Positions 1-64,000 of a stretch of 64,000 nucleotides of DNA are shown here, in pieces; positions within the stretch are counted from its first letter, which is position 1; each line of letters begins with the position of its first letter. Origin of the DNA: Burkholderiales bacterium. Lineage in GTDB: Bacteria > Pseudomonadota > Gammaproteobacteria > Burkholderiales > Burkholderiaceae_C. The stretch covers positions 1 to 64,000 of the forward strand of contig JAEKLF010000038.1 in NCBI GenBank assembly GCA_019509985.1, given 5' to 3'. The notes beneath the pieces are model-generated. The model did not search any database. It was not told the DNA's origin and saw nothing but the letters and a program-made list of their open reading frames with translations. A program made the position numbers and the translations under genes.

Positions 1-1260
1 GCCCGCGATCTGCTGCTGGGTGAAGTGCAGGCCAAGCAGGAGGCCTATTTCGCCGCACTGGACGCACTGATCGACTACCAGAAGGAGCTGATGCGCTCAT
101 CAGCGCAGCTTGCCGATGGCACCGTGAGCTTCGCATCGGCGGCGATGCTGGTCGCGGCGGCGTTGGTGGCTGCCGTCGGTATGGCGCTGGCGCTGCTAAT
201 CACGCGTTCGGTGGTGGTCCCGATCCAGGATGCGGTACGCGCCGCCGAGACCGTCGCCGCAGGCGACTTGAGGCTGCGCCTGACGACCGACCGCCGCGAC
301 GAAGCCGGCCAATTGCTGGCCGCTCTGCAACGCATGAGTGACGCGCTGGCCGATATCGTCTGCACTGTGCGGGGCAACGCCGACAGCGTCGTCATGGCCA
401 GTGGCCAGATCGCCCAGGGCAACAATCATCTGAGCCAACGCACCGAGCAGCAGGCCAGCAATCTGCAGCAGACGGCCGCGTCCATGGAAGAGCTGACCGC
501 GACGGTCAGCCACAACACCGACATCTCCCGCCAGGCCGCCCAGCTCGCCAATAGCGCATCGCGTGTGGCCGAGAGCGGCGGCCAGGTCGTGGGCCAGGTG
601 GTCAACACGATGGAGCAGATCACGGCCAGCTCCAAGAAGATCGCCGACATCATCGGCGTCATCGATGGCATCGCCTTCCAGACCAACATCCTGGCCTTGA
701 ACGCAGCCGTGGAAGCTGCGCGCGCCGGTGAACAAGGTCGGGGCTTTGCCGTCGTGGCCGGCGAGGTGCGCAGCCTGGCCCAGCGCAGTGCCGAGGCCTC
801 GCGCGAGATCAAGACGCTGATCAGCACCAGTGTCGAACGCGTTGAGGCGGGTAACGGCCTGGTCGGCGAGGCCGGCCGCACGATGGCTGAAGTGGTCAGC
901 CAGGTGCAACGCGTGGCCGACCTGATCAGCGAGATCAGCGCGGCCAGCGTCGAGCAGAGCAAGGGCATCGGCCAGATCGGCGAGGCAGTCAGCCAGCTCG
1001 ACGAAGTCACCCAGCAGAATGCCGCCCTTGTCGAAGAGAGCGCCGCCGCGGCCGAAAGCCTGCGCATCCAGGCCAGCCAGCTCGCCGAGACGGTCGCGGC
1101 CTTCAAGCTGGACGCGGCGGCCGTGGCACGACCCGCCGCAGCCAGGGCGGCGCCGGTGCGGCCGCGCCGCGAACCGTCGGCCGCCCAAGTCGCCTCTGCA
1201 GCGCCCGTCACCCGGCGCGCCGCCGCGGCGACGGCCGACGAAGACTGGGCATCGTTCTAG
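1..1260 (+). CDS. Methyl-accepting chemotaxis protein, 5'-truncated by window edge
   Basis: C-terminal 419 residues of a chemoreceptor that signals to CheA/CheW from the inner membrane. The frame is open from base 1 ([13 protein letters not shown]), which aligns with the ligand-domain end of the downstream paralogue, so the true start lies outside the window. Visible in order: end of the four-helix periplasmic domain, a membrane segment, a HAMP domain beginning at [13 protein letters not shown], and the long coiled-coil signalling domain with the hairpin tip [20 protein letters not shown]. The very C-terminus is DEDWASF, which resembles the pentapeptide (consensus NWETF) that tethers CheR and CheB in high-abundance receptors. 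Its neighbour lacks this tail. Ligand unknown. Confidence 0.95.
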
Positions 1261-1487
1261 CCACTCGGGCCGCGATGGCGGCCTTCTCCCGGCTCCTCCC
1301 AAATCAGTGGCTCCGCCACCCAAGCGAGAACTTTTTCACCCAGATTGCCAGTGACAGCCATGTCCTTCCGCCGTACGCTGCACCGCAGCTTCGCGGCATC
1401 AGTCCGCCGGACGACACAAGACGCGCGCAGCCTGCAGCCCCAAAACATCGAGCCGGACAGGCTCGTTCAGACTCTCGGGAGAATGGC

Positions 1488-3041
1488 ATGCGATTCCTCA
1501 CTGACCTGCGTATCGGCCGCCGCCTCGGCCTCGCCTTCGCGCTGTCCATCGCCTTCAGCGTGCTGCTGGCGGGCTATGCGCGCGCCCAGCTGCATCAGAT
1601 CAACGCGGCGCTGGAGCTGATGGTCGAGGACCGCATGGTCAAGGTGCAGCAACTCGAACAGATCAAGGAGCATGTCAACGAGATCGCGCAGTCGGTGCGC
1701 GACATCGTCATGCTGACCGACGCGGCCGCCAAGAAGAAGGAGCTGGCCGACGTGATCAAGGCGCGCACGGAGATCGATGGGCTGGCCAGGACGCTGAACG
1801 ACAGCATCCAGGACACCGACGGCCGCCGCCTGCTGACCGCCGCGACGCAGGCCCATGCGGCCTACGACGCGTCGGTGCAGCGCGTCATCGAGCTGGGGTT
1901 GAAGAACGAAGCCGATGCGGCGCGCGACCTGCTGCTGTCCCAGACGCGGCCGGAGCAGGACAAGTACTTCGAGATGCTGGAGGCGCTGGTCGGCTTCCAG
2001 AAGACGCTGATGCACGAATCGGCCACGTCCACCGACGAGAAGGTGGACTTCGCCGCCGTGGCCGTGCTGGTGGCCGCCGCGGCCGCCGTGGCCGTGGGTG
2101 CGGCGCTGGCGCTGCTGATCACGCGCTCGGTCGTCGTGCCCATCGGCCAGGCCGTGACGGCCGCCGAGACCGTCGCCGCCGGCGACCTGCGCCTGCGCCT
2201 GGACACCAGCCGCAAGGACGAGCCCGGCCAGCTGCTGTGCGCGCTGCAGAAGATGAACGACGCACTGGTGGCCATCGTCGGCACCGTGCGCGGCAATGCC
2301 GACAGCGTCGCCACCGCCAGCGACCACATCGCCGAAGGCAACGCCAGCCTCAGCCAGCGCACCGAGGAACAGGCCAGCAGTCTGGAGGAGACGGCCGCCT
2401 CCATGGAAGAGCTGAGCGTGACCGTGCAGCACAACACCGACACCGCGCGCCAGGCGGCGCAGATGGCGGACAGCGCCGCCCGCGTGGCCGAGGCCGGCGG
2501 CCGGGTCATGGCGCAGGTCGTGCAGACCATGGACCAGATCACCACCAGCTCGCGCAAGATCGCCGACATCATCGGCACCATCGACGGCATTGCCTTCCAG
2601 ACCAACATCCTGGCGCTGAACGCAGCCGTGGAGGCTGCGCGCGCCGGCGAGCAGGGCCGCGGCTTCGCCGTCGTGGCCAGCGAGGTGCGCACGCTGGCCA
2701 CGCGCAGCGCCGAGGCGGCACGCGAGATCAAGGCGCTGATCGGCGCCAGCGTCGAACGCGTGGATGCCGGCAATACGCTGGTGGGCGAGGCAGGCCGCAC
2801 GGTCAACGAGGTCGTCGGCCAGGTCAAGCGCGTGGCCGACCTGATCAGCGAGATCAGCGCGGCCAGCGGCGAGCAGAGCAAGGGGCTGGGCCAGATCGGC
2901 GAGGCCGTCAACCAGCTCGACCAGGTCACGCAGCAGAACGCCGCACTGGTGGAAGAAAGCGCCGCGGCGGCCGAGAGCCTGCAGCACCAGGCCCAGCAGC
3001 TGGCCCAGACCGTGGCAGCCTTCAAGCTCGACATGGCTTGA
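1488..3041 (+). CDS. Methyl-accepting chemotaxis protein
   Basis: Complete 517-residue chemoreceptor, paralogous to the upstream gene. I chose the ATG at 1488 because it has a GGGAG ribosome site just upstream and begins a normal Tar-like N-terminus ([20 protein letters not shown]) with the first membrane helix; the frame is open further upstream but without a credible start. Then follow a four-helix-bundle ligand domain (about residues 35-190), a second membrane helix, HAMP ([13 protein letters not shown]) and the signalling hairpin with tip [20 protein letters not shown]. It ends in AFKLDMA without the CheR-binding pentapeptide, so it may depend on the neighbouring receptor for adaptation. 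Ligand unknown. Confidence 0.96.
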
Positions 3042-3094
3042 GCCATCATGGCGGCCTGCATGCAAGAGCATCCCGCACACCGCCGGCCCCAGCC

Positions 3095-4039
3095 ATGAAG
3101 CGCATCCGCATCGTCGATTCGCACACCGGCGGCGAACCCACGCGCGTCGTCGTCGACGGCTTTCCGGACCTCGGCACGGGCAGCGTGGCCGAACGCCTCA
3201 AGCAACTGCAGCGCGACCACGACCGCTACCGCCGTGCGACGCTGCTGGAGCCGCGCGGCAGCGAGGTGCTGGTCGGCGCGCTGCTGTGCGAACCCCGCAA
3301 CCCGGCGCACACGGCGGGCGTCATCTTCTTCAACAACACCGGCTACCTGGGCATGTGCGGCCACGGCAGCATCGGCCTCATCGCCACGCTGGCCCACCTG
3401 GGCCGCATCAAGCCGGGCATGCATGTCGTCGAAACGCCGGTGGGCGACGTGCGCGCCACGCTGCACGACGACGGCCGCGTCAGCGTGCGCAACGTGCCGG
3501 CCTACCGGCTGACGGCCGACGTGAACGTCACGCTGCCCACGGGCCAGACGGTGAGCGGCGACATCGCCTGGGGCGGCAACTGGTTCTTCCTGTGCGCCGA
3601 CCATGGGCAGCAGCTGTCGTCCGACCGCGTCGGCGCGCTGACCGACTACGCCGCGATGCTCGGCGAAGCCTTGCTGGCCCAGGGCCACCGCGGTGCGGAC
3701 GGTGCCGTCATCGACCACATCGAACTCTTCGCCGACGCCGACCCCGTGCTGGCCGACAGCCGCAACTTCGTGCTCTGCCCGGGCCGCCAGTACGACCGCT
3801 CGCCCTGCGGCACCGGCACCAGCGCCAAGCTGGCCTGCCTGGCTGCGCGCGGCAAACTCGCGCCCGGTGTGGTGTGGCGGCAGGCCAGCATCATCGGCAG
3901 CGTGTTCGAAGGCTGGTACGAAAGGCAAGAGGGTGATGCGGCAAACGTCGTGCCCACCATCCGCGGCCAGGCCTTCATCAGCGCCGAGGCCACGCTGCTC
4001 ATCGACGAGGCCGACCCCTTCGGCTGGGGCCTTCCCTAA
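3095..4039 (+). CDS. 4-hydroxyproline 2-epimerase (proline racemase family)
   Basis: Cytosolic enzyme of 314 residues, the usual family length. The family interconverts trans-4-hydroxy-L-proline and cis-4-hydroxy-D-proline using two cysteines as acid and base. Both are here: Cys88 in [10 protein letters not shown] and Cys at about 238 in [12 protein letters not shown]. Two Cys (rather than Cys/Thr) favours hydroxyproline epimerase or proline racemase over trans-3-hydroxyproline dehydratase. The start [17 protein letters not shown] is the typical family N-terminus. No other hydroxyproline genes are adjacent, so the physiological link is inferred from the family only. Confidence 0.9.
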
Positions 4040-4154
4040 AACGAGGGCCGCGATTCACCGCCGCCATTGCGGGGGCATTGACAACTTGAGACTGCAAAGC
4101 GGCAGCGGTCGCGGCACACTGGCTCCGTCCTCGTCCCTGCAGGAGCCGTCGAGC

Positions 4155-5336
4155 ATGTCCTCGGAGCAAGCCGCATTGACCCAGACGCCACCGCCCGCAC
4201 CGCGGCCCGTGGCAGAGCCGCCCAGCGTGCTGCGCGAACTGCTGGCGCGCGCCGACGTGCAGTTCAACGGCGCACGGCCCTGGGACCTGCGCGTGAACGA
4301 CCCGCGCTTCTACCGGCGCATCCTGACGCAATGGTCGCTCGGTGCCGGCGAATCCTATGTGGATGGCGACTGGGACTGCGAGCGGCTGGACATGCTGTTC
4401 GAGCGCCTGCTGCGCGCCGACCTCGACCGCACCGCGCCCGGCCCCGCCAGGCTGCAACTGCTGCTGGAGGGGCTGCGCCAGCGCCTGTTCAACCTGCAGA
4501 CGGTGGAGCGCGCCCACCAGGTCGGCGAGCACCACTACGACGCCGGCAACGATGTCTTCGAGGCCATGCTGGACCGGCGCATGATCTATTCCTGCGCCTA
4601 CTGGGCCCAGGCGCAAGACCTGGAGCAGGCCCAGGAACACAAGCTGGAGATGATCTGCCGCAAGCTGGAGCTGCAGCCCGGCGAGACGCTGCTGGACATC
4701 GGCTGCGGCTGGGGCGGCCTGGCGCGCTTTGCCGCCGAGCGCCACGGCGTGCGCGTGACGGGCATCACCATCAGCAAGGAGCAGCTCGCCATCGCCGAGG
4801 AGCGCTGCCAGGGCCTGCCCGTCACGCTGCTGCTGCAGGACTACCGCTCGCTGCAGGGGCGCTTCGACAAGATCGTGTCGGTGGGCATGTTCGAGCATGT
4901 GGGGCTGAAGAACTACGGCGTCTACTTCGACACCGCGCGCCGCCTGCTCGCGCCGGACGGTCTCTTCCTGCTGCACACCATCGGCGTGGACCGGCGCGCG
5001 CCGCACACCGACCCGTGGATCGAGCGCTACATCTTCCCCAACGGCAAGCTGCCCTCGCCCGTGGAGCTGGCCGGCGCCATCGAGGGCCGCTTCATCGTCG
5101 AGGACTGGCACAACTTCGGCCCCGACTACGACCGCACGCTGATGTGCTGGGCCGAACGCTTCGAGGCCGCCTGGCCGCGCCTCGCGCCGCGCTACGACGA
5201 GGGCTTTCGCCGCATGTTCCGCTACTACCTGCTGAGCTGCGCCGGCTTCTTCCGCTCGCGCCAGGGCCAGCTGTGGCAGCTGATGCTGAGCCGGCCAGAG
5301 CGGCGCGGCGTCTACCGCTCCGTCAGACCTGCCTAG
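4155..5336 (+). CDS. cfa: Cyclopropane-fatty-acyl-phospholipid synthase
   Basis: SAM-dependent enzyme of 393 residues that adds a methylene bridge across cis double bonds of membrane phospholipid acyl chains. The start at 4155 is set by AGGAG nine bases upstream. The N-terminal lipid-binding region (about 30-130) is followed by a class I methyltransferase domain with the SAM loop DIGCGWGGLARFAAE (near residue 180) and the family segments ISKEQ and MFEHVGLKNYGVYF. Length and motif order agree with E. coli Cfa. A divergent paralogue acting on another lipid cannot be excluded. Confidence 0.9.
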   Translation: MSSEQAALTQTPPPAPRPVAEPPSVLRELLARADVQFNGARPWDLRVNDPRFYRRILTQWSLGAGESYVDGDWDCERLDMLFERLLRADLDRTAPGPARLQLLLEGLRQRLFNLQTVERAHQVGEHHYDAGNDVFEAMLDRRMIYSCAYWAQAQDLEQAQEHKLEMICRKLELQPGETLLDIGCGWGGLARFAAERHGVRVTGITISKEQLAIAEERCQGLPVTLLLQDYRSLQGRFDKIVSVGMFEHVGLKNYGVYFDTARRLLAPDGLFLLHTIGVDRRAPHTDPWIERYIFPNGKLPSPVELAGAIEGRFIVEDWHNFGPDYDRTLMCWAERFEAAWPRLAPRYDEGFRRMFRYYLLSCAGFFRSRQGQLWQLMLSRPERRGVYRSVRPA

Positions 5337-5406
5337 GGCTTGCCCCGAGAGGCAAGCACGGAGGATCGCGCGCAGCATCCGGGCTCCCGCCCAGACGGAG
5401 CCGAAC

Positions 5407-6174
5407 ATGCGCCTGCCCCGCCCTCTTCCGCTGCTGCTGGCCGCCCTGGTGGCCAGTTCCGCCACGCTGGCCGAAGCGCCGCCGGCCAAGGTCGCCACCT
5501 GCCAGGCCTGCCATGGCGCCGAAGGCGTCAGCAGCGCACCCGACATCCCCAACCTCGCCGGCCAGAAGGCCGTCTACCTGACGCGCCAGCTCGAGGCCTT
5601 CAAGGCCGGCACGCGCAAGAACGACCTGATGGCCGCCATCGCGGCGCAGCTGACGCCGGACGACGTCAAGGTGCTGGCCGCCTACTGGAGCAGCCTGCCG
5701 CCCGCGCCGGCCGCTGCGGCCGCCGCGCCGCCGCATGCGGCGACGGTGTCGGCCATGGCCCTGCCCAGGGACTTCCCAAAGGGCTTCGTCGAATACCAGC
5801 GTGAGCAGGACGAGGCGGCCAAGACCCTGACCCTGCGCTATGCCAATCGGCTGGCCATCGACGCGGCGCGCGGCGGCAAGCCCCTGCCCGATGGCTCGGT
5901 CCTGCTGACGGTGAACTACGTGGCCCAGATCGACGACCAGGGCCACTGGAAACCAGGGGCCGTGAAGAACTACGTCGGCATGGAGTCCCGCGCCGGCTGG
6001 GGCGACGCCATCCCGCCGCTGCTGCGCAATGGCAACTGGAACTACGGCGTCTGGGCGCCGGACGGCACGCCGCGCCTGGCCCTGCAGCAGCCGCGCTGCC
6101 TGGCCTGCCACCAACCCAAGTCGGCCGACAGCTATGTCTTCACGCTGGCCGCACTGAAGGGCGCAGCGCATTGA
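5407..6174 (+). CDS. Exported dihaem protein: cytochrome c fused to a cytochrome P460-like domain
   Basis: 255-residue periplasmic protein with a signal peptide (MRLPRPLPLLLAALVASSATLA). Residues about 25-100 form a class I cytochrome c of the c553/c4 type with the haem site CQACH and a distal-Met region. After an Ala/Pro linker, residues about 120-255 look like a cytochrome P460 domain, with the terminal haem motif CLACH followed by PKSADSYVFTLAAL. P460 proteins oxidise hydroxylamine or detoxify NO-type species; here the attached cytochrome could act as the electron acceptor. That coupling is inference. GGAG lies seven bases before the ATG. Confidence 0.8.
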   Translation: MRLPRPLPLLLAALVASSATLAEAPPAKVATCQACHGAEGVSSAPDIPNLAGQKAVYLTRQLEAFKAGTRKNDLMAAIAAQLTPDDVKVLAAYWSSLPPAPAAAAAAPPHAATVSAMALPRDFPKGFVEYQREQDEAAKTLTLRYANRLAIDAARGGKPLPDGSVLLTVNYVAQIDDQGHWKPGAVKNYVGMESRAGWGDAIPPLLRNGNWNYGVWAPDGTPRLALQQPRCLACHQPKSADSYVFTLAALKGAAH

Positions 6175-6319
6175 GGACCCAGCTGCCGTCGCCGCGACCG
6201 ATGCGGCGCGGATGGCGGCAATGCGGCCGTAGGCATCCTGGCCGGCGGTCCGGTCACGCCCTGTCCGCGGGATGACACCCAGGCCTGGGGGCTCGCGGCG
6301 CCCGGACAATCCGGCCCCC

Positions 6320-7789
6320 ATGAACCGACTGCAACGACTCTGGTCCCACATTCCCGAAGGCTCCGCCGTGCTCTTCACGGTGCAGCTGTTTGCCACGCTG
6401 GGCTTTGCGGTGCTGCAGTACACGTTGATGCTCTACGCCACGCGCCGCCATGGTTTCAGCAGCGAGCAGGCGGCCCTGATCACCGGCCTGTTCGGCGCCT
6501 TCAACTACGGCCTGCACCTGTTCGGCGGCTACCTGGGCGGGCGCTTCCTCAGCAACCGCAATCTCTTCGTCGGCGGCATGGCGCTGCAGGTGCTGGGCTG
6601 CGGTGTCATCGCCGGCGGCAGCCTGGCCGGCCTGTACTGGGGCATGGCGCTGTTCCTGACCGGCAGCGGCCTGAACGTGACCTGCCTGAACATGATGCTG
6701 ACGCAGCGCTTTGCGCCCGAGGACGACCGCCGCGAGGCCGCCTTCCTGTGGAACTACGCCGGCATGAACGTGGGCTTCTTCATCGGCTTCACGGTGTCGG
6801 GCGCCTTCCAGCTGGGCGAGCAGTACAGCTCGCTGTTCTGGTTCGCCACCATCGGCAACACCATGGCCATCGTGCTGGCCCTGGTGTTCTGGCGCACGCT
6901 GGCGGACCGCGACACACCGCTGTCGCAGCGCAGGGGCCGCGCCTTCTGGGGGCGCTTCGCCGTCGGCATCGCCGTGCTGGCCGGCCTGGTGCCGGTGCTG
7001 GCCTGGCTGCTGCAGCACCCGGGCGACACGGCCATCGGCATGAAGCTTCTGTGCGCGGCCGTCGGCGTCGCCCTCTTCGTGCTGACGACACGCCACCCGG
7101 TGCCGGCCGAGCGCCAGCGCATGCAGGCCTATCTGGTGCTGACGCTGGGCTCGCTGGTGTTCTGGTCGCTCTACCAGATGGCGCCCAGCGGCCTGCAGCT
7201 GTTCGCGGTGGGCAATGTGTGGATGAACGTCTGGGGCGTGCCCGTGGCGCCGCAGTGGGTGCAGAACATCAACACCGTCGTCATCGTCATCGGCGGGCCC
7301 TGGCTGGCCGCCGTGTTCGCGCGCTGGCGCAAGCGCGGCTGGCCTGTGGACATCCCGATGCAGTTCTCGGCGTCGCTGGTGTTGATGGGGCTGGGCTTCC
7401 TGGCGCTGCCGCTGGGCATTCATTTCGCCGACGCGAGCGGCCGCTCGGACTTCTCCTGGCTCTTCCTCAGCTACGTGCTGCAAGCCGTCGGCGAGCTGCT
7501 GATCTCGCCGGTGGGCTACGCCATGATCGGCCGCCTCGCGCCGCGCCAGTACCAGGGCGTCATGATGGGCAGCTGGATGCTGGTGACGGGCCTGGCGTCG
7601 CTCTTCGCCGGAGACCTGTCGGGCGTCGTCGCGCAGCCGGTGGACGGCTCGCCGCTGACGACCAACGCGGCCTACGCGACGCTGTTCACCCAGCTGGCGG
7701 TCGGCAGCCTGCTCACCGGGGCGGTGATGTTCGGGCTGCGGTCCTGGCTGAGACGGCTGATCGACGGCAACGGCGCCGTCGCGCGTTGA
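6320..7789 (+). CDS. POT/PTR2-like peptide transporter (MFS)
   Basis: 489-residue inner-membrane protein with about 12-14 hydrophobic helices. The N-terminal layout (LFGGYLGGRFLSNR after helix 2), central RFAPEDDRREAAFLWNYAGMNVG and late QAVGELLISPVGYAMI match the proton-dependent oligopeptide transporter family. The E-x-x-E-R motif of helix 1, needed for proton coupling in classical POT members, is absent: the segment reads FTVQLFATLGFAVLQY. Substrate or coupling may therefore differ. The ATG at 6320 lies nine bases after GACAAT, a plausible -10 hexamer, so the message may be almost leaderless. Confidence 0.72.
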   Translation: MNRLQRLWSHIPEGSAVLFTVQLFATLGFAVLQYTLMLYATRRHGFSSEQAALITGLFGAFNYGLHLFGGYLGGRFLSNRNLFVGGMALQVLGCGVIAGGSLAGLYWGMALFLTGSGLNVTCLNMMLTQRFAPEDDRREAAFLWNYAGMNVGFFIGFTVSGAFQLGEQYSSLFWFATIGNTMAIVLALVFWRTLADRDTPLSQRRGRAFWGRFAVGIAVLAGLVPVLAWLLQHPGDTAIGMKLLCAAVGVALFVLTTRHPVPAERQRMQAYLVLTLGSLVFWSLYQMAPSGLQLFAVGNVWMNVWGVPVAPQWVQNINTVVIVIGGPWLAAVFARWRKRGWPVDIPMQFSASLVLMGLGFLALPLGIHFADASGRSDFSWLFLSYVLQAVGELLISPVGYAMIGRLAPRQYQGVMMGSWMLVTGLASLFAGDLSGVVAQPVDGSPLTTNAAYATLFTQLAVGSLLTGAVMFGLRSWLRRLIDGNGAVAR

Positions 7790-8041
7790 CTCATTGGCCC
7801 ATTGACACATTGCCCCGCGGCGGCCGGCCAGTCCGCCGCCGCAACATGCGCCAAGCCTTCAGCGGCCTGTCCCGGCCCCTGCGTTTGATGCAAAGCAAAT
7901 CAATCGCCTGGTGCCGCCGGGAGACTGCGGTGTAATGTCGCATTGCTGTCCCGTTAGGCACGAGGGGTTCGCGCTCGACACAACCTGGCCGGCAGGAGTG
8001 TCCGCTCCGCCTGACCGGTCGCGTCCCGAGGAGGCCACGTC

Positions 8042-11000
8042 GTGCGGTTGCGCTCCAGCTTCGAAGCCAAGGTCATCCTGGCATTCGGCATGGCGATATT
8101 CGTCGTCCTGGTGCTGTGCGCCATCACCTGGACGCTGGCCGCCGACGCCGCCGAGGCTGCCCGGCAGATCGAGCGGACCCAGAACGTGCTGCATGCGCTC
8201 GCGCTGACGCGCTCGGCGACCCTGCAGACTGAACTCAGCACCCAGAGCTACCGCATCTCCGGCGACGAACGGCATCTCACGGATCGCGACACGGCGACAT
8301 CCCAGCGGGAGGAGTTGCTGCAAGGGATTCACCGGCTGACCAGCGGCTATCCGACCCAGCAGGCGCGCTGGACGGAGCTGCGCGCGGTGATCGACCAGCG
8401 CATGGCGCTGTCAAAACAGATCGAGAGCGTGCGCAAGACCCAGGGCCAGCAGGTCGCCACCGCCCTCGTGGCGGCCTCGCCGCTGCATGAGACCAGGGCA
8501 CGTACGCACCGCCTGCTGGACGCCATGGAGCAGGACGAGCGGCAACGCCTGGAGCAGCGCAGCGCCGCCCGCGAAAGGACCGGGGCGCTGATGCGCCTGG
8601 TCGGGGCCTTGGCGACGGTGATCCTGTCGGCTCAGTTGGTGGCGACCTACGTGATGCTGCGCCGCCAATGGCGCGACGCCGAAACCAGTCGGCGCCAGCT
8701 GGCGGACAGTGCGGAGCGCCTCTCGCTCACCTTGCGCTCCATCGGCGAGGCGGTGATGGCCACCGACATGGACGGGCTCGTGACTCGCATGAACCCGGTG
8801 GCGGAACGCCTCACCGGCTGGCCGGCGACGCAGGCCCTGGGACGGCATGTGGATGAGGTGTTCCGCACGACCGCGGATCGCAACGGCGAGCCCGTCGCCT
8901 GTCCCATTGCCGACGTGCTGCAAAGCGGCGTGGCCCAGGCCCACGAACGCGGCATCGCGCTGATGGCGCGCGACGGCTCGGCCTGCCCGATCTCGATGAG
9001 CGTCACGCCCAAGCGCGACCTGTCTGGCCACCTGCGCGGCACCGTGCTGGAGTTCCGCGATGTGACGCTGGAACGCCAGGCCCAGCACGCCATCGAGGCC
9101 CAGAACGCATGGCTTGCCGAACGTGTGCAGGAGCGCACGGCGCAGTTGCGCGACAGTGAAGCGCATCTGCGCAGCGTGACGAGCAACGTGCCGGCCCTGA
9201 TCGCCTACGTGGACGCCAACCAGCGCTATGTCTATGCCAACCAGCAGTACCGGGAACGCTTTGCGCCGGACCGCCCCGACATCACGGGCTGCACGGTCGC
9301 CGAGGTGCTGGGCAGCAGCCGCTACGCGATCGCGTCGCCGCTGATCGACAAGGTGCTGCAGGGCGCGCCGCAGACCTACGACTGGGAACCGTTCCCCGGC
9401 GTCTGGCAGGTGACCGGCTATGTGCCGCAGTGGGATGCCGACGAACACGTGGTGGGCTACTACGTGCTCGGCACAGACATCACCGAACGAAAGCGCGCCG
9501 AGGAGAAGATCCGCACGCTCAATGCCGAGCTCGAGCTGCAGGTGCGCGACCTGGAGCGCACCAGCCGCGCGCTGCGCACCCTCAGCGCCGGCAACCGCAC
9601 CATGCTCCGCGCCCGCGACGAGGACGACCTGCTGCACAGCATGTGCAAGGCCATCGTCACCGTGGGCGGCTATGGCCTGGCCATCATCTGGTATCGGCAA
9701 GGCAGCTCCAGCGCCCTGGTGCCGATGGCCGAATGCGGTTATCCGGGTGGCCTGGCGGCGCTGCGCGTGCTCAAGGTCAGCTGCGAGGAGGGCGAGTTCG
9801 GCGCGGGCGTCGCGGGCTTTGCGGTGCGGACGGGCCGCACCGGCACGGTGGGCGACATGGCCAGCGACCCGGCCCATGCCCCCTGGCGTCAGCACCTGAC
9901 GGGCCACCGCTCCGCGCTGGCCTGCCCGCTGCGCGTCGGCGACGACATCATCGGCACGCTGGCCATCTACGACGTCGAGCCCGACACCTTCGACGCCGAC
10001 GAGGTCACGCTGCTCGGCGAATCGGCCGACGACCTCGCCTTCGGCATCGCCACGTTGCGGGCTCAGGCCGAACAGGAACGTGCGCGCGCCACGATGTACC
10101 AGCTGACCCACTTCGATGCGTTGACGGGGCTGCCCAACCAGGCCCAGTTCGCCACGGCGCTGGAAGCCGCCGTCGCCCTCGGCCACGGCGAAGGCCGGCC
10201 CTTCGCGGCACTGCAGACCAATATCGACCGGCTGAGGGAGGTCAACGATGCACTCGGCTTCAGCCACGGCGACGCGATGCTGCGCGAGTTCGCCGACCGG
10301 CTGCGCCTGGCCGCGCCGGAGCAGGCCCTGGTCGCCAGGCTGCGGGGCGACGAGTTCGCGATTCTGGTCCCTGGCGGCGACCGGCAGTCGGCGGCCGCCC
10401 TGGCGCAGCGCATGGACGAGCGCCTGGCCCTGCCGTTCCAGGTCGCCGACATTCCGCTCGACGTGTCCTTCAAGACGGGCATCGTGCTGTTCCCCGAGCA
10501 CGGCGCGACACCGCACGACGTCTTCAGGCACATGGACATCGCCCTGCACCAGGCCAAGCAACGCGGCGGCAGGCACGCCTTTTTCGATGCCCAGAACAAC
10601 CTCGACCAGCCCAGCCGCCTGAGCATGGCGTCTCAACTCAAACGCGCCATCGACGGCGACCAGCTGCGCCTGTACCTGCAGCCCAAGGTCGACATGCGCA
10701 ACGGCCGCGTCTGCGGCGCGGAGGCGCTGGTGCGCTGGCAACACCCGACGCGAGGCCTGATCCCACCGATGCAGTTCATCGAACTCGCCGAGCACACGGG
10801 CCTGATCAAGTCGCTGACCCTATGGATGCTGAGCTCGGTGCTGGAGCTGAATCGCGGCTGGGCCAGGCAAGGGCGAGCGCTGCCGATCGCGGTCAATCTG
10901 TCGGCCCGCAACCTGCGCGACGAGGATCTGCTGGAACAGATCCGCCACATGCTGACCCGGTTCGAGACCGCGCCCGGCCTGCTGGAGCTGGAGATCACCG

Positions 11001-11410
11001 AGAGCACGCTGATGGAAGACGCGCCGTTCGCGCTGGGCGTGCTGCACGAGCTGCGTGCCCTCGGCATCCCGCTGCACATCGACGACTTCGGCACCGGCTA
11101 TTCATCGCTGAGCTACCTGCAGCGCCTGCCGGTGGCCTGCATCAAGATCGACCAGTCCTTCGTGCGCGACATGTCGCGCAACAGGGATTCGGCCGCCATC
11201 GTGCGCTCCACGATCGACCTCGTGCATGACCTCGGCCGCGAGATCGTCGCGGAGGGCATCGAGACGCTGGCCGACTGGGAGCAGCTGGCGCGGCTGGGCT
11301 GCGACGTCGCCCAGGGTTATTTCATTGCCCGGCCGATGCCGGCGGCCGACTTCCCGGGCTGGCTGCAAGGCTTCGTGCCGCCCGCCGCGGCCATCACGGC
11401 GCACGCCTAG
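8042..11410 (+). CDS. Membrane PAS-PAS-GAF-GGDEF-EAL c-di-GMP signalling protein
   Basis: 1122-residue hybrid protein, GTG start with GAGGAGG upstream. Order: membrane helix (about 10-32), periplasmic CHASE3-like helical domain (35-180), second helix (185-206), PAS (225-345), PAS (378-480), GAF (520-670), GGDEF domain (685-850) and EAL domain (870-1110). The GGDEF signature reads RGDEF (near 768), so cyclase activity is doubtful, though GTP binding may persist. The EAL half has its catalytic elements: EALVRW, ELEITEST, DDFGTGYSS, AEGIET. I therefore expect mainly c-di-GMP phosphodiesterase activity gated by sensory input. It stands alone, convergent with the glycan operon. Confidence 0.93.
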   Translation: MRLRSSFEAKVILAFGMAIFVVLVLCAITWTLAADAAEAARQIERTQNVLHALALTRSATLQTELSTQSYRISGDERHLTDRDTATSQREELLQGIHRLTSGYPTQQARWTELRAVIDQRMALSKQIESVRKTQGQQVATALVAASPLHETRARTHRLLDAMEQDERQRLEQRSAARERTGALMRLVGALATVILSAQLVATYVMLRRQWRDAETSRRQLADSAERLSLTLRSIGEAVMATDMDGLVTRMNPVAERLTGWPATQALGRHVDEVFRTTADRNGEPVACPIADVLQSGVAQAHERGIALMARDGSACPISMSVTPKRDLSGHLRGTVLEFRDVTLERQAQHAIEAQNAWLAERVQERTAQLRDSEAHLRSVTSNVPALIAYVDANQRYVYANQQYRERFAPDRPDITGCTVAEVLGSSRYAIASPLIDKVLQGAPQTYDWEPFPGVWQVTGYVPQWDADEHVVGYYVLGTDITERKRAEEKIRTLNAELELQVRDLERTSRALRTLSAGNRTMLRARDEDDLLHSMCKAIVTVGGYGLAIIWYRQGSSSALVPMAECGYPGGLAALRVLKVSCEEGEFGAGVAGFAVRTGRTGTVGDMASDPAHAPWRQHLTGHRSALACPLRVGDDIIGTLAIYDVEPDTFDADEVTLLGESADDLAFGIATLRAQAEQERARATMYQLTHFDALTGLPNQAQFATALEAAVALGHGEGRPFAALQTNIDRLREVNDALGFSHGDAMLREFADRLRLAAPEQALVARLRGDEFAILVPGGDRQSAAALAQRMDERLALPFQVADIPLDVSFKTGIVLFPEHGATPHDVFRHMDIALHQAKQRGGRHAFFDAQNNLDQPSRLSMASQLKRAIDGDQLRLYLQPKVDMRNGRVCGAEALVRWQHPTRGLIPPMQFIELAEHTGLIKSLTLWMLSSVLELNRGWARQGRALPIAVNLSARNLRDEDLLEQIRHMLTRFETAPGLLELEITESTLMEDAPFALGVLHELRALGIPLHIDDFGTGYSSLSYLQRLPVACIKIDQSFVRDMSRNRDSAAIVRSTIDLVHDLGREIVAEGIETLADWEQLARLGCDVAQGYFIARPMPAADFPGWLQGFVPPAAAITAHA

Positions 11411-11429
11411 CGCTGGAGCCCGGCGGCTG

Positions 11430-12434
11430 TCACTCCGGGTAGGCCTTGCGCAACGCGTCGAGCTGCCTGGCTGTGATGGCCATCATCGAACCGTGGCGCA
11501 GCGTGGCCGGCATCTCGAAGCGGTTCCACGCCTTGATGCCCGAGTTGCCCCAGACCTCCACCCACGGCCCTTCCAGCCGGGGCGCCATCGACAGGCCGTA
11601 GCTCGTGCCGGCGTACTGCTCGTAGTACAGGTACCAGTCGGCGCCGTTGGGGGCGCGGATCAGCGTGGGCGCCTCGCGGAAGGCCGGGCTCAGCGGCGGG
11701 CCGGGCTCCGGGTAGGGGCCGAGCAGGTTGGCGGCGCAGCTCATGCGCACGGTCTTGCCGGTGGTCCAGTTGTAGGACGGGTAGCGCTCGTCCTTCACGA
11801 CGGCGCAATAGCCACCCGCCGGGTTCTCGACCAGGAAGGTGTCGATCGTCGCCATGTCCCAGTCGAACAGCCGCTTGGGCGGGCCGACGAACTCGCGCAA
11901 ATCCCTGGACGTGACGTACATCGTGCGCTGGCTGGCCCAGTAGCGCTCGGGATCGTCCGGCGAGCTGGGCACGTTCGGCGTGTGCCACATCAGCACGAAG
12001 CGGCTGCTGGCCTTGTCGAAGAACAACTTGGGCGCACCGATGCGCTGCAGCGGATGCGGCTGGCCCAGGAAGCTGGCGAGCTCGGGCTTGTAGGTGCCGA
12101 ACTTCGTCCACTTGACCAGGTCGTCGGACACCCAGAAACGGATCTCCTCGTCGTCATCGCCCTGGTTGCCGACGAGGTAGTAGCGGCCGTCCGCGCCTTG
12201 CGCGATGGACGGGTGGCCGTGGTAGTCCTCGTTGACGGCCTTGCCGTGGTTCAGCCGCGTCCAGTGCAGGCCGTCGGTGCTGACGGCGTAGTGCAGCACG
12301 CCGTAGCGGGCATGCGTCATGTGGGCGAACAGGTAGCCGCCCGGGGGCGGCGCGGGTGCGGGTGCAGCATCGGCGGCACGGGCCAGGCCCGTGACGGCGA
12401 TGAGCAAACCCGCGAGCCAGGTTTGCAGCTTCAT
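11430..12434 (-). CDS. Secreted GH43-like beta-propeller glycoside hydrolase
   Basis: 334-residue exported protein (signal MKLQTWLAGLLIAVTGLARA). The ATG at 12434 is chosen because AAGGAG lies just upstream; a GTG further out would overlap that ribosome site. Repeated blade segments (YAVSTDGLHWTRL, FWVSDDLVKWTKF) and acidic sites in GAPKLFFD and REAPTLIRA suggest the five-bladed fold of clan GH-F (GH43/GH62 and relatives), whose enzymes release arabinofuranose, xylose or galactofuranose. It is the last gene of the TonB-receptor/ytf operon, implying a role in trimming the same glycan. Subfamily and substrate are not determinable by eye. Confidence 0.7.
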   Translation of the reverse strand: MKLQTWLAGLLIAVTGLARAADAAPAPAPPPGGYLFAHMTHARYGVLHYAVSTDGLHWTRLNHGKAVNEDYHGHPSIAQGADGRYYLVGNQGDDDEEIRFWVSDDLVKWTKFGTYKPELASFLGQPHPLQRIGAPKLFFDKASSRFVLMWHTPNVPSSPDDPERYWASQRTMYVTSRDLREFVGPPKRLFDWDMATIDTFLVENPAGGYCAVVKDERYPSYNWTTGKTVRMSCAANLLGPYPEPGPPLSPAFREAPTLIRAPNGADWYLYYEQYAGTSYGLSMAPRLEGPWVEVWGNSGIKAWNRFEMPATLRHGSMMAITARQLDALRKAYPE

Positions 12435-12471
12435 CGTCTTCTCCTTCACTTCAGCGATTCGGGTCGGACTT

Positions 12472-12568
12472 GCGGGCCGAGCGCCGGGCCGCTCCCAAGC
12501 CGGCCCCCTCGGGGGACCGTCTGGGCACGCCCGCGTTCAGCGCGGCGAGCCCAGACGAGGGGTTCCAT
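12472..12568. repeat. Dispersed structured intergenic repeat, copy 1
   Basis: About 97 bp that recurs, with an internal insertion, at 28239-28383. Shared blocks: the first 35 bases (starting GCGGGCCGAGCGCC), CCCTCGGGGGACCG, CGCGTTCAGCGCGG and GACGAGGGG-TTCCAT. In this copy GTCTGGGC and GCCCAGAC form a perfect eight-base stem around the conserved CGCGTTCAGCGCG. It lies between two minus-strand genes and begins immediately after the upstream stop codon, so it could act as a transcript-end or processing hairpin. Confidence 0.75.
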
Positions 12569-14560
12569 TCACGGCGCGAGCAGCGACCACCGCTGGCAGT
12601 CGCCACCCAGCCATTCCCACTGCGCCACGTTGGCGCCGTTGGCCGTCGAGCAGCCGGCCACGTCGAGCACGCGGCCGCTGTTCTTGTTGACAAGGCGGTA
12701 ATCGCCCGAGCCGACCTGCTCGATGCCCCAGCGCTGCGCCGCGGCGTTGTTGCTCGTCCACTGGCGCACGTTGGCGCCCATCCGCAGCGAGCCGTCCTGC
12801 ACGTCCATCTTCAGGCCGCTGTTGACCGACGTGAACTCGTAGAAGCCGTCGGGCATCAGCGTGACGTTCCAGCGCTGGCAGTTGGCGCCGCTGTAGGGCC
12901 ACTGCTGGATGTTGCCGCCGGCGGCGGTGGAACAGGCGTCCACGTCCAGCGCCTGGCTGCTGTGCTTGGCGATGACCTTGTAGGTGCCATTGGCGAGCGA
13001 GTTGGGGCTGACGCGCTCGAAGCGCCAGCGCTGGCAGTCGCCACCCAGCCAGGTCCACTGCTGCACGTTGGCACCGGCCGCGGTGGAGCAGGCGTTCACG
13101 TCGAGCACCAGGCCGCTGTTCTGGTTGATGACACGGTAGTAGCCATCGCCCACGGGCTCGATGCGCCATTGCTGGCAGGCCAGGCCGTTGGCCGTGTACT
13201 GCTGCACGTTGCCGCCCGCGGCAGTGGCGCAGGCGTTCACGTCCAGCGCCTGGCCGCTGTGCTGGGCGGTGATGGTGTAGATGCCGTTGGCGGTATTGGC
13301 CACACGCCAGCGCTGGCAGTCGCCGCCGATCCACGTGTACTGCTGCACGTTGGCGCCGGGCGTCGTCGAGCAGCCGGCCACGTCGAGCACCTGGCCGCTG
13401 TTCTTGGACACCAGTCGATAGACGCCGTCGGCCACCGGGTTGTTCAGGGGTGCGCTGGCGAACTGGATGCGACAGCTCATGCCAGCGAGCTGCAGCACGC
13501 GTGTGTTGTCGGCCGAGGCCAGCAGCTGCGAGCTGTAGTTGGTGCAGGCGTCGCCCGGGCTGCCGACCGGCGTGGCCAGCGGTGTGGCGGCCTCAAGCCA
13601 GGCACCCGTGCCACCGGCCGTGTTGAACATGTAGACGCGGCCCGTGGCGTCGTCTTCGACGCCGTTGTCGCTGTTGCGCCTGAGCATCTGGCCGATCACC
13701 AGCAGGCGGCCCTGCGAGCTGCCGTCGTTCATCCACGTGACCGTGGGCGTGTTGCTGAAGTGGTGGCCGGCCGTGGACTCGATGCGCGTGCCCATGTTGC
13801 TGGCGGTGCCCCAGCTGCTGCCGTCGCTGGAGGTGCGGATGTAGACGTCGCAGCCGCGCGAGCCGCAGATCTCGTAGGTCATCACATACGTCGCGTTCGG
13901 CAGCTTGCGCACCACGGCCATGCCGGGCCGCAGGTCGCCGCCGTCACTGATGCCGACGTCGATGGTGTCCGCACTCCAGCTCACGCCACCGTCGGTGGAG
14001 ACCTTGTGCGCCAGCAGCTGGTTGTAGCCGCTGGCCTTGTACTCCTCGCTGGAATAGAACATCAGCAGCCGGCCGGCGCTGTCCACTGTGAACTCGGGCT
14101 CCCAGATGCCGGTGGCGCCGGTGGCGGGCACGGACAGCTGCGTCCACGTGCGGCCCACGTCGGTGCTGCGGTAGACGCGCAGCGCGTAGGCATTGCTGCC
14201 GTTGCGGCCGGTGGTGGCCCAGAACAGCGTGCCGGCGGTGGTGGAGCCCAGTGTCTGCGGCACCTCCCACAGCGTGCTGCAGCAGTGCCAGGTCTCGGGC
14301 ACCGTGATGCTGCCGACCTGCGCCCAGCTGGCACCCTGGTTGGTGCTTTCGTAGATCAGCGACTGGCTGCCGCCGAGGTCATGCGAGGCCAGCAGCCGGC
14401 CGTTGGCTGCGCCGCTGGCGGCGAGCCGGATCATGCGCGGGTAGAAGCTGTCCTGCGTGGTGTTCAGCACCACGTCGGCCGCGCGGGCCGATCCCATCAG
14501 GGCGGTGAGGCCCAGTACCAAAGCAAGCAGCCATCGGCCGCCACGAGTCATCACGTTCAT
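12569..14560 (-). CDS. Secreted sialidase-fold (GH93-like) enzyme with six C-terminal ricin-type lectin repeats
   Basis: 663-residue exported protein; start set by AGGAGA upstream of ATG 14560; signal peptide ends near GSARA. Residues about 28-380 form a BNR-type propeller (IYESTNQGASW, VYRSTDVGRTW, KVSTDGGVSW) with GIWEPEF and DLRPGMAVV, also seen in the paralogue at 36193-37449. I suggest relation to GH93 exo-arabinanases because of the island context; true sialidase is less likely. Residues about 383-663 hold six repeats of about 46 residues with the QxW signature (GGDCQRWRV, LACQQWRI and so on), i.e. two three-lobed ricin B/CBM13-type modules, typically galactose- or xylan-binding. Confidence 0.8.
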   Translation of the reverse strand: MNVMTRGGRWLLALVLGLTALMGSARAADVVLNTTQDSFYPRMIRLAASGAANGRLLASHDLGGSQSLIYESTNQGASWAQVGSITVPETWHCCSTLWEVPQTLGSTTAGTLFWATTGRNGSNAYALRVYRSTDVGRTWTQLSVPATGATGIWEPEFTVDSAGRLLMFYSSEEYKASGYNQLLAHKVSTDGGVSWSADTIDVGISDGGDLRPGMAVVRKLPNATYVMTYEICGSRGCDVYIRTSSDGSSWGTASNMGTRIESTAGHHFSNTPTVTWMNDGSSQGRLLVIGQMLRRNSDNGVEDDATGRVYMFNTAGGTGAWLEAATPLATPVGSPGDACTNYSSQLLASADNTRVLQLAGMSCRIQFASAPLNNPVADGVYRLVSKNSGQVLDVAGCSTTPGANVQQYTWIGGDCQRWRVANTANGIYTITAQHSGQALDVNACATAAGGNVQQYTANGLACQQWRIEPVGDGYYRVINQNSGLVLDVNACSTAAGANVQQWTWLGGDCQRWRFERVSPNSLANGTYKVIAKHSSQALDVDACSTAAGGNIQQWPYSGANCQRWNVTLMPDGFYEFTSVNSGLKMDVQDGSLRMGANVRQWTSNNAAAQRWGIEQVGSGDYRLVNKNSGRVLDVAGCSTANGANVAQWEWLGGDCQRWSLLAP

Positions 14561-14631
14561 GCCTGTCTCCTGTCTGTTTGAGGAAAAAGGCGGCTCTGGC
14601 GGCCGCTCAGGGTCGGTGCCCCCTCGAAGCT

Positions 14632-16431
14632 TCAGCGGCCGAACTGGATCAGCGCCTTGTTCGCTTTCGTGACGCGGTCGAAGTCCAGCTTCTTCACCTG
14701 CCGGTCGTAGGTGAAGAAGCCGTTCAGTTCCTCTTCCACGTCGGTCGTCTCGGTGTAGACCGCGGCGCTGAGGCCCTGTGTGGCGGCGTACTCGCGCAGC
14801 CGTGCGGCCTGATCGACATAGGCCTGCGTGACGGCCTCCTTGCTGTCGTACAGGTGGTAGCAGCACTTGGAGTCGGGCCGGTACATGTGGCCCGGCGTGC
14901 GCAGGCTGTTGCCGCCGTACTCGCCCAGCACCGCGATGCGGCCGGGCTGCCAGTTCACCCAGGCCGGACCGGGGTAGTCGTGCAGGTCGATGAGGTCGCC
15001 CTTGCCCTGGTCGGCGGGCTCGAAGTTGATGCCGGAGTGGGTGTCGACCAGGCGGCTCGGGTCCAGGGCCTTGAACACGTCGGCCATGCGGCGGTGATCG
15101 AAATCGCCCCAGCTCTCGTTGAAGATGACCCAGGTGACGATGGACGTCACCGAGCGCAGCTGGTCGACGATCTCGCGCATCTGGCCTTCGGCGCGGGTGC
15201 GCACGGTGACGTCGGTCTCGGCGTCCCAGGTCTGCGGCATGTCCTGCCACACCAGCAGGCCCAGCTTGTCGGCCCAGTAGAACCAGCGCGCCGGCTCCAC
15301 CTTGATGTGCTTGCGGACCATGTTGAAGCCCAGGTCCTTGGTGGCCTGCAGGTCGTGCTTCAGCGCGGCGTCGGTGGGCGCGGTGTACAGGCCATCGGGC
15401 CAGAAGCCCTGGTCCAGCGGGCCGAACTGGAAGACGAACTTGCCGTTCAGCAGCGGACGCGGCACGCCGGCCACGTTGCCGATGGCGATGGAGCGCATGC
15501 CGAAGTAGCTGTCGACCTGGTCGACGACTTTGCCGTCGCGCTTGAGCGTGACCTTGAGGTCGTACAGGAAGGGGTCGTCCGGCGACCACAGGCGCGGCTT
15601 GGGTACGGGCACGGTCAGCTCGGTGCCGGGCGCGCCGCGGGTGCGGCCCACCTCCTTGCCGTCGCGCAGCGCGATGGCCTCGACTTCGGACTCGGCATCG
15701 GCGCGCACGATGAGCTTGAGCTGCTGCCTGGCCACGTCGGGCGTCAGGTCCAGCCGCGAAACAAAGGCGGCGCCCACGGGCTCCAGCCACACCGTCTGCC
15801 AGATGCCGGAGCTGGGCGTGTAGAAGATGCCGCCGGGCTTGAGCGACTGCTTGCCCAGCATGCCGTCGCCGGTGCTGGGGTCGAACACGCCGACGACGAT
15901 CTCGTTGCGGCCGGCCTTCAGCTCGGGCGTGATGTCGAAGCTGAACGACGTGTAGCCGCCGTCATGGAAGCCGACGCGCGTGCCGTTGACGTAGACCGTG
16001 GCCCGACGGTCCACCGCGCCGAAGTTGATGCGCACGCGCTGGCCGGCCCAGGCCGCCGGCACTTCAAAGCTGCGGCGATACCAGAGGTTCACCTCGCCCA
16101 GCCGCTCCAGGCCCGACAGGCGCGATTCCACCGGGTAGGGCACGCGGATCTGGTCGACCTTGTCGGGGAACTTGGGCGCATCGCCGTGCGCGTGGCGCGC
16201 ATCGGGCGCGCCCTTGCCGCCCCAGTAGTCCCAGCTGCCGTTGAGGTTCAGCCAGTCCTTGCGAACGAGCTGCGGGCGCGGGTACTCGGGCAGCGGCAGC
16301 GCTGCCTTCTCGGCGGCTTCGGTCCATGGCGTGGTCAGGCGCTGGGCCGGGCCCAGCTTGTTGTCGGGTTCGTCGGCGTGGGCGAGCGTGCCAGCCAGCG
16401 CAAGGACGAGAGTGGGAATCAGCAATCGCAT
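14632..16431 (-). CDS. Secreted glycoside hydrolase family 2
   Basis: 599-residue exported enzyme (signal [19 protein letters not shown]). Order: jelly-roll sugar-binding domain (about 55-200, with [10 protein letters not shown] and [18 protein letters not shown]), an immunoglobulin-like domain (205-300) and a TIM barrel with acid/base Glu439 in FNESWGDF and nucleophile Glu504 in GEYGGNS. It lacks the extra C-terminal domains of long beta-galactosidases. GH2 includes beta-galactosidases, beta-galactofuranosidases, beta-arabinosidases and others. Next to a ytfQRT-like transporter, a galactofuranosidase or arabinosidase role is attractive but inferred. It lies 21 bp after yjfF. Confidence 0.88.
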
Positions 16432-16452
16432 GAGAGTGCCTCGTTGAACGAT

Positions 16453-17433
16453 TCAGGAAACGGAGAGACGGCGGTGTCCGTGCCACCACACCAGCAGGCG
16501 CTGCAGGCCGCAGAACAGGCCCAGCAGCGCGCCGATGACGATGCGCGTCCACCAGGAACTTAAGGATCCGTCGAACAGGATCAGCGTCTGGATCAGGCCC
16601 AGCATCAGCACGCCGGTCAGCGCACCCAGCACATGGCCCGTGCCGCCGCTGAGCAGCGCGCCGCCGATGACCACCGCGGCGATCGCGTCCAGTTCCAGGC
16701 CCTGTGCGTGCAGGCCGTAGCCCGACAGCGTGTAGATACCGAACAGCACGCCGCCCAGCGCCGCGCAGGCGCCGCTGACGGCGTAGACGGCGATGCGCGT
16801 GGCCGCCACGGGCAGGCCCATCAGGCGCGCCGAGTGCTGCTGCCCGCCGATGGCGAAGATGGCACGGCCGAAGGGCGTGGCGCGCGAGACCCACACGGCC
16901 AGCGCCAGCACGACGAGCGCGACGGCGGCGCCGGGCGTGATTTCGCCGAGCGACCCGAGCGGCCAGCGCGCCTGCGACCACGCCGACAGCGTGGCGTCGC
17001 CGATGGCGATGGAGTCCACGCTCAGCACGTAGCAAAGCCCACGCGCCAGGAACAGGCCGGCCAGCGTGACGATGAAGGCCGGCACGTCGAACACCTGGAT
17101 GACCCAGCCCATCAGCGCACCGAACGCGGCGCCGGCCGCGATCAGCAGCGGAATCAGGATCCATGGCGACAGGTGCGCGCGCTCCACGCCGAGCGCAAGC
17201 AGCATGGTGGTCAGCGCGACGACCGAGCCTACCGACAGGTCGATGCCGCCGGACAGGATGACGAAGCTCATGCCGACGGCGACGACGAGCAGGAAGGCGT
17301 TGTCGATCAGCAGGTTCAGCAGCACCTGGCCGGCCAGCAGGCCGGGATAGGCCATTGCGCCGCCGAGCGCGGCGAGGATGAGCAGCAATACCGACGTCCA
17401 GCTCGGCAGGCTTTGCGTGCGGATCAGCCTCAC
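16453..17433 (-). CDS. yjfF: Furanose ABC transporter permease, YjfF-like
   Basis: 326-residue inner-membrane protein with eight to ten hydrophobic helices and the CUT2 (RbsC-type) signature GMSFVILSGGIDLSVGSVVAL. GTG start at 17433 overlaps the ytfT stop as GTGA, showing translational coupling. With the preceding permease it would form the heterodimeric channel of a ytfQRT-yjfF system, which imports galactofuranose in E. coli. The gene symbol rests on synteny and on the clear YtfQ likeness of the binding protein. Confidence 0.88.
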   Translation of the reverse strand: MRLIRTQSLPSWTSVLLLILAALGGAMAYPGLLAGQVLLNLLIDNAFLLVVAVGMSFVILSGGIDLSVGSVVALTTMLLALGVERAHLSPWILIPLLIAAGAAFGALMGWVIQVFDVPAFIVTLAGLFLARGLCYVLSVDSIAIGDATLSAWSQARWPLGSLGEITPGAAVALVVLALAVWVSRATPFGRAIFAIGGQQHSARLMGLPVAATRIAVYAVSGACAALGGVLFGIYTLSGYGLHAQGLELDAIAAVVIGGALLSGGTGHVLGALTGVLMLGLIQTLILFDGSLSSWWTRIVIGALLGLFCGLQRLLVWWHGHRRLSVS

Positions 17434-18383
17434 GCCGCCCGCCTCCAGCGCAGCGTGCGCAGCTTCGGCGACTGGCTGATGGACACCGCGAACACCACGG
17501 CCGCCTTGACGACCAGCGTGACCTCGGGTGCGATGCCCAGGCCGTAGATGCTGGTCGTCAGTGTCTGGATGATGAGGGCCCCGAGCAGGCTGCCGCGCAG
17601 GCCGAAGCGCCCCCCCAGCAGCGACGTGCCGCCGAGCGCCACGGCGAGGATGGCGTCCAGCTCCAGCATCAGGCCGGCGTTGTTGGCGTCGGCGCTCTTG
17701 ATGTTGGCGGAGATCATCAACCCCGAGAGGCCGGCGCACAGGCCGCAGGCGATGTAGACGGCCAGCATCAGTCCCGCCGCATGCACGCCGGCCAGGCGCG
17801 CCGCCGCAGGGTTGGCGCCGCTGGCCTGCAGGAACAGGCCCAGCGCCGTGCGGTGCTTGAGCACGCCCAGCAGCGCGGCGAGCGCCAGCGCCAGCCAGGG
17901 CGCGAAGGGCAGGCCGAGCAGGAAGCCGTTGCCAATGAAGGCATAGGCTTCGTTGTCGATGACGAGGATCTGGCCGTCGGTGATGAGCTGGGCGATGCCA
18001 CGGCCCCCGGTCATCAGGATCAGCGTCGCGATGATGGGCTGGATGCCGCCCGAGACGACGAGCAGGCCGTTGAACAGGCCGCACGCCGCGGCTGCACACA
18101 GCCCTCCGACGATGGCGAATGCCAATGAGCCGCTGCCGTTGATGAGGTGAGCAGAGACGGCCGCCGTGATGGCGACGACGGCGCCCACCGAGATGTCGAT
18201 GCCGCGCACGGCGATGACCAGCGTCATGCCCATCGCGACGACCATCAGCGGCGCGGCGCGGTTGGCGATGTCGATCAACGGGCCGTAGGCATGTCCGGCC
18301 TGCCAGTGGATGCCGAGGAACTGCGGATTCAGCAGCGCATTGAGCGCCAGCAACGCCGCGAGGACGAAAGCGGCGTGCTTCAT
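17430..18383 (-). CDS. ytfT: Furanose ABC transporter permease, YtfT-like
   Basis: 317-residue inner-membrane permease of the ribose/xylose (CUT2) family; signature GMTLVIAVRGIDISVGAVVAI, then the conserved ALGGTSLLGGRFGLRGSLLG loop that contacts the ATPase. ATG at 18383 overlaps the ytfR stop by four bases (ATGA). It is partner to the downstream YjfF-like permease; two different permeases plus one fused ATPase is the E. coli ytf arrangement. Confidence 0.88.
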   Translation of the reverse strand: MKHAAFVLAALLALNALLNPQFLGIHWQAGHAYGPLIDIANRAAPLMVVAMGMTLVIAVRGIDISVGAVVAITAAVSAHLINGSGSLAFAIVGGLCAAAACGLFNGLLVVSGGIQPIIATLILMTGGRGIAQLITDGQILVIDNEAYAFIGNGFLLGLPFAPWLALALAALLGVLKHRTALGLFLQASGANPAAARLAGVHAAGLMLAVYIACGLCAGLSGLMISANIKSADANNAGLMLELDAILAVALGGTSLLGGRFGLRGSLLGALIIQTLTTSIYGLGIAPEVTLVVKAAVVFAVSISQSPKLRTLRWRRAA

Positions 18384-19864
18384 GCGGCCATCACCCGCAG
18401 CAAGCGTTCTTCGCTCAGGCCCCGCGCATCCAGCTCGGCCACCTGGCGGCGCTCGCGCAGCACGACGACGCGGTCGCTGGCGCGCAGCACCTCCGGCAGC
18501 TCTGACGAGATGAACACCAGCGCCATGCCGCTGCGGCACAGCGTCAGCACCTGTTCCATCAGGTCCTGCTTGGCGGCGATGTCGATGCCGCGCGTGGGTT
18601 CGTCCAGGATCAGCAGCCGCGGCTCGGTGGCCAGCCAGCGCGCCAGGATGGCCTTCTGCTGGTTGCCGCCGGAGAGCAACCCGATGGGCGTCTCGGCATC
18701 GGCCGTCTTGATGCCGAGCTGCATGATGAAGCGGCCGGCCAGCTCGCGCTGCGCGGCGGGCGACAGCATGCGGAACACGCCGCGCTTGGCCTGCAGCGCC
18801 AGCACGATGTTCTCGCGCACGCTGAGCTCCGCGACGATGCCGTCGACCTTGCGCTCCTCGGGGCAGAAGGCCAGGCCGGCGTTCACCGCGTCGCGCGGGC
18901 TGTGCAGTTGCAGCGGCCTGCCGTCGATGCGCAGCTCGCCGCGGTCCGCGGTGTCGGCGCCGAAGAGCAGTCGCGCGACCTCGGTGCGGCCAGCGCCAAG
19001 CAGGCCGGCCAGGCCCAGCACCTCGCCGCGCGCGACGCTGAAGCTCACGCCGACGACGGCATTGCCGCGGCCGAGGTTGGCGGCTTCCAGCAGGGGTTCG
19101 GCGGTCGACGCCGCACGGTCTTCGCGCATCGCCGTGGTGCCCGACGGCTCGCGGCCGATCATCAGCTGCACGAGCTTCATGCGCGGCAGTTCGGCCGAAT
19201 GCTCGCCGACGAACTGGCCGTTGCGCAGCACCGTGAAGCGGTCGGCCACGGCGTAGGCCTGGTCGAGGAAATGGGTGACGAGCAGGATGGCCACGCCCTC
19301 GTCGCGCAGCTGGCGCAGCAGCGCGAGCAGGCGCCGGGTCTCGGCCTCGTCGAGGCTGGAGGTCGGCTCGTCAAGGATGAGCACGCGCGCCCGCTGATGC
19401 AGCGCGCGGGCGATGGCCACCAGCTGTTGCACGGCCACCGGCAGTTCGCCGAGCGTGGCATTCACGTCGACCGCCAGGCCCAGCCGCGCCACGGCGGTCT
19501 TGGCTTCGGCGCACACCTGGCGCCAATCAATACCGAACCCGCGGCGCGGAAAGCGCCCCGCCAGCAGGTTCTCGGCCACCGACAGGTTCGGGCAGAGCTG
19601 CACCTCCTGGTGCACCACGGCCACGCCGGCGGCCTGCATCGCCCGCGGCGTGCGGCCTTGCCGCGGGGCGCCGTCCAGCGTGATGTCGCCACCGTCGCGC
19701 GGCTGCACGCCGGCCAGGATCTTGATCAGTGTGGACTTGCCCGCGCCGTTCTGGCCCATCAATACGTGGACCTCGCCAGCGCGCAGCGTCAGCGCGGCGT
19801 CCACCAGCGCGGGGACGCCGTTGAAGGACTTGGCCACGTCGCGTGCCTGCAGAACCACCGTCAT
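18380..19864 (-). CDS. ytfR: Furanose ABC transporter ATPase (two fused nucleotide-binding domains), YtfR-like
   Basis: 494-residue CUT2 ATPase. N-terminal NBD: Walker A GQNGAGKST, Q-loop HQEVQL, Walker B VLILDEPTSSLD. C-terminal NBD: degenerate Walker A (LLGAGRTEVARLLFG), signature LLSGGNQQK, Walker B LLILDEPTRGID. This asymmetry is normal for RbsA/YtfR-type proteins. The start codon overlaps the ytfQ stop (TGATG). Powers uptake of the sugar bound by the YtfQ-like protein. Confidence 0.92.
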   Translation of the reverse strand: MTVVLQARDVAKSFNGVPALVDAALTLRAGEVHVLMGQNGAGKSTLIKILAGVQPRDGGDITLDGAPRQGRTPRAMQAAGVAVVHQEVQLCPNLSVAENLLAGRFPRRGFGIDWRQVCAEAKTAVARLGLAVDVNATLGELPVAVQQLVAIARALHQRARVLILDEPTSSLDEAETRRLLALLRQLRDEGVAILLVTHFLDQAYAVADRFTVLRNGQFVGEHSAELPRMKLVQLMIGREPSGTTAMREDRAASTAEPLLEAANLGRGNAVVGVSFSVARGEVLGLAGLLGAGRTEVARLLFGADTADRGELRIDGRPLQLHSPRDAVNAGLAFCPEERKVDGIVAELSVRENIVLALQAKRGVFRMLSPAAQRELAGRFIMQLGIKTADAETPIGLLSGGNQQKAILARWLATEPRLLILDEPTRGIDIAAKQDLMEQVLTLCRSGMALVFISSELPEVLRASDRVVVLRERRQVAELDARGLSEERLLRVMAA

Positions 19865-20811
19865 CAGTACTGGCGCCTGGGCAGCTCGCGCGCCGCGACG
19901 TCGGCGGTGAACACGCCTTCCTCCGTCACCACGCGGCGCGGCAGCGTCTTGCCGGCCTTCAGGTCTTTCACCGCTTGCATCAACGGCGGGCCGAGCAGCG
20001 GGCTGCATTCGACCGTCACGTTCAGCTTGCCGGCCGCCATGGCCTGGAAGGCGCCCTTCACGCCGTCGATGGAGATGACGAGGATGTCGACGCCGGGTTT
20101 CAGGCCAGCTTCCTCGATGGCCTGGATGGCGCCGAGGGCCATGTCGTCGTTGTGGGCGTAGAGGGCGTGGATCTTCCTGCCGGCTTCAGCCTTCAGGAAG
20201 GCTTCCATGACCTCCTTGCCCTTGGCGCGGCTGAAATCGGCCGTCTGCGAGCGCACGATCTTCAGGCGCGGGTCGGCCTTGATCGCTTCCTCGAAGCCTT
20301 GTCTGCGGTCCAGCGCGGGCGCGGCGCCCACGGTGCCCTGCAGCTCGACGATGCGAACCTCGTCCTTGCCGCCCTTCATCTTGTCCACCAGCCAGCGGCC
20401 GGCGCGGCGGCCTTCCTCGACGAAGTCCGAGCCCATGAAGGTGACCCACAGGCCCTCGTCGGCCTCCTTCACCAGCCGGTCGGTCAGGATCACCGGGATG
20501 CCCGCGGCCCTGGCCTCGCGCAGCACGGTGCCCCAGCCGGTCTCGACGACGGGCGACAGCGCGATCACGTCGACCTTCTGCGCGATGAAGGCCCGCAGCG
20601 CCTTGATCTGGTTCTCCTGCTTCTGCTGCGCGTCGGCGAACTTCAGCTCGATGCCGGCCTCCTTCGCGGCCTGCTTGATGGAGGCGGAGTTGGCCGTGCG
20701 CCAGGCCGACTCGGCGCCGATCTGCGAGAAGCCGAGGACCAGCTTCCTGTCGGCGGCCCAGGCGGGAAGACCGAGAGCCGCGAGCGCGGCGAGGGCGTGG
20801 CGTCGTTGCAT
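19864..20811 (-). CDS. ytfQ: Periplasmic furanose-binding protein, YtfQ-like
   Basis: 315-residue exported binding protein. The ATG at 20811 (MQRRHALAALAALGLPAWA) gives a compact signal peptide. The mature protein resembles E. coli YtfQ along its length: LVLGFSQIGAESAWR, QQKQENQIKALRAFIAQ, ELQGTVGAAPALDRRQGF, YAHNDDMALGAIQAIEEAG. YtfQ binds galactofuranose in preference to pyranose forms, so this identity sets the probable substrate of the island. Arabinofuranose or a mixed specificity is the main alternative. It lies 113 bp after the TonB receptor, same strand. Confidence 0.9.
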   Translation of the reverse strand: MQRRHALAALAALGLPAWAADRKLVLGFSQIGAESAWRTANSASIKQAAKEAGIELKFADAQQKQENQIKALRAFIAQKVDVIALSPVVETGWGTVLREARAAGIPVILTDRLVKEADEGLWVTFMGSDFVEEGRRAGRWLVDKMKGGKDEVRIVELQGTVGAAPALDRRQGFEEAIKADPRLKIVRSQTADFSRAKGKEVMEAFLKAEAGRKIHALYAHNDDMALGAIQAIEEAGLKPGVDILVISIDGVKGAFQAMAAGKLNVTVECSPLLGPPLMQAVKDLKAGKTLPRRVVTEEGVFTADVAARELPRRQY

Positions 20812-20924
20812 GTGAATTTCGAAGAAAAAGGCCTGCCCCGACACGTGCCAGAACGGCGCGTGCACGAGGGCGGGCTGAAGGCGGCGCCGAACCGTGCGCC
20901 GCGCGGAGAGGGTGCCGAGTGCGC

Positions 20925-23663
20925 TTAGAGCTTGAAGTTGAAGCTCACGCCGTAGAACCGGTCATCCGACCGGATGTCGTGCGGGAAGCTCTCGCTCTGG
21001 AAGTAGCTGTGGTACTTGGCGCCGGTCAGGTTGTTGGCGTTGAGGTTGACGCTGAGCTGCTCGTTGAACTGGTAGCCCAGCGAGAGGTCCAGGCGGCCAT
21101 AGGCCTTGACGCGGTTGTAGGTGGGCGCCACGCCGGTGTCGCAGGCGCCGACGGCCATGCCGTTCTCGGCGGGCGACACGAGTTCGCAGCCGAACTGGCC
21201 TTCGTTGAACTTGCTGCGCCAGGTGTAGGTCAGGCGGCTGGTGAAGCCGTACTTCTCATACATCAGGCCGGCGTTGTAGCTGTGCTTGGACACGCCGAGC
21301 AGCGGCTTGCCGAACAGCGGGTCGGTCGGGGTCTTCACCTCGCTGTCGGCCATGGTGTAGTTGGCGAACACGCCCAGGCCGCTCGCCGCACCGGGCAGGA
21401 AGTCCAGGAAGTACTGGCCGCTGAGCTCCAGGCCGCTGAGCGTGGCCTTGCCGACGTTGCGCGGACGGGTGATGTCGTACTCGATGCCGCCGATGGTCTC
21501 GGGGTAGGAGGCGCGCGCCACGCGGTCCTTCAGCGTGCGGTAGTAGACGGCCGCCTGCAGATAGCTGCCCTTGCCGAAGTAGCGCTCGATGGACAGGTCG
21601 TAGGCCGTGCTCATCTGGTCCTTCAGTTCGGCGTTGCCGCCGCTGCCGCTGGGACGGATGTTGAGGTTGCTCGGCACCGTGTAGTTCAGCGTCGGGTTCA
21701 GGTCGCCCAGCGCCGGGCGGGCCATCGTCACGCCGGCCGTGGCGCGCACCAGCAGGTTGGGCGCCACCTCCAGCTTGGCGCTGGCGTTGGGCAGGAAGTG
21801 GGTGGTCGTGGACGTCGCGGTCTGCGGCGTGACGACGCCGTTGATCATGCCGGCGCCGGAGATGGTGCGCTCCGAGCGCACCAGGCGGCCGCCGAAGACA
21901 CCGTCCAGCCGCATGCCGGCCAGCGAGGTCTCGTAGTGCGGCTGGATGTAGGCGGCGTAGACCTTCTCGCTGGAGTCGTAGTTGTTGACGGGGGCGTAGG
22001 CCGGGTCGCCCGCCACGCTGCCGTAGAACTTGCGCAGTGTGTCGGTGTTGTCGCGCAGGTAGTCGGGGTTGGGCGTCATCCAGTGCTGGCAGCCGTTGAT
22101 CTGCGGGATGCAGTTGGGCGACGAGATCAGGAAGTCGGCCGGCAGCACGGTGGCCGAACTGACCAGGGTCACGCGGTTGCCGCCCGGTGCGTTGGGGCCG
22201 CCGGCCTGGTTGGCGCGCCACTCGGACTTGCGGTCGGTCGCGCGGGCACCGAAGTCGACGGAGGTGATGAAGCCGCTGAGCTCGTAGTTGCCGCTGAAGG
22301 CCACGGCGTCCTGGCGGCTGTTGGCCTTGCTGATGTCCTGGAACAGCGAGTTCGCGAAGCGGAAATCGGTGGCGCTGCCGAGCGGGTTGCCAGGCATGTT
22401 GGTGGTGCCGTGGCCGTCGTCGTTGACCATGATGTCCACGGCGCCGATCTGCTTGCCGATGTCGACAATGATGTTGCGGTTGCGGTTGTTGGACCGCATA
22501 TGCGAGACATCCAGCGTCGTCGACAGCGGGCCGGCGTTGTACTTCCAGCCACCGGCCAGCACCGCCTGGTCGGTCATGCCGACCTTGGCCTGCGTACTGG
22601 TCAGCCCGGGCACGTTGTTGAACGTGGCCGAGACGCCGTTGCACAAGTGCTGCACACCCTGCGACGAATTGCCGAGGAAGCCGGCGCCGTTGACGTGCGC
22701 GTCGAAGCAGTCCGTGCTGGCCTTGGGGTTGGTGATGTTCTGCGCCGCGAAGATGTCCGAGAAGATGAAGAACGTGGCGAACTTGGCGCGGTAGCCGGCG
22801 TACAGCGCGTCGGCGTAGAACTCGTTCTCCTTGTTCGGGCGCCACTGCACGGCCGCATTGACCTGCGGGCGCTGGTAGTTGCCGGTGTCGGTCAGCCCGC
22901 CGACGCAGGTCGGCAGCACGACGCCGGGCGCGCCGGCGGGGCCGTTGGTGCCGGAGCGCGGGTCGCAGTTGAAGGAGATGGGGCGGTTGAACTTGTGGTC
23001 GGCGTAGGAAATGTCGACCAGGGCGCCGATCTCGCCGCCGTCGCCGGTGGCCGTGCGGTAGGAGCCGAGCACGCCGAGCTTGGTGCTGGGCTTGGTCTCG
23101 AACTGGCCGGCATTGGCGCGGCCGTTGACCACCAGCGTCAGGCCCTTGCGGAACTCCATCGGCTTGCGCAGCTTCAGGTCGATCGCACCGGCCACGCCGC
23201 CTTCGACGAGGTTGGCGCCGGCCGACTTGTAGACGTCGGCGCGCGAGATCGCTTCGGCCGGCAGGTCCTGGAAGGCGAAGCCACGGCCCACACCGGTGAA
23301 CATCTCGCGGCCGTCCACGGTGGTGACGATGTCGCCGATGCCGCGGATCAGCGGGTTGACGATTTCATTGTTGAAGTTGACGACGGTCTGGATACCCGGC
23401 ACGCGCTGCAGCGCCTCGGCCACCGTGTTGTCTGGGAACTTGCCGATGTCGTCGGCGACGATGGATTCGACGACCTGGTCGGCGTCGCGCTTGGCCTGCA
23501 CGGCCGCATTGCGGCTGGCGCGCTGGCCGAGGATGACGACCTGGTCCAGCTTGTTGGCTTCGGCCGCCGGCTTGGGCGTCTCCTGGGCCATGACCTGATG
23601 GCCGGCGAGGGCCAGCGTCAGCATGGCGGCAGCCGGGATCGGCGAGAGGGTGAATCGCTTCAT
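20925..23663 (-). CDS. TonB-dependent outer-membrane receptor for oligosaccharide
   Basis: 912-residue receptor. Start set by AGGAGA before ATG 23663; signal peptide ends at VMAQ. Residues about 40-150 form the plug (VVESIVADDIGKFPDNTVAEALQRVPGIQ, abbreviated here to its start IGKFPDNTVAEAL), the rest a 22-strand barrel ending in aromatic FNFKL. The IGKFPDNTVAEAL style belongs to the Caulobacter/Xanthomonas type of carbohydrate TonB receptor. It heads the eight-gene minus-strand operon, so it likely imports oligosaccharides released by the secreted hydrolases. No SusD-like partner is present, as expected in Proteobacteria. Confidence 0.93.
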   Translation of the reverse strand: MKRFTLSPIPAAAMLTLALAGHQVMAQETPKPAAEANKLDQVVILGQRASRNAAVQAKRDADQVVESIVADDIGKFPDNTVAEALQRVPGIQTVVNFNNEIVNPLIRGIGDIVTTVDGREMFTGVGRGFAFQDLPAEAISRADVYKSAGANLVEGGVAGAIDLKLRKPMEFRKGLTLVVNGRANAGQFETKPSTKLGVLGSYRTATGDGGEIGALVDISYADHKFNRPISFNCDPRSGTNGPAGAPGVVLPTCVGGLTDTGNYQRPQVNAAVQWRPNKENEFYADALYAGYRAKFATFFIFSDIFAAQNITNPKASTDCFDAHVNGAGFLGNSSQGVQHLCNGVSATFNNVPGLTSTQAKVGMTDQAVLAGGWKYNAGPLSTTLDVSHMRSNNRNRNIIVDIGKQIGAVDIMVNDDGHGTTNMPGNPLGSATDFRFANSLFQDISKANSRQDAVAFSGNYELSGFITSVDFGARATDRKSEWRANQAGGPNAPGGNRVTLVSSATVLPADFLISSPNCIPQINGCQHWMTPNPDYLRDNTDTLRKFYGSVAGDPAYAPVNNYDSSEKVYAAYIQPHYETSLAGMRLDGVFGGRLVRSERTISGAGMINGVVTPQTATSTTTHFLPNASAKLEVAPNLLVRATAGVTMARPALGDLNPTLNYTVPSNLNIRPSGSGGNAELKDQMSTAYDLSIERYFGKGSYLQAAVYYRTLKDRVARASYPETIGGIEYDITRPRNVGKATLSGLELSGQYFLDFLPGAASGLGVFANYTMADSEVKTPTDPLFGKPLLGVSKHSYNAGLMYEKYGFTSRLTYTWRSKFNEGQFGCELVSPAENGMAVGACDTGVAPTYNRVKAYGRLDLSLGYQFNEQLSVNLNANNLTGAKYHSYFQSESFPHDIRSDDRFYGVSFNFKL

Positions 23664-24050
23664 TGTTGTCTCCTGGGGCTTGGTGCGGCGCTGCGTATGG
23701 CGCCGCCCTTGGGCCGGTTTTGAACGAAATCATGGCGCCGGTTGGCGCGGTCCCCGGGTCTCGAACCGCCGCGGTTGCTGGCGCGGCGGCTTTCGACCGT
23801 TAATCATTACAAACAACTTTTCTTGCAACATTTGGCGCAACTAGGCCCCGAGATCGAGGCTGGCGCTGCTCCCGGCTGCGGGGTTGGATTCCCCATGGCC
23901 GGCCTTCAAAGTCTATTCATTCGACGATCAGCGTGGCCCTGCTGCGGCGCCCGTCAGCGCTCTGCATCGACGGGCCTTTCTGATCGTTTGGATGATTATT
24001 CACCAATTTACTTGTTATAAAACTATGGCAAACCATGAGTGATGTCACCG
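23664..24050. other. 387-bp intergenic region upstream of the TonB receptor operon
   Basis: No coding signal. AT content rises sharply at 23800-23830 and 23990-24025 against a G+C-rich background. The second patch is the shared 27-bp element. The first contains AGTTGTT on the minus strand (within 23809-23822), a fragment of the same motif, but too short to call a site. The long leader between the element and the receptor ATG holds nothing else I recognise. Confidence 0.6.
23995..24021. promoter_or_regulatory. Shared AT-rich operator/promoter element, site B
   Basis: 27 bp that match site D (34944-34970) at 26 of 27 positions; the core CCAATTTACTTGTTATAAA (24003-24021) is identical. On the minus strand, TAGTTT and GAATAA around it have 17-bp spacing and could serve as -35 and -10 for the TonB-receptor operon. 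The element probably binds the ArsR-type regulator encoded at 32938-33900; that pairing is inference. Confidence 0.75.
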
Positions 24051-25367
24051 TCATGGAGCCAGGAAGCGGGATTCGCGTTCCAGCAGCCGGTTGATGCGCT
24101 GCTGGCCCTTGGCGAGCGTGGCCTCCAGCGGCTCGCCCGAAACGACGATGGCCGTCACCGTCTCCCCCAGCAAGCCCATCACGCGCGACTGCCGCGCGAC
24201 GGTGGGCGGCAGGCCGGTGCCGACCTGCGCGACCGGCCCGAGGGTGGCACGCATCGGCAAGGCCTTGAAGGCGGGGCTGTCCACCGCGGACTGGCGCGCC
24301 GGCAGCTGGCCGGTGCGGGCCCAGGCCAGGCTCTCGTCGTTGAGGAAACGCAGGAAAGCCAGGCCTGCCGCGCGTTCCGCCGCCGTCTGGCGCGGGTTGC
24401 GCAGCATGACCCAGACATGGCTGTCGGCCCAGGTCGCCGGTTGGGCGAACAGCGTCGGCTCCGGCAACGCCTCGTAGGCACCGCTCAGCGGGTTGCCGGC
24501 ATGCGCGGCGCGCTCGTTGAGCTGGCCGAGCAGCCAGGTGCCGTTGAGCATCACGCCGCCGGCGCCGGCCATGAAGGCCTGCAGCGCGGCGCTATAGTCC
24601 ATGTTGCGGGTGACCAGGCCTTCGGCGTAGACCGTACGCATCAGCGCCACGGCGGTCTTGACCTCGGGCGTGCCGAGGTCGATCGCGAGGTCGGACTTCG
24701 GGAACAGCTTGCCGCCCTGCTGGCGCACCAGGCCGATGATGCTGCGCGCGAAGAAGCTCGGGTCGTTCAGCGTCAGCCAGACGAAGTAGGGCTTGCCGGT
24801 TGCGCGCTTGAAGGCGCGCGCCTGGGCCAGCAGCTCCTGTGGCGACGTCGGCAGCCTGGCGTGGCCGCCTGCATCGACGAGGCCGGCCTGATTCATCAGC
24901 CCGAGATTGATGTGCCACAGCATCGCGTGGCTGTCGTAGGGCAAGGCCAGCATGTGGCCGCCGAAGGTGACGCCGTGGCGGGCGTGGGGCGTGAAGGCGC
25001 CGGCGTCGAAGCCGTCGTCCAGCGGCTGCAGCAGCTCGCGCTTGGCGAAGTCGCCGAGCACCGAGCTGTGCATGATGGCCACCGTCGGCAGGTCGCCGCC
25101 GACGATGCGCGCACCAAGCTGCGGGTAGTAGGCCGAGTGCTCCACGACCTGCGTGTTGACGTGGATGCGGCCGGCCTCCCGCGCGTTGAACTTGTTGGTC
25201 AGCACGGTGACGATGCCGCATTCGCTGCTGATCTGCGACGGGTCGGTCTGCTGGCCGAACTCGGCGTCGCAGCTGCCGAAGAAACGGGCCAGCGTGATCT
25301 CGACCGGCGCGGCCTGCGCCAGCGCTGCGAGCAAGGTGGCAGCCAATGCAATGAGCGTGCGCTTCAT
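24051..25367 (-). CDS. CUT1 ABC transporter sugar-binding protein
   Basis: 438-residue exported extracellular solute-binding protein family 1 member (MalE/UgpB type); signal peptide MKRTLIALAATLLAALAQA. Features: start of lobe 1 VEITLARFFGSC, hinge-region LPYDSHAMLWHINLGLM, and late segments LAFLRFLNDESLAWARTGQLPARQSA typical of oligosaccharide binders. It overlaps the upstream permease by four bases, the last gene of the CUT1 set. The order ATPase, permease, permease, binding protein is unusual but seen in Proteobacteria. Ligand unknown; the operon suggests galacto-oligosaccharide. Confidence 0.9.
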   Translation of the reverse strand: MKRTLIALAATLLAALAQAAPVEITLARFFGSCDAEFGQQTDPSQISSECGIVTVLTNKFNAREAGRIHVNTQVVEHSAYYPQLGARIVGGDLPTVAIMHSSVLGDFAKRELLQPLDDGFDAGAFTPHARHGVTFGGHMLALPYDSHAMLWHINLGLMNQAGLVDAGGHARLPTSPQELLAQARAFKRATGKPYFVWLTLNDPSFFARSIIGLVRQQGGKLFPKSDLAIDLGTPEVKTAVALMRTVYAEGLVTRNMDYSAALQAFMAGAGGVMLNGTWLLGQLNERAAHAGNPLSGAYEALPEPTLFAQPATWADSHVWVMLRNPRQTAAERAAGLAFLRFLNDESLAWARTGQLPARQSAVDSPAFKALPMRATLGPVAQVGTGLPPTVARQSRVMGLLGETVTAIVVSGEPLEATLAKGQQRINRLLERESRFLAP

Positions 25368-26188
25368 GCCGGCTTCCCTCCCGCCACGGCCGCCACGATG
25401 TGGCGCTGGAAGAAGGCGTACAGCACCAGCACCGGCAGCGCGGCGAACACGGCCTGCGCCATCAGGAAGCCCAGCCCTTCCGACTGCGCGAAGTTGGTCT
25501 GCGTGGACGCGAGGCCCAGGGTCAGCGTGTACATCTCGGGTCGGGTGGCGGAGATCAGCGGCCACAGGTAGTCGTTCCACGCGGCCAGGAAGCTGAAGAT
25601 GCCGAGCGTCGCTTGCGCGGGCAGCGTCTGCGGCAAGATGACGCGCCAGAAGGTCGTCCAGCGCGACGCGTTGTCCATCAGCGCGGCCTCCTCCAGCTCG
25701 CGCGGAATGGCCTTGAAGAACTGTGTCATCAGGAACACGCCGAACGGGGCGGCCAGGCGCGGCAGGATCAGGCCGGCGTAGCTGTTGTGCAGGCCCAGCC
25801 CGGCGAAGAAGCGGTGCAGCGGGATGACGACGGCCGGCTCCGGCACGGCCAGGCCGGCGAGCACCAGCGCAAAGACGAGCCGCTTGCCGCGAAACTCGCA
25901 ACGCGCAAAGCCGTAGCCGGCCAGCGACGACAGGAACAGCACGAGCAGCGTCTGCACGCCGGCCACCACGCAGCTGTTCAGCACCCAGCGGAACACGGCC
26001 GGGTTGGCCAGGATGTCGCGGTAGTTGCCGAGCGTGAAGGGCGTGCTGAGCAGCGCATCGGTGCGCTCCATCAGCACCGCGTTGGACTTCAGCGACAGCG
26101 CGAAGACCCAGGCCAGCGGCAGCATCCACAGCACGGCCAGCACGATGGCCAGCGCCATCAGCGCGCGGTCGAAGGCGGTGTTCCTCAT
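25364..26188 (-). CDS. CUT1 ABC transporter permease (MalG type)
   Basis: 274-residue inner-membrane permease with six helices and the EAA motif LEEAALMDNASRWTTFWRVILP, which docks into the ATPase. ATG at 26188 overlaps the preceding permease stop (ATGA). Pairs with the permease at 26185-27084 to make the channel. Similar to UgpE/MalG. Confidence 0.93.
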   Translation of the reverse strand: MRNTAFDRALMALAIVLAVLWMLPLAWVFALSLKSNAVLMERTDALLSTPFTLGNYRDILANPAVFRWVLNSCVVAGVQTLLVLFLSSLAGYGFARCEFRGKRLVFALVLAGLAVPEPAVVIPLHRFFAGLGLHNSYAGLILPRLAAPFGVFLMTQFFKAIPRELEEAALMDNASRWTTFWRVILPQTLPAQATLGIFSFLAAWNDYLWPLISATRPEMYTLTLGLASTQTNFAQSEGLGFLMAQAVFAALPVLVLYAFFQRHIVAAVAGGKPA

Positions 26189-27080
26189 ACCGCACCGCCT
26201 TCGCGCTTCTCGGCCCAGCGCTGCACGCCCACGCCCAGCACCAGCAGCACGAACAGCAGCTGCGCGGCGGCGGCCGAGTAGCCCAGCGCCCACTGGTCGA
26301 ACAGCGCCTCGTAGATGAACATCACCATCGTCCGCGTGCTGTTGTTGGGGCCGCCGTTGGTCAGCAGCTGCGCCTGGCCGAACACCTGCAGCTGGCCCAG
26401 CAGCTGGATGATGGCCACCAACACCAGCGTGCGGCGCAGCGCCGGCAGCGTGATGAAGCGAAACGACCGCCAGCGGCTGGCGTTGTCCAGCGCCGCGGCT
26501 TCGTACAGGTCGGGCGGCACCTGCTGCAACGCGGCCAGCATCAGCGTCATCGGCAGGCCGATGCCCCACCACAGTGTGACGAGGGCGATGAACGGCAGGG
26601 CCAGGCGCTCGTCGGACAGCGGCGCCAGGTCGGACAGCCCCAGCGCCTGCAGGCCTTGGCTCAGCAGGCCGCGGTCGGGCAGCAGCACCAGGCGCCAGAT
26701 CAGCGTCACCACTGTCACCGACAGCACGTTGGACGCGAAGAAGGTGCCGCGCAGCCAGGCGCCGAGCTTGCCGGGCCGGTTCAGCACCAGCGCGAGCGCC
26801 AGGCCCAGGCCGACGAAGAGCGGCGTGCAGATGGCGGCGAACAGCACCGTGTTGGCGGCGCAGCGCAGGAAGATCTCGTCCCTGGCCAGGTCGATGAAGT
26901 TGGCCAGGCCGACGAACCGGCCGCGGCCGGTCAGCAGGTCCACCGCGTGCAGGGACAGCCAGAAGCCCTCCAGCACCGGCGCGGCCAGCAGGCCGACGTA
27001 GCAGATCAGGAAGGGTGCGATGAAGGCCCAGCCGACCCAGCCGGGTTGGGCAAAGGCCGGGCGCGTGAAGGTGGCCGAAC

Positions 27081-27084
<4 letters not shown>
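26185..27084 (-). CDS. CUT1 ABC transporter permease (MalF type)
   Basis: 299-residue inner-membrane permease with six helices; EAA motif YEAAALDNASRWRSFRFITLP. ATG at 27084 overlaps the ATPase stop by four bases. Similar in layout to UgpA/LacF-type subunits. Part of the tightly coupled ATPase-permease-permease-binding protein set. Confidence 0.93.
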
Positions 27085-28178
<1,094 letters not shown>

Positions 28179-28238
28179 GGGTGATATCTCCGAGTGGGTC
28201 CCGTCATCGCGGTGCCTCTGTCCATGTCAGTGTCTCAG

Positions 28239-28383
28239 CGGGCCGAGCGCCGGGCCGCTCCCAAGCCGGCCCGCCTTGGGCGATGTGCTTGCGGCTCGAT
28301 GCCGCAAGCATCGCCGTCCCCTCGGGGGACCGGTCAGTCGCGCGCGCGTTCAGCGCGGGCGCGGCTGGACGAGGGGCTTCCAT
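28239..28383. repeat. Dispersed structured intergenic repeat, copy 2 (longer)
   Basis: 145-bp relative of 12472-12568. It shares all blocks of copy 1 and adds about 48 bp containing a strong hairpin (TGCTTGCGGC / GCCGCAAGCA with flanking GGCGATG / ATCGCC). The bases flanking CGCGTTCAGCGCG differ from copy 1, yet still pair (GTC-AGTCGCGC with GCGCGGCTGGAC, including a G-U), which suggests a conserved structure. It overlaps the 3' end of the GH-A gene. Confidence 0.75.
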
Positions 28384-29452
28384 ATTGCCGCAGCAGTTCC
28401 GCTTCGCGCTCGCGGTACGGCTTGCCGTCGGTGTGCAGCACGTCGTGGAACCACACGAGCGGCGGGTCGATGGTGTAGGGCCGCTTCCAGGAATCCCAGG
28501 GCATCTTGGTCTGGCTCTTGCCGTCGACAAAACCCCAGTTGATCATGCCCACGTCCTCGCGCGCGGCGATGGGCAGCGCGATGTCGAAGGTGGAGCCCAG
28601 GCTGCGCGCCATGTACTCGGTGCAGATCAGCGGGCGGCCGTATTGCTGCAGCTGGCTGATGCGCGCCTCGAACTTCTCGGGCCAGTTGTAGTCGTGAAAG
28701 CTCACCACGTCCGAGCAGGCCAGCTGCGCCTTCTGCACGGCGTTCAGCTCGGGCGATCCCGGCGCCCAGTTGTCGCCCAGCCAGAGTCCGCTGGTGAGCG
28801 GCTGGATGGGATTCTGGCCACGCGCCCAGTCGAAAGCCTGCGGGATCATCTCGGCCACCCGTGCAATCTTGTCCTTGGTCTCGCGCGGCAGGTAGTAGCC
28901 CATGCCACCGCCCTGGTTGTCGGGCTCGTTCCAGATGTCCCAATAGGTGATGCGCGGGTCCCGGCCGAAGGTCTTGACGATGTCTTCGACGTAGGCGCGC
29001 AGGGCCGGCCAGGTGGCGGGGTCGCCCAGCTGCGCGGCCGAGGGGCTTTGCACCCAGCCGGAGTTGTGCACGCCGGGGATGGGTTCGCGCTGGGGGCCGA
29101 GCCTGGGCTCGGGGTCCCAGCAGGAGTCGAACAGCACGAACATCGTCAGGATGCCGTGGCGCTCGGCGATGTCCAGGTACTGGCTGATGCGCTGCTTGAA
29201 GCCGGCGGCGTCCTGTGCCCACAGCAGGTCGTGCAGGAACACGCGCATGGTGTTCATGCCCAGGCCGGCCGCCCAGCCCAGCTCGAGGTCGATGCGCTCG
29301 GGGTCGAAGGTCTCGGCCTGCCACATGGCCAGCTGGTTGATGGCGGTGGCGGGCACGAAGTTGGCGCCCAGCGCCCACGGCTGCGCCTTGAACCAGGCGT
29401 GCGCCTGCTCGGGGGTCCAGCGGGCGGGGGAGGTCGGGGTCGGTTGGCTCAT
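28334..29452 (-). CDS. Cytosolic clan GH-A glycoside hydrolase (cellulase/xylanase-like)
   Basis: 372-residue protein without a signal peptide, so probably cytosolic. TIM-barrel hallmarks: acid/base Glu in YWDIWNEPDNQGGG and nucleophile Glu in PLICTEYMAR, with DVVSFHDYNWPE between. It resembles GH5-like proteins often labelled 1,4-beta-xylanase; true specificity is open. It follows galM by 11 bp and precedes the CUT1 transporter, so it may cut imported oligosaccharides. The last 14 or so residues (SPSSSRARAERARD) are encoded by the dispersed repeat, apparently a read-through C-terminus acquired by repeat insertion. Confidence 0.8.
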   Translation of the reverse strand: MSQPTPTSPARWTPEQAHAWFKAQPWALGANFVPATAINQLAMWQAETFDPERIDLELGWAAGLGMNTMRVFLHDLLWAQDAAGFKQRISQYLDIAERHGILTMFVLFDSCWDPEPRLGPQREPIPGVHNSGWVQSPSAAQLGDPATWPALRAYVEDIVKTFGRDPRITYWDIWNEPDNQGGGMGYYLPRETKDKIARVAEMIPQAFDWARGQNPIQPLTSGLWLGDNWAPGSPELNAVQKAQLACSDVVSFHDYNWPEKFEARISQLQQYGRPLICTEYMARSLGSTFDIALPIAAREDVGMINWGFVDGKSQTKMPWDSWKRPYTIDPPLVWFHDVLHTDGKPYREREAELLRQYGSPSSSRARAERARD

Positions 29453-29463
29453 GGTGGTCGAGT

Positions 29464-30477
29464 TCAGGCCGCGCGGGCCGGGAGGAATCGGTAGGTCAGC
29501 GTGTGGCGATAGGTCTGGCCGGGCCGCAACACGGCATTGGCCTGGGGCCACTCGGGGTGATGGTGGCTGTCGGGCAGCGCCTGCGGCTCCAGCGCCAGGC
29601 CCGCGTGCGCGGCGTAGGGCCGGCCGTGGCGGTCGGGCGTGCGGGGCAGGAATTCGCCGGCGTAGAACTGCAGGCCCGGCGCGCCGCTGTGCAGCGCCAG
29701 CATGAGCTGGCGGTCGCCGGATTGCAGCGTGGCGGCGGGCCGGTCGATGGCGGGTGCTGCGTCGAGCAGCCAGCAGTGGTCATGGCCGGCGGGCCGGGCG
29801 CCGGTGGCGTGCAGCGCGTCTAGCGCCTCACCGATGCGGCGTGGGGCGAGGAAGTCGAAGGGCGTGCCGGCGACGGGTGCCTGCTCGCCGGTCGGAATCA
29901 GGTCGGGCCGCACGGGCAGGTAACGGCTGCCGGCGATCTGCAGCCGGTGGTTGGCGATGCTGCCGCCGCCGTCGAGGTTGAAGTAGGCGTGGCTGCTGAG
30001 GCTGCACAGCGTCGGCGCCGTGGTGGTGGCTTCGAGCGTGACCGTGACGGTCAGCGGGGGCGCGACGCGGTAGGTGGCGCGCACGCTCAGTTCGCCGGGG
30101 AAGCCCTGGTCGCCGTCGGGAGAGGTCAGCGTGAGGTCGAGCTGGTCGTCGGTATGGCTGGCGACGCTCCACAGCTGACGGTGGAAGCCGCCGGCGCCAC
30201 CGTGGAGCTGGTGGGGGCCTTCGTTGGCCGCAAGCTGGAAGTGCTGGCCGTCGAGGTCGAAGGACGCACCGGCAATGCGGTTGGCGTAGCGGCCGACGAT
30301 GGCGCCGAGGTAGCCGGGTTGGGTCAGGTAGTCGGCTGTCGTTTGATAGCCGAGCAGGACTTCCCGGGGCGTGCCGTTGACCGGGACGAGGCAGGACGTC
30401 CAGGCGGCGCCGGCGTTGGTGATGGCGATGTGCAGGCCGTCTTGCGACTGCACGCGGAAGAGGCTTGGCGTGTTCAT
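29464..30477 (-). CDS. galM: Galactose mutarotase (aldose 1-epimerase)
   Basis: 337-residue cytosolic enzyme interconverting alpha- and beta-hexopyranoses so that galactose released as the beta anomer can feed GalK. Visible family elements: GRYANRIAGASF, NEGPHQLHGGAGGFHRQLW (first catalytic His), SSHAYFNLDG (second His), DHCWLLD and QFYAGEFLP, ending near ALEPQALPDSHHHPEWP with the catalytic Glu region. ATG at 30477 has AGAGG eight bases upstream. 76 bp after galK, same strand. Confidence 0.93.
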   Translation of the reverse strand: MNTPSLFRVQSQDGLHIAITNAGAAWTSCLVPVNGTPREVLLGYQTTADYLTQPGYLGAIVGRYANRIAGASFDLDGQHFQLAANEGPHQLHGGAGGFHRQLWSVASHTDDQLDLTLTSPDGDQGFPGELSVRATYRVAPPLTVTVTLEATTTAPTLCSLSSHAYFNLDGGGSIANHRLQIAGSRYLPVRPDLIPTGEQAPVAGTPFDFLAPRRIGEALDALHATGARPAGHDHCWLLDAAPAIDRPAATLQSGDRQLMLALHSGAPGLQFYAGEFLPRTPDRHGRPYAAHAGLALEPQALPDSHHHPEWPQANAVLRPGQTYRHTLTYRFLPARAA

Positions 30478-30553
30478 GCCGAGACCTCTTGTAGCGCGTG
30501 AGTGCGGTGCCGGGAGTTCGCCCCGGCGGGCCTGGCCACCCAGCCAAAGCCGC

Positions 30554-31723
30554 TCATGCCAACACCCCCGCCCCGCCGGATGCCGAACAGACATGGACTT
30601 CCGCCTCGCGGCCATCCGGACTGCGGTAGCCACGCACAACCGCGGCGCGAATCTCGTCCACGGTATCCCGCGGCGCCAACGCAATGACACAGCCGCCAAA
30701 GCCGCCGCCCGTCATGCGCGCGCCACCAGCGTCGCCAATCACGTCCTGCACCAACGCCGCCAATGCGTCGATCGCCGGCACCGTGATCTCGAAGTCGTCG
30801 CGCATGGACCAGTGCGACTCGCGCATCAGGCGGCCGATCTCCTGCAAGTCACCTTGCTCCATCGCCACCGCCAGCAGCTCGCACCGCCGGCTGTCCGAAA
30901 TGATGTGCCGCGCCCGGCGCCGCACGACCAGGTCAAGCGAGCCGCCGCGACGCGACCACAGCGAATCGTCCACGTCGCGCAGCGCCTTCACGCCCAATCC
31001 AGAAGCCGCCGCCTCGCACTGCTGGCGTCGCAGGTTGTATTCGCTGTCCACCAGCCCGCGCTGGATCTTGGAGTCGATGACCAGGACCGCCGTGCCCGCC
31101 GGCAGCGGAATCGGCCGCACGTCCAGGCTGCGGCAATCCAGCAGCAGCGCGTGGCCGTCCACGCCCAGCGCCGACGACATCTGGTCCAGCACGCCGCACT
31201 GGCAGCCGGCAAACACGTTCTCCGCCCACTGCCCCGCCAGCGCCATCGCCTCGGGCGTGATCTGCCAGCCGTTCAGCGCCGCGAGCGCGTGGCCCACGGC
31301 CAGTTCCAGTGACGCCGACGAGCTCAGCCCCGCGCCCTGCGGCACGTTGCCGGCGATGGCCAGCTGCGCGCCGCCGACCGCTCGTCCCTGCTCCTTCAGC
31401 ACGGCCACCATGCCCTGCACATAACGCAGCCATTGCGGGCTGCCACCCACGTCCGCCGCGTCACCGACGCGAAAGCGCCCCGTGGCGCCGTCGATGTCGC
31501 AGGCCAGCACCTCCACCACGTCGTCATCGCGCGGCGCTGCGGCCACGACGGTATCGCGGTCGATGGCGCAGGGCATGGCGAAGCCCTCGTTGTAGTCGGT
31601 GTGCTCGCCGATCAGGTTCACGCGCGCCGGCGCACGCGCCACGCGCTGCGCCGGGGTGCCGAAGGCGCGCAGGAATCCCTGCGCCGCGCGTTCATGCGGC
31701 GTTGCCTGGAGGTCGACGGTCAT
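30554..31723 (-). CDS. galK: Galactokinase
   Basis: 389-residue GHMP kinase that phosphorylates alpha-D-galactose at C1. Signatures: galactokinase site [18 protein letters not shown] loop [16 protein letters not shown], catalytic Asp in [15 protein letters not shown], and [13 protein letters not shown] near the C-terminus. The start overlaps the galT stop by four bases, so the two are translationally coupled. Central to the idea that the island ends in the Leloir pathway. Confidence 0.97.
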
Positions 31724-32808
31724 GCGGCCCTCGCCTGTCGGTAGTGAAGGGTGTCGCTGACGTCACGCAGCCGCTGCGCGGCCACTTCGGGCGTCAGGTC
31801 GCGCTGGGCCTCGCCCAGCATCTCGAAGCCGACCATGAACTTGCGCACGGTGGCCGAGCGCAGCAGCGGCGGGTAGAAGTGGGCGTGCAGCTGCCAGTGG
31901 CGCAGCGTGGCGTCGTCTGCGCGGCCGGCCTCGTGCGGTGCGCCGTGCCAGCCCATCGAGTACGGGAAGGAGCACTGGAAGAGGTTGTCATAGCGCGTTG
32001 TCAGGCGCTTCACGGCCTCGGCGAGATCGTCGGCCTGCACGGCTGTCAGCGCGTCCAGACGCAGCGTGTGAGCCTTCGGGACGAGCAGCGTCTCGAACGG
32101 CCACGCCGCCCAGTAGGGCACGACGGCCAGCCAGTGCGCGGTCTCGAGGACGACGCGCTCCTGCGCGGCCAGTTCGTCGCGGGCGTAGCGCAGCAGCAGC
32201 GGCTCGCCGTGCGCGGCCAGGTAGTCGCGCTGGTGCTGGTCCGCCAGCTCGGCCTCGTCGGGCAGGCGATCCAGGCCCCAGACCTGGCCGTGCGGGTGCG
32301 GGTTGGAGCAACCCATGGCCGCACCCTTGTTCTCGAACACCTGCACCCAGCGGTGGCGCCGGCCCATGTCGGCGGACTGCTCCATCCAGGCCTGCACGAC
32401 GGCGCGCAGCGCGGCCGGGTCCAGCTCGGGCAGGGTGAGCGAGTGGTCGGGCGAGAAGCACAGCACACGGCATTCGCCGGCCACCGGCTCGGCCTGCATC
32501 AGCGGGCTGGCTTCGCCGAACGACGCCTCGGCCATGGCGGGCTGCAAGGCCGCGAAATCGTTGTTGAAGACGAAGCTGCCGCGGTAGTCCGGGTTGCGCT
32601 GGCCGTTGGCGCGCACGTTGCCGGCGCACAGGTAGCAGGTCGGGTCGTGGGCGGGCAGCGGGCTGTCGTCGACCGGCTCCTGCGCGCCTTGCCAGGGGCG
32701 CTGCGTGCGGTGCGGCGAGACGAGCACGTGCCGGCCCGTCAGCGGGTTGCGGCGGCGGTGGACGTGCTCGCGGGATGCAGGGGAACTCATGTGGTGCATT
32801 GTCGCCAT
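31720..32808 (-). CDS. galT: Galactose-1-phosphate uridylyltransferase
   Basis: 362-residue Leloir enzyme exchanging UMP between UDP-glucose and galactose-1-phosphate. Catalytic triad His-Pro-His lies in [13 protein letters not shown]-terminal zinc-type residues are in [21 protein letters not shown] marks the second half. Three in-frame ATGs (32808, 32799, 32790) compete and none has a strong ribosome site. The regulatory element at 32805-32823 overlaps the first, and a TTAATA hexamer sits eight or so bases before it, so a near-leaderless message is possible. First gene of galT-galK-galM-GH-A-CUT1. Confidence 0.96.
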
Positions 32809-32823
32809 TTTAGTTGTTATTAA
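32805..32823. promoter_or_regulatory. Variant of the shared operator, site C, between galT and the ArsR gene
   Basis: CCATTTTAGTTGTTATTAA matches the 19-bp core of sites B and D at 16 of 19 positions in the same orientation. It covers the galT start region and lies 115 bp upstream of the divergent regulator, a position suited to autoregulation and to repression of galT. Confidence 0.65.
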
Positions 32824-32937
32824 CGATCAGTCATTACCCTAATAAGCGAACGCCTGCCCAGGGAAAGCGCGCTGCGCCCGACGAAGGTGCCCGCATAAAC
32901 TCGCAACTTCTTTGGGTCCAAAGGTGGGAGTGGGGCG

Positions 32938-33900
32938 ATGGAGGTCTCGGGCAGCCGAATCTTGATGGTGGAGGGTGATGCCGCGCTGGCCGTGGCCAAG
33001 GCGCTTGCGTCCGACACCCGCCAGGCCATGCTGGGCATGCTGACCCACCAGGTGCTCAACGTCTCCGAGCTGGCCTCGGCCATGGACCTGCCGCATTCGA
33101 CGGTCAGCTTCAACATCAACCAACTGCAGGCGGTGGGGCTGGTATCGGTGGAAGTCGAGCCGGGCACACGCGGCCAGCAGAAGCTTTGCTCCAAGCGCTA
33201 CGACGAGGTGCGGCTGCGCCTGCCGGGCGCAGCGGTGGAGAGCAAGCCCAATGTGATGTCCATCAGCATGCCCATCGGCAGCTACCGGCATGTGGAGGCC
33301 AAGCCCACCTGCGGCCTGGTCAGCGAGAGCAAGATCATCGGCATGCTGGACGACCCGCGCTCCTTCTTCGAGCCCGAGCATGTCTACGCACAGTTGCTGT
33401 GGTTCGGCGGCGACGGCTACGTCGAATACGCCTTCCCCAACAACCTGCCCTACGGCGCGGTGCCCAGCCACCTGGAGCTGTCGGTGGAGATCTGCTCCGA
33501 GGCGCCGCAGTTCAACGAGGACTGGCCGTCGGACATCACGCTGTGGATCAACGACATCGAGATCGGCACCTGGACGAGCCCCGGCGACTACGGCGGCAAG
33601 GCGTCGCTGCTGATGCCGACTTGGTGGCAGACCGACCGCACCACGCACGGGCTGCTCAAGCAGTGGAGCATCGGCCCCAAGGGCTCGATGATCGACGGCG
33701 TGGAGCTGAGCGCGGTGGCCATCGAGCAGCTGACGCTGCCGCAGACCAACCACATCAAGGTGCGGCTGGGCATCAAGCCCGATGCCCGCAACCGCGGCGG
33801 CATGAACCTGTTCGGCCGCAAGTTCGGCAACTACCCGCAGGACATGGTCATGCGCGTGGCGTTCGACTTCCCGCGCGGCACCGGGCCGGGGGCTGCCTGA
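32938..33900 (+). CDS. ArsR-family-type transcriptional regulator with large C-terminal domain
   Basis: 320-residue protein, ATG preceded by GGGAG. Residues about 18-90 form a winged helix of ArsR type (ALASDTRQAMLGML, NVSELASAMDLPHSTVSFNI, LVSVEVEPGTRGQQKL). No metal-site cysteines of the ELCV type are present. The remaining about 220 residues are a beta-rich domain (LELSVEICSEAPQFNEDWP, DITLWINDIEIGTWTSPGDY) that probably senses a ligand, perhaps a sugar. It is divergent from galT and central in the island, so it is the best candidate regulator; repressor or activator is not decidable. Much longer than the 100-residue metal sensors. Confidence 0.85.
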   Translation: MEVSGSRILMVEGDAALAVAKALASDTRQAMLGMLTHQVLNVSELASAMDLPHSTVSFNINQLQAVGLVSVEVEPGTRGQQKLCSKRYDEVRLRLPGAAVESKPNVMSISMPIGSYRHVEAKPTCGLVSESKIIGMLDDPRSFFEPEHVYAQLLWFGGDGYVEYAFPNNLPYGAVPSHLELSVEICSEAPQFNEDWPSDITLWINDIEIGTWTSPGDYGGKASLLMPTWWQTDRTTHGLLKQWSIGPKGSMIDGVELSAVAIEQLTLPQTNHIKVRLGIKPDARNRGGMNLFGRKFGNYPQDMVMRVAFDFPRGTGPGAA

Positions 33901-33907
33901 CCTCACG

Positions 33908-34918
33908 TCAGTCGTAACCGTTCGGGTTCTGCGACTGCCAGCGCCAGCTGTCTTCGCACATCTGCGCCAAGCTCAATTCGGCGCGCCAGTTCAGCGCCGA
34001 CTCGGCCCGCGCTGGGTCCGCCCAGCTCTGCGCGACGTCGCCGCCGCGGCGAGGCACGAACTCGTGCGCCAGCGCGCGGCCGCACGCCGCCTCGTAGGCA
34101 CGCAGCACCTCCAGCACCGAGTGGCTGCGGCCCGTGCCGAGATTGAAGACATGCCAGCCCGGCCGCCCATGCACATGACCCAGCGCCGCCAGGTGGCCGG
34201 TGGCCAGGTCCTGCACGTGGATGTAGTCGCGCACGCCGGTGCCGTCCACCGTCGGGTAGTCACGCCCGAAGATCTGCAGTGCCGCCCGGCGGCCGACGGC
34301 GACCTGCGCGATGAAGGGCATCAGGTTGTTGGGAATGCCCTGCGGGTCCTCGCCCAGCAGGCCGCTCGGATGGGCGCCGACCGGGTTGAAGTAGCGCAGC
34401 GCGCACAGCGACCAGGCCGGGTCCGCCGCGGCGAGGTCTTGCAGCATCTGCTCGACCATCAGCTTGCTGCGGCCGTAGGGGTTGGTCGTGCCGGTGGGCG
34501 CGTCCTCGCGCAGCGGCATGGTCTCGGCCAGGCCGTAGACGGTGGCCGAGCTGCTGAACACCAGTGTGCGCACGCCGGTGTCGCGCATCGCGGACAGCAG
34601 GCTCAAGGAGCCCTGCACGTTGTTGTCGAAATATTCGAGCGGCTTGTGCACGGATTCGCTCACGGCCTTCAGCCCGGCGAAATGCATGACCGCCTCGACG
34701 CCTTGGCCGGCCAGCAGCCGGCGCAGCAGCGCACCGTCGCGCACGTCGCCTTGCTCGAAAGCCGGCTCGCGCCCGGCCAGTTGCGCGACGCGCCCCAGCA
34801 CGGCCGGCTTGGCGTTGCTGAAGTTGTCCAGCACCAGCACCTCATGCCCCGCCTGCAGCAGTTGCAGCGTGGTGAGGCTGCCGATGTAGCCGGCACCGCC
34901 GGTCACGAGCACGCGCAT
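33908..34918 (-). CDS. galE: UDP-glucose 4-epimerase
   Basis: 336-residue short-chain dehydrogenase-fold enzyme interconverting UDP-galactose and UDP-glucose. Start ATG 34918 has GGAG six bases upstream and opens with MRVLVTGGAGYIGSLTT, the NAD-binding loop. Catalytic Ser/Thr and Tyr-Lys are in SSSATVYG and NPYGRSK. The sequence NLGTGRSHSVLEVL is typical GalE. Transcribed away from the GH43 gene, with shared operator D between; completes the Leloir set with galT, galK and galM. Confidence 0.96.
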   Translation of the reverse strand: MRVLVTGGAGYIGSLTTLQLLQAGHEVLVLDNFSNAKPAVLGRVAQLAGREPAFEQGDVRDGALLRRLLAGQGVEAVMHFAGLKAVSESVHKPLEYFDNNVQGSLSLLSAMRDTGVRTLVFSSSATVYGLAETMPLREDAPTGTTNPYGRSKLMVEQMLQDLAAADPAWSLCALRYFNPVGAHPSGLLGEDPQGIPNNLMPFIAQVAVGRRAALQIFGRDYPTVDGTGVRDYIHVQDLATGHLAALGHVHGRPGWHVFNLGTGRSHSVLEVLRAYEAACGRALAHEFVPRRGGDVAQSWADPARAESALNWRAELSLAQMCEDSWRWQSQNPNGYD

Positions 34919-34943
34919 GGGATCTCCAATCGTTGTTCGGCCC

Positions 34944-34970
34944 ATTATTAACCAATTTACTTGTTATAAA
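34944..34970. promoter_or_regulatory. Shared AT-rich operator/promoter element, site D, between galE and GH43
   Basis: Contains the same core (CCAATTTACTTGTTATAAA, 34952-34970) as site B. It overlaps plausible promoters on both strands. For GH43 (+), TTGTTA at 34961-34966 and TAGCAT at 34984-34989 are 17 bp apart. For galE (-), TTGTTT at 34969-34974 and TAATAA at 34946-34951 are 17 bp apart. Binding here would block both. Confidence 0.78.
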
Positions 34971-35037
34971 CAAGAAAGCCGACTAGCATCGCGCCGCCTC
35001 GGGGCCGACATCGGCCACCGTGGCGAGGAGACCACCG

Positions 35038-36099
35038 ATGAACGACAACGACGACACGCCGGGCCAGGCGCTGGGCCGCCGGGGCCTGCTGGGCCTGGCC
35101 GCGGCGCTGGCCTTGAGCGCGCCAGGAGCCGCGATGACCACGCCGCAGAACGACAGCTTCACCAACCCCGTGCTGCCCGGCGTCGAGGCCGGAGACCCCT
35201 GGGTCATCTGGCACGAGGGCTGCTACTACCTGACGGCCACCTTCGACCCCGAGGGCGGCCTGTGGGTCTACAGCTCGGACCGCCTGAGCGACTGGCGCCA
35301 CGCCGAGCGCCGCAAGGTCTGGACACCCGAGCCGGGCGGCCCGCGCAGCAAGATGATCTGGGCGCCGGAGCTGCATCACCTGGACGGCCGCTGGTACCTG
35401 TACTTCACGGCCGCCGACGGCGTGGACGCCAATCACCGCCACTACGTGCTGGAGGCCGAGCACCCGATGGGCCCGTTCGTCGACCGCGGCCGCGTGCATG
35501 CCGAGCACGAGCGCTATGCCATCGACGGCTCGGTGCTGCGCCTGGCCGACGGCCGCCTGTTCTGGATGTACGCCGACAACGGCCTGTGGATCGCGCCGAT
35601 GAGCGGCCCGACCCGCGCGACCGGCCCCGGTGTGCGCATCGCCCGCGGCGAGCACGACTGGGAGCGCGGCTGGCACAAGGTGGACGGCCGCTGGCAGCCG
35701 CAACGCGACAACTACTGGATCGAGGCGCCGCAGGCGCTGCCGCACGCCGGCCGCCACTTCGTCGTCTATTCGGCCGGCCACACCGCGGCCGTCTACTACC
35801 TGGGCCTGCTGGAGCTGACCGGCGCCGATCCGATGGACCCCAAGAGCTGGACCAAGAGCCCGCAGCCGCTGTTCGGCCCGACGGACAAGGTCTTCGCGCC
35901 CGGCCACAACAGCTTCACGCGCTCGCCGGACGGCAGCGAGGACTGGCTGGTCTACCACGCCAAGGACCAGGATGCCGGCGACGCCCACGGCCGCACGATG
36001 CGCATCCAGCGCTTCAACTGGTCGGTGGACGGCCGGCCGGTGTTCGGCCTCCCGATCGCCAGCGACGTGCCCCAGCGCAAGCCATCCGGCGAGACCTGA
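35038..36099 (+). CDS. Exported GH43 glycoside hydrolase
   Basis: 353-residue enzyme. ATG 35038 is preceded by AGGAG. The N-terminus has twin arginines (GRRGLLGLAAALALS), suggesting Tat export. Clan GH-F catalytic layout is clear: general base Asp53 in EAGDPWVIW, transition-state Asp in YAIDGSVLR, acid Glu in YWIEAPQAL; IWAPELHHLDGRWYLYF is the classic second blade. Family activities include alpha-L-arabinofuranosidase, beta-xylosidase and galactofuranosidase. First of a plus-strand pair with the sialidase-fold lipoprotein. Confidence 0.9.
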   Translation: MNDNDDTPGQALGRRGLLGLAAALALSAPGAAMTTPQNDSFTNPVLPGVEAGDPWVIWHEGCYYLTATFDPEGGLWVYSSDRLSDWRHAERRKVWTPEPGGPRSKMIWAPELHHLDGRWYLYFTAADGVDANHRHYVLEAEHPMGPFVDRGRVHAEHERYAIDGSVLRLADGRLFWMYADNGLWIAPMSGPTRATGPGVRIARGEHDWERGWHKVDGRWQPQRDNYWIEAPQALPHAGRHFVVYSAGHTAAVYYLGLLELTGADPMDPKSWTKSPQPLFGPTDKVFAPGHNSFTRSPDGSEDWLVYHAKDQDAGDAHGRTMRIQRFNWSVDGRPVFGLPIASDVPQRKPSGET

Positions 36100-36192
36100 C
36101 AGCCCCGTTCCCGCCCTCTCCTTCAACGCCCGCCGCCGCGTCCGCTGCGATGCGGCCGGGTGCCCTCATCCCTTCGCTTTTGGAGCGCAACA

Positions 36193-37449
36193 ATGTCCCT
36201 CCTGATGAAGCTCTGGCAGAAACTCGTCGCCACCGCCGTGCTGCTGCCGGCCCTGCTGCTGATCGGCGCCTGCGCCAGCTGCGGCGGCGGTTCCTCGTCG
36301 CCACCAGTGACCACCACGCCGACCACTCCGGTTACGCCCACCCGCACCGGCACCCTGCTCAATGGCGAGGCCGCGGCCTTCTACCCGCGCGCCATCCGCC
36401 TGACCCACCAGGCCGATGCCACGCTGAACGGCGCCGTCATCGCCAGCACCATCGCCTTCGACGGCGACAAGGGCCAGGGCCGCATCTTCATCAGCCGCGA
36501 CGACGGCGCGACGTTCGCGCTGCAGGGCTCGGTGACCGACGCCGCCTGGCCCAAGGGCCTGTGCTGCGGCTCGATCTTCGAGCTGCCCGCGGCCGTCGGC
36601 GCACTGCCCGCCGGCACGCTGGTCTGGTCTGCCTCGGTGGGCCAGGACACGCCGGGCACGCCGATGTCGCACCCCGTCTATCGCAGCAGCGACGCCGGCA
36701 AGACCTGGACCTACCTGTCCCGCTGCGGCGTCGGCCTGAAAGCCCGCGGCGGCGACGGCACCGGCATCTGGGAGCCCGAGTTCCAGATGGCCAAGGACGG
36801 CCAGCTGGTCTGCATGTACTCCGACGAGACCGAGACCGGCAGCTCGCAGGTACTGAAGATCACCAGCACCGCCGATGGCCTCACCTGGAGCGCGCCGCGC
36901 CTGCTCGTCGCCGGCACGCTGCCCAGCGACCGCCCCGGCATGGCGGTCACCAGCCGCCTGGGCGACGGCAGCTACCTGCTGAGCTACGAGTTCTGCAGCA
37001 CGGCCGGGCTGGACTGCCGCGTCTACCTGAAGCGCTCCGTCGATGGCCTGGACTGGGGTTCGCCGAGCGACAAGGGCTTCGAGCCCAAGACCGCCGACGG
37101 CCGCTGGTTCCGCCACGCGCCCACGCATGTCTGGCTGCCCACGCAGCAGCGCATCGCGCTGGTCGGTCAGATCCTGAACAACGCCGCGGGCAATGTCGAC
37201 ACGGCCGGCAACGGCGGCACGATCTTCATCAGTTCCACCGCCGACGGCAGCGGCACCTGGACGACGATGGCCGCGCCCGTCGTGCCGCTCACGCCGCCGA
37301 TGGTGACCAACTGGTGCCAGAACTACTCGTCGCCGCTGCTGCCCACGGCCGACGGCAAGCAGCTGCTGATGCTGGCCAGCGACTTCGACACCGTCAACGG
37401 CACCCAGGTCTGCCGCACGCGCTTCGCACGCGGCAATCTGCCGTCCTGA
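36193..37449 (+). CDS. Sialidase-fold (GH93-like) lipoprotein
   Basis: 418-residue lipoprotein: signal with lipobox LIGAC, followed by a Ser/Thr/Pro linker. The body is a BNR-type propeller (IFISRDDGATF, VYRSSDAGKTW, ITSTADGLTW) sharing GIWEPEFQM, DRPGMAV and NYSSPLLPTADGKQLL with the enzyme at 12569-14560, but without its ricin repeats. Context with GH43 suggests an exo-acting arabinanase or related activity; sialidase is possible. Surface-anchored counterpart to the secreted paralogue. Confidence 0.78.
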   Translation: MSLLMKLWQKLVATAVLLPALLLIGACASCGGGSSSPPVTTTPTTPVTPTRTGTLLNGEAAAFYPRAIRLTHQADATLNGAVIASTIAFDGDKGQGRIFISRDDGATFALQGSVTDAAWPKGLCCGSIFELPAAVGALPAGTLVWSASVGQDTPGTPMSHPVYRSSDAGKTWTYLSRCGVGLKARGGDGTGIWEPEFQMAKDGQLVCMYSDETETGSSQVLKITSTADGLTWSAPRLLVAGTLPSDRPGMAVTSRLGDGSYLLSYEFCSTAGLDCRVYLKRSVDGLDWGSPSDKGFEPKTADGRWFRHAPTHVWLPTQQRIALVGQILNNAAGNVDTAGNGGTIFISSTADGSGTWTTMAAPVVPLTPPMVTNWCQNYSSPLLPTADGKQLLMLASDFDTVNGTQVCRTRFARGNLPS

Positions 37450-37533
37450 ATCGGGTGCGCCGGCTTGCGGCGGCGCATGGCGGGTCGACAACGGTCACAT
37501 GCGCATCGCGCCACGCGGAGGTAGGCTGCGCGC

Positions 37534-38613
37534 ATGGTCCCCACGTCCCGCGGATGGCATGCAGCGTCCATCGCCCCTGCACGATGGCTGCGCCGCTCGG
37601 TGCTGGCCGCGTTCGCCGCCTCGATCGCCACCGCCGCGACGGCACAAGGCGATCCGCCGCCCGATGGACCCAAACGTGTCGTCTTCCTGGCACAGGACTT
37701 CCGCAACGGCGGCATCACCGCGGTCTACCGCGGCTTCGAGCAGGCTTGCCGGGAGCTCGGCTGGACGCTGAGCCTCGTCAACGGCGAGGGCGACAGGACG
37801 ACGATCAGGCGGCTCTTCGACCAGGCGCTGCGCACCGACACGGATGCTGTCGTGTTGGGAGGCTTCGATGAAGCCGACATCGCCGACCGGCTGGCCGCGG
37901 CCGCCGGCCCCGCTCCGGTGCTGGTCGGCTGGCATGCGTCGTCGCGCCACGGCGCCAAGTCCAGCTTGTTCACCAACGTCAGCACCGATCCCGACATGGT
38001 CGCGGACATGGCCGCGGCCTTCGTGACCCTGTCTCCAGGCCCCTACGCGGGCGTCGTCATCTTCAACGACGCCCGTTTTGATATCGCCAACGTCAAGACG
38101 TTGCGGATGCGCGAGGCCCTGTCCCGTTGTGCGCGCTGCGAACTGCTGGCCGTCGAGGACATCCCGATTTCCAGCGCGGCGAAGGAAGTGCCTGCGGCGC
38201 TGGAGAAGCTGCATCGGCGCTTTGGCGCGCGCTGGACCCATGTGCTGGCCATCAACGATGTCTACATGGACTCCATGTCTTTCCCGCTGCGGTCCCTGGG
38301 ACGCGGCGACATCGTCGGCATTGCCGCAGGCGACGGTTCGCGCACGGCCTTGAGCCGCATACGCTCCGGCCGATCACAGCAGCTCGCGACCATCGCCGAG
38401 CCGACGGGTCTGCAGGGCTGGCAGCTGGCCGACGAGCTGCGACGGGCCTTCGCCAGGCAGCCACCCAGCGGCCGCGTCGCCCGCCCGATTGCCGTCACGA
38501 CGGAGCTGCTGCACCAACTCGGCCAGCAGGAGGTCGACGGCGCACTGCCTTACCGGGCCGAGTACCGGCAGCAATGGTTTGGCAGTCCGCGAAGCGGCGA
38601 CAAGCTGCACTGA
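37534..38613 (+). CDS. Orphan periplasmic sugar-binding-like protein
   Basis: 359-residue exported protein (long signal region ending ATAATAQG). Two-lobed LacI/RbsB-type fold: KRVVFLAQDFRNGGITAVYRGFEQACRELGW, cut here to its start KRVVFLAQDFRNGG, with DAVVLGGFDEADI, HVLAINDVYMDSM and IVGIAAGDGSRTALSRIRSG. No permease or ATPase adjoins it. It may supply ligand to the ytf-type transporter or act as a sensor partner for a membrane kinase or chemoreceptor. It is 84 bp after the lipoprotein gene, same strand; a TAGGCT hexamer lies just upstream of the ATG. Confidence 0.75.
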   Translation: MVPTSRGWHAASIAPARWLRRSVLAAFAASIATAATAQGDPPPDGPKRVVFLAQDFRNGGITAVYRGFEQACRELGWTLSLVNGEGDRTTIRRLFDQALRTDTDAVVLGGFDEADIADRLAAAAGPAPVLVGWHASSRHGAKSSLFTNVSTDPDMVADMAAAFVTLSPGPYAGVVIFNDARFDIANVKTLRMREALSRCARCELLAVEDIPISSAAKEVPAALEKLHRRFGARWTHVLAINDVYMDSMSFPLRSLGRGDIVGIAAGDGSRTALSRIRSGRSQQLATIAEPTGLQGWQLADELRRAFARQPPSGRVARPIAVTTELLHQLGQQEVDGALPYRAEYRQQWFGSPRSGDKLH

Positions 38614-38655
38614 CGGGCTGCGGGTGTCAGCCGGCGCGCAGGCTTCCTGGGGCCG

Positions 38656-41600
38656 TCAGCCGCACTGCCCGACATATCCACAGGCCGTGCAGAAATCGCA
38701 GCCGTCCTTGTGGATCATGGTCGCGTTGCCGCACTCCGGGCAAGGGCGCCCGGCCTGGATCTGCAACGCACCGGACGCGGCCGCGAGCTTGGGCGCCGGC
38801 GTCTGCAGCAGGCCCATGTCGGTCAGCGGCTGGCCGGCTTCGTCGAGGATGCCCAGCATCGCGTAGCGGTGGATGATGAGCCGCGCGACATAGGCCACCG
38901 TCGATGGCCAGACCTGCTGGCGGCGCTCGCCGTTCAGTGAGGGCACCGGCGCCATGAAATGGCCCAGCGGCTCGCCGACGTTGAGCAGCTTGCGCAGCTT
39001 CATCGCGATCCAGCCGGGATCCATGACGCGCATGTCCAGCGACAGCAGGCGGGCCAGGCCGTCCAGTGCCTTGGGATAGTTGCCCGAGAAGCCCATCGCA
39101 CAGGGGCGCATGACGCTGCCACCATCGGGCGTGGGCAGCACGACTTCCTTCAGCGTCAGCGTGAACTGCTCGTTCGTGGCCGGGTTGTCCACGTCCACCG
39201 CCCAGGCCAGCGTGCCGGAGATGCCGGTGCGCGGCTCGTTGCGGCTGAACATCGCGTCGACGACCGGCGTGGGACCGCCCTCCTGCAGCGCGCCGAGCTG
39301 CTCGCAGCGCCAGCGGATCACGGCGCCGGTCGCTGCGACCACGCCGGGGAACAGGCGCTTCTCGCCGCTGGGCGGCATCGGCATCTCGAAGGCGCGCTCT
39401 TCGGCCACGGTGGCCAGCGCGTCGAGCTTGAGACGCAGCCACGCGGCATCGTTGGTGCGCAGATCCATCGACAAGGTCTTGGCCAGCGCCGACAGGCCGC
39501 GCGGCTGCTCGGCGCCATTGACCCAGACCTCGAAGGGCAGGTTGCGGCCGAACAGGCCGCCGTCGGGGCCATCCAATGGCAGCTCGCCGATGAAGAGCGC
39601 GAAGTCACCGTGCGGGTGCTGGATCAGATAGCTCCAGGCCGGGTTGCCGCCGGGCATGTCCGGCCGGCTGGGCCAGCGCAGCGACGCGACCACCGCGTTG
39701 GGCAGGCGCTCGACGCGCAGTCGCTGGTTCGCGCTGCCCACGTCGGCACCCGAATCCGGGCGAAGGGGCTCGGGCTGCTTGACTTCGGGCGTGACGCTCA
39801 GCACGGAACCGAGCACGCTGTTGGGCCGGTAGGTCGCCAAGCCCTTGAGCTTCGTCTGCCAGGCCTGGATGTAGAGGTTCTGGAAGTCCTCGTAGGGATA
39901 GTCGGCCGGTACGTTGACGGTCTTGCTGATCGACGTGTCGATGTAGGGCGCGACGGCCGCGACCATGGACGCGTGATCGGCCGCGCTCAACTCCAGCGCG
40001 GTGACGAAGGCCTCGCTCAGCGGCGCGTCGGCGCCGAACAGATGTCTATACAAGCGCCAGGCGTGGTCCTCGACCGCGTACTCCTTGAAGCCGCCGCCCT
40101 CGGTCTGAGGCAGCCGCTTCTTGCGGGTGTACGTCCACGAGAACGCCGGTTCGATGCCGTTTGACGCGTTGTCGGCAAAGGCCAGGCTGATGGTGCCGGT
40201 GGGCGCGATGGACAGCAGGTGGGAGTTGCGCAGCCCCTGTGCTCGGATCTTGTCCTTCAGCGCCTGCGGCAGGCGCGAAGCGAAGCTGCCGCCGGAGAGA
40301 TACAGGTCCGCATTGAAGAGCGGGAAGCTGCCGCGCTCGGCGGCGATGTCGCTGGATGCCGAGTAGGCCGCGTCGCGCATCACCTCGCTGATGTGGCTGG
40401 CCATGTCGCGCGCTTCCTGCGTGTCGTAGCGCAGGTTCAGCATGACGAGGGCATCGCCCAGGCCGGTGAATCCCAGGCCCACGCGGCGCTTGTTGCCGGC
40501 CTCTGCGGCTTGCGCCGGCAGCGGCCACGGCGTCACGTCCAGCACGTTGTCCAGCATGCGCGTGGCCACGGCGACGACCTCGGCAAAGCCGGCTTCGTCG
40601 AAGGCGGGCTTGGCGCTGAAGGGGTCGCGCACGAAGCGCGTCAGGTCGATGGAGCCGAGGCAGCAGCAGCCGTAGGGCGGAAGTGGCTGTTCGGCGCAGT
40701 TGTGTACGTACAAGCCGTTCGCATCGAAGGCATGGACATGCTCGACGGTCACGTCGTAGACCGCCTCGATGCCGTCGGGCTCGACGGCATCGACTGTGGC
40801 CGTGAAGCGCTCGCGGTTCAGCTCGCGGCGGTAGGCGCCCAGCAATTCATTCAGGCGCGCCTGCTTGGCACTGTCTTCGAAACCAACCAGCTCGGCGTAG
40901 CGGCGCAGGTTGTCGCCGCTGATGACCAGCTCATGCACGGCGCGGCGCTCGTAGTCGCGCTCGCCGCCGCGGCCATCGGGCATGCGCTGAAGGCCTGCGT
41001 GATGGCGGCCGCGGTAAATCGTCGCGGCAATGCCCAGCCGGGCCAGCATGCGTTGCACGGCTTGCAGCTGCGCGAGATCCGCCTGGGTCAGGCGCACGCT
41101 GACACCCTTGTCCTGCGCGCCCTGCACGGAACCGTCGGCATCGAACAGACCGCGCAGCAAGCCTCGATGGAAATCCGACGACGTGGCTTCCATGGCCGGC
41201 GTGATGCGCTTGTTGCCGGGCGTCGCGCCCAGAGCCCCAGCCAGATCGCGCAAGCCCGTGGACGCGAGCCGGAACTCACCCCGGCCGGTAATCGGACGCT
41301 GCCAACCTTTGAAGTCGGCGCGGCTGACGATGGCAGCCTGCATCGCCGTCTCAGCCGCGCGCATGACGCTGTCGACGCTGGCCGGCCGGTGACTCATGTC
41401 GCTACCCACCGCCTTCAACTCAGGCGCCCAGACAGACAGCACGGCCTTGTCGGACTTCAGCGTGCCATCGCCGATCAGCAGGCCCAGCAGATAACCCTCG
41501 GCCTCACTGTGCGCGCCATCCCATCCCTGCAGCGCGCGGTGGTCGTGCAGCAACAACTCGTCGCCCGGCGTCACATCGGCGGCCGGCGCCCACTCGGCCT

Positions 41601-42705
41601 CGACGAGGTAGCGCGTCTTGCGCGTGACGCGGCGCACCGGGTGGTCGCCGGTCAGGCGCAATGCGTGGCCCTCACGCGTCGTCAACTTCAGCACGGGCTT
41701 CACGCCGGTGGCGAAAAAGCCGGCTGACTCGGTTGCATAGGCCTTGCCGTCGACGATCGCGTGAAAAGACCTGCCGATCAACTCGCCCACCTGGCGCGGT
41801 CCTTCGCTGGTCATCGTCCAGGTGTCGGCCGTCACGCACGGGTTGGTCGCCGCGATCGTCTCGCAGTAGTGCAGGTTGTTGTCGGCATTGATGCGATCCA
41901 GGAACAGCACGCCCGGCTCGGCGTGGTCGTAGGTGGAGCGCATGACCTGGTCCCACAGCTCGCGGGCGCGCACCTTGCGGTAGACCCACTGCCCGTCGCC
42001 GCGCTGGTAGGCGCCGGCCTCGATCTGCTCGGCGCTGGGCTGGGCCTTGTGCGCCAGCTCCACGGTGGCGTCCGCCTGCACGGCCTCCATGAAGGCATCG
42101 GTCACGCCGATGGAAATGTTGAAGTTGCGCAGGTCGCCCTGATCCTTGGCGTGGATGAAGGCCTCGATGTCGGGGTGGTCGCAGCGCAGCACGCCCATCT
42201 GGGCACCGCGGCGGCTGCCGGCGCTCTCGACCGTCTCGCAGCTGCGGTCGAACACGCGCATGTAGCTGATGGGGCCGGACGCATGGCTGCGCGTGGAGCC
42301 CACCCAGGCGCCCATCGGCCGGATGCGGCTGAAGTCGTAGCCGACGCCACCGCCGCGGCGCATGGTCTCGGCCGCTTCGGTCAGCGCGGTGTAGATGCCG
42401 GGCACGCCGTCCTCGGGCGTCGCGATGGAGTCGCCCACGGGCTGCACGAAGCAGTTGATCAACGTGGCCGACAGCTCGGTGCCGGCGGCGGACATGATGC
42501 GGCCGGCGGGCACGAAGCCGCGCTTTTGCGCGTCCAGGAAGGCCGCCGTCCAGTGCGCGCGGTCGGCCGGTTTCTCGGCGGCGCTGAGCGCCCGGGCGAC
42601 GCGTTCGCGCAGCTCGTCGGGCGTCTGTTCATCGCCCTTGGCGTATTTCTCGATCAGGACTTCGCTGGAAATGTCCTGCACCGGCAGGTCGAAGGTCGTG
42701 CTCAC
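38656..42705 (-). CDS. nrdJ: Adenosylcobalamin-dependent (class II) ribonucleotide reductase with intein
   Basis: 1349-residue precursor; spliced product about 969 residues. It reduces ribonucleotides to deoxyribonucleotides using B12. GTG 42705 (STTFDLPVQ) is preferred; a TTG at 42753 is in frame. Catalytic barrel segments: [46 protein letters not shown], and the N-x-C-x-E loop [14 protein letters not shown], which is split by the intein. The C-terminal third carries the TSCPD region and a zinc ribbon ([23 protein letters not shown]). No class I nrdAB is in the window. The enzyme cannot be active before splicing. Confidence 0.95.
40699..41838 (-). mobile_element. Intein with LAGLIDADG homing endonuclease inside nrdJ
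   Basis: 380 codons in frame. First residue Cys (CVTADTWTM), block [11 protein letters not shown] with the T-x-x-H motif, two dodecapeptides [11 protein letters not shown] and [11 protein letters not shown] with both acidic residues, block [12 protein letters not shown], and terminal YVHN followed by Cys as +1 extein residue. Penultimate His and terminal Asn are present, so both splicing and endonuclease functions look intact. Flanking exteins join as TNP-CAEQPL. Confidence 0.95.
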
Positions 42706-42759
42706 GGTCGCCCCAATATGCTGTATGAATTCACAGTCTACGCCTGCCGGCAATGCGGC

Positions 42760-43329
42760 TCAGAACGGATTGATGCTCTTCTCGCGGCGGTAATGCATGT
42801 AGCCCACGCTGGCTCCCGCGCGCAACCCCACGCCCAGGCGAATGGGCGCCAGCACGATGCCGTTCAGGCGCTGATAGTTGATGCCGGCGCCGCCGATGTA
42901 GTAGAGACTGCCGTCGACGCCGGGGAAGCGCTGATAGATCGCGCTGACCTTGGGCAGGTGGTAGACCAGCGTGAAGACCTTGGACGCGTTGGCGCCCAGG
43001 TCGAAGCCGATGGACGGGCCGGCCCAGTAGACCTTGGCGCTGCTGCCGCCCTTCATCAGCAGCTCGCCGTCGCCGTAGCGCAGGCCCACGGTGATCGCGG
43101 CCGAAGCCTCCTCGCCCTTCACGTAGGCGTTGGGACGGCCCTGCTCCTTGAAGGCCTTCTCGACGACCTTGGCCAGGCCCTCGGTGGTCTGGCCGAAGAA
43201 ATCGGCGGCGGCCTTCAGGATGGAGTCCTGGTCAAAGGTGCTGTCCGAGTCGTCCGCGGCGACGGCGGGCAGGGCCGAAGCGGCAGCCAGGGCGGCGAGT
43301 TGTTGCAGATGCTGGCGGCGGTCGATCAT
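42760..43329 (-). CDS. EipA/DUF1134-family exported protein
   Basis: 189-residue protein with signal peptide (LAALAAASALPAVAAD) from ATG 43329. The conserved core (GLRYGDGELLMKGG, VYWAGPSIGFDLGANASK, FPGVDGSLYYIGGAGINY, GASVGYMHY) matches DUF1134, whose founding member EipA is an envelope-integrity protein in Brucella. Mechanism unknown. Same strand and 55 bp upstream of nrdJ, possibly co-transcribed by proximity only. Confidence 0.85.
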   Translation of the reverse strand: MIDRRQHLQQLAALAAASALPAVAADDSDSTFDQDSILKAAADFFGQTTEGLAKVVEKAFKEQGRPNAYVKGEEASAAITVGLRYGDGELLMKGGSSAKVYWAGPSIGFDLGANASKVFTLVYHLPKVSAIYQRFPGVDGSLYYIGGAGINYQRLNGIVLAPIRLGVGLRAGASVGYMHYRREKSINPF

Positions 43330-43420
43330 GGCGCGGTCCTTGGGTCCGGGGGAAGGGCCAGCATAAACAAAGCTGCGTGAAGTTTGGCCGCCCGTTGCCG
43401 CTTCACACAACCTAGACTCA

Positions 43421-43858
43421 ATGACCATGTCGTCCAACCCCGACCTCCAGCGCCTGTCGGCCGCTCTTGAATACGTCGACCTCGCCGCCGGCCTCTATCT
43501 CGCGGGCGGAGCCGACCAGGCCGCACGCCTGCTGGCCGCGGCCGCGGAGCAGCAGCTGGGCGACCTGGTGCGCCTCATCGACGCCCCCAGCGCCACCGTG
43601 GACACGCGCGAGCTGCTGGCCCGCATCGCCCGCGCGCACCGCCCTGCCGTCGTGGCACCGCGCCAGGCGCCGGAGCGGGACTGGGACGGCGAACCCGTGG
43701 CACCCGACGGCACGCGCGAGGAGACCGTCGCCTTCTTGCGCGCCGCCTGGTTCATGCTGGAGGCCATGGGCCTGGCCTCGCTGGCGCCCGAACGGCTGCA
43801 GCAGGCCGTGGACCACAGCACCGTGTTCGGCGGCGCCGAGCTGGAACCTTTCGTCTAG
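43421..43858 (+). CDS. Conserved-looking hypothetical protein
   Basis: 145 residues, not recognised. Mostly helical, Ala-rich and soluble (YVDLAAGLYLAGGADQAARLLAAAAEQQLG, of which the first part LAAGLYLAGGADQAARLL is amphipathic). C-terminal LRAAWFMLEAMGLASLAPERLQQ. ATG 43421 follows TAGACT at 43413-43418 by two bases, so the message may be leaderless. 39 bp upstream of the PilZ gene. Confidence 0.7.
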   Translation: MTMSSNPDLQRLSAALEYVDLAAGLYLAGGADQAARLLAAAAEQQLGDLVRLIDAPSATVDTRELLARIARAHRPAVVAPRQAPERDWDGEPVAPDGTREETVAFLRAAWFMLEAMGLASLAPERLQQAVDHSTVFGGAELEPFV

Positions 43859-43897
43859 GATCGGTCGGCAGCCCTCGCTCGCTCCAGGGAGACCATC

Positions 43898-44281
43898 ATC
43901 AGCACCGAACGCCGCCAATTCGCCCGCGTCGCCTTCGCTTCGGGCGCCGAGCTGATCACGACCCAGGAGCATCTGCGCTGCCAGGTCATCGACATTTCGC
44001 TGAAGGGCGTGCTGCTGCAGCTGCCCGCCGGCCACCCGCCGCAGGTGGGCATGCCCTGCCTCGTCAAGCTGCCGCTCGGCAACGATGCCACGACCGACAT
44101 CGTCATCGCGATGGCCGGCGAGCTGGCCCATGTCGAAGGCGATCATGCCGGCGTGCTGTGCCGCAGCATCGACATCGAGTCCATCACCCACCTGCGCCGC
44201 CTCATCGAGGTCAACCTCGGCGACCCGGCGGCCTCGGAGCGTGAACTCAAGGCGCTGATTGCCACCGCCAACGACTCCTAA
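43898..44281 (+). CDS. PilZ-domain c-di-GMP receptor protein with apparent ATC start
   Basis: 127-residue single PilZ domain: ERRQFARV supplies the RxxxR motif and DISLKGVLL the D/NxSxxG motif that bind c-di-GMP. Codons before the first ATG/GTG/TTG (44009) clearly encode the motif-bearing N-terminus. Yet between the in-frame stop at 43856 and 44009 there is no standard start. AGGGAG at 43886-43891 sits six bases before ATC 43898 (then AGC ACC GAA CGC), so an ATC start, or a sequence error making it ATG, is the best model. Confidence 0.8.
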   Translation: MSTERRQFARVAFASGAELITTQEHLRCQVIDISLKGVLLQLPAGHPPQVGMPCLVKLPLGNDATTDIVIAMAGELAHVEGDHAGVLCRSIDIESITHLRRLIEVNLGDPAASERELKALIATANDS

Positions 44282-44336
44282 GCCGAGTTCGTCGCATCCC
44301 GCCCTGCCCCGTCCGGCCGCGCCGGACAATGGCCGC

Positions 44337-45437
44337 ATGGAGGACACCACCCCATTGCAGGCCTTTCGCCGCGTGTGCAATCTGCGCATGGTGGCCGTGG
44401 TCTTCTATTTCTGCGCACTGCATGCGCTGTCGCGCTCGCTGACCTGGTTCGGCGAGAGCATGCCGGCTTCGGACACCCTGTTCGAACTGGTGCGCTTCAC
44501 GCGCCAGTCGCTGTTGACCGGCATGTCGCTGCTCGTCTTCGTCGCGCTGGCCGAAAGCCTGCTGGCCCGCCGGCGCTGGCCGCTGCGCACCGTGCTGATC
44601 GTGCAGGGCGCCGCGGTGGGGCTGGGCGCGGCCTTTGGCACCTGGTCGCGCTATTTCGTCGCCAAGCTGGAAAAAGGCGACGCCGACGTGAGCGCCGCCT
44701 GGGCCATCTCCACCATCGCCATCTGGACGCTGCTGGGCGGCACTGCCTACGCGCTGCTGCGCTTCAGCCGCGCCGAACGCGAGGCCCGCGAGCAGCTGGC
44801 CCGCCTGGCGCGCGAGCGCGAGCTGCTGCAGGCGCAGCAGACCGAGGCCCAGCTGTCGGCGCTGAACGCGCAGATCGAGCCGCACTTCCTGTTCAACACG
44901 CTGGCCAACGTGAAGCGCCTGTACGAGACCCATCCCGAGCGGGGCCGCCACATGCTGGTCGCGCTGATCGCCTACCTGCGCGCTGCCCTGCCGGGCATGC
45001 GCCGGCACGAGTCCACGCTGGCCGACGAGCTGGAGCTGGTGCGCCACTACCTCGCCATCCTGCAGATGCGCATGGGCGAGCGCCTGTCCTTCGAGATCAC
45101 GGCCGACCCCGCGCTGCTGACCACGCGGCTGCCCACGCTGGTGCTGCCCACGCTGGTGGAGAACGCGATCAAGCATGGCCTGTCGCCGCTGCCCGAGGGC
45201 GGGCGCATCGAGATCCGCGCCGTGGCCGCACCCGGCGGCGGCATCACGGTGGAAGTGGCCGACAACGGCCAGGGCTTCGGCACCGCCAGCGGCGGTGCCG
45301 GCGTGGGCCTGGCCAACACGCGCGCCCGGCTGGCCGCGCGCTTCGGCGACGCCGCCGCGCTGGAGCTGGAAGCGGCCCAGCCGCGGGGCGTCGTCGCGCG
45401 CGTGCGGCTGCCGGCACAGGCTTTGGCAGCGGCATGA
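44337..45437 (+). CDS. LytS/YehU-type sensor histidine kinase
   Basis: 366 residues: four membrane helices (about 20-140), a coiled coil (REAREQLARLARERELLQAQ) and a His_kinase domain with phospho-acceptor motif AQIEPHFLFNTLANV, N-box LVENAIKHGL and G-boxes ADNGQGFG and GVGLANTRARL. Start ATG 44337 lies six bases after GACAAT. Followed by a degenerate paralogue and a LytTR regulator with four-base overlaps, making one transcription unit. Confidence 0.92.
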   Translation: MEDTTPLQAFRRVCNLRMVAVVFYFCALHALSRSLTWFGESMPASDTLFELVRFTRQSLLTGMSLLVFVALAESLLARRRWPLRTVLIVQGAAVGLGAAFGTWSRYFVAKLEKGDADVSAAWAISTIAIWTLLGGTAYALLRFSRAEREAREQLARLARERELLQAQQTEAQLSALNAQIEPHFLFNTLANVKRLYETHPERGRHMLVALIAYLRAALPGMRRHESTLADELELVRHYLAILQMRMGERLSFEITADPALLTTRLPTLVLPTLVENAIKHGLSPLPEGGRIEIRAVAAPGGGITVEVADNGQGFGTASGGAGVGLANTRARLAARFGDAAALELEAAQPRGVVARVRLPAQALAAA

Positions 45438-46477
45438 ACAGGATCTGGCAATCCTGGCGCTCGCTGCGTCCGCGCGAAGCCGCGGTCTTCGTCGTCGCCA
45501 GCCTGCTGTTCGGCGCCATCGACCTGACCTCGCTGCTCGAATACCGCGTCGGCGCTCAACTGCCCCAGGTGCTGGCCCGCCACATGCTGCTGCCTCAGGT
45601 GTCGGGCCTGGCGCTGCTGCTGTGCTGGCTGCCAGCCACGCGCAGCGCCGCCACCGGCCTCGCGCGGCGGCGCGTGCTGATCGCCGCGACGCTGCTCGGC
45701 TCCCTCCTCGGCATGGCCCTGACCTATGCCGTCATGCAGGCCCTGCCCTGGCCGTCCATCTGCGACATCATCCGTGCCAGCGACCACAAGCCGGCCTGCA
45801 GCGAGTTCCGCCTCGCGGCCTTGATCGGCGACACGATCTGGGTCTTCATGCCGGCCTTGATGATCGTCGGCGTGCTCGAGATCCGTGCCCAGCGCAGCCG
45901 CCAGGAAGAAGCCGCCGAAAGCCTGCTGCGCGAGCACAGCCAGCTGCGTCGCCATGCCCTCGCCTCGCAGCTCGCGGCGCTGCAGGCCCAGGTCGAACCG
46001 GGCCTGCTGTTCGACGCCCTCGTCTCCGTCGAGCAGGCCTACGCGCGCCGGGATGCCGACGCCAGCGTGCGGCTGGAGCGGCTGATCCGCCACCTGCGCG
46101 TGGCCCTGCCGCGGCTGCGCGACGCCGGCGCCACGCTGGGCAGCGAGGCCGAGCTGATCGCCAGCTACCTCGACCTGCTGCGCGATCTCAACGGCCACCC
46201 GCCTGCCTTCGACTGCGAGCTGGGTTCGCACGGCGCCACGCAGCTGCCGCCCATGCTGCTGCTGCCCTTGGTGCAGCGCGCGCTGCGCCTGGGTCAGCCA
46301 GGCCGCTGCTGGCTGGAGGCCGGCGAGCGCGTCACGCTCGGCTTCGACCAGGAAGGCCTGTGCAGCGACGACGCCGATCTCGCCTCGCTGCGTGAGCGCC
46401 TGGCCGTGCTGGGCGCGAAACTCGTCTGCACCAGCGGCGCCGGCCGCACCGAATTCACCCTGGAGCTGCCCGCATGA
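45434..46477 (+). CDS. Degenerate LytS-type kinase paralogue
   Basis: 347 residues with the layout of its upstream neighbour: four membrane helices, coiled coil, kinase-like domain. The acceptor motif is QVEPGLLFDALVSV, so the phosphorylated His is replaced by Gly, and the N-box reads LVQRALRLG, without the Asn. ATP-binding G-boxes are not visible. It is intact, not a pseudogene, and overlaps both neighbours by ATGA. Likely a regulatory pseudokinase that pairs with the active kinase; that role is inference. Confidence 0.82.
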   Translation: MNRIWQSWRSLRPREAAVFVVASLLFGAIDLTSLLEYRVGAQLPQVLARHMLLPQVSGLALLLCWLPATRSAATGLARRRVLIAATLLGSLLGMALTYAVMQALPWPSICDIIRASDHKPACSEFRLAALIGDTIWVFMPALMIVGVLEIRAQRSRQEEAAESLLREHSQLRRHALASQLAALQAQVEPGLLFDALVSVEQAYARRDADASVRLERLIRHLRVALPRLRDAGATLGSEAELIASYLDLLRDLNGHPPAFDCELGSHGATQLPPMLLLPLVQRALRLGQPGRCWLEAGERVTLGFDQEGLCSDDADLASLRERLAVLGAKLVCTSGAGRTEFTLELPA

Positions 46478-47238
46478 GTCTGTTTGCGCCGACCGCCGTC
46501 GTCGCCGAGGATGAAGCCGCCCTGCGCGGCGAACTGGTGGAACAGCTGGGCAAGCTCTGGCCCGAGCTCAGCATCGTCGGCGAGGCGGCCGACGGCATCG
46601 AGGCGCTGCGCCTGCTGGACCAGCACCGTCCCGACATCCTCTTCCTGGACATCGAGATGCCCGGCGCCACCGGTCTGGACGTGGCACGCCAGGTCAACGG
46701 CCGCAGCCACGTCGTCTTCGTCACCGCCTACGACCAGTACGCCGTCGCCGCTTTCGACCAGGGCGCCGTCGACTACCTGCTCAAGCCGCTGGCCGGCGCA
46801 CGCCTGTTCACGGCCATCTCGCGGCTGAAGGCGCGGCTGGGCCAGGCGCCCGCGCCGCTGGGCGGCGTGCTGGACCAGCTCGGCGCCCGACCCGCGCCCT
46901 CGGGCGCACGCGCACCGCTGCGCTGGATCAACGCGTCCGTGGGCCAGACGCTGCGCCTCATCACCGTCGACGAGGTCATGTTCTTCCAGAGCGACAACAA
47001 GTACACGCGGCTGGCACTGAAGGACGGCGAGGCGCTGATCCGCAAGCCGCTGAAGGAGCTCATCGACGAGCTCGACCCGCAGCAGTTCTGGCAGATCCAC
47101 CGCTCCACGCTGGTCAACGTGAACGCCATCGCGAGTGTGAGCCGCGACTTCCGCGGCCGCATGCAGATCAAGCTCAAGCACGGCAGCGAGATGCTGCTGG
47201 TGGCCGAGAGCTGCGCGCATCTGTTCCGGCAGATGTAG
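46474..47238 (+). CDS. LytR/AlgR-family response regulator
   Basis: 254 residues. Receiver domain (about 7-125) with acidic pair AEDE, phospho-acceptor Asp in ILFLDIEMPG, switch Thr in FVTAYD and Lys in YLLKPL. C-terminal LytTR DNA-binding domain (about 150-254) with VMFFQSDNKYTRL and FWQIHRSTLVNVNAI. Partner of the LytS-type kinase. LytTR proteins bind paired direct repeats; target genes are unknown. Confidence 0.95.
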   Translation: MSLFAPTAVVAEDEAALRGELVEQLGKLWPELSIVGEAADGIEALRLLDQHRPDILFLDIEMPGATGLDVARQVNGRSHVVFVTAYDQYAVAAFDQGAVDYLLKPLAGARLFTAISRLKARLGQAPAPLGGVLDQLGARPAPSGARAPLRWINASVGQTLRLITVDEVMFFQSDNKYTRLALKDGEALIRKPLKELIDELDPQQFWQIHRSTLVNVNAIASVSRDFRGRMQIKLKHGSEMLLVAESCAHLFRQM

Positions 47239-47260
47239 CCCCGCAAGGGCATGATGAGGC

Positions 47261-48337
47261 ATGCCCAATCCCCAGCAACTGCGCGGCGCCAGCCGCCTCG
47301 CGATCGACGCGACCACCGGCGTCACCCGCCTCGTCGAGGCCATGCATGCCGAGATCGCGCGGCTGCCGCTGACGGCGCAGCGCGAGCGCACCGGCGGCAT
47401 CACCGGCCTGGTCTACCGCAGCGTGCGCGGCGTGACGCGCCTGGTGGGCGGCGGCCTGGACCTGGCCCTGGGCGCGCTGGCACCGGCACTCGGCGACGCC
47501 AGGCCCGAACGCGCCAACGCCGCGCTGGCCGCGCTGAACGGCGTGCTGGGCGACTACCTGGAAGACACCGCCAACCCGCTGGCCACGGCCATGAGCCTGC
47601 ACCCGCTGGTCGAGGGCGCCACCGGGCCGGCCCTGGTCATGCTGCATGGCCTGTGCATGAACGAGGCGCAGTGGCGCCGTGACGGCGCAGACTTCCCCGC
47701 CGCGCTCGCCGCGCTGGGCTACCGGCCGCTGGGCCTGCGCTACAACAGTGGCCGGGCCATCTGGCGCAATGGCGCCGAACTGGCCAGGTTGCTCGAGAAC
47801 GTGCCCGGCCCGCTGACGCTGCTCGGCCACAGCATGGGCGGCCTGGTGGCACGCAGCGCCATTGCCCAGGCTGGGCGGCGGCGCTGGCCCAGGCGGCTGC
47901 AAGCCCTCGTCACGCTCGGCACGCCACACCAGGGCGCGCCGCTGGAGCGCGGTGGCCAGCAGGTGCAGCAGCTGCTCAACATCAGCGCCTATTCGCGCCC
48001 GCTGTCCCTGCTGGCGGCGCGGCGCAGCGCCGGCATCCGCGACCTGCGCCATGCCAGTTTGCTCGAAGCCGATACCGGCAAGATCAGCCTGCTGCCTCTG
48101 CCCAAGGGCCTCGCCTGCTATGCCATAGCCGCCACGATGTCCAAGGTCGCGAGCACCTCACCCGCGCGGTGGCTCGGCGACGGTCTGGTGCCGGTGGCCA
48201 GCGCGCTGGGCCAGCACCGCTCGCCAACGCGCCGCCTCGCCTTCACCGACACCGCCCTCTTCACCGGCCTGGGCCATCTGGGCCTGCAGACCGACGCCGC
48301 CGTGCTGGCGCAGCTGCAGCGCTGGTTGAAGCCATGA
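47261..48337 (+). CDS. Alpha/beta-hydrolase (PGAP1/lipase-like esterase)
   Basis: 358 residues, no clear signal peptide. Oxyanion region VMLHGLCMNEAQW, nucleophile elbow LLGHSMGGLVARSA, GTPHQGAPLERGGQ, then acid and His region DGLVPVASALG ... GLGHLGL. The 110-residue N-terminal extension (SVRGVTRLVGGGLDLALGAL) is hydrophobic-amphipathic and may bind lipid. Starts 22 bp after the LytTR gene and may share its transcript. Substrate unknown. Confidence 0.82.
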   Translation: MPNPQQLRGASRLAIDATTGVTRLVEAMHAEIARLPLTAQRERTGGITGLVYRSVRGVTRLVGGGLDLALGALAPALGDARPERANAALAALNGVLGDYLEDTANPLATAMSLHPLVEGATGPALVMLHGLCMNEAQWRRDGADFPAALAALGYRPLGLRYNSGRAIWRNGAELARLLENVPGPLTLLGHSMGGLVARSAIAQAGRRRWPRRLQALVTLGTPHQGAPLERGGQQVQQLLNISAYSRPLSLLAARRSAGIRDLRHASLLEADTGKISLLPLPKGLACYAIAATMSKVASTSPARWLGDGLVPVASALGQHRSPTRRLAFTDTALFTGLGHLGLQTDAAVLAQLQRWLKP

Positions 48338-48426
48338 GTCCGTCCTCTCGGCGGAGGGCCACATTCGCCTGGAAGGTCCGGACAAGTTCAAGCTTGTGAA
48401 CCCGGGGCATCGGCAACTGGTAGCGC

Positions 48427-48453
48427 GGGGCGCGTGACGATCAGGCGCGCCCC
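48427..48453 (+). terminator. Possible transcription terminator hairpin
   Basis: Perfect eight-base inverted repeat GGGGCGCG / CGCGCCCC with an 11-base loop, 90 bp after the hydrolase gene. No T-run follows, so Rho-independent termination is uncertain. The rest of the 48338-48620 gap shows nothing else. Confidence 0.4.
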
Positions 48454-48620
48454 GAGCGAGGAAAGCTGCACGCATCCGTTTTCCAAAGGCAATGACAGCC
48501 GTGCGCGTTGGCATGGGCCGCCATAGACTTGGCCAGCGAAGCTGCCCACGGCATCGAGGGCACGCATTCGTCGGGGCTATGGCGCAAAGAAATATTCGAA
48601 CGGACCGGTCTCGCATCGGC

Positions 48621-50720
48621 ATGACAGCGATGCGATCCGCTGCACGGCTGGTGGCCGTCCTGTTGGCCGGATGCGCCGCCTTCGGCATGCCGGTCATCGG
48701 CCGGGCTCAGGCGGCGGCCGCGAGCGCGGCCTCCATTGCCGGTGCCCAGGCGCCCGTCCTGGACATCGCCGAGCTGAAGGCCAGGATCGCTTCGGACGAC
48801 CGCCGACGGCCTGTCGCTTCGATCGCACTGGCCCAGCAGGCGCTCGCGGCGGCCGGGCTGGCGCCCGAGGATCGTCGCTGGCTGCGTACACGCCTGGTGC
48901 GCGACCTGAACCGCCTGGACCGGACCGACGAGGCCGTCGCCCAGGCGGCAATCGGCCGGCGGGAAGCCCGTGATGAGCTGGAGCGGCTGCAGTTCGACCG
49001 GCTGGAAATGGCAGCGCTGGCTGACGCGCGCCGCCATGACGACCTGCTCAAGCGCTACCAGGGCATCGCCCCCCGACTGCCAGCGCTGGCGAGGGACCCG
49101 GCGGATGCCGAGGCGCGCCTGATCGCCGCGGACATCTGGCGGCTTGCCGGCATGGCGACGTTAGGCGTCGGCCGGCTGCCCGAGGCCACGGAACTGTTGA
49201 CGCAGGCCTTGCGCATCCTCGATGAGCGCCCGGACGCCGTCTTCGAGTTCGCGCAGGCGCTGACCTCCATGGCCCTCGTGCATTCCCGGTCCGGTCGCGC
49301 CGACGAAGCGTTGCGCACGGTGCAACGGGCCATCGAGGTCTCGGAGGCCGCAGGAGACCGCTCCGCCCTGTCCAGCTACTACCTGCGCAAGGGCTATTTC
49401 CTCGGCCTGCTCGGGCGCCCCGACGAACAGCACGAGGCGCTGCTCAAGGCCCGGGCCGCCGCGCAGGACGAGCTGAGGAACTACAACCTCGCCGTGGCGG
49501 CGACCAACCTGGCCGACGTCGCCCTGCAGAAGAAGGACTACCGCGGCGCCCTCAGCTACGCCGAGGAGGCCATGCCTCTCGTGGAACGCACCGGCGACAA
49601 GGAGTCGCTGTGGGTCTGCTGGGTCAACAAGGGCATTGCGCTGAACCGGCTGGGGCGGCCCGGCGGCCTCGATTGGATACGCAAGGCCATCGCCGCCTTC
49701 GCCGCAACACCGGGCATGGCCACCAATGCCGCCGACATCCAGGGCCTGCTGGCCGAGGAGCTGGCCTTCGTCCACGACTACCCTCAGGCCTACGAGGCGG
49801 CAATGCAGTTCAAGCGCCTGAGTGACGAGGTGCGCAAGGCCGCCGACCACAAGCGCATCGCCGAGGCGCAGGCGGCCTATGAGGCCGACAAGCGCCGGCG
49901 CCAGATCGAAGCGCTGGAGCAGGAGCAGCAGCATCAGCAGCGCTTTCGCTGGGTGCTGGCCCTGGCCGCCGTGGCCGGGCTGGCGGCGGCCGTCGTCGCG
50001 GCCGTCAGCCGCCATCACGTCAAGCGGGCCTACCAGGCGATGCGCGACATGGCCTTCTCCGATCCGCTGACCGGCCTGCGCAACCGCCGCCATCTGGTGA
50101 GCACGGTGCAGGAGGACCTGGCGCTGGCGGCGCGCCAGCGCGCCAATGCCAACGCCGGCGCCGCGTCCAGCAATGCCGACATCGTCTTCATGATGATCGA
50201 CGTCGACCACTTCAAAGCCGTCAACGACGTGCACGGCCATGCCGCCGGCGACGCAGTCCTCAGGCAGTGCGCCGCGGTGCTGCAGCGGCAGCTGCGCGAG
50301 TCGGACACCCTCGTGCGCTGGGGCGGCGAGGAATTTCTTGTCTTCGCGCGCCAGGCCAATGCCCAGGAGATCCATGTGCTGGCCGAACGGCTGCGGGCAG
50401 GCATCGCCGCCCACGATTTCCTGCTCGACGATGGCCAGGTGCTGCGCAAGACCTGCTCCATCGGCTACGCCTGCCACCCCTTGCAACAGGACACCAAAGG
50501 CGCAGCGCCGGCGGACTGGAGCGACACCGTGGCGCTGGCCGACCAATGCCTCTACGTCGCCAAGGCCAGCGGCCGCGACGTCTGGGTCGGCGCCACCGCC
50601 CCGGATACCCGGCGAGCCGGCGGGCACCCGGCAATCCGGGAACTGCGGGCCGGTGTCGACGCCGGCCTCTGGACGCTGCGTTGCAGCGGCGGGCGCGAGA
50701 TCGTCTGGCCGGCATCGTGA
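48621..50720 (+). CDS. TPR-containing membrane diguanylate cyclase
   Basis: 699 residues from ATG 48621 (MTAMRSAARLVAVLLAGCA, signal or lipoprotein-like). A long periplasmic region of TPR-like helix pairs (about 60-440, e.g. ALTSMALVHSRSGRADEALR, shown in part), a coiled coil (RRQIEALEQEQQHQQRF), one membrane helix (about 470-490) and a GGDEF domain with DPLTGLRNRR, MIDVDHFKAVND and the intact active site WGGEEFLVF near 567. No inhibitory RxxD five residues before GGEEF (that segment is RESDTLVRW). Expected to make c-di-GMP in response to a periplasmic protein partner. Confidence 0.92.
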   Translation: MTAMRSAARLVAVLLAGCAAFGMPVIGRAQAAAASAASIAGAQAPVLDIAELKARIASDDRRRPVASIALAQQALAAAGLAPEDRRWLRTRLVRDLNRLDRTDEAVAQAAIGRREARDELERLQFDRLEMAALADARRHDDLLKRYQGIAPRLPALARDPADAEARLIAADIWRLAGMATLGVGRLPEATELLTQALRILDERPDAVFEFAQALTSMALVHSRSGRADEALRTVQRAIEVSEAAGDRSALSSYYLRKGYFLGLLGRPDEQHEALLKARAAAQDELRNYNLAVAATNLADVALQKKDYRGALSYAEEAMPLVERTGDKESLWVCWVNKGIALNRLGRPGGLDWIRKAIAAFAATPGMATNAADIQGLLAEELAFVHDYPQAYEAAMQFKRLSDEVRKAADHKRIAEAQAAYEADKRRRQIEALEQEQQHQQRFRWVLALAAVAGLAAAVVAAVSRHHVKRAYQAMRDMAFSDPLTGLRNRRHLVSTVQEDLALAARQRANANAGAASSNADIVFMMIDVDHFKAVNDVHGHAAGDAVLRQCAAVLQRQLRESDTLVRWGGEEFLVFARQANAQEIHVLAERLRAGIAAHDFLLDDGQVLRKTCSIGYACHPLQQDTKGAAPADWSDTVALADQCLYVAKASGRDVWVGATAPDTRRAGGHPAIRELRAGVDAGLWTLRCSGGREIVWPAS

Positions 50721-50851
50721 AGCGCGGGCTGGAGCGAGTCGAGTGCCTGGCGCTGCGCGGCCAATGACCTCTCGGACCATGTCGCCCGGTTGACGCGGGC
50801 CTCAAGCTCGGCGTCGCACAATCGTTCGAAAGATCGATCAGGAGACCTGCC

Positions 50852-53068
50852 ATGTCCGAAAGCCATTACCGCATCTGCCCGCTGTGCGAGGCCTGCTGCG
50901 GCCTCGAGGTGAAGACCGAAGGCGCCAAGGTCATCAGCATCCGCGGCGCCGACAACGACGTCTTCAGCCACGGCTATCTCTGCCCCAAGGGCGTCAGCCT
51001 GAAGGACCTGCACGAAGACCCCGACCGCCTGCGCACGCCGCTGATCAAACGCGACGGCCGGTTCGTCGAAGCGAGCTGGGATGAGGCCTTCGCCGAGATC
51101 GAGAAACGCCTGCTGCCGATCTGGCGCGAGCACGGGCCAGACTCCGTCGCACTGACCATCGGCAACCCGGCCGCGCACAAGGTGAGCCTGCTGGCCTACA
51201 CGCCGCGCCTCGTGCGGGCCCTGGGCACGCGCAACGCCTTCAGCGCCTCCACGCTGGACCAGATGCCCAAGCAGCTCAGCGCCGGCCTGATGTTCGGCCA
51301 CTGGCTGAGCATCCCGCTGCCCGACATCGAGCGCTGCGACTACCTGCTGATCCTCGGCGGCAACCCGATGATCAGCAACGGCAGCCTGTGGACCGTGCCC
51401 GACTACCGCGGCAAGGCCAAGGCCCTGCGTGCGCGCGGCGGGCGCATCGTCGTCGTCGACCCGCGCCGCAGCGAGACGGCCGCGGCAGCCGACGAGCACC
51501 TGGCCATCCGCCCGGGCGGCGACGCGCTGCTGCTGGCCGGCATCGCGCACACGCTGTTCGACGAAGGCCTGGTGAAGCTCGGCCGCCTGGCCGAGCACGT
51601 CAACGGCCTGGACGAAGCGCGCGCCGCCGTGCTGCCCTTCGCACCCGAAGTGACTGCCGCCGGCTGCGGCATCCCGGCCGACGTGCAGCGCCGCATCGCC
51701 CGCGAACTCGCCGCCGCGCCGCATGCCGCTGTCTACGGTCGCATCGGCACCTGCACGACGCGCTTCGGCACGGTGAACTCCTGGCTGGTCGACCTCATCA
51801 ACGCGCTGACCGGCAACCTCGACCGCGAAGGCGGCGCGATGTTCGCCAAGGCCGCAGCTTTCGCGCCCAACACTCAGGGCAAGCCCGACGATCCTGTTGG
51901 AGTGGGCAAAGGCATCACGACCGGCCGGCGCAAGAGCCGTGTCAGCGGCGCGCCGGAGGTCTTCGGCGAGCTGCCCATCACGGTCATGGCCGAGGAGATG
52001 GAGACCGCGGGCGAGGGCCAGATCAAGGCGCTGATCAGCATCGCCAGCAACCCGGTGCTGTCCGCGCCCGGCGGCCCGCGCATCGCCCGGGCGCTGGACG
52101 GCCTGGACTTCATGCTCAGCCTGGACATCTACGTCAACGAGACCAGCCGCCATGCCGACGTCATCCTGCCGGGGCTGTCGCCGCTGGAGGACCTGCATTT
52201 CGACGTCGCCTTCCCGCAGCTCAGCCACCGCAACCATGCGCGCTTCTCCGGCCCGGTCTTCGACGCCGAGCCGGGCACGCCGCAGGAATGGCAGACCATC
52301 CTGCGCCTGTGCGCGCTGCTGGAGGGTCGCGGGCTGGATGTCGACGTGGCCCAGCTCGACGACGAGGCCATCGAGGCCGACGTGAAGCGCTTTGCCGGCG
52401 ACCGGACGCCCGCCATCCTGGCCACGCTGCAACCGTGGCGCGGCCCCGAGCGCCTCATCGACCTGCAGCTGCGCGTCGGCCCCTACGGCGACCAGTTCGG
52501 CCGCAGGCCCGATGGGCTGAACCTCGCCAAGGTCAAGGCCAAGAGCACCGTCGACGGCGGTGGCGTCGACCTGGGCGCGCTGGTGCCCCGCATCCCCGAA
52601 GTGCTGCGCACGCCCAGCGGCAAGATCGAACTCGCGCCGCCTTCGGTGCTGGCCGATCTCGCCGAGGTCAAGGCCGAGCCGGCGCCCGCGTTCAGCCTCA
52701 TCGGCCGGCGCGACACGCGCTCGGGCAACAGCTGGATGCACAACCTGCCCGTGCTGGCCAAGGGACCGGACCGCTGCACGCTGCTGGTCAATCCCGAGGA
52801 CGCCGAACGCCTGGGCCTGGCCGAGTTCGCCAAGGTCAGGAGCGCCGTCGGCGAGCTGGTCGCGCGTGTGGAGCGCAGCGCCGACATGAGCCCCGGCGTC
52901 GTCAGCCTGCCGCACGGCTGGGGGCATGACCTCGATGGCGTGCAGCTCGGCGTGGCGCGCGAGCGGCCCGGCGTGAACATGAACGAGTTGCTGGACGACG
53001 CAGCCCGCGACCCGCTGAGCGGCAATGCGGTGCTCAGCGGCGTGGCCGTGGAGATCGCGCCGGCCTAA
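50852..53068 (+). CDS. Molybdopterin oxidoreductase (DMSO reductase superfamily)
   Basis: 738-residue cytosolic-looking protein with no Tat signal. N-terminal 4Fe-4S site C9-x2-C12-x3-C16 (CPLCEACC) plus Cys in HGYLCPKGVSL; bis-MGD binding regions follow (LLILGGNPMISNGS, IVVVDPRRSETAAAAD, YGRIGTCTTRFGT), with the C-terminal molydopterin dinucleotide-binding domain from about 610 (RSGNSWMHNLPVL, LPHGWGHD). Resembles soluble, formate-dehydrogenase/nitrate-reductase-like members of unknown substrate. AGGAG precedes the ATG. Its stop overlaps the stop of the convergent S41 gene. Confidence 0.88.
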   Translation: MSESHYRICPLCEACCGLEVKTEGAKVISIRGADNDVFSHGYLCPKGVSLKDLHEDPDRLRTPLIKRDGRFVEASWDEAFAEIEKRLLPIWREHGPDSVALTIGNPAAHKVSLLAYTPRLVRALGTRNAFSASTLDQMPKQLSAGLMFGHWLSIPLPDIERCDYLLILGGNPMISNGSLWTVPDYRGKAKALRARGGRIVVVDPRRSETAAAADEHLAIRPGGDALLLAGIAHTLFDEGLVKLGRLAEHVNGLDEARAAVLPFAPEVTAAGCGIPADVQRRIARELAAAPHAAVYGRIGTCTTRFGTVNSWLVDLINALTGNLDREGGAMFAKAAAFAPNTQGKPDDPVGVGKGITTGRRKSRVSGAPEVFGELPITVMAEEMETAGEGQIKALISIASNPVLSAPGGPRIARALDGLDFMLSLDIYVNETSRHADVILPGLSPLEDLHFDVAFPQLSHRNHARFSGPVFDAEPGTPQEWQTILRLCALLEGRGLDVDVAQLDDEAIEADVKRFAGDRTPAILATLQPWRGPERLIDLQLRVGPYGDQFGRRPDGLNLAKVKAKSTVDGGGVDLGALVPRIPEVLRTPSGKIELAPPSVLADLAEVKAEPAPAFSLIGRRDTRSGNSWMHNLPVLAKGPDRCTLLVNPEDAERLGLAEFAKVRSAVGELVARVERSADMSPGVVSLPHGWGHDLDGVQLGVARERPGVNMNELLDDAARDPLSGNAVLSGVAVEIAPA

Positions 53069-54534
53069 CGCGCTGCCAGGTCGGCGGCGACCGCCTGCAG
53101 CACACGCTCGGCGCGCTGGCGCGCGTCCTCGCCCTCGGTGGCCAGCACCGGCAGGTCGGGGGCGACGCCGGCCACCTCGTCGCGGCCGTCGGCGCGCAGG
53201 CGCAGGCAGTCGGGCATGCGCAGGCGCATGCGCGAATGCGCCAGCGTCTTGGGCTGCTCGCCACCCATGAAGCCGCAGCCGTCGCCGCCGGTCGGCGCAC
53301 CGACCGTCTTGCCGATGCGGTTGTCCTGCACGACGGCCGTGAACATCTCGGCCGACGAGTAGGTGCGGCCGTCGGTCAGCACGTAGAGCGGCCCGGTCCA
53401 CATCGCCCACAGGTCGTCGGCGCTGGACGGCATGGACAGCCGGTAGGCCAGGGTCTGGTCGCCGAAGGCGCCGCGCGGCAGCGAGGCCGCGAAGCCGCCC
53501 GCGTAGCCCATGTCGACCAGGCGCTGGCAGCCACTGCCAGTCCAGGGCCGCTGCTGCGTCCACACCCAGGCCATGTCGCAGGGCTGCTGTGCGTTCGCCC
53601 CGGCCTGCGCGAAGAAGGCGCGGGCCTGGGTCAGCATGTCGAGGGCCTCACCAGCAGGCGACGCTTTCAACGCGGCGTCCAGTCCCCGCAGCTGCTCGTC
53701 GGCATAACCATGCGCCGCGGCCGAGGCCGCCATGCGCAGCCGGGCCGAGCGCACAGGCTTGTCGGTCAGCAGCCGCGGGAACAGGTCGCCGCTGTCGTCG
53801 CCGCCGGTGTTGTTGCCGACGTCGATCAGCAGTGCCGTCATGCCCGCTGCTTTCAGCGCAGCGATCTGCTCGGCGAAGGCTGCGTGCCAGCGGCTGTCGG
53901 CGGCGTCGAACAGCGCGCCCGCGTCGAACGGTTCGCCCTTGGCCTTCAGTTCTTGCCAGGCCAGCGTGCAACTGGCCGGGAAGGCACGCAGCTGGAAGTT
54001 CTGGATGCGGATGACGCCGATGCGGCGCCCGTCGGACGCGGTGGCGAGGCCGGCGCGGTAGACGGTGCCGAGGCCGTCCGACATGAGCTGGAAGTTGGGC
54101 AGGCTTTCCAGCGGCAGCGAGAAGGCCACGCGCGCGGTCGGCAGGAAGCCCTGCGCCGCGCAGGCGGCCACGGGGTCGGCTGCATCGAAAGGACGGGCCG
54201 GCACGGCGGGTGCCGCAGCAGCAGGCGCAGCCAGGTCGGGCAGTACCGACAGATGCCCGTCCTTGAATGCGCGCACGAAGCTCTCGATGGCCTGGCGCGC
54301 CTCGCGGTCACTGCGCGCGGCCTGCAGTGATCGGCGGGTCTGGCGGTCCAGGCGCGGCAGGTTCACGCCGCCCTCGGGCGAGGCGAACCAGGCGAGGTTG
54401 GCGTAGTCCTGCTCCAGCGTCTTCTTCAACTGCGCATAGTCGCGCTGCCAGGCGGCAGCGTCGAAGCCGCTGGCCTGCGCGGCCAGCGCCGTCAGGGCCA
54501 GTGCGGCCGTGGCCAGCCCGCGGGAAACATTCAT
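53065..54534 (-). CDS. Exported S41-family peptidase
   Basis: 489 residues with signal peptide (GLATAALALTALAAQA). C-terminal tail-specific protease fold: helical N-terminus (KKTLEQDYANLAWF), LLIDVGNNTGGDDSGDLF and the nucleophile region LTDGRTYSSAEMFTAVVQDN, followed by GAPTGGDGCGFMGG. No obvious PDZ domain. Such proteins cleave periplasmic proteins or peptides. Lies divergent-adjacent to AraC only on one side: same strand, 66 bp after the AraC gene. Confidence 0.87.
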   Translation of the reverse strand: MNVSRGLATAALALTALAAQASGFDAAAWQRDYAQLKKTLEQDYANLAWFASPEGGVNLPRLDRQTRRSLQAARSDREARQAIESFVRAFKDGHLSVLPDLAAPAAAAPAVPARPFDAADPVAACAAQGFLPTARVAFSLPLESLPNFQLMSDGLGTVYRAGLATASDGRRIGVIRIQNFQLRAFPASCTLAWQELKAKGEPFDAGALFDAADSRWHAAFAEQIAALKAAGMTALLIDVGNNTGGDDSGDLFPRLLTDKPVRSARLRMAASAAAHGYADEQLRGLDAALKASPAGEALDMLTQARAFFAQAGANAQQPCDMAWVWTQQRPWTGSGCQRLVDMGYAGGFAASLPRGAFGDQTLAYRLSMPSSADDLWAMWTGPLYVLTDGRTYSSAEMFTAVVQDNRIGKTVGAPTGGDGCGFMGGEQPKTLAHSRMRLRMPDCLRLRADGRDEVAGVAPDLPVLATEGEDARQRAERVLQAVAADLAAR

Positions 54535-54600
54535 GTCGACCTCTTGGGGAACCCGAGGCCGCGGTTGTAGCCGCGGGCCCGACCCGCCGTCTTGAACGCT

Positions 54601-55365
54601 TCAGGCGTTTTTGAACGCGCGCCGGTAGGCCGCCGGCGTGGTGCCGAGCTGGGCCTTGAAGGCGCGCGTCATGTGTGGCTGGTCGCTGAAGCCACACAGC
54701 GCCGCGATGTCGGCCAGCGGTTGCCGCGACTCGGCCAGCAGCGTAGCCGCCCGCTCGACGCGCAGGCGGCGCTGCACCTCGCCCGGCGTGGCACCCAGGT
54801 GAGCGCGGAAGGCCCGCGCCAGCTCGCCGGCGTCGCAACCCACGGCCGCGGCCAGGTCGTCCAGCGCCAGCGCCTGCTGCGGCTGCTCGCGGATGAAGTC
54901 CACGGCCCGCCGCAGCCGGGGCGGCAGCGCGCCGCCGCGGCGGGCCTGCTCGCGCGCGGCCAGGCCGACCAGCTCGTGCGACAGGCCGCTGAGCACCAAC
55001 GGCGAGAAGTCGTCGGCCGTCTGCAGCTCCTGCGCCATGCGTCGCCCCAGCTCGGCCAGCGCCGGCGCGCGCACGGCCGGCGCGTCGGCAAAGCGCACCG
55101 CCTCCTCGAGCCGCGACACGGCCTCGGGCGTCGGCGACAGCACGATCTTGCGCACACCCGCGGCACCGAAGCGCTGGGCATGCGTCTCGTGTGGTGGGTA
55201 GACCAGCAGCGAACCCACCTCGAACTCGCCGGCGCGGCCGCGGATGCGCTCCTCGTAGCGGCCCGACAGCACCAGCGACAGGCTGGCCTCGTCGTGTGCG
55301 TGCGCAGCCATCACCAGGCCGGCGGCGTAGCGTTGCAGGCGGATGTCGGAGAACAGGGCGTTCAT
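54601..55365 (-). CDS. AraC-family transcriptional regulator
   Basis: 254 residues. N-terminal cupin-like sensor (MAAHAHDEASLSLVLSGRYE, LLVYPPHETHAQRF) and C-terminal double helix-turn-helix (about 155-254: LDDLAAAVGCDAGELARAFR, PLADIAALCGFSDQPHMTRA, ending GTTPAAYRRAF). ATG 55365 is chosen; upstream in-frame Mets would add an atypical tail. Divergent from the riboswitch-controlled gene and followed by S41 peptidase, which it may regulate. Confidence 0.93.
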   Translation of the reverse strand: MNALFSDIRLQRYAAGLVMAAHAHDEASLSLVLSGRYEERIRGRAGEFEVGSLLVYPPHETHAQRFGAAGVRKIVLSPTPEAVSRLEEAVRFADAPAVRAPALAELGRRMAQELQTADDFSPLVLSGLSHELVGLAAREQARRGGALPPRLRRAVDFIREQPQQALALDDLAAAVGCDAGELARAFRAHLGATPGEVQRRLRVERAATLLAESRQPLADIAALCGFSDQPHMTRAFKAQLGTTPAAYRRAFKNA

Positions 55366-55513
55366 GGGCCGCGCCAGTCTAGCGAGCAGCGGGCGAGTGG
55401 CCATGAAGCTGCGTAAAGCCACGTGACGGCCGGGGCCGCGCAGGAAGTCACAGCCCTACCGCCGGCCGGCACTGGTGCGCGGGCGGCGCCGTCCCTAGAC
55501 TGCCATCGCTGTA

Positions 55514-55604
55514 TCCACCCTGAGGGCAAACCCGTCGAAAGGCGGGGACGCAAAGCTTCCGGCCTAAGGCACTTCGGTGTCATGGCAGCGGGGCCGCCAA
55601 GCCG
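55514..55604 (+). promoter_or_regulatory. Type I c-di-GMP riboswitch (GEMM-I)
   Basis: Near-textbook aptamer: GGGCAAACC (55524-55532), GNRA loop GAAA (55537-55540) closing the first hairpin, GACGCAAAGC (55547-55556), CCGGCCTAA (55559-55567, tetraloop receptor side) and the second hairpin with GGCAGCGGGGCCGCC (55584-55598). These match the Vibrio cholerae Vc2 RNA block for block. A TAGACT hexamer at 55496-55501 could be the -10. The start codon of the sedolisin gene lies about 50 bases downstream. A hairpin pairing GGCC 55628-55631 with GGCC 55652-55655 abuts that ATG, hinting at translational control. Confidence 0.96.
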
Positions 55605-55655
55605 GAATCTTTCCCGCTTGTCCGCGTGGCCCTCGCCTCTTTTCGAGCCTCGGCC

Positions 55656-57461
55656 ATGCGCAATTCCCGCCTTCTCTGGATTCCCTCCCTGATTACGCTC
55701 GCGGCCCTGGCCGCCTGCGGCGGAGGCAGCGGTGGCGGCAGCGACACGGCCACCATCCAGTCCGGCGACGAGCCGTCGACCGTTTCGTTGAGCGTGCAGC
55801 TCGACAGCATCGACCCGGCCGCCGGCATCGAGGCCCAGCCCAGCTTCCACACCGCCGCCGTCGCGCTCGATGAGCCCGACAACGGCGCCGCGCCGCGCCG
55901 CGCGCTGGCGCTGTCGGGCCTGTCCACCCGGCGCCTGACGCCGGCCGCGCTGGACGATGCGCTGCGCCCCCATGCGCTGGCCGCCAGCACCGGCGAGGCC
56001 GCGCCCATGGCCGCGACGACGACGGTGACGACCTATTCGCCAGCCCAGATCCGCGCCGCCTACGCGCTGCCCACGCTGCCCGCCAGCACGACGGGACTGG
56101 CCGCCGCGCAGGCCGCCCAGCTCGGCGCCGGCCAGACCATCTACCTCGTCAACGCCAAGCACGACCCCAACATCGCCGCCGAGCTGGCTGCCTTCAACGC
56201 CAAGTTCGGCCTGCCGACCTGCACGTCACGCACGCTGACCGCCACGACGACGCTGCCGCTGGCCGCCGCGTCGGGCACGGCCTGCGAGCTGGTCATCGCC
56301 TACAGCGCGGCCGCGAACCTCACGTCCACCACACCGGCCTACGACAGCGGCTGGGCCACCGAGATCGCGCTGGACGTGCAATGGGCCCACGCCACCGCGC
56401 CGCTGGCCCGGCTGGTGCTGATCGAGGCGCCGGACGCCGGCGTGTCCAGCCTGTCCAACGCCGTCGCGCTGGCCAACAGGATGGGCACGGGCGTCGTGTC
56501 CATGAGCTTCGGTGCCAGCGAGGGCAGCTGGACGGCGAGCTACGATGGCGTCTTCGGCGCAACGGGCATGAGCTATGTCGCCGCCACCGGCGACAACGGC
56601 GCGGCCGTGTCCTGGCCCTCGGTGTCGGCCAGGGTGCTGGCCGTGGGTGGCACGACGCTGAGCTACAGCGGCAGCGGCGCCCGCAGCGAGACGACCTGGA
56701 GCGGCACCGGCGGCGGCACCAGCGCCTACACCGCCCTGCCCAGCTATCAGAGCGGCACGATCGGCGGCTACGCGAGGCGCGCCGTCGCCGACGTGGCCTT
56801 CAATGCCGACCCCAACTCCGGCCAGTACGTGGCCCTGCTCGCGCCCGGCACGACCGCGACGCGCTGGGTCAGCGCTGGCGGCACCAGCCTGGCCACGCCG
56901 CAATGGGCCGGCCTCGTCGCCGTGGCCAACGCGATGCGCGCGGCCGGCGGCAAGGCCGCGCTCGGCCAGCCCAACACGGCCGTCTACCAGCAGATCGGTG
57001 CCGTGTCGACGCAGTACTCGGCCGCCTTCAAGGACGTGGCCAGCGGCAGCAACGGCACATGCACGAGCTGCACCGCCAAGGCCGGCTACGACACGCCCAC
57101 CGGCTGGGGCACGCCCAACGTCGGCGCGCTGCTGACGAGTCTCAGCGGCGCCAGCGCGACGGGCGGCACGACCACCACCACTCCCGTGGCGAGCGGCCCG
57201 ACGCTGACGACGACCGCGCTGACCGGCGTCGCCGGCAAGGCCTTCAGCGGCACCATCGGCTACACGGCGCCGGGCGCGACGTCGCTGTCGATCACGATCG
57301 GCGGCGCGCCCAGCGGCATGGGCTTCTCGGCCACCAGCGCGGGCCTGGCCGTCAGCTGGGCCAAGCCGGTGGCCGGCAAGTCCACCCTCGTTATCACCCT
57401 GAAGGACAACCTCGGCAAGACGACGACGGGCAACGTGACCGTGACGATCAGCGCGTCCTGA
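55656..57461 (+). CDS. Sedolisin-family (S53) serine-carboxyl peptidase lipoprotein
   Basis: 601 residues. Signal peptide with lipobox LAAC (MRNSRLLWIPSLITLAALAAC). Catalytic set of S53: Glu236 and Asp240 in TEIALDVQW (correct E-x3-D spacing), oxyanion Asp313 in AATGDNGAAV, Ser411 in GGTSLATPQWAG; the calcium site is AFKDVASGSNG followed by GYDTPTGWGTPN. Residues about 45-170 resemble a shortened pro-region; about 510-601 is a Thr-rich Ig-like domain. An acid peptidase at the cell surface is expected. Expression is under the c-di-GMP riboswitch just upstream. Confidence 0.9.
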   Translation: MRNSRLLWIPSLITLAALAACGGGSGGGSDTATIQSGDEPSTVSLSVQLDSIDPAAGIEAQPSFHTAAVALDEPDNGAAPRRALALSGLSTRRLTPAALDDALRPHALAASTGEAAPMAATTTVTTYSPAQIRAAYALPTLPASTTGLAAAQAAQLGAGQTIYLVNAKHDPNIAAELAAFNAKFGLPTCTSRTLTATTTLPLAAASGTACELVIAYSAAANLTSTTPAYDSGWATEIALDVQWAHATAPLARLVLIEAPDAGVSSLSNAVALANRMGTGVVSMSFGASEGSWTASYDGVFGATGMSYVAATGDNGAAVSWPSVSARVLAVGGTTLSYSGSGARSETTWSGTGGGTSAYTALPSYQSGTIGGYARRAVADVAFNADPNSGQYVALLAPGTTATRWVSAGGTSLATPQWAGLVAVANAMRAAGGKAALGQPNTAVYQQIGAVSTQYSAAFKDVASGSNGTCTSCTAKAGYDTPTGWGTPNVGALLTSLSGASATGGTTTTTPVASGPTLTTTALTGVAGKAFSGTIGYTAPGATSLSITIGGAPSGMGFSATSAGLAVSWAKPVAGKSTLVITLKDNLGKTTTGNVTVTISAS

Positions 57462-57501
57462 AACTCGCCCTAGCATCCCGGCTCCTCATCAAGGAGTCCG
57501 A

Positions 57502-59448
57502 ATGCGTCGCCTGCTGATCGCCACCCTGCTTGCCGCTGCCTTCGCAGCCCACGCCGACACCACCTCCGCCGGCCACAGCTACACCCCGCCGGAGGGCTTC
57601 ACGGCCGCGGCGACGGGCCCGGTCGTGAAGTTCACGGCCCCCGAGGGCGACGCCAGCATCGCCCTCGTCGATCTGGCCTCGGCCACCGATGCCGCCGACG
57701 CCATTGCCCGGGCCTGGAAGCTGGCCCAACCCGATTTCAAGCGCACTCTGCGCCTGGCCACGCCGCGCTCCAGCCGCAATGGCTGGGTCGACCAGCAGGC
57801 TTACGACTACGAGACCTCGCCCAACGAAAAGCTCAGCGTGCAGGCCGTCGCGCGGCGCGCCAGCACGGGCGACGGCAAGGCCTGGATGGTGATCCTGGTG
57901 CAGGCCGCCGACGCCACGCTGGAAAAGCGCGGCGCGCCCATCGGCAAGTTCCTGTCCAGCCTGCGGCCCCAGGGCTATGCGCGCGAAAGCTTTGCCGGCA
58001 AGGCCGCCAAGCCGTTGACGCCGGAGCGCGTCGAGCAGCTCAAGGCCTTCATCGCCGACGGCATGAAGCAGCTCGACGTGCCCGGCGTGGGCCTGAGTTT
58101 CATCAACGCCAACCAGGTCGTCTGGGCCGGGGGCCTGGGCGTGCGCGAGCAGGGCAAACCCGCCAAGGTGGACGGCGACACCCTCTTCATGGCCGCCAGC
58201 AACACCAAGGCGATGACGACGGCGCTGATGGCGCGCGCGGTGGACGCCGGCAAGCTACGCTGGGACGAGCCCGCCACCGAGGCCTACCCGGCCTTCCACC
58301 TGGCCGACCCGGACGTGACCCAGACCGTGCAGATCCGCCACCTCGTCTGCGCCTGCACCGGCATGCCGCGCCAGGACCTGGACTGGCTGTTCGCCAGCGG
58401 CCGCGCGCCGGCCAAGACCACCTTCGACCAACTCGGCACGATGAAGCCGACGAGCAAGTTCGGCGAAGTCTTCCAGTACAGCAACCTGATGGTGGGCGCT
58501 GGCGGCTACATCGCAGCCGCCGCGCTCAAGCCAGGAAAGGAAGTCGGCGCGGCCTACGACGAGGCCATGCAGGAACTGCTGTTCGGGCCGCTGGGCATGA
58601 AGAGCACGACCTTCGACTACGCCAAGGTGCTGCGCGGCAACCACGCCATGCCGCACGGCGATGCCTTCGACGGCAGCACGCGCCGCGCCAGCATGGACCT
58701 GAACTACACCATCATCCCGGCCCGCCCCGCCGGCGCCGTGTGGACGACGCCGAACGACTTCAGCCGCTGGGTGCTGATGGAGCTGAACAAGGGCAAGACG
58801 CCCGAGGGCCAGCCACTGATCGGCGAAGCCAACTGGGCCGAGCGCTACAAGCCGCAGGTGATGGTCAGCGAGGACATCACCTACGGCATGGGCCTGATCG
58901 TCGACAAGCAGTACGGCATCACCGTCGCCTCGCACGGCGGCGACATGCTGGGCTTTCACTCCAACATGATCTGGCTGCCGGAGTACGGCATCGGCGTGAC
59001 CATCCTGACCAACTCCGACGCCGGCGTGCTGCTGCGCGGGCCGCTGCAGCGCAAGCTGCTGGAGGTGCTGTTCGACGGCCGCCCCGAAGCCGACGAGCGG
59101 ATCAAGGTGGCCGTGGCCAACCGCAAGGCCGAGTCGGCCAAGTTCCGCGAGCTGATGACGCTGCCCGTGCCGGCCGACGCGATCAAGCCCTTGGCCGCCA
59201 GCTACGCCAGCCCCGAGCTCGGCCATGTCAAGGTCAGCAAGCAGGCGGGCAAGCTGCGCTTCCAGTTCGACCACTGGAACAGCGAGGTCGCGCTGCGCAA
59301 GAACGAGGACGGCACGCAGAGCTACATCACCATCGACCCGGGCATTGCCGGCATCGAGTTCGTGCGCGACGACAAGGCCACGCAGCCCACGCTTGTGCTG
59401 CGCGATGCGCAGCACGAGTACCGCTTCGTGGCGGCTAAGCCCAGCTGA
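57502..59448 (+). CDS. Exported class C beta-lactamase-like serine hydrolase
   Basis: 648 residues; AAGGAG five bases before the ATG; signal MRRLLIATLLAAAFAAHA. An N-terminal domain (about 25-165) of unknown role precedes the catalytic domain with S233-N-T-K236 (AASNTKAM), Y-S-N in VFQYSNLMVG and the HGG motif in SHGGDMLGF. The last about 110 residues form a lipocalin-like DUF3471-type domain (FQFDHWNSEV). Family members are esterases, D-aminopeptidases or DD-peptidases, rarely true beta-lactamases. Its 3' end overlaps the convergent kinase gene by 14 bp. Confidence 0.9.
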   Translation: MRRLLIATLLAAAFAAHADTTSAGHSYTPPEGFTAAATGPVVKFTAPEGDASIALVDLASATDAADAIARAWKLAQPDFKRTLRLATPRSSRNGWVDQQAYDYETSPNEKLSVQAVARRASTGDGKAWMVILVQAADATLEKRGAPIGKFLSSLRPQGYARESFAGKAAKPLTPERVEQLKAFIADGMKQLDVPGVGLSFINANQVVWAGGLGVREQGKPAKVDGDTLFMAASNTKAMTTALMARAVDAGKLRWDEPATEAYPAFHLADPDVTQTVQIRHLVCACTGMPRQDLDWLFASGRAPAKTTFDQLGTMKPTSKFGEVFQYSNLMVGAGGYIAAAALKPGKEVGAAYDEAMQELLFGPLGMKSTTFDYAKVLRGNHAMPHGDAFDGSTRRASMDLNYTIIPARPAGAVWTTPNDFSRWVLMELNKGKTPEGQPLIGEANWAERYKPQVMVSEDITYGMGLIVDKQYGITVASHGGDMLGFHSNMIWLPEYGIGVTILTNSDAGVLLRGPLQRKLLEVLFDGRPEADERIKVAVANRKAESAKFRELMTLPVPADAIKPLAASYASPELGHVKVSKQAGKLRFQFDHWNSEVALRKNEDGTQSYITIDPGIAGIEFVRDDKATQPTLVLRDAQHEYRFVAAKPS

Positions 59449-60730
59449 CCCGGGCGATGAGGCCGCCGCCCTCGCGCGGCATCAGCCTCAGCTCGGCGCC
59501 CTCGGCGCGCGCGATGCGTTCGACGATGGCCAGGCCCAGGCCCGAACCCGGCTTGCCGCCGCGCGCCGCGTCGCCGCGCTGGAAGGGGCGCTTCAATTCG
59601 TCGACCCGCGTCGGCGCGATGCCCGGGCCGCGGTCGCGCACTTCGATCCAGGCCGCGCCGTTCTCCCCACCGCAAGCCAGCTCGATGGGCGGCGCGCCGT
59701 GGTTCTGCGCGTTGACGATGAGGTTGAGCACGAGGCGACGCAGCGCCTGCGGCCGCGCGCGCCGCGTCACTGCCGGGCCGGCCGCGAGCGTTGGCTGGGG
59801 CAGGCCCGGCGCCAGCGCCAGCGTGTCGGCCAGGAACTCGCGCAGCTCGATGTCCATGGCCGGCCGCTCCTGCTCGGCCGGGTGCGAGGCGCGCGCGTAG
59901 TCCAGGAACTGCGTCAGCAGGCCGTCCAGGCCGTGCAGGCTCCGGTCCAGCGTGTCGAGCAGGTCGCGGTCGCCCTGGCCGGCGTCGCGGAGCAGCTCGC
60001 TGGCGAGGCGAATCTTGGCCAGCGGCGTGCGCAGGTCGTGCGACAGACCGGCCAGCATCAAGAGGCGCTCCTCTTCGTCGCGTGCCAAGGCCTCGGCCAT
60101 GTCGTTGAAGCCGCGCGCCAGCGCCGCCGTCTCGGCGGGGCCGTCGGTGGGCAGCGCGAGGCGGCGCTGCCCCGCGCCGACGGCCTGGGCCGCGTCGACG
60201 AGGCGCGCGAGCGGCCGGTTGATGCGGCGCTGGATCAGCCAGGCGCCGAGCAGGGCCAGCACGGCGCTGACGAGGCTGGCGAACACCCAGGTGCGCGCGA
60301 ACTGGTGGGCCGGCTGCACCGAGGGCACGACGAGCCAGAAAGGCACCTCGGGCAGGCGCACGGCGATCAGGCCGTTGGCCTCGCGCCGCCATTCGATCGC
60401 GCCACCCAGGCCCAGCTGCGCACCCAGCTCGGCGATGAAGCTGCGCTCCATCGGCGAGGCGCGCTCCTGCGCCTGATCGGGCAGGCCGGAGCCGGCGCGG
60501 GCGTTGAAGCGGGCCGCGAAGCCGGCGCGCTGGTCCTCGGGCAGCAGGCGCAGGCCTTCGGCGACGGCCTGCAGGCTGCGCGCCGTGGCCTCGGCCGACT
60601 GGCGCAGCCGCGGCTTGGCGATCAGTTCGCGGTAGGCCAGCGCGTTGACGACCTGGCCGCCGACGATCAGGCAGACGATGAGCCACAGGTTGCGGCCGAA
60701 CAGCGTCGCGGGGGTGAAGCGGAACTTCAT
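59435..60730 (-). CDS. EnvZ-type sensor histidine kinase
   Basis: 431 residues: membrane helix (12-32), periplasmic domain (about 35-155), second helix (158-180), HAMP (RRINRPLARLVDAAQAVGAG), H-box MLAGLSHDLRTPLAKIRL, N-box LNLIVNAQNHG, G-boxes DRGPGIAP and GSGLGLAIVERIA. All catalytic residues are present. ATG 60730 overlaps the stop of the regulator gene by four bases. The kinase thus seems functional although its cognate regulator has no receiver domain. Confidence 0.93.
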   Translation of the reverse strand: MKFRFTPATLFGRNLWLIVCLIVGGQVVNALAYRELIAKPRLRQSAEATARSLQAVAEGLRLLPEDQRAGFAARFNARAGSGLPDQAQERASPMERSFIAELGAQLGLGGAIEWRREANGLIAVRLPEVPFWLVVPSVQPAHQFARTWVFASLVSAVLALLGAWLIQRRINRPLARLVDAAQAVGAGQRRLALPTDGPAETAALARGFNDMAEALARDEEERLLMLAGLSHDLRTPLAKIRLASELLRDAGQGDRDLLDTLDRSLHGLDGLLTQFLDYARASHPAEQERPAMDIELREFLADTLALAPGLPQPTLAAGPAVTRRARPQALRRLVLNLIVNAQNHGAPPIELACGGENGAAWIEVRDRGPGIAPTRVDELKRPFQRGDAARGGKPGSGLGLAIVERIARAEGAELRLMPREGGGLIARVSWA

Positions 60731-61104
60731 CGCGCACCACCCGCAGGGTCGGGCTCGAGGATGAAGACGTAACCGAGACCCCAGACCGTCTGGATGTGGC
60801 GCGGCGCCGTCGGGTCCGCCTCGATGAGGCGGCGCAGGCGCATGACCTGCACGTCCAGGCTGCGGTCGCTGACACCGTGCTCGTCGCCATGCGCCAGCGC
60901 CAGCAGCTTCTCGCGGCCCAGCGGCCGGCCGGGCTGGCTGGCCAGGGCGCGCAGCAGATTGAACTCGACGGTGCCGATGTCCACGGCCTGGCCGTCGCGC
61001 TCCAGCCGGCGCTCGCTCGGGTACAGGATGAAGGCGCCGAAGGCGACGGGCGCCGCGCTGGCCGGGCCGACATGGGCGCCGAGCTGCTGCTGGCGGCGCA
61101 CCAT
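60727..61104 (-). CDS. OmpR-type winged-helix protein lacking the receiver domain
   Basis: 125 residues that equal only the effector half of an OmpR-family regulator: FGAFILYPSERRLERDG, EFNLLRALASQPGRPLGREKLL, SLDVQVMRLRRLIEADP, IQTVWGLGYVFI. The N-terminus MVRRQQQLG corresponds to the interdomain linker (usually ...AVLRRQ). Just upstream lies the start of the divergent gene at 61132; no frame upstream encodes a receiver. So the phospho-acceptor Asp is missing. Either a 5' deletion left a remnant, or it is a genuine receiver-less regulator. Confidence 0.85.
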   Translation of the reverse strand: MVRRQQQLGAHVGPASAAPVAFGAFILYPSERRLERDGQAVDIGTVEFNLLRALASQPGRPLGREKLLALAHGDEHGVSDRSLDVQVMRLRRLIEADPTAPRHIQTVWGLGYVFILEPDPAGGAR

Positions 61105-61131
61105 GCCTCACCGTCAACCCCGGAGACCTCC

Positions 61132-62115
61132 ATGCGCCATACCGCCCTCGCCCTGCTGCTCGCCACGCCGCTGCTGGCCCATGCCGACCCGACACCGCTG
61201 CAGCGCGCCGGCGCGGCACGCCTCACGGCCGAGAAGTCCGCCGCCTGCGTGGCCGCCCAGCCCTTCTACTGGGAAGTCGGCAATGCGACGCAGCCGCTGG
61301 CCGGCGGCAAGGCCGGCGACAACGGGCCCGACCGCGACACCGAGATGGCCATCGCGTCGGCCTCCAAGTGGATCTACGCCGGCTTCGTCGCCGAGCGCCG
61401 CCAGGGCCAGTTGACGGCCGAGGACGTGAAGTTCCTGCACTTCAAGTCCGGCTACACCTACTTCCACGTCTGCCGCCCCACCCAGAGCGTGGCGGCCTGC
61501 CAGGAAAGCCTCATCAACGGCCGCGGCCGCGAGAACCCGGCGACGGAGGACCGCTTCGACTACAACGGCGGCCACATGCAAAAGCACGCGGTGCTGATGG
61601 GCCTGGGCTCGCTCGGACCCGATGGCCTGGCGCTGGCCGTGCGCCAGTCGCTCAGCCCCGTGCTGGGCCACGACTGGCGCTTCGACTACAGCCAGGCCCA
61701 GCCGGCCGGCGGCGGCAAGACGACCGCGGCGGAGTACGGCCGCTTCCTGCGCGCGACCATGAGCGAGCAGCTGCAGATCGGCCGGCTGCTCGGCAGGCAC
61801 GCCGTCTGCACCAACCCGCAGACCTGCCCGCGCGAAGCCGTGAAGACGCCCATTCCCGAGACCGAGAGCTGGCACTACAGCATCGGCCACTGGGTGGAGG
61901 ATGACCCACAGGCCGGCGACGGCGCGTTCAGCAGCCCCGGCGCCTTCGGCTTCTATCCGTGGATCAGCGCCGACAAGCGCTTCTACGGCATGGTGGCGCG
62001 CGAACAGCGCCACGGCGTCATGAGCGGCGACCCGAGCGACAAGCCGGCCATCGCCTCGGTGGACTGCGGCCGCGAGATCCGCGCGGCGTGGATGGACGGC
62101 CAGCCGCGCCGCTGA
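61132..62115 (+). CDS. Exported serine hydrolase, beta-lactamase/PBP-like
   Basis: 327 residues with signal peptide (MRHTALALLLATPLLAHA) and CGGAG before the ATG. S76-A-S-K79 (IASASKWIYAGFV) supplies the SxxK nucleophile motif; FDYNGGHMQKHA holds a candidate second motif and GAFGFYPWISADKRFYGMVAR the C-terminal strand. Six or more Cys may form disulfides. Short for the family and of unknown substrate. Divergent from the receiver-less regulator by 27 bp. Confidence 0.78.
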   Translation: MRHTALALLLATPLLAHADPTPLQRAGAARLTAEKSAACVAAQPFYWEVGNATQPLAGGKAGDNGPDRDTEMAIASASKWIYAGFVAERRQGQLTAEDVKFLHFKSGYTYFHVCRPTQSVAACQESLINGRGRENPATEDRFDYNGGHMQKHAVLMGLGSLGPDGLALAVRQSLSPVLGHDWRFDYSQAQPAGGGKTTAAEYGRFLRATMSEQLQIGRLLGRHAVCTNPQTCPREAVKTPIPETESWHYSIGHWVEDDPQAGDGAFSSPGAFGFYPWISADKRFYGMVAREQRHGVMSGDPSDKPAIASVDCGREIRAAWMDGQPRR

Positions 62116-62183
62116 TCGAGCGGGGAAGGCGGCTGCCTTGTCCACCGATGCCGGAACTCCCACCTCTGCCCAGGAAGAACCTC

Positions 62184-63185
62184 GTGCGCGATCGAACTAC
62201 CCGACATCCACGTCTGCCGGCTTTGGCCGTGCCGTCGCTGATCCTGAGCCTGCTGACGGCCTGCGGCGGCGGTGGCAGCGGCGGCACCCCAAGCGAGCCG
62301 CCCGCGGCGACCGACCAACTGGTGTCCACCACCGTGGCCGGCTATCCGCACACGGTCAACGTCTACCGCACGGCCGGTGCCCAGCGCGCCATCGTGCTGT
62401 TGCACGGCGGCGGTGGCGACCTGAACGCGGTGGCCTATCAGGTGGGCCTCAACGCGAGCGCCACCGGCACCACCGCCAGCACCATCAACTGGGCCTGGCT
62501 GGATGCCAACCACGTGACGCTGGTGATCCCGCAAGGCCAGCACATCGCCAGCAACCCGGGCGCCACCACCTGGAGCAACTACGCGATGACCTCGGGCCAG
62601 GATGACAAGGCCTTCCTGCAGGCCCTGGCCGCCAAGATCCGCAGCGACTACGGCCTGGCCGACATCACGCTGATGGGCCACTCCATGGGCGGCGTGATGA
62701 CCAACCGCATGTGGTGCGAGTCACCCGCCACGTTCAACCGTTATGTCTCGCTGGCCGGGCCGGCCTCGTCGACCTTCAACCAGGCTGGCACGCCCTGCGC
62801 GCCGGGCGCAACGGCGCCGCCCTACATGGGCATCATCGGCGACAGCGACAGCGTGATGCAGACGGCCGGCGCCTGGGAAGCAGCCACCTGGACGGTGAAT
62901 CCGGCGCTGGTCCTGGCCTCCATCGAGGCCTGGGCCAACGACGTCGTCGTCGGCGAGTTTCACCAGCAGCAGGCCCGCACGGCGATGGTCTGCGGCGCAG
63001 GGCTCGGCAGCAACGGCTTCACGACCTCGGGCAACGTGGACACCTGGTCGAGTTGCGTCGGAAAACTGGTGCTCAAGCGGGTGCGAGGGGCCGACCATGG
63101 CGTGGCGTCCCTGGACGCACAGATGGGTGCGATATCGACCCTGGACGTGATGGACGCGGTCATGGCTTTCGCAGTGGCGCACTGA
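62184..63185 (+). CDS. Polyhydroxybutyrate depolymerase-like esterase lipoprotein
   Basis: 333 residues from GTG 62184, which has AGGAAG six bases upstream and gives a proper lipoprotein signal (LILSLLTAC); an ATG at 62148 would add 12 residues. Alpha/beta-hydrolase: oxyanion region IVLLHGGGGDLNAV, nucleophile LMGHSMGGVMTNRM, acid region MGIIGDSDSVMQ, catalytic His in RVRGADHGVASLD. Resembles LpqC/PhaZ-type depolymerases and feruloyl esterases. A terminator hairpin follows. Confidence 0.85.
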   Translation: MRDRTTRHPRLPALAVPSLILSLLTACGGGGSGGTPSEPPAATDQLVSTTVAGYPHTVNVYRTAGAQRAIVLLHGGGGDLNAVAYQVGLNASATGTTASTINWAWLDANHVTLVIPQGQHIASNPGATTWSNYAMTSGQDDKAFLQALAAKIRSDYGLADITLMGHSMGGVMTNRMWCESPATFNRYVSLAGPASSTFNQAGTPCAPGATAPPYMGIIGDSDSVMQTAGAWEAATWTVNPALVLASIEAWANDVVVGEFHQQQARTAMVCGAGLGSNGFTTSGNVDTWSSCVGKLVLKRVRGADHGVASLDAQMGAISTLDVMDAVMAFAVAH

Positions 63186-63204
63186 CCGCGGCGTGATTGG
63201 ACGC

Positions 63205-63231
63205 AAGCCGCGCCAATGACGGGCGCGGCTT
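63205..63231 (+). terminator. Terminator hairpin after the esterase gene
   Basis: Ten-base perfect stem AAGCCGCGCC / GGCGCGGCTT with a seven-base loop, followed by TT. It lies 20 bp after the stop and 12 bp before the end of the convergent gene, so it may serve both strands. Confidence 0.65.
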
Positions 63232-63242
63232 TCACCAGGCGC

Positions 63243-63593
63243 TTAACGGTAGCGATCCGTCTCAAGAGCGATGCGGTCGACAGAGCCATCGGCGTTGCGG
63301 ATGAGGCGCACGCGGCGCATGCGGTCCGGGCTGATCAGCAGTTCGGTGCCCTCGGCGCGCCACTGCTCCGTGGTGCCTTCGTCGACGCTGACGGCCAGAC
63401 GCGAGAAGCCGACGCTCACCTTGACCCAGCGGCCGTCGTCCAGTTGGTATTGGCCATTGGCCTCCCTCAGCAGCATCCGTCCCTGATCGGGGACGGTGGG
63501 TTCCAGGGCGCTTGCGGGGGTCAGCAGCGTCATCGAAGCCAGCAATGCGGCCAGCAGCGTGAGCGGGCGCATCTTGTTGAAGGTGGTATTCAT
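63243..63593 (-). CDS. Small exported hypothetical protein
   Basis: 116 residues from ATG 63593, with AAGGAG seven bases upstream. Signal peptide (LTLLAALLASMTLLTPASA), then a short beta-rich domain (GQYQLDDGRWVKVSVGFSRL, RRVRLIRNADGSVDRIALE). Not recognised; probably periplasmic. Confidence 0.8.
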   Translation of the reverse strand: MNTTFNKMRPLTLLAALLASMTLLTPASALEPTVPDQGRMLLREANGQYQLDDGRWVKVSVGFSRLAVSVDEGTTEQWRAEGTELLISPDRMRRVRLIRNADGSVDRIALETDRYR

Positions 63594-63773
63594 CGTGGGT
63601 ACTCCTTGGGTTTCCCGGGACCAGTCGTCCCGGCGCAATCCCTAGTGCAAACCCCATGCCAGCTTCCAACGCCGTCATTTGCCCGCGATCTGCCCCAGTT
63701 CCGGGCTGTAACTCCGCGATCACGCGCCGGGTTTGGGCCGCATGCCTCGTCATGGCGCCTTCGACGACGCCGC

Positions 63774-63804
63774 TTGACCCTCACGCCACGTGAGGCTTCA
63801 TCAT
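63774..63804 (+). promoter_or_regulatory. MerR-type promoter with 19-bp spacer and operator palindrome
   Basis: TTGACC (63774-63779) and CATCAT (63799-63804) are 19 bp apart, the overlong spacing typical of MerR-activated promoters. Between them is a perfect palindrome CCTCACG-CCA-CGTGAGG (63779-63795). It lies 30 bp before the MerR-family gene, so autoregulation is likely. Confidence 0.75.
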
Positions 63805-63833
63805 CCGGCCCGTTGCCAAAACAAGACCCGGAC

Positions 63834-64000
63834 ATGGACTACACGGTGGGAGAACTGGCCAAGCGCGCAGGCCTGACGGTGCGCACGCTGCATCACTATG
63901 AAGAGCTCGGCCTGCTGCGTGCCTCGGGCCGCAGCGAGGCCGGCTACCGCCGCTACGGCGAGGCCGACGTGCTGCGCCTGCACCGCGTGCTGGCGCTGCG
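63834..64000 (+). CDS. MerR-family transcriptional regulator, 3'-truncated by window edge
   Basis: First 55 codons only. MDYTVGELAKRAGLTVRTLH and HYEELGLLRASGRSEAGYRR form the MerR winged-helix with the tyrosine-rich recognition part, and ADVLRLHRVLAL begins the following helix. HYEELGLL is typical of the TipA/drug-sensing branch. The effector domain lies outside the window. Confidence 0.93.
   Translation, partial: MDYTVGELAKRAGLTVRTLHHYEELGLLRASGRSEAGYRRYGEADVLRLHRVLAL

Follow-up and report, generated by a model that had tools for sequence, protein, structure and literature searches.

A c-di-GMP-I riboswitch precedes a predicted S53 peptidase gene

The stretch of DNA analysed here, 64,000 nt in length and referred to as the window, comes from a Roseateles-like bacterium. 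A cmscan of the whole window returned a single RNA family over its cut-off, the c-di-GMP-I (GEMM-I) aptamer RF01051, and the features around it, all on the forward strand, are as follows.

55515..55601, +, c-di-GMP-I (GEMM-I) aptamer, RF01051
55522..55527, +, aptamer 5' strand GAGGGC, able to pair with the downstream box
55623..55660, +, start-codon hairpin of 9 + 4 pairs (CGCGUGGCC / GGCCAUGCG plus CUCG / CGAG), part of the minimum-energy fold
55624..55637, +, conserved expression-platform box GCGTGGCCCTCGCC
55656..57461, +, gene for a predicted S53 (sedolisin/kumamolisin) lipoprotein peptidase with a C-terminal Ig-like stretch
57502..59448, +, gene for a predicted serine hydrolase of the beta-lactamase fold (PF00144, 5.9e-50), 40 bases past the S53 stop

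The aptamer matches its model over the full length (model positions 1-87) with 78.1 bits against a gathering score of 35 (E 1.2e-13), and 54 bases separate it from the start codon at 55656. The original prediction had placed a GEMM-I aptamer about 50 bases 5' of an S53 lipoprotein gene and had proposed an Infernal search with RF01051 as a check; that search, now run, bears out the locus and moves the first base of the aptamer to 55515, the earlier 55514 being one base early. In the window, as invariably across 28 aptamers, position 12 is G, positions 38-40 are AAA and position 83 is C, columns that we equate with G20, A47 and C92 of Vc2; the ligand-contact G inside 55522-55527 is presumably the equivalent of Vc2 G20. 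These three Vc2 nucleotides are named as ligand contacts in PMC11218506. Every feature tested agrees with the c-di-GMP-I class; the identity of the aptamer is nearly certain, and ligand binding is predicted.

We set the start of the peptidase gene by choice at ATG 55656, the longest listed ORF opening at GTG 55626, and the resulting protein of 601 residues carries a lipobox-like LAAC close to its N-terminus. No Pfam or NCBIfam family matched it at thresholds of 0.001 and 0.1. Searches against solved structures by hmmsearch with a profile of 13 S53 homologues recovered kumamolisin-As (3.3e-29) and sedolisin (1e-19), and the protein as a single query recovered sedolisin (1.1e-13). In the alignment, D313 and S411 are invariant and E236 and D240 are at least 90% conserved, and all four align to kumamolisin-As; we take E236, D240, D313 and S411 to be the catalytic Glu and Asp, the oxyanion Asp and the catalytic Ser, respectively. 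The number of Ig-like C-terminal repeats varies among the homologues, and an AlphaFold model built on the 13-row alignment is of low confidence (mean pLDDT 46.7). Judged from sequence, the prediction of an S53 peptidase at 55656-57461 is close to certain.

The serine hydrolase gene may possibly lie on the S53 transcript, and a homologue directly follows the S53 gene in 6 of 80 named loci (the best 80 of the 187 described below). An AraC-type regulator gene lies 5' of the locus on the opposite strand, and a search for a promoter at the locus found none. A TPR-GGDEF protein, likely a diguanylate cyclase, is encoded at 48492-50720, about 5 kb from the riboswitch. S53 genes of this kind number one in the host genome, which also encodes a single distant relative (E 1.8e-4).

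Phyletic conservation of the riboswitch–peptidase association

Searching named genomes with the S53 profile yielded 187 relatives; we kept the best 80, leaving more distant loci outside the sample, and looked for riboswitches upstream of them with a model built from the 28 aptamers. An aptamer lies upstream of the S53 gene in 65 of these best 80 loci, distributed across the Sphaerotilaceae, Comamonadaceae, Oxalobacteraceae and Zoogloeaceae, among others. When 12 of the 65 were re-checked with Rfam, 11 passed the cut-off and one (L189) failed. Among the 15 loci lacking an aptamer, the available sequence ends there in two (L171 and L195), and the other 13 form one clade of Duganella, one Rugamonas and one Oxalobacteraceae MAG, nested among riboswitch bearers (SH-aLRT 99 in a quick tree). 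This pattern reads as a single loss of the riboswitch in the Duganella/Rugamonas clade.

In a second sample, 200 genomes of the family searched with stricter Infernal filters, we recovered 96 c-di-GMP-I matches in 58 genomes; 13 of the 96 directly precede an S53 homologue, each in a different genome. Viewed from the gene, close S53 homologues (E <1e-100) occur in 18 of the 200 genomes and have the riboswitch directly before them in 13, while none was detected in that position in the other five (G011, G067, G138, G139 and G170). The two samples together uphold the association of a c-di-GMP-I riboswitch with an exported-type S53 lipoprotein as a conserved one.

Two side observations arose from this survey. 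By eye, several riboswitch-less Duganella leaders (for example L175, L186, L222, L229 and L231) contain an inverted repeat of the type ATTTCC...GGAA(A/T)TT with a TAGTAT-like hexamer after it; the two may be an operator and a promoter that took the place of RNA control. Separately, a MAG contig titled Bordetella parapertussis (L234) carries both the S53 gene and the riboswitch and groups with environmental Burkholderiales in the tree; its label seems doubtful.

A conserved leader box with two overlapping complements

Between the aptamer and the start codon lies the box GCGTGGCCCTCGCC, which has two complements within the same leader. In helix 1, box positions 55629-55634 (GCCCUC) complement the aptamer strand 55522-55527 (GAGGGC); in helix 2, box positions 55625-55631 (CGUGGCC) complement the start region 55652-55658 (GGCCAUG). 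The two helices share three box bases, and full pairing with both is impossible. The hairpin at 55623-55660 would mask the AUG together with a weak GAG ribosome site. The original prediction had read a hairpin next to the ATG as a sign of translational switching; that reading gains support here and becomes more specific, in that the 5' arm of the hairpin is the conserved box, itself also able to pair with the aptamer 5' strand. A search for a transcription terminator 3' of the aptamer found no terminator-like site at 55300-57600.

Both helices were assessed across S53 leaders. The 13 family and 65 named leaders (78 in total) gave 71 unique sequences, of which 61 were used, corresponding to 52 unique triples; a leader was kept if it matched the box well and had 14-31 bases between box and start, and 10 of the 71 were dropped for a poor box or odd spacing. 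One leader still counted among the 61 (G075) has its box and start misplaced inside the gene by the script. In permutations, whose statistics ignore relatedness among leaders, the observed pairing of helix 1 was reached in 0 of 2000 trials, both with the 61 rows and with the 52 unique triples; for helix 2 the 2000 trials reached it once with the 61 rows and never with the 52 triples. Sliding the register lowered the fraction of paired cells from 0.96 to at most 0.65 for helix 1 and from 0.84 to at most 0.48 for helix 2. The first 13 leaders by themselves gave a weak permutation result (38 of 2000), although 0 of 500 mononucleotide shuffles reached the observed pairing; the permutation signal became clear once 61 leaders were used. 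In none of the 13 family S53 leaders did helix 1 go beyond dinucleotide shuffles of the single leader (6-83 of 100 shuffles reached it), so the support for helix 1 is comparative.

Compensatory changes accompany both helices. For helix 1, CAGGGC is matched by GCCCTG and GAAGGC by GCCTTC, and compensatory changes occur in G183 (a C-G pair), L217 (an A-U pair) and L213; in Curvibacter leaders, which lie outside the 61, the strand AGGCACA is matched by a downstream TGTGCCT. For helix 2, GTGACC occurs with TCATG in a clade of three (L198, L203 and L235; A-U), and a GGT/ACC change gives a U-A pair in L224.

The box apparently is more conserved than the surrounding spacer. With a score table built from S53 leaders, most of the 65 scored being among them, box scores above 9 were obtained in 54 of the 65 aptamer-bearing named loci, in none of the 13 aptamer-less S53 loci and in 52 of 710 random 150-nt stretches. 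Elsewhere, 11 of 83 non-S53 riboswitch leaders score above 9, eight of them inside a predicted gene, and among these non-S53 leaders only that of G195, before an S8 lipoprotein gene, is clearly arranged as at S53 loci, with the aptamer strand first, then the box, then the ATG. The start codon is preceded by GCC in 34 of 52 S53 leaders versus 24 of 172 other genes near family-sample riboswitches. By eye, Duganella leaders that have neither box nor aptamer also retain GCCATG, in at least 6 cases out of 11. Because these box-less leaders keep GCCATG, the GCC before ATG must have another cause, at least in part, and helix 2 as its sole reason is ruled out.

Folding energies

The stability of the leader as a whole is unremarkable (z -1.8; 11 of 200 shuffles were equally stable). 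In the window, the model places the state containing helix 1 at 2.6 kcal/mol above the bound-like one; across the 61 leaders, helix 1 represents the lower-energy state in 27. Since the helix-1 state is often the less stable one, opening in the absence of ligand would need kinetic control or help. Modelled openness of the start region is 0.63 with helix 1 forced versus 0.38 in the bound-like state and is higher in 56 of 61 leaders, a difference that arises partly by construction. When the box or any other position was blocked in the model as a control, the box ranked in the top quartile for opening the start in 34 of 61 leaders (mean percentile rank 0.37), only moderately better than other positions. 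Taken together, the modelled energies are equivocal and do not decide the direction of control.

Proposed mechanism and alternative explanations

What the sequence contains is an aptamer, a peptidase gene, a conserved box between them and the two overlapping complements of that box: a pair of helices that exclude each other, the first using the aptamer strand and the second covering the start codon. Both stand out in the permutation and slide controls; their energies are equivocal. On this basis we favour, with somewhat better than even confidence, a translational OFF switch for the exported S53 lipoprotein peptidase, the direction being our reading of the arrangement. In the absence of c-di-GMP, the box segment GCCCUC would pair with the aptamer 5' strand GAGGGC, undoing the binding site and leaving the AUG open. 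With c-di-GMP bound, the aptamer would retain its 5' strand, and the freed CGUGGCC would pair with GGCCAUG and block initiation. Because the aptamer requires its 5' strand for binding, the ligand must release the box, which is then able to cover the AUG; translational repression by c-di-GMP is therefore the best reading. The S53 peptidase, and possibly the serine hydrolase, would then be made when c-di-GMP falls and cells leave the sessile state.

The same parts could also work in the opposite sense, with helix 1, about 20 bases before the AUG, hindering the ribosome until c-di-GMP relieves it; protease production would then go with high c-di-GMP. Helix 1 does have the stronger comparative support of the two helices, the persistence of GCCATG in box-less relatives weakens the AUG-masking helix, and the c-di-GMP-I element Vc1 shows that this class can act as an ON switch (PMC4744006). 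Helix 2, however, has compensatory changes and a register specificity of its own, and the AUG hairpin belongs to the minimum-energy fold; we regard an ON switch as unlikely. Somewhat lower still do we place control of transcription or RNA stability (through Rho, a distant terminator or an RNase) with the AUG hairpin incidental, a reading for which T runs before the ribosome site in some relatives speak, as does the C. difficile riboswitch Cd1, a transcriptional OFF switch (PMC9262584). The lack of a terminator-like site in the interval searched argues against it, the box is kept without a T run in Janthinobacterium leaders and others, and its distance to the start is 14-31 bases in the 61 leaders used, though this range is itself the selection rule.

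A further reading accepts the aptamer and assigns the box to another role, such as a site for a protein or small RNA, with no switching between two helices. It would account for a box more conserved than its spacer, for energies that do not demand a switch and for a GCCATG that outlasts the box in Duganella, but it sits poorly with compensatory changes against the aptamer strand in several lineages and with the joint loss of box and aptamer, which leave it, in our estimate, distinctly improbable. As to the ligand, the G20-equivalent position, which we take to be correctly mapped by Rfam column in the named aptamers, is G in 65 of 65 of them and in the window. This bears on 3',3'-cGAMP as the ligand in place of c-di-GMP: variants of the c-di-GMP-I class have changed ligand (PMC7266159), and a G20A change lets the class bind cGAMP (PMC6274999). 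With G retained throughout, we consider cGAMP a very remote candidate.

Exported-type peptidase genes behind c-di-GMP-I riboswitches in the family

Surveying the first genes behind the 96 family riboswitches, which were chosen by a codon-usage script (three of the 96 had no forward-strand gene first), we found that 40 precede exported-type peptidase genes, spread over 35 of the 58 genomes: 13 S53, 22 S8 and five metallopeptidase-like. Of the 80 non-S53 first genes, 40 were scanned with Pfam and the rest grouped by phmmer only. All 22 S8 genes have a Pfam S8 domain over the cut-off; the metallopeptidase-like set comprises one strong case (L097) and a four-member cluster represented in the scan by a single protein, whose scores were weak. 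As a control, one of 233 neighbouring genes in the same stretches matched, and it is one of the 40 counted again. Beyond the family, we examined 29 loci out of 85 class-sample matches lying outside the host genome, and none precedes such a peptidase gene within the 1.5 kb or less of downstream sequence covered, several of these stretches being shorter.

The host genome itself has three c-di-GMP-I riboswitches, whose targets are the S53 gene, an S8 subtilase of 719 aa (L033, contig C58) and a secreted-looking protein of 336 aa without a Pfam family (L034, contig C42), a similar protein lying behind a riboswitch of G030 (L037). Because the genome has nine S8 matches (eight genes by position), chance is an unlikely explanation for two of its three riboswitches standing before an S8 or S53 gene.

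Other contexts were also recovered. In 13 family genomes (L107, L079, L095 and ten more; one protein Pfam-checked), aptamers lie 350-670 bases before FliE-like genes, long leaders that probably reflect flagellar control, and one family riboswitch precedes a type VI secretion gene. In the class-level sample, two tandem c-di-GMP-I aptamers lie 139 bases apart in one genome (L262; G253 contig C36, 975-1279), and another genome (G365) has 15 c-di-GMP-I matches.

The occurrence of one riboswitch class before several unrelated exported-type peptidases, with 40 of the 96 family riboswitches preceding peptidase genes, looks like a c-di-GMP–exoprotease regulon in this lineage. We tentatively extend this, at slightly less than an even chance, to a Burkholderiales regulon in which separate switches would repress S53, S8 and metallopeptidase-like peptidases at high c-di-GMP and jointly release them at low c-di-GMP, convergent with C. 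difficile, and in whose S53 branch the aptamer 5' strand would act as the antidote to an AUG-masking box. To our knowledge, how dispersing biofilm cells switch on matrix or surface proteases is poorly known beyond a few models. If true, the regulon would connect a biofilm signal with proteolysis at the cell surface through RNA alone, in environmental bacteria such as Roseateles, Janthinobacterium, Undibacterium, Rhodoferax and Paucibacter.

Comparison with known systems

In searches of the open-licence PMC literature, a body with most subscription journals outside its scope, we found no report that combines an S53 lipoprotein, the GCGTGGCCCTCGCC box and a lineage-wide peptidase regulon. At the protein level, the predicted peptidase resembles sedolisin and kumamolisin in its catalytic E, D, D and S, which align or are conserved, but unlike the known members it is a lipoprotein with a varying number of Ig-like C-terminal repeats and is missed by Pfam and NCBIfam models.

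Among riboswitches, Vc2 reportedly represses translation by masking the ribosome site. In Bc1, c-di-GMP binding locks the ribosome site, together with the AUG, into a stem-loop (PMC11218506). The S53 leader would likewise trap its AUG on ligand binding; the Bc1 platform, however, spans about 220 bases with two terminators, whereas here a short box would compete for the aptamer's own 5' strand.

The original prediction had named the c-di-GMP-controlled secreted protease of Clostridioides difficile as the closest analogy, and the comparison is a fair one. PPEP-1/Zmp1 (CD2830) is preceded by a class I c-di-GMP riboswitch; the enzyme is produced when c-di-GMP is low and releases adhesins (PMC11477304). 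Both systems place a class I c-di-GMP riboswitch before an exported-type protease, and the outcome that we infer here, protease at low c-di-GMP, is alike. PPEP-1, by contrast, is a metalloprotease that cuts Pro-Pro bonds, whereas the Burkholderiales locus has a predicted S53 serine peptidase lipoprotein behind a platform of translational type.
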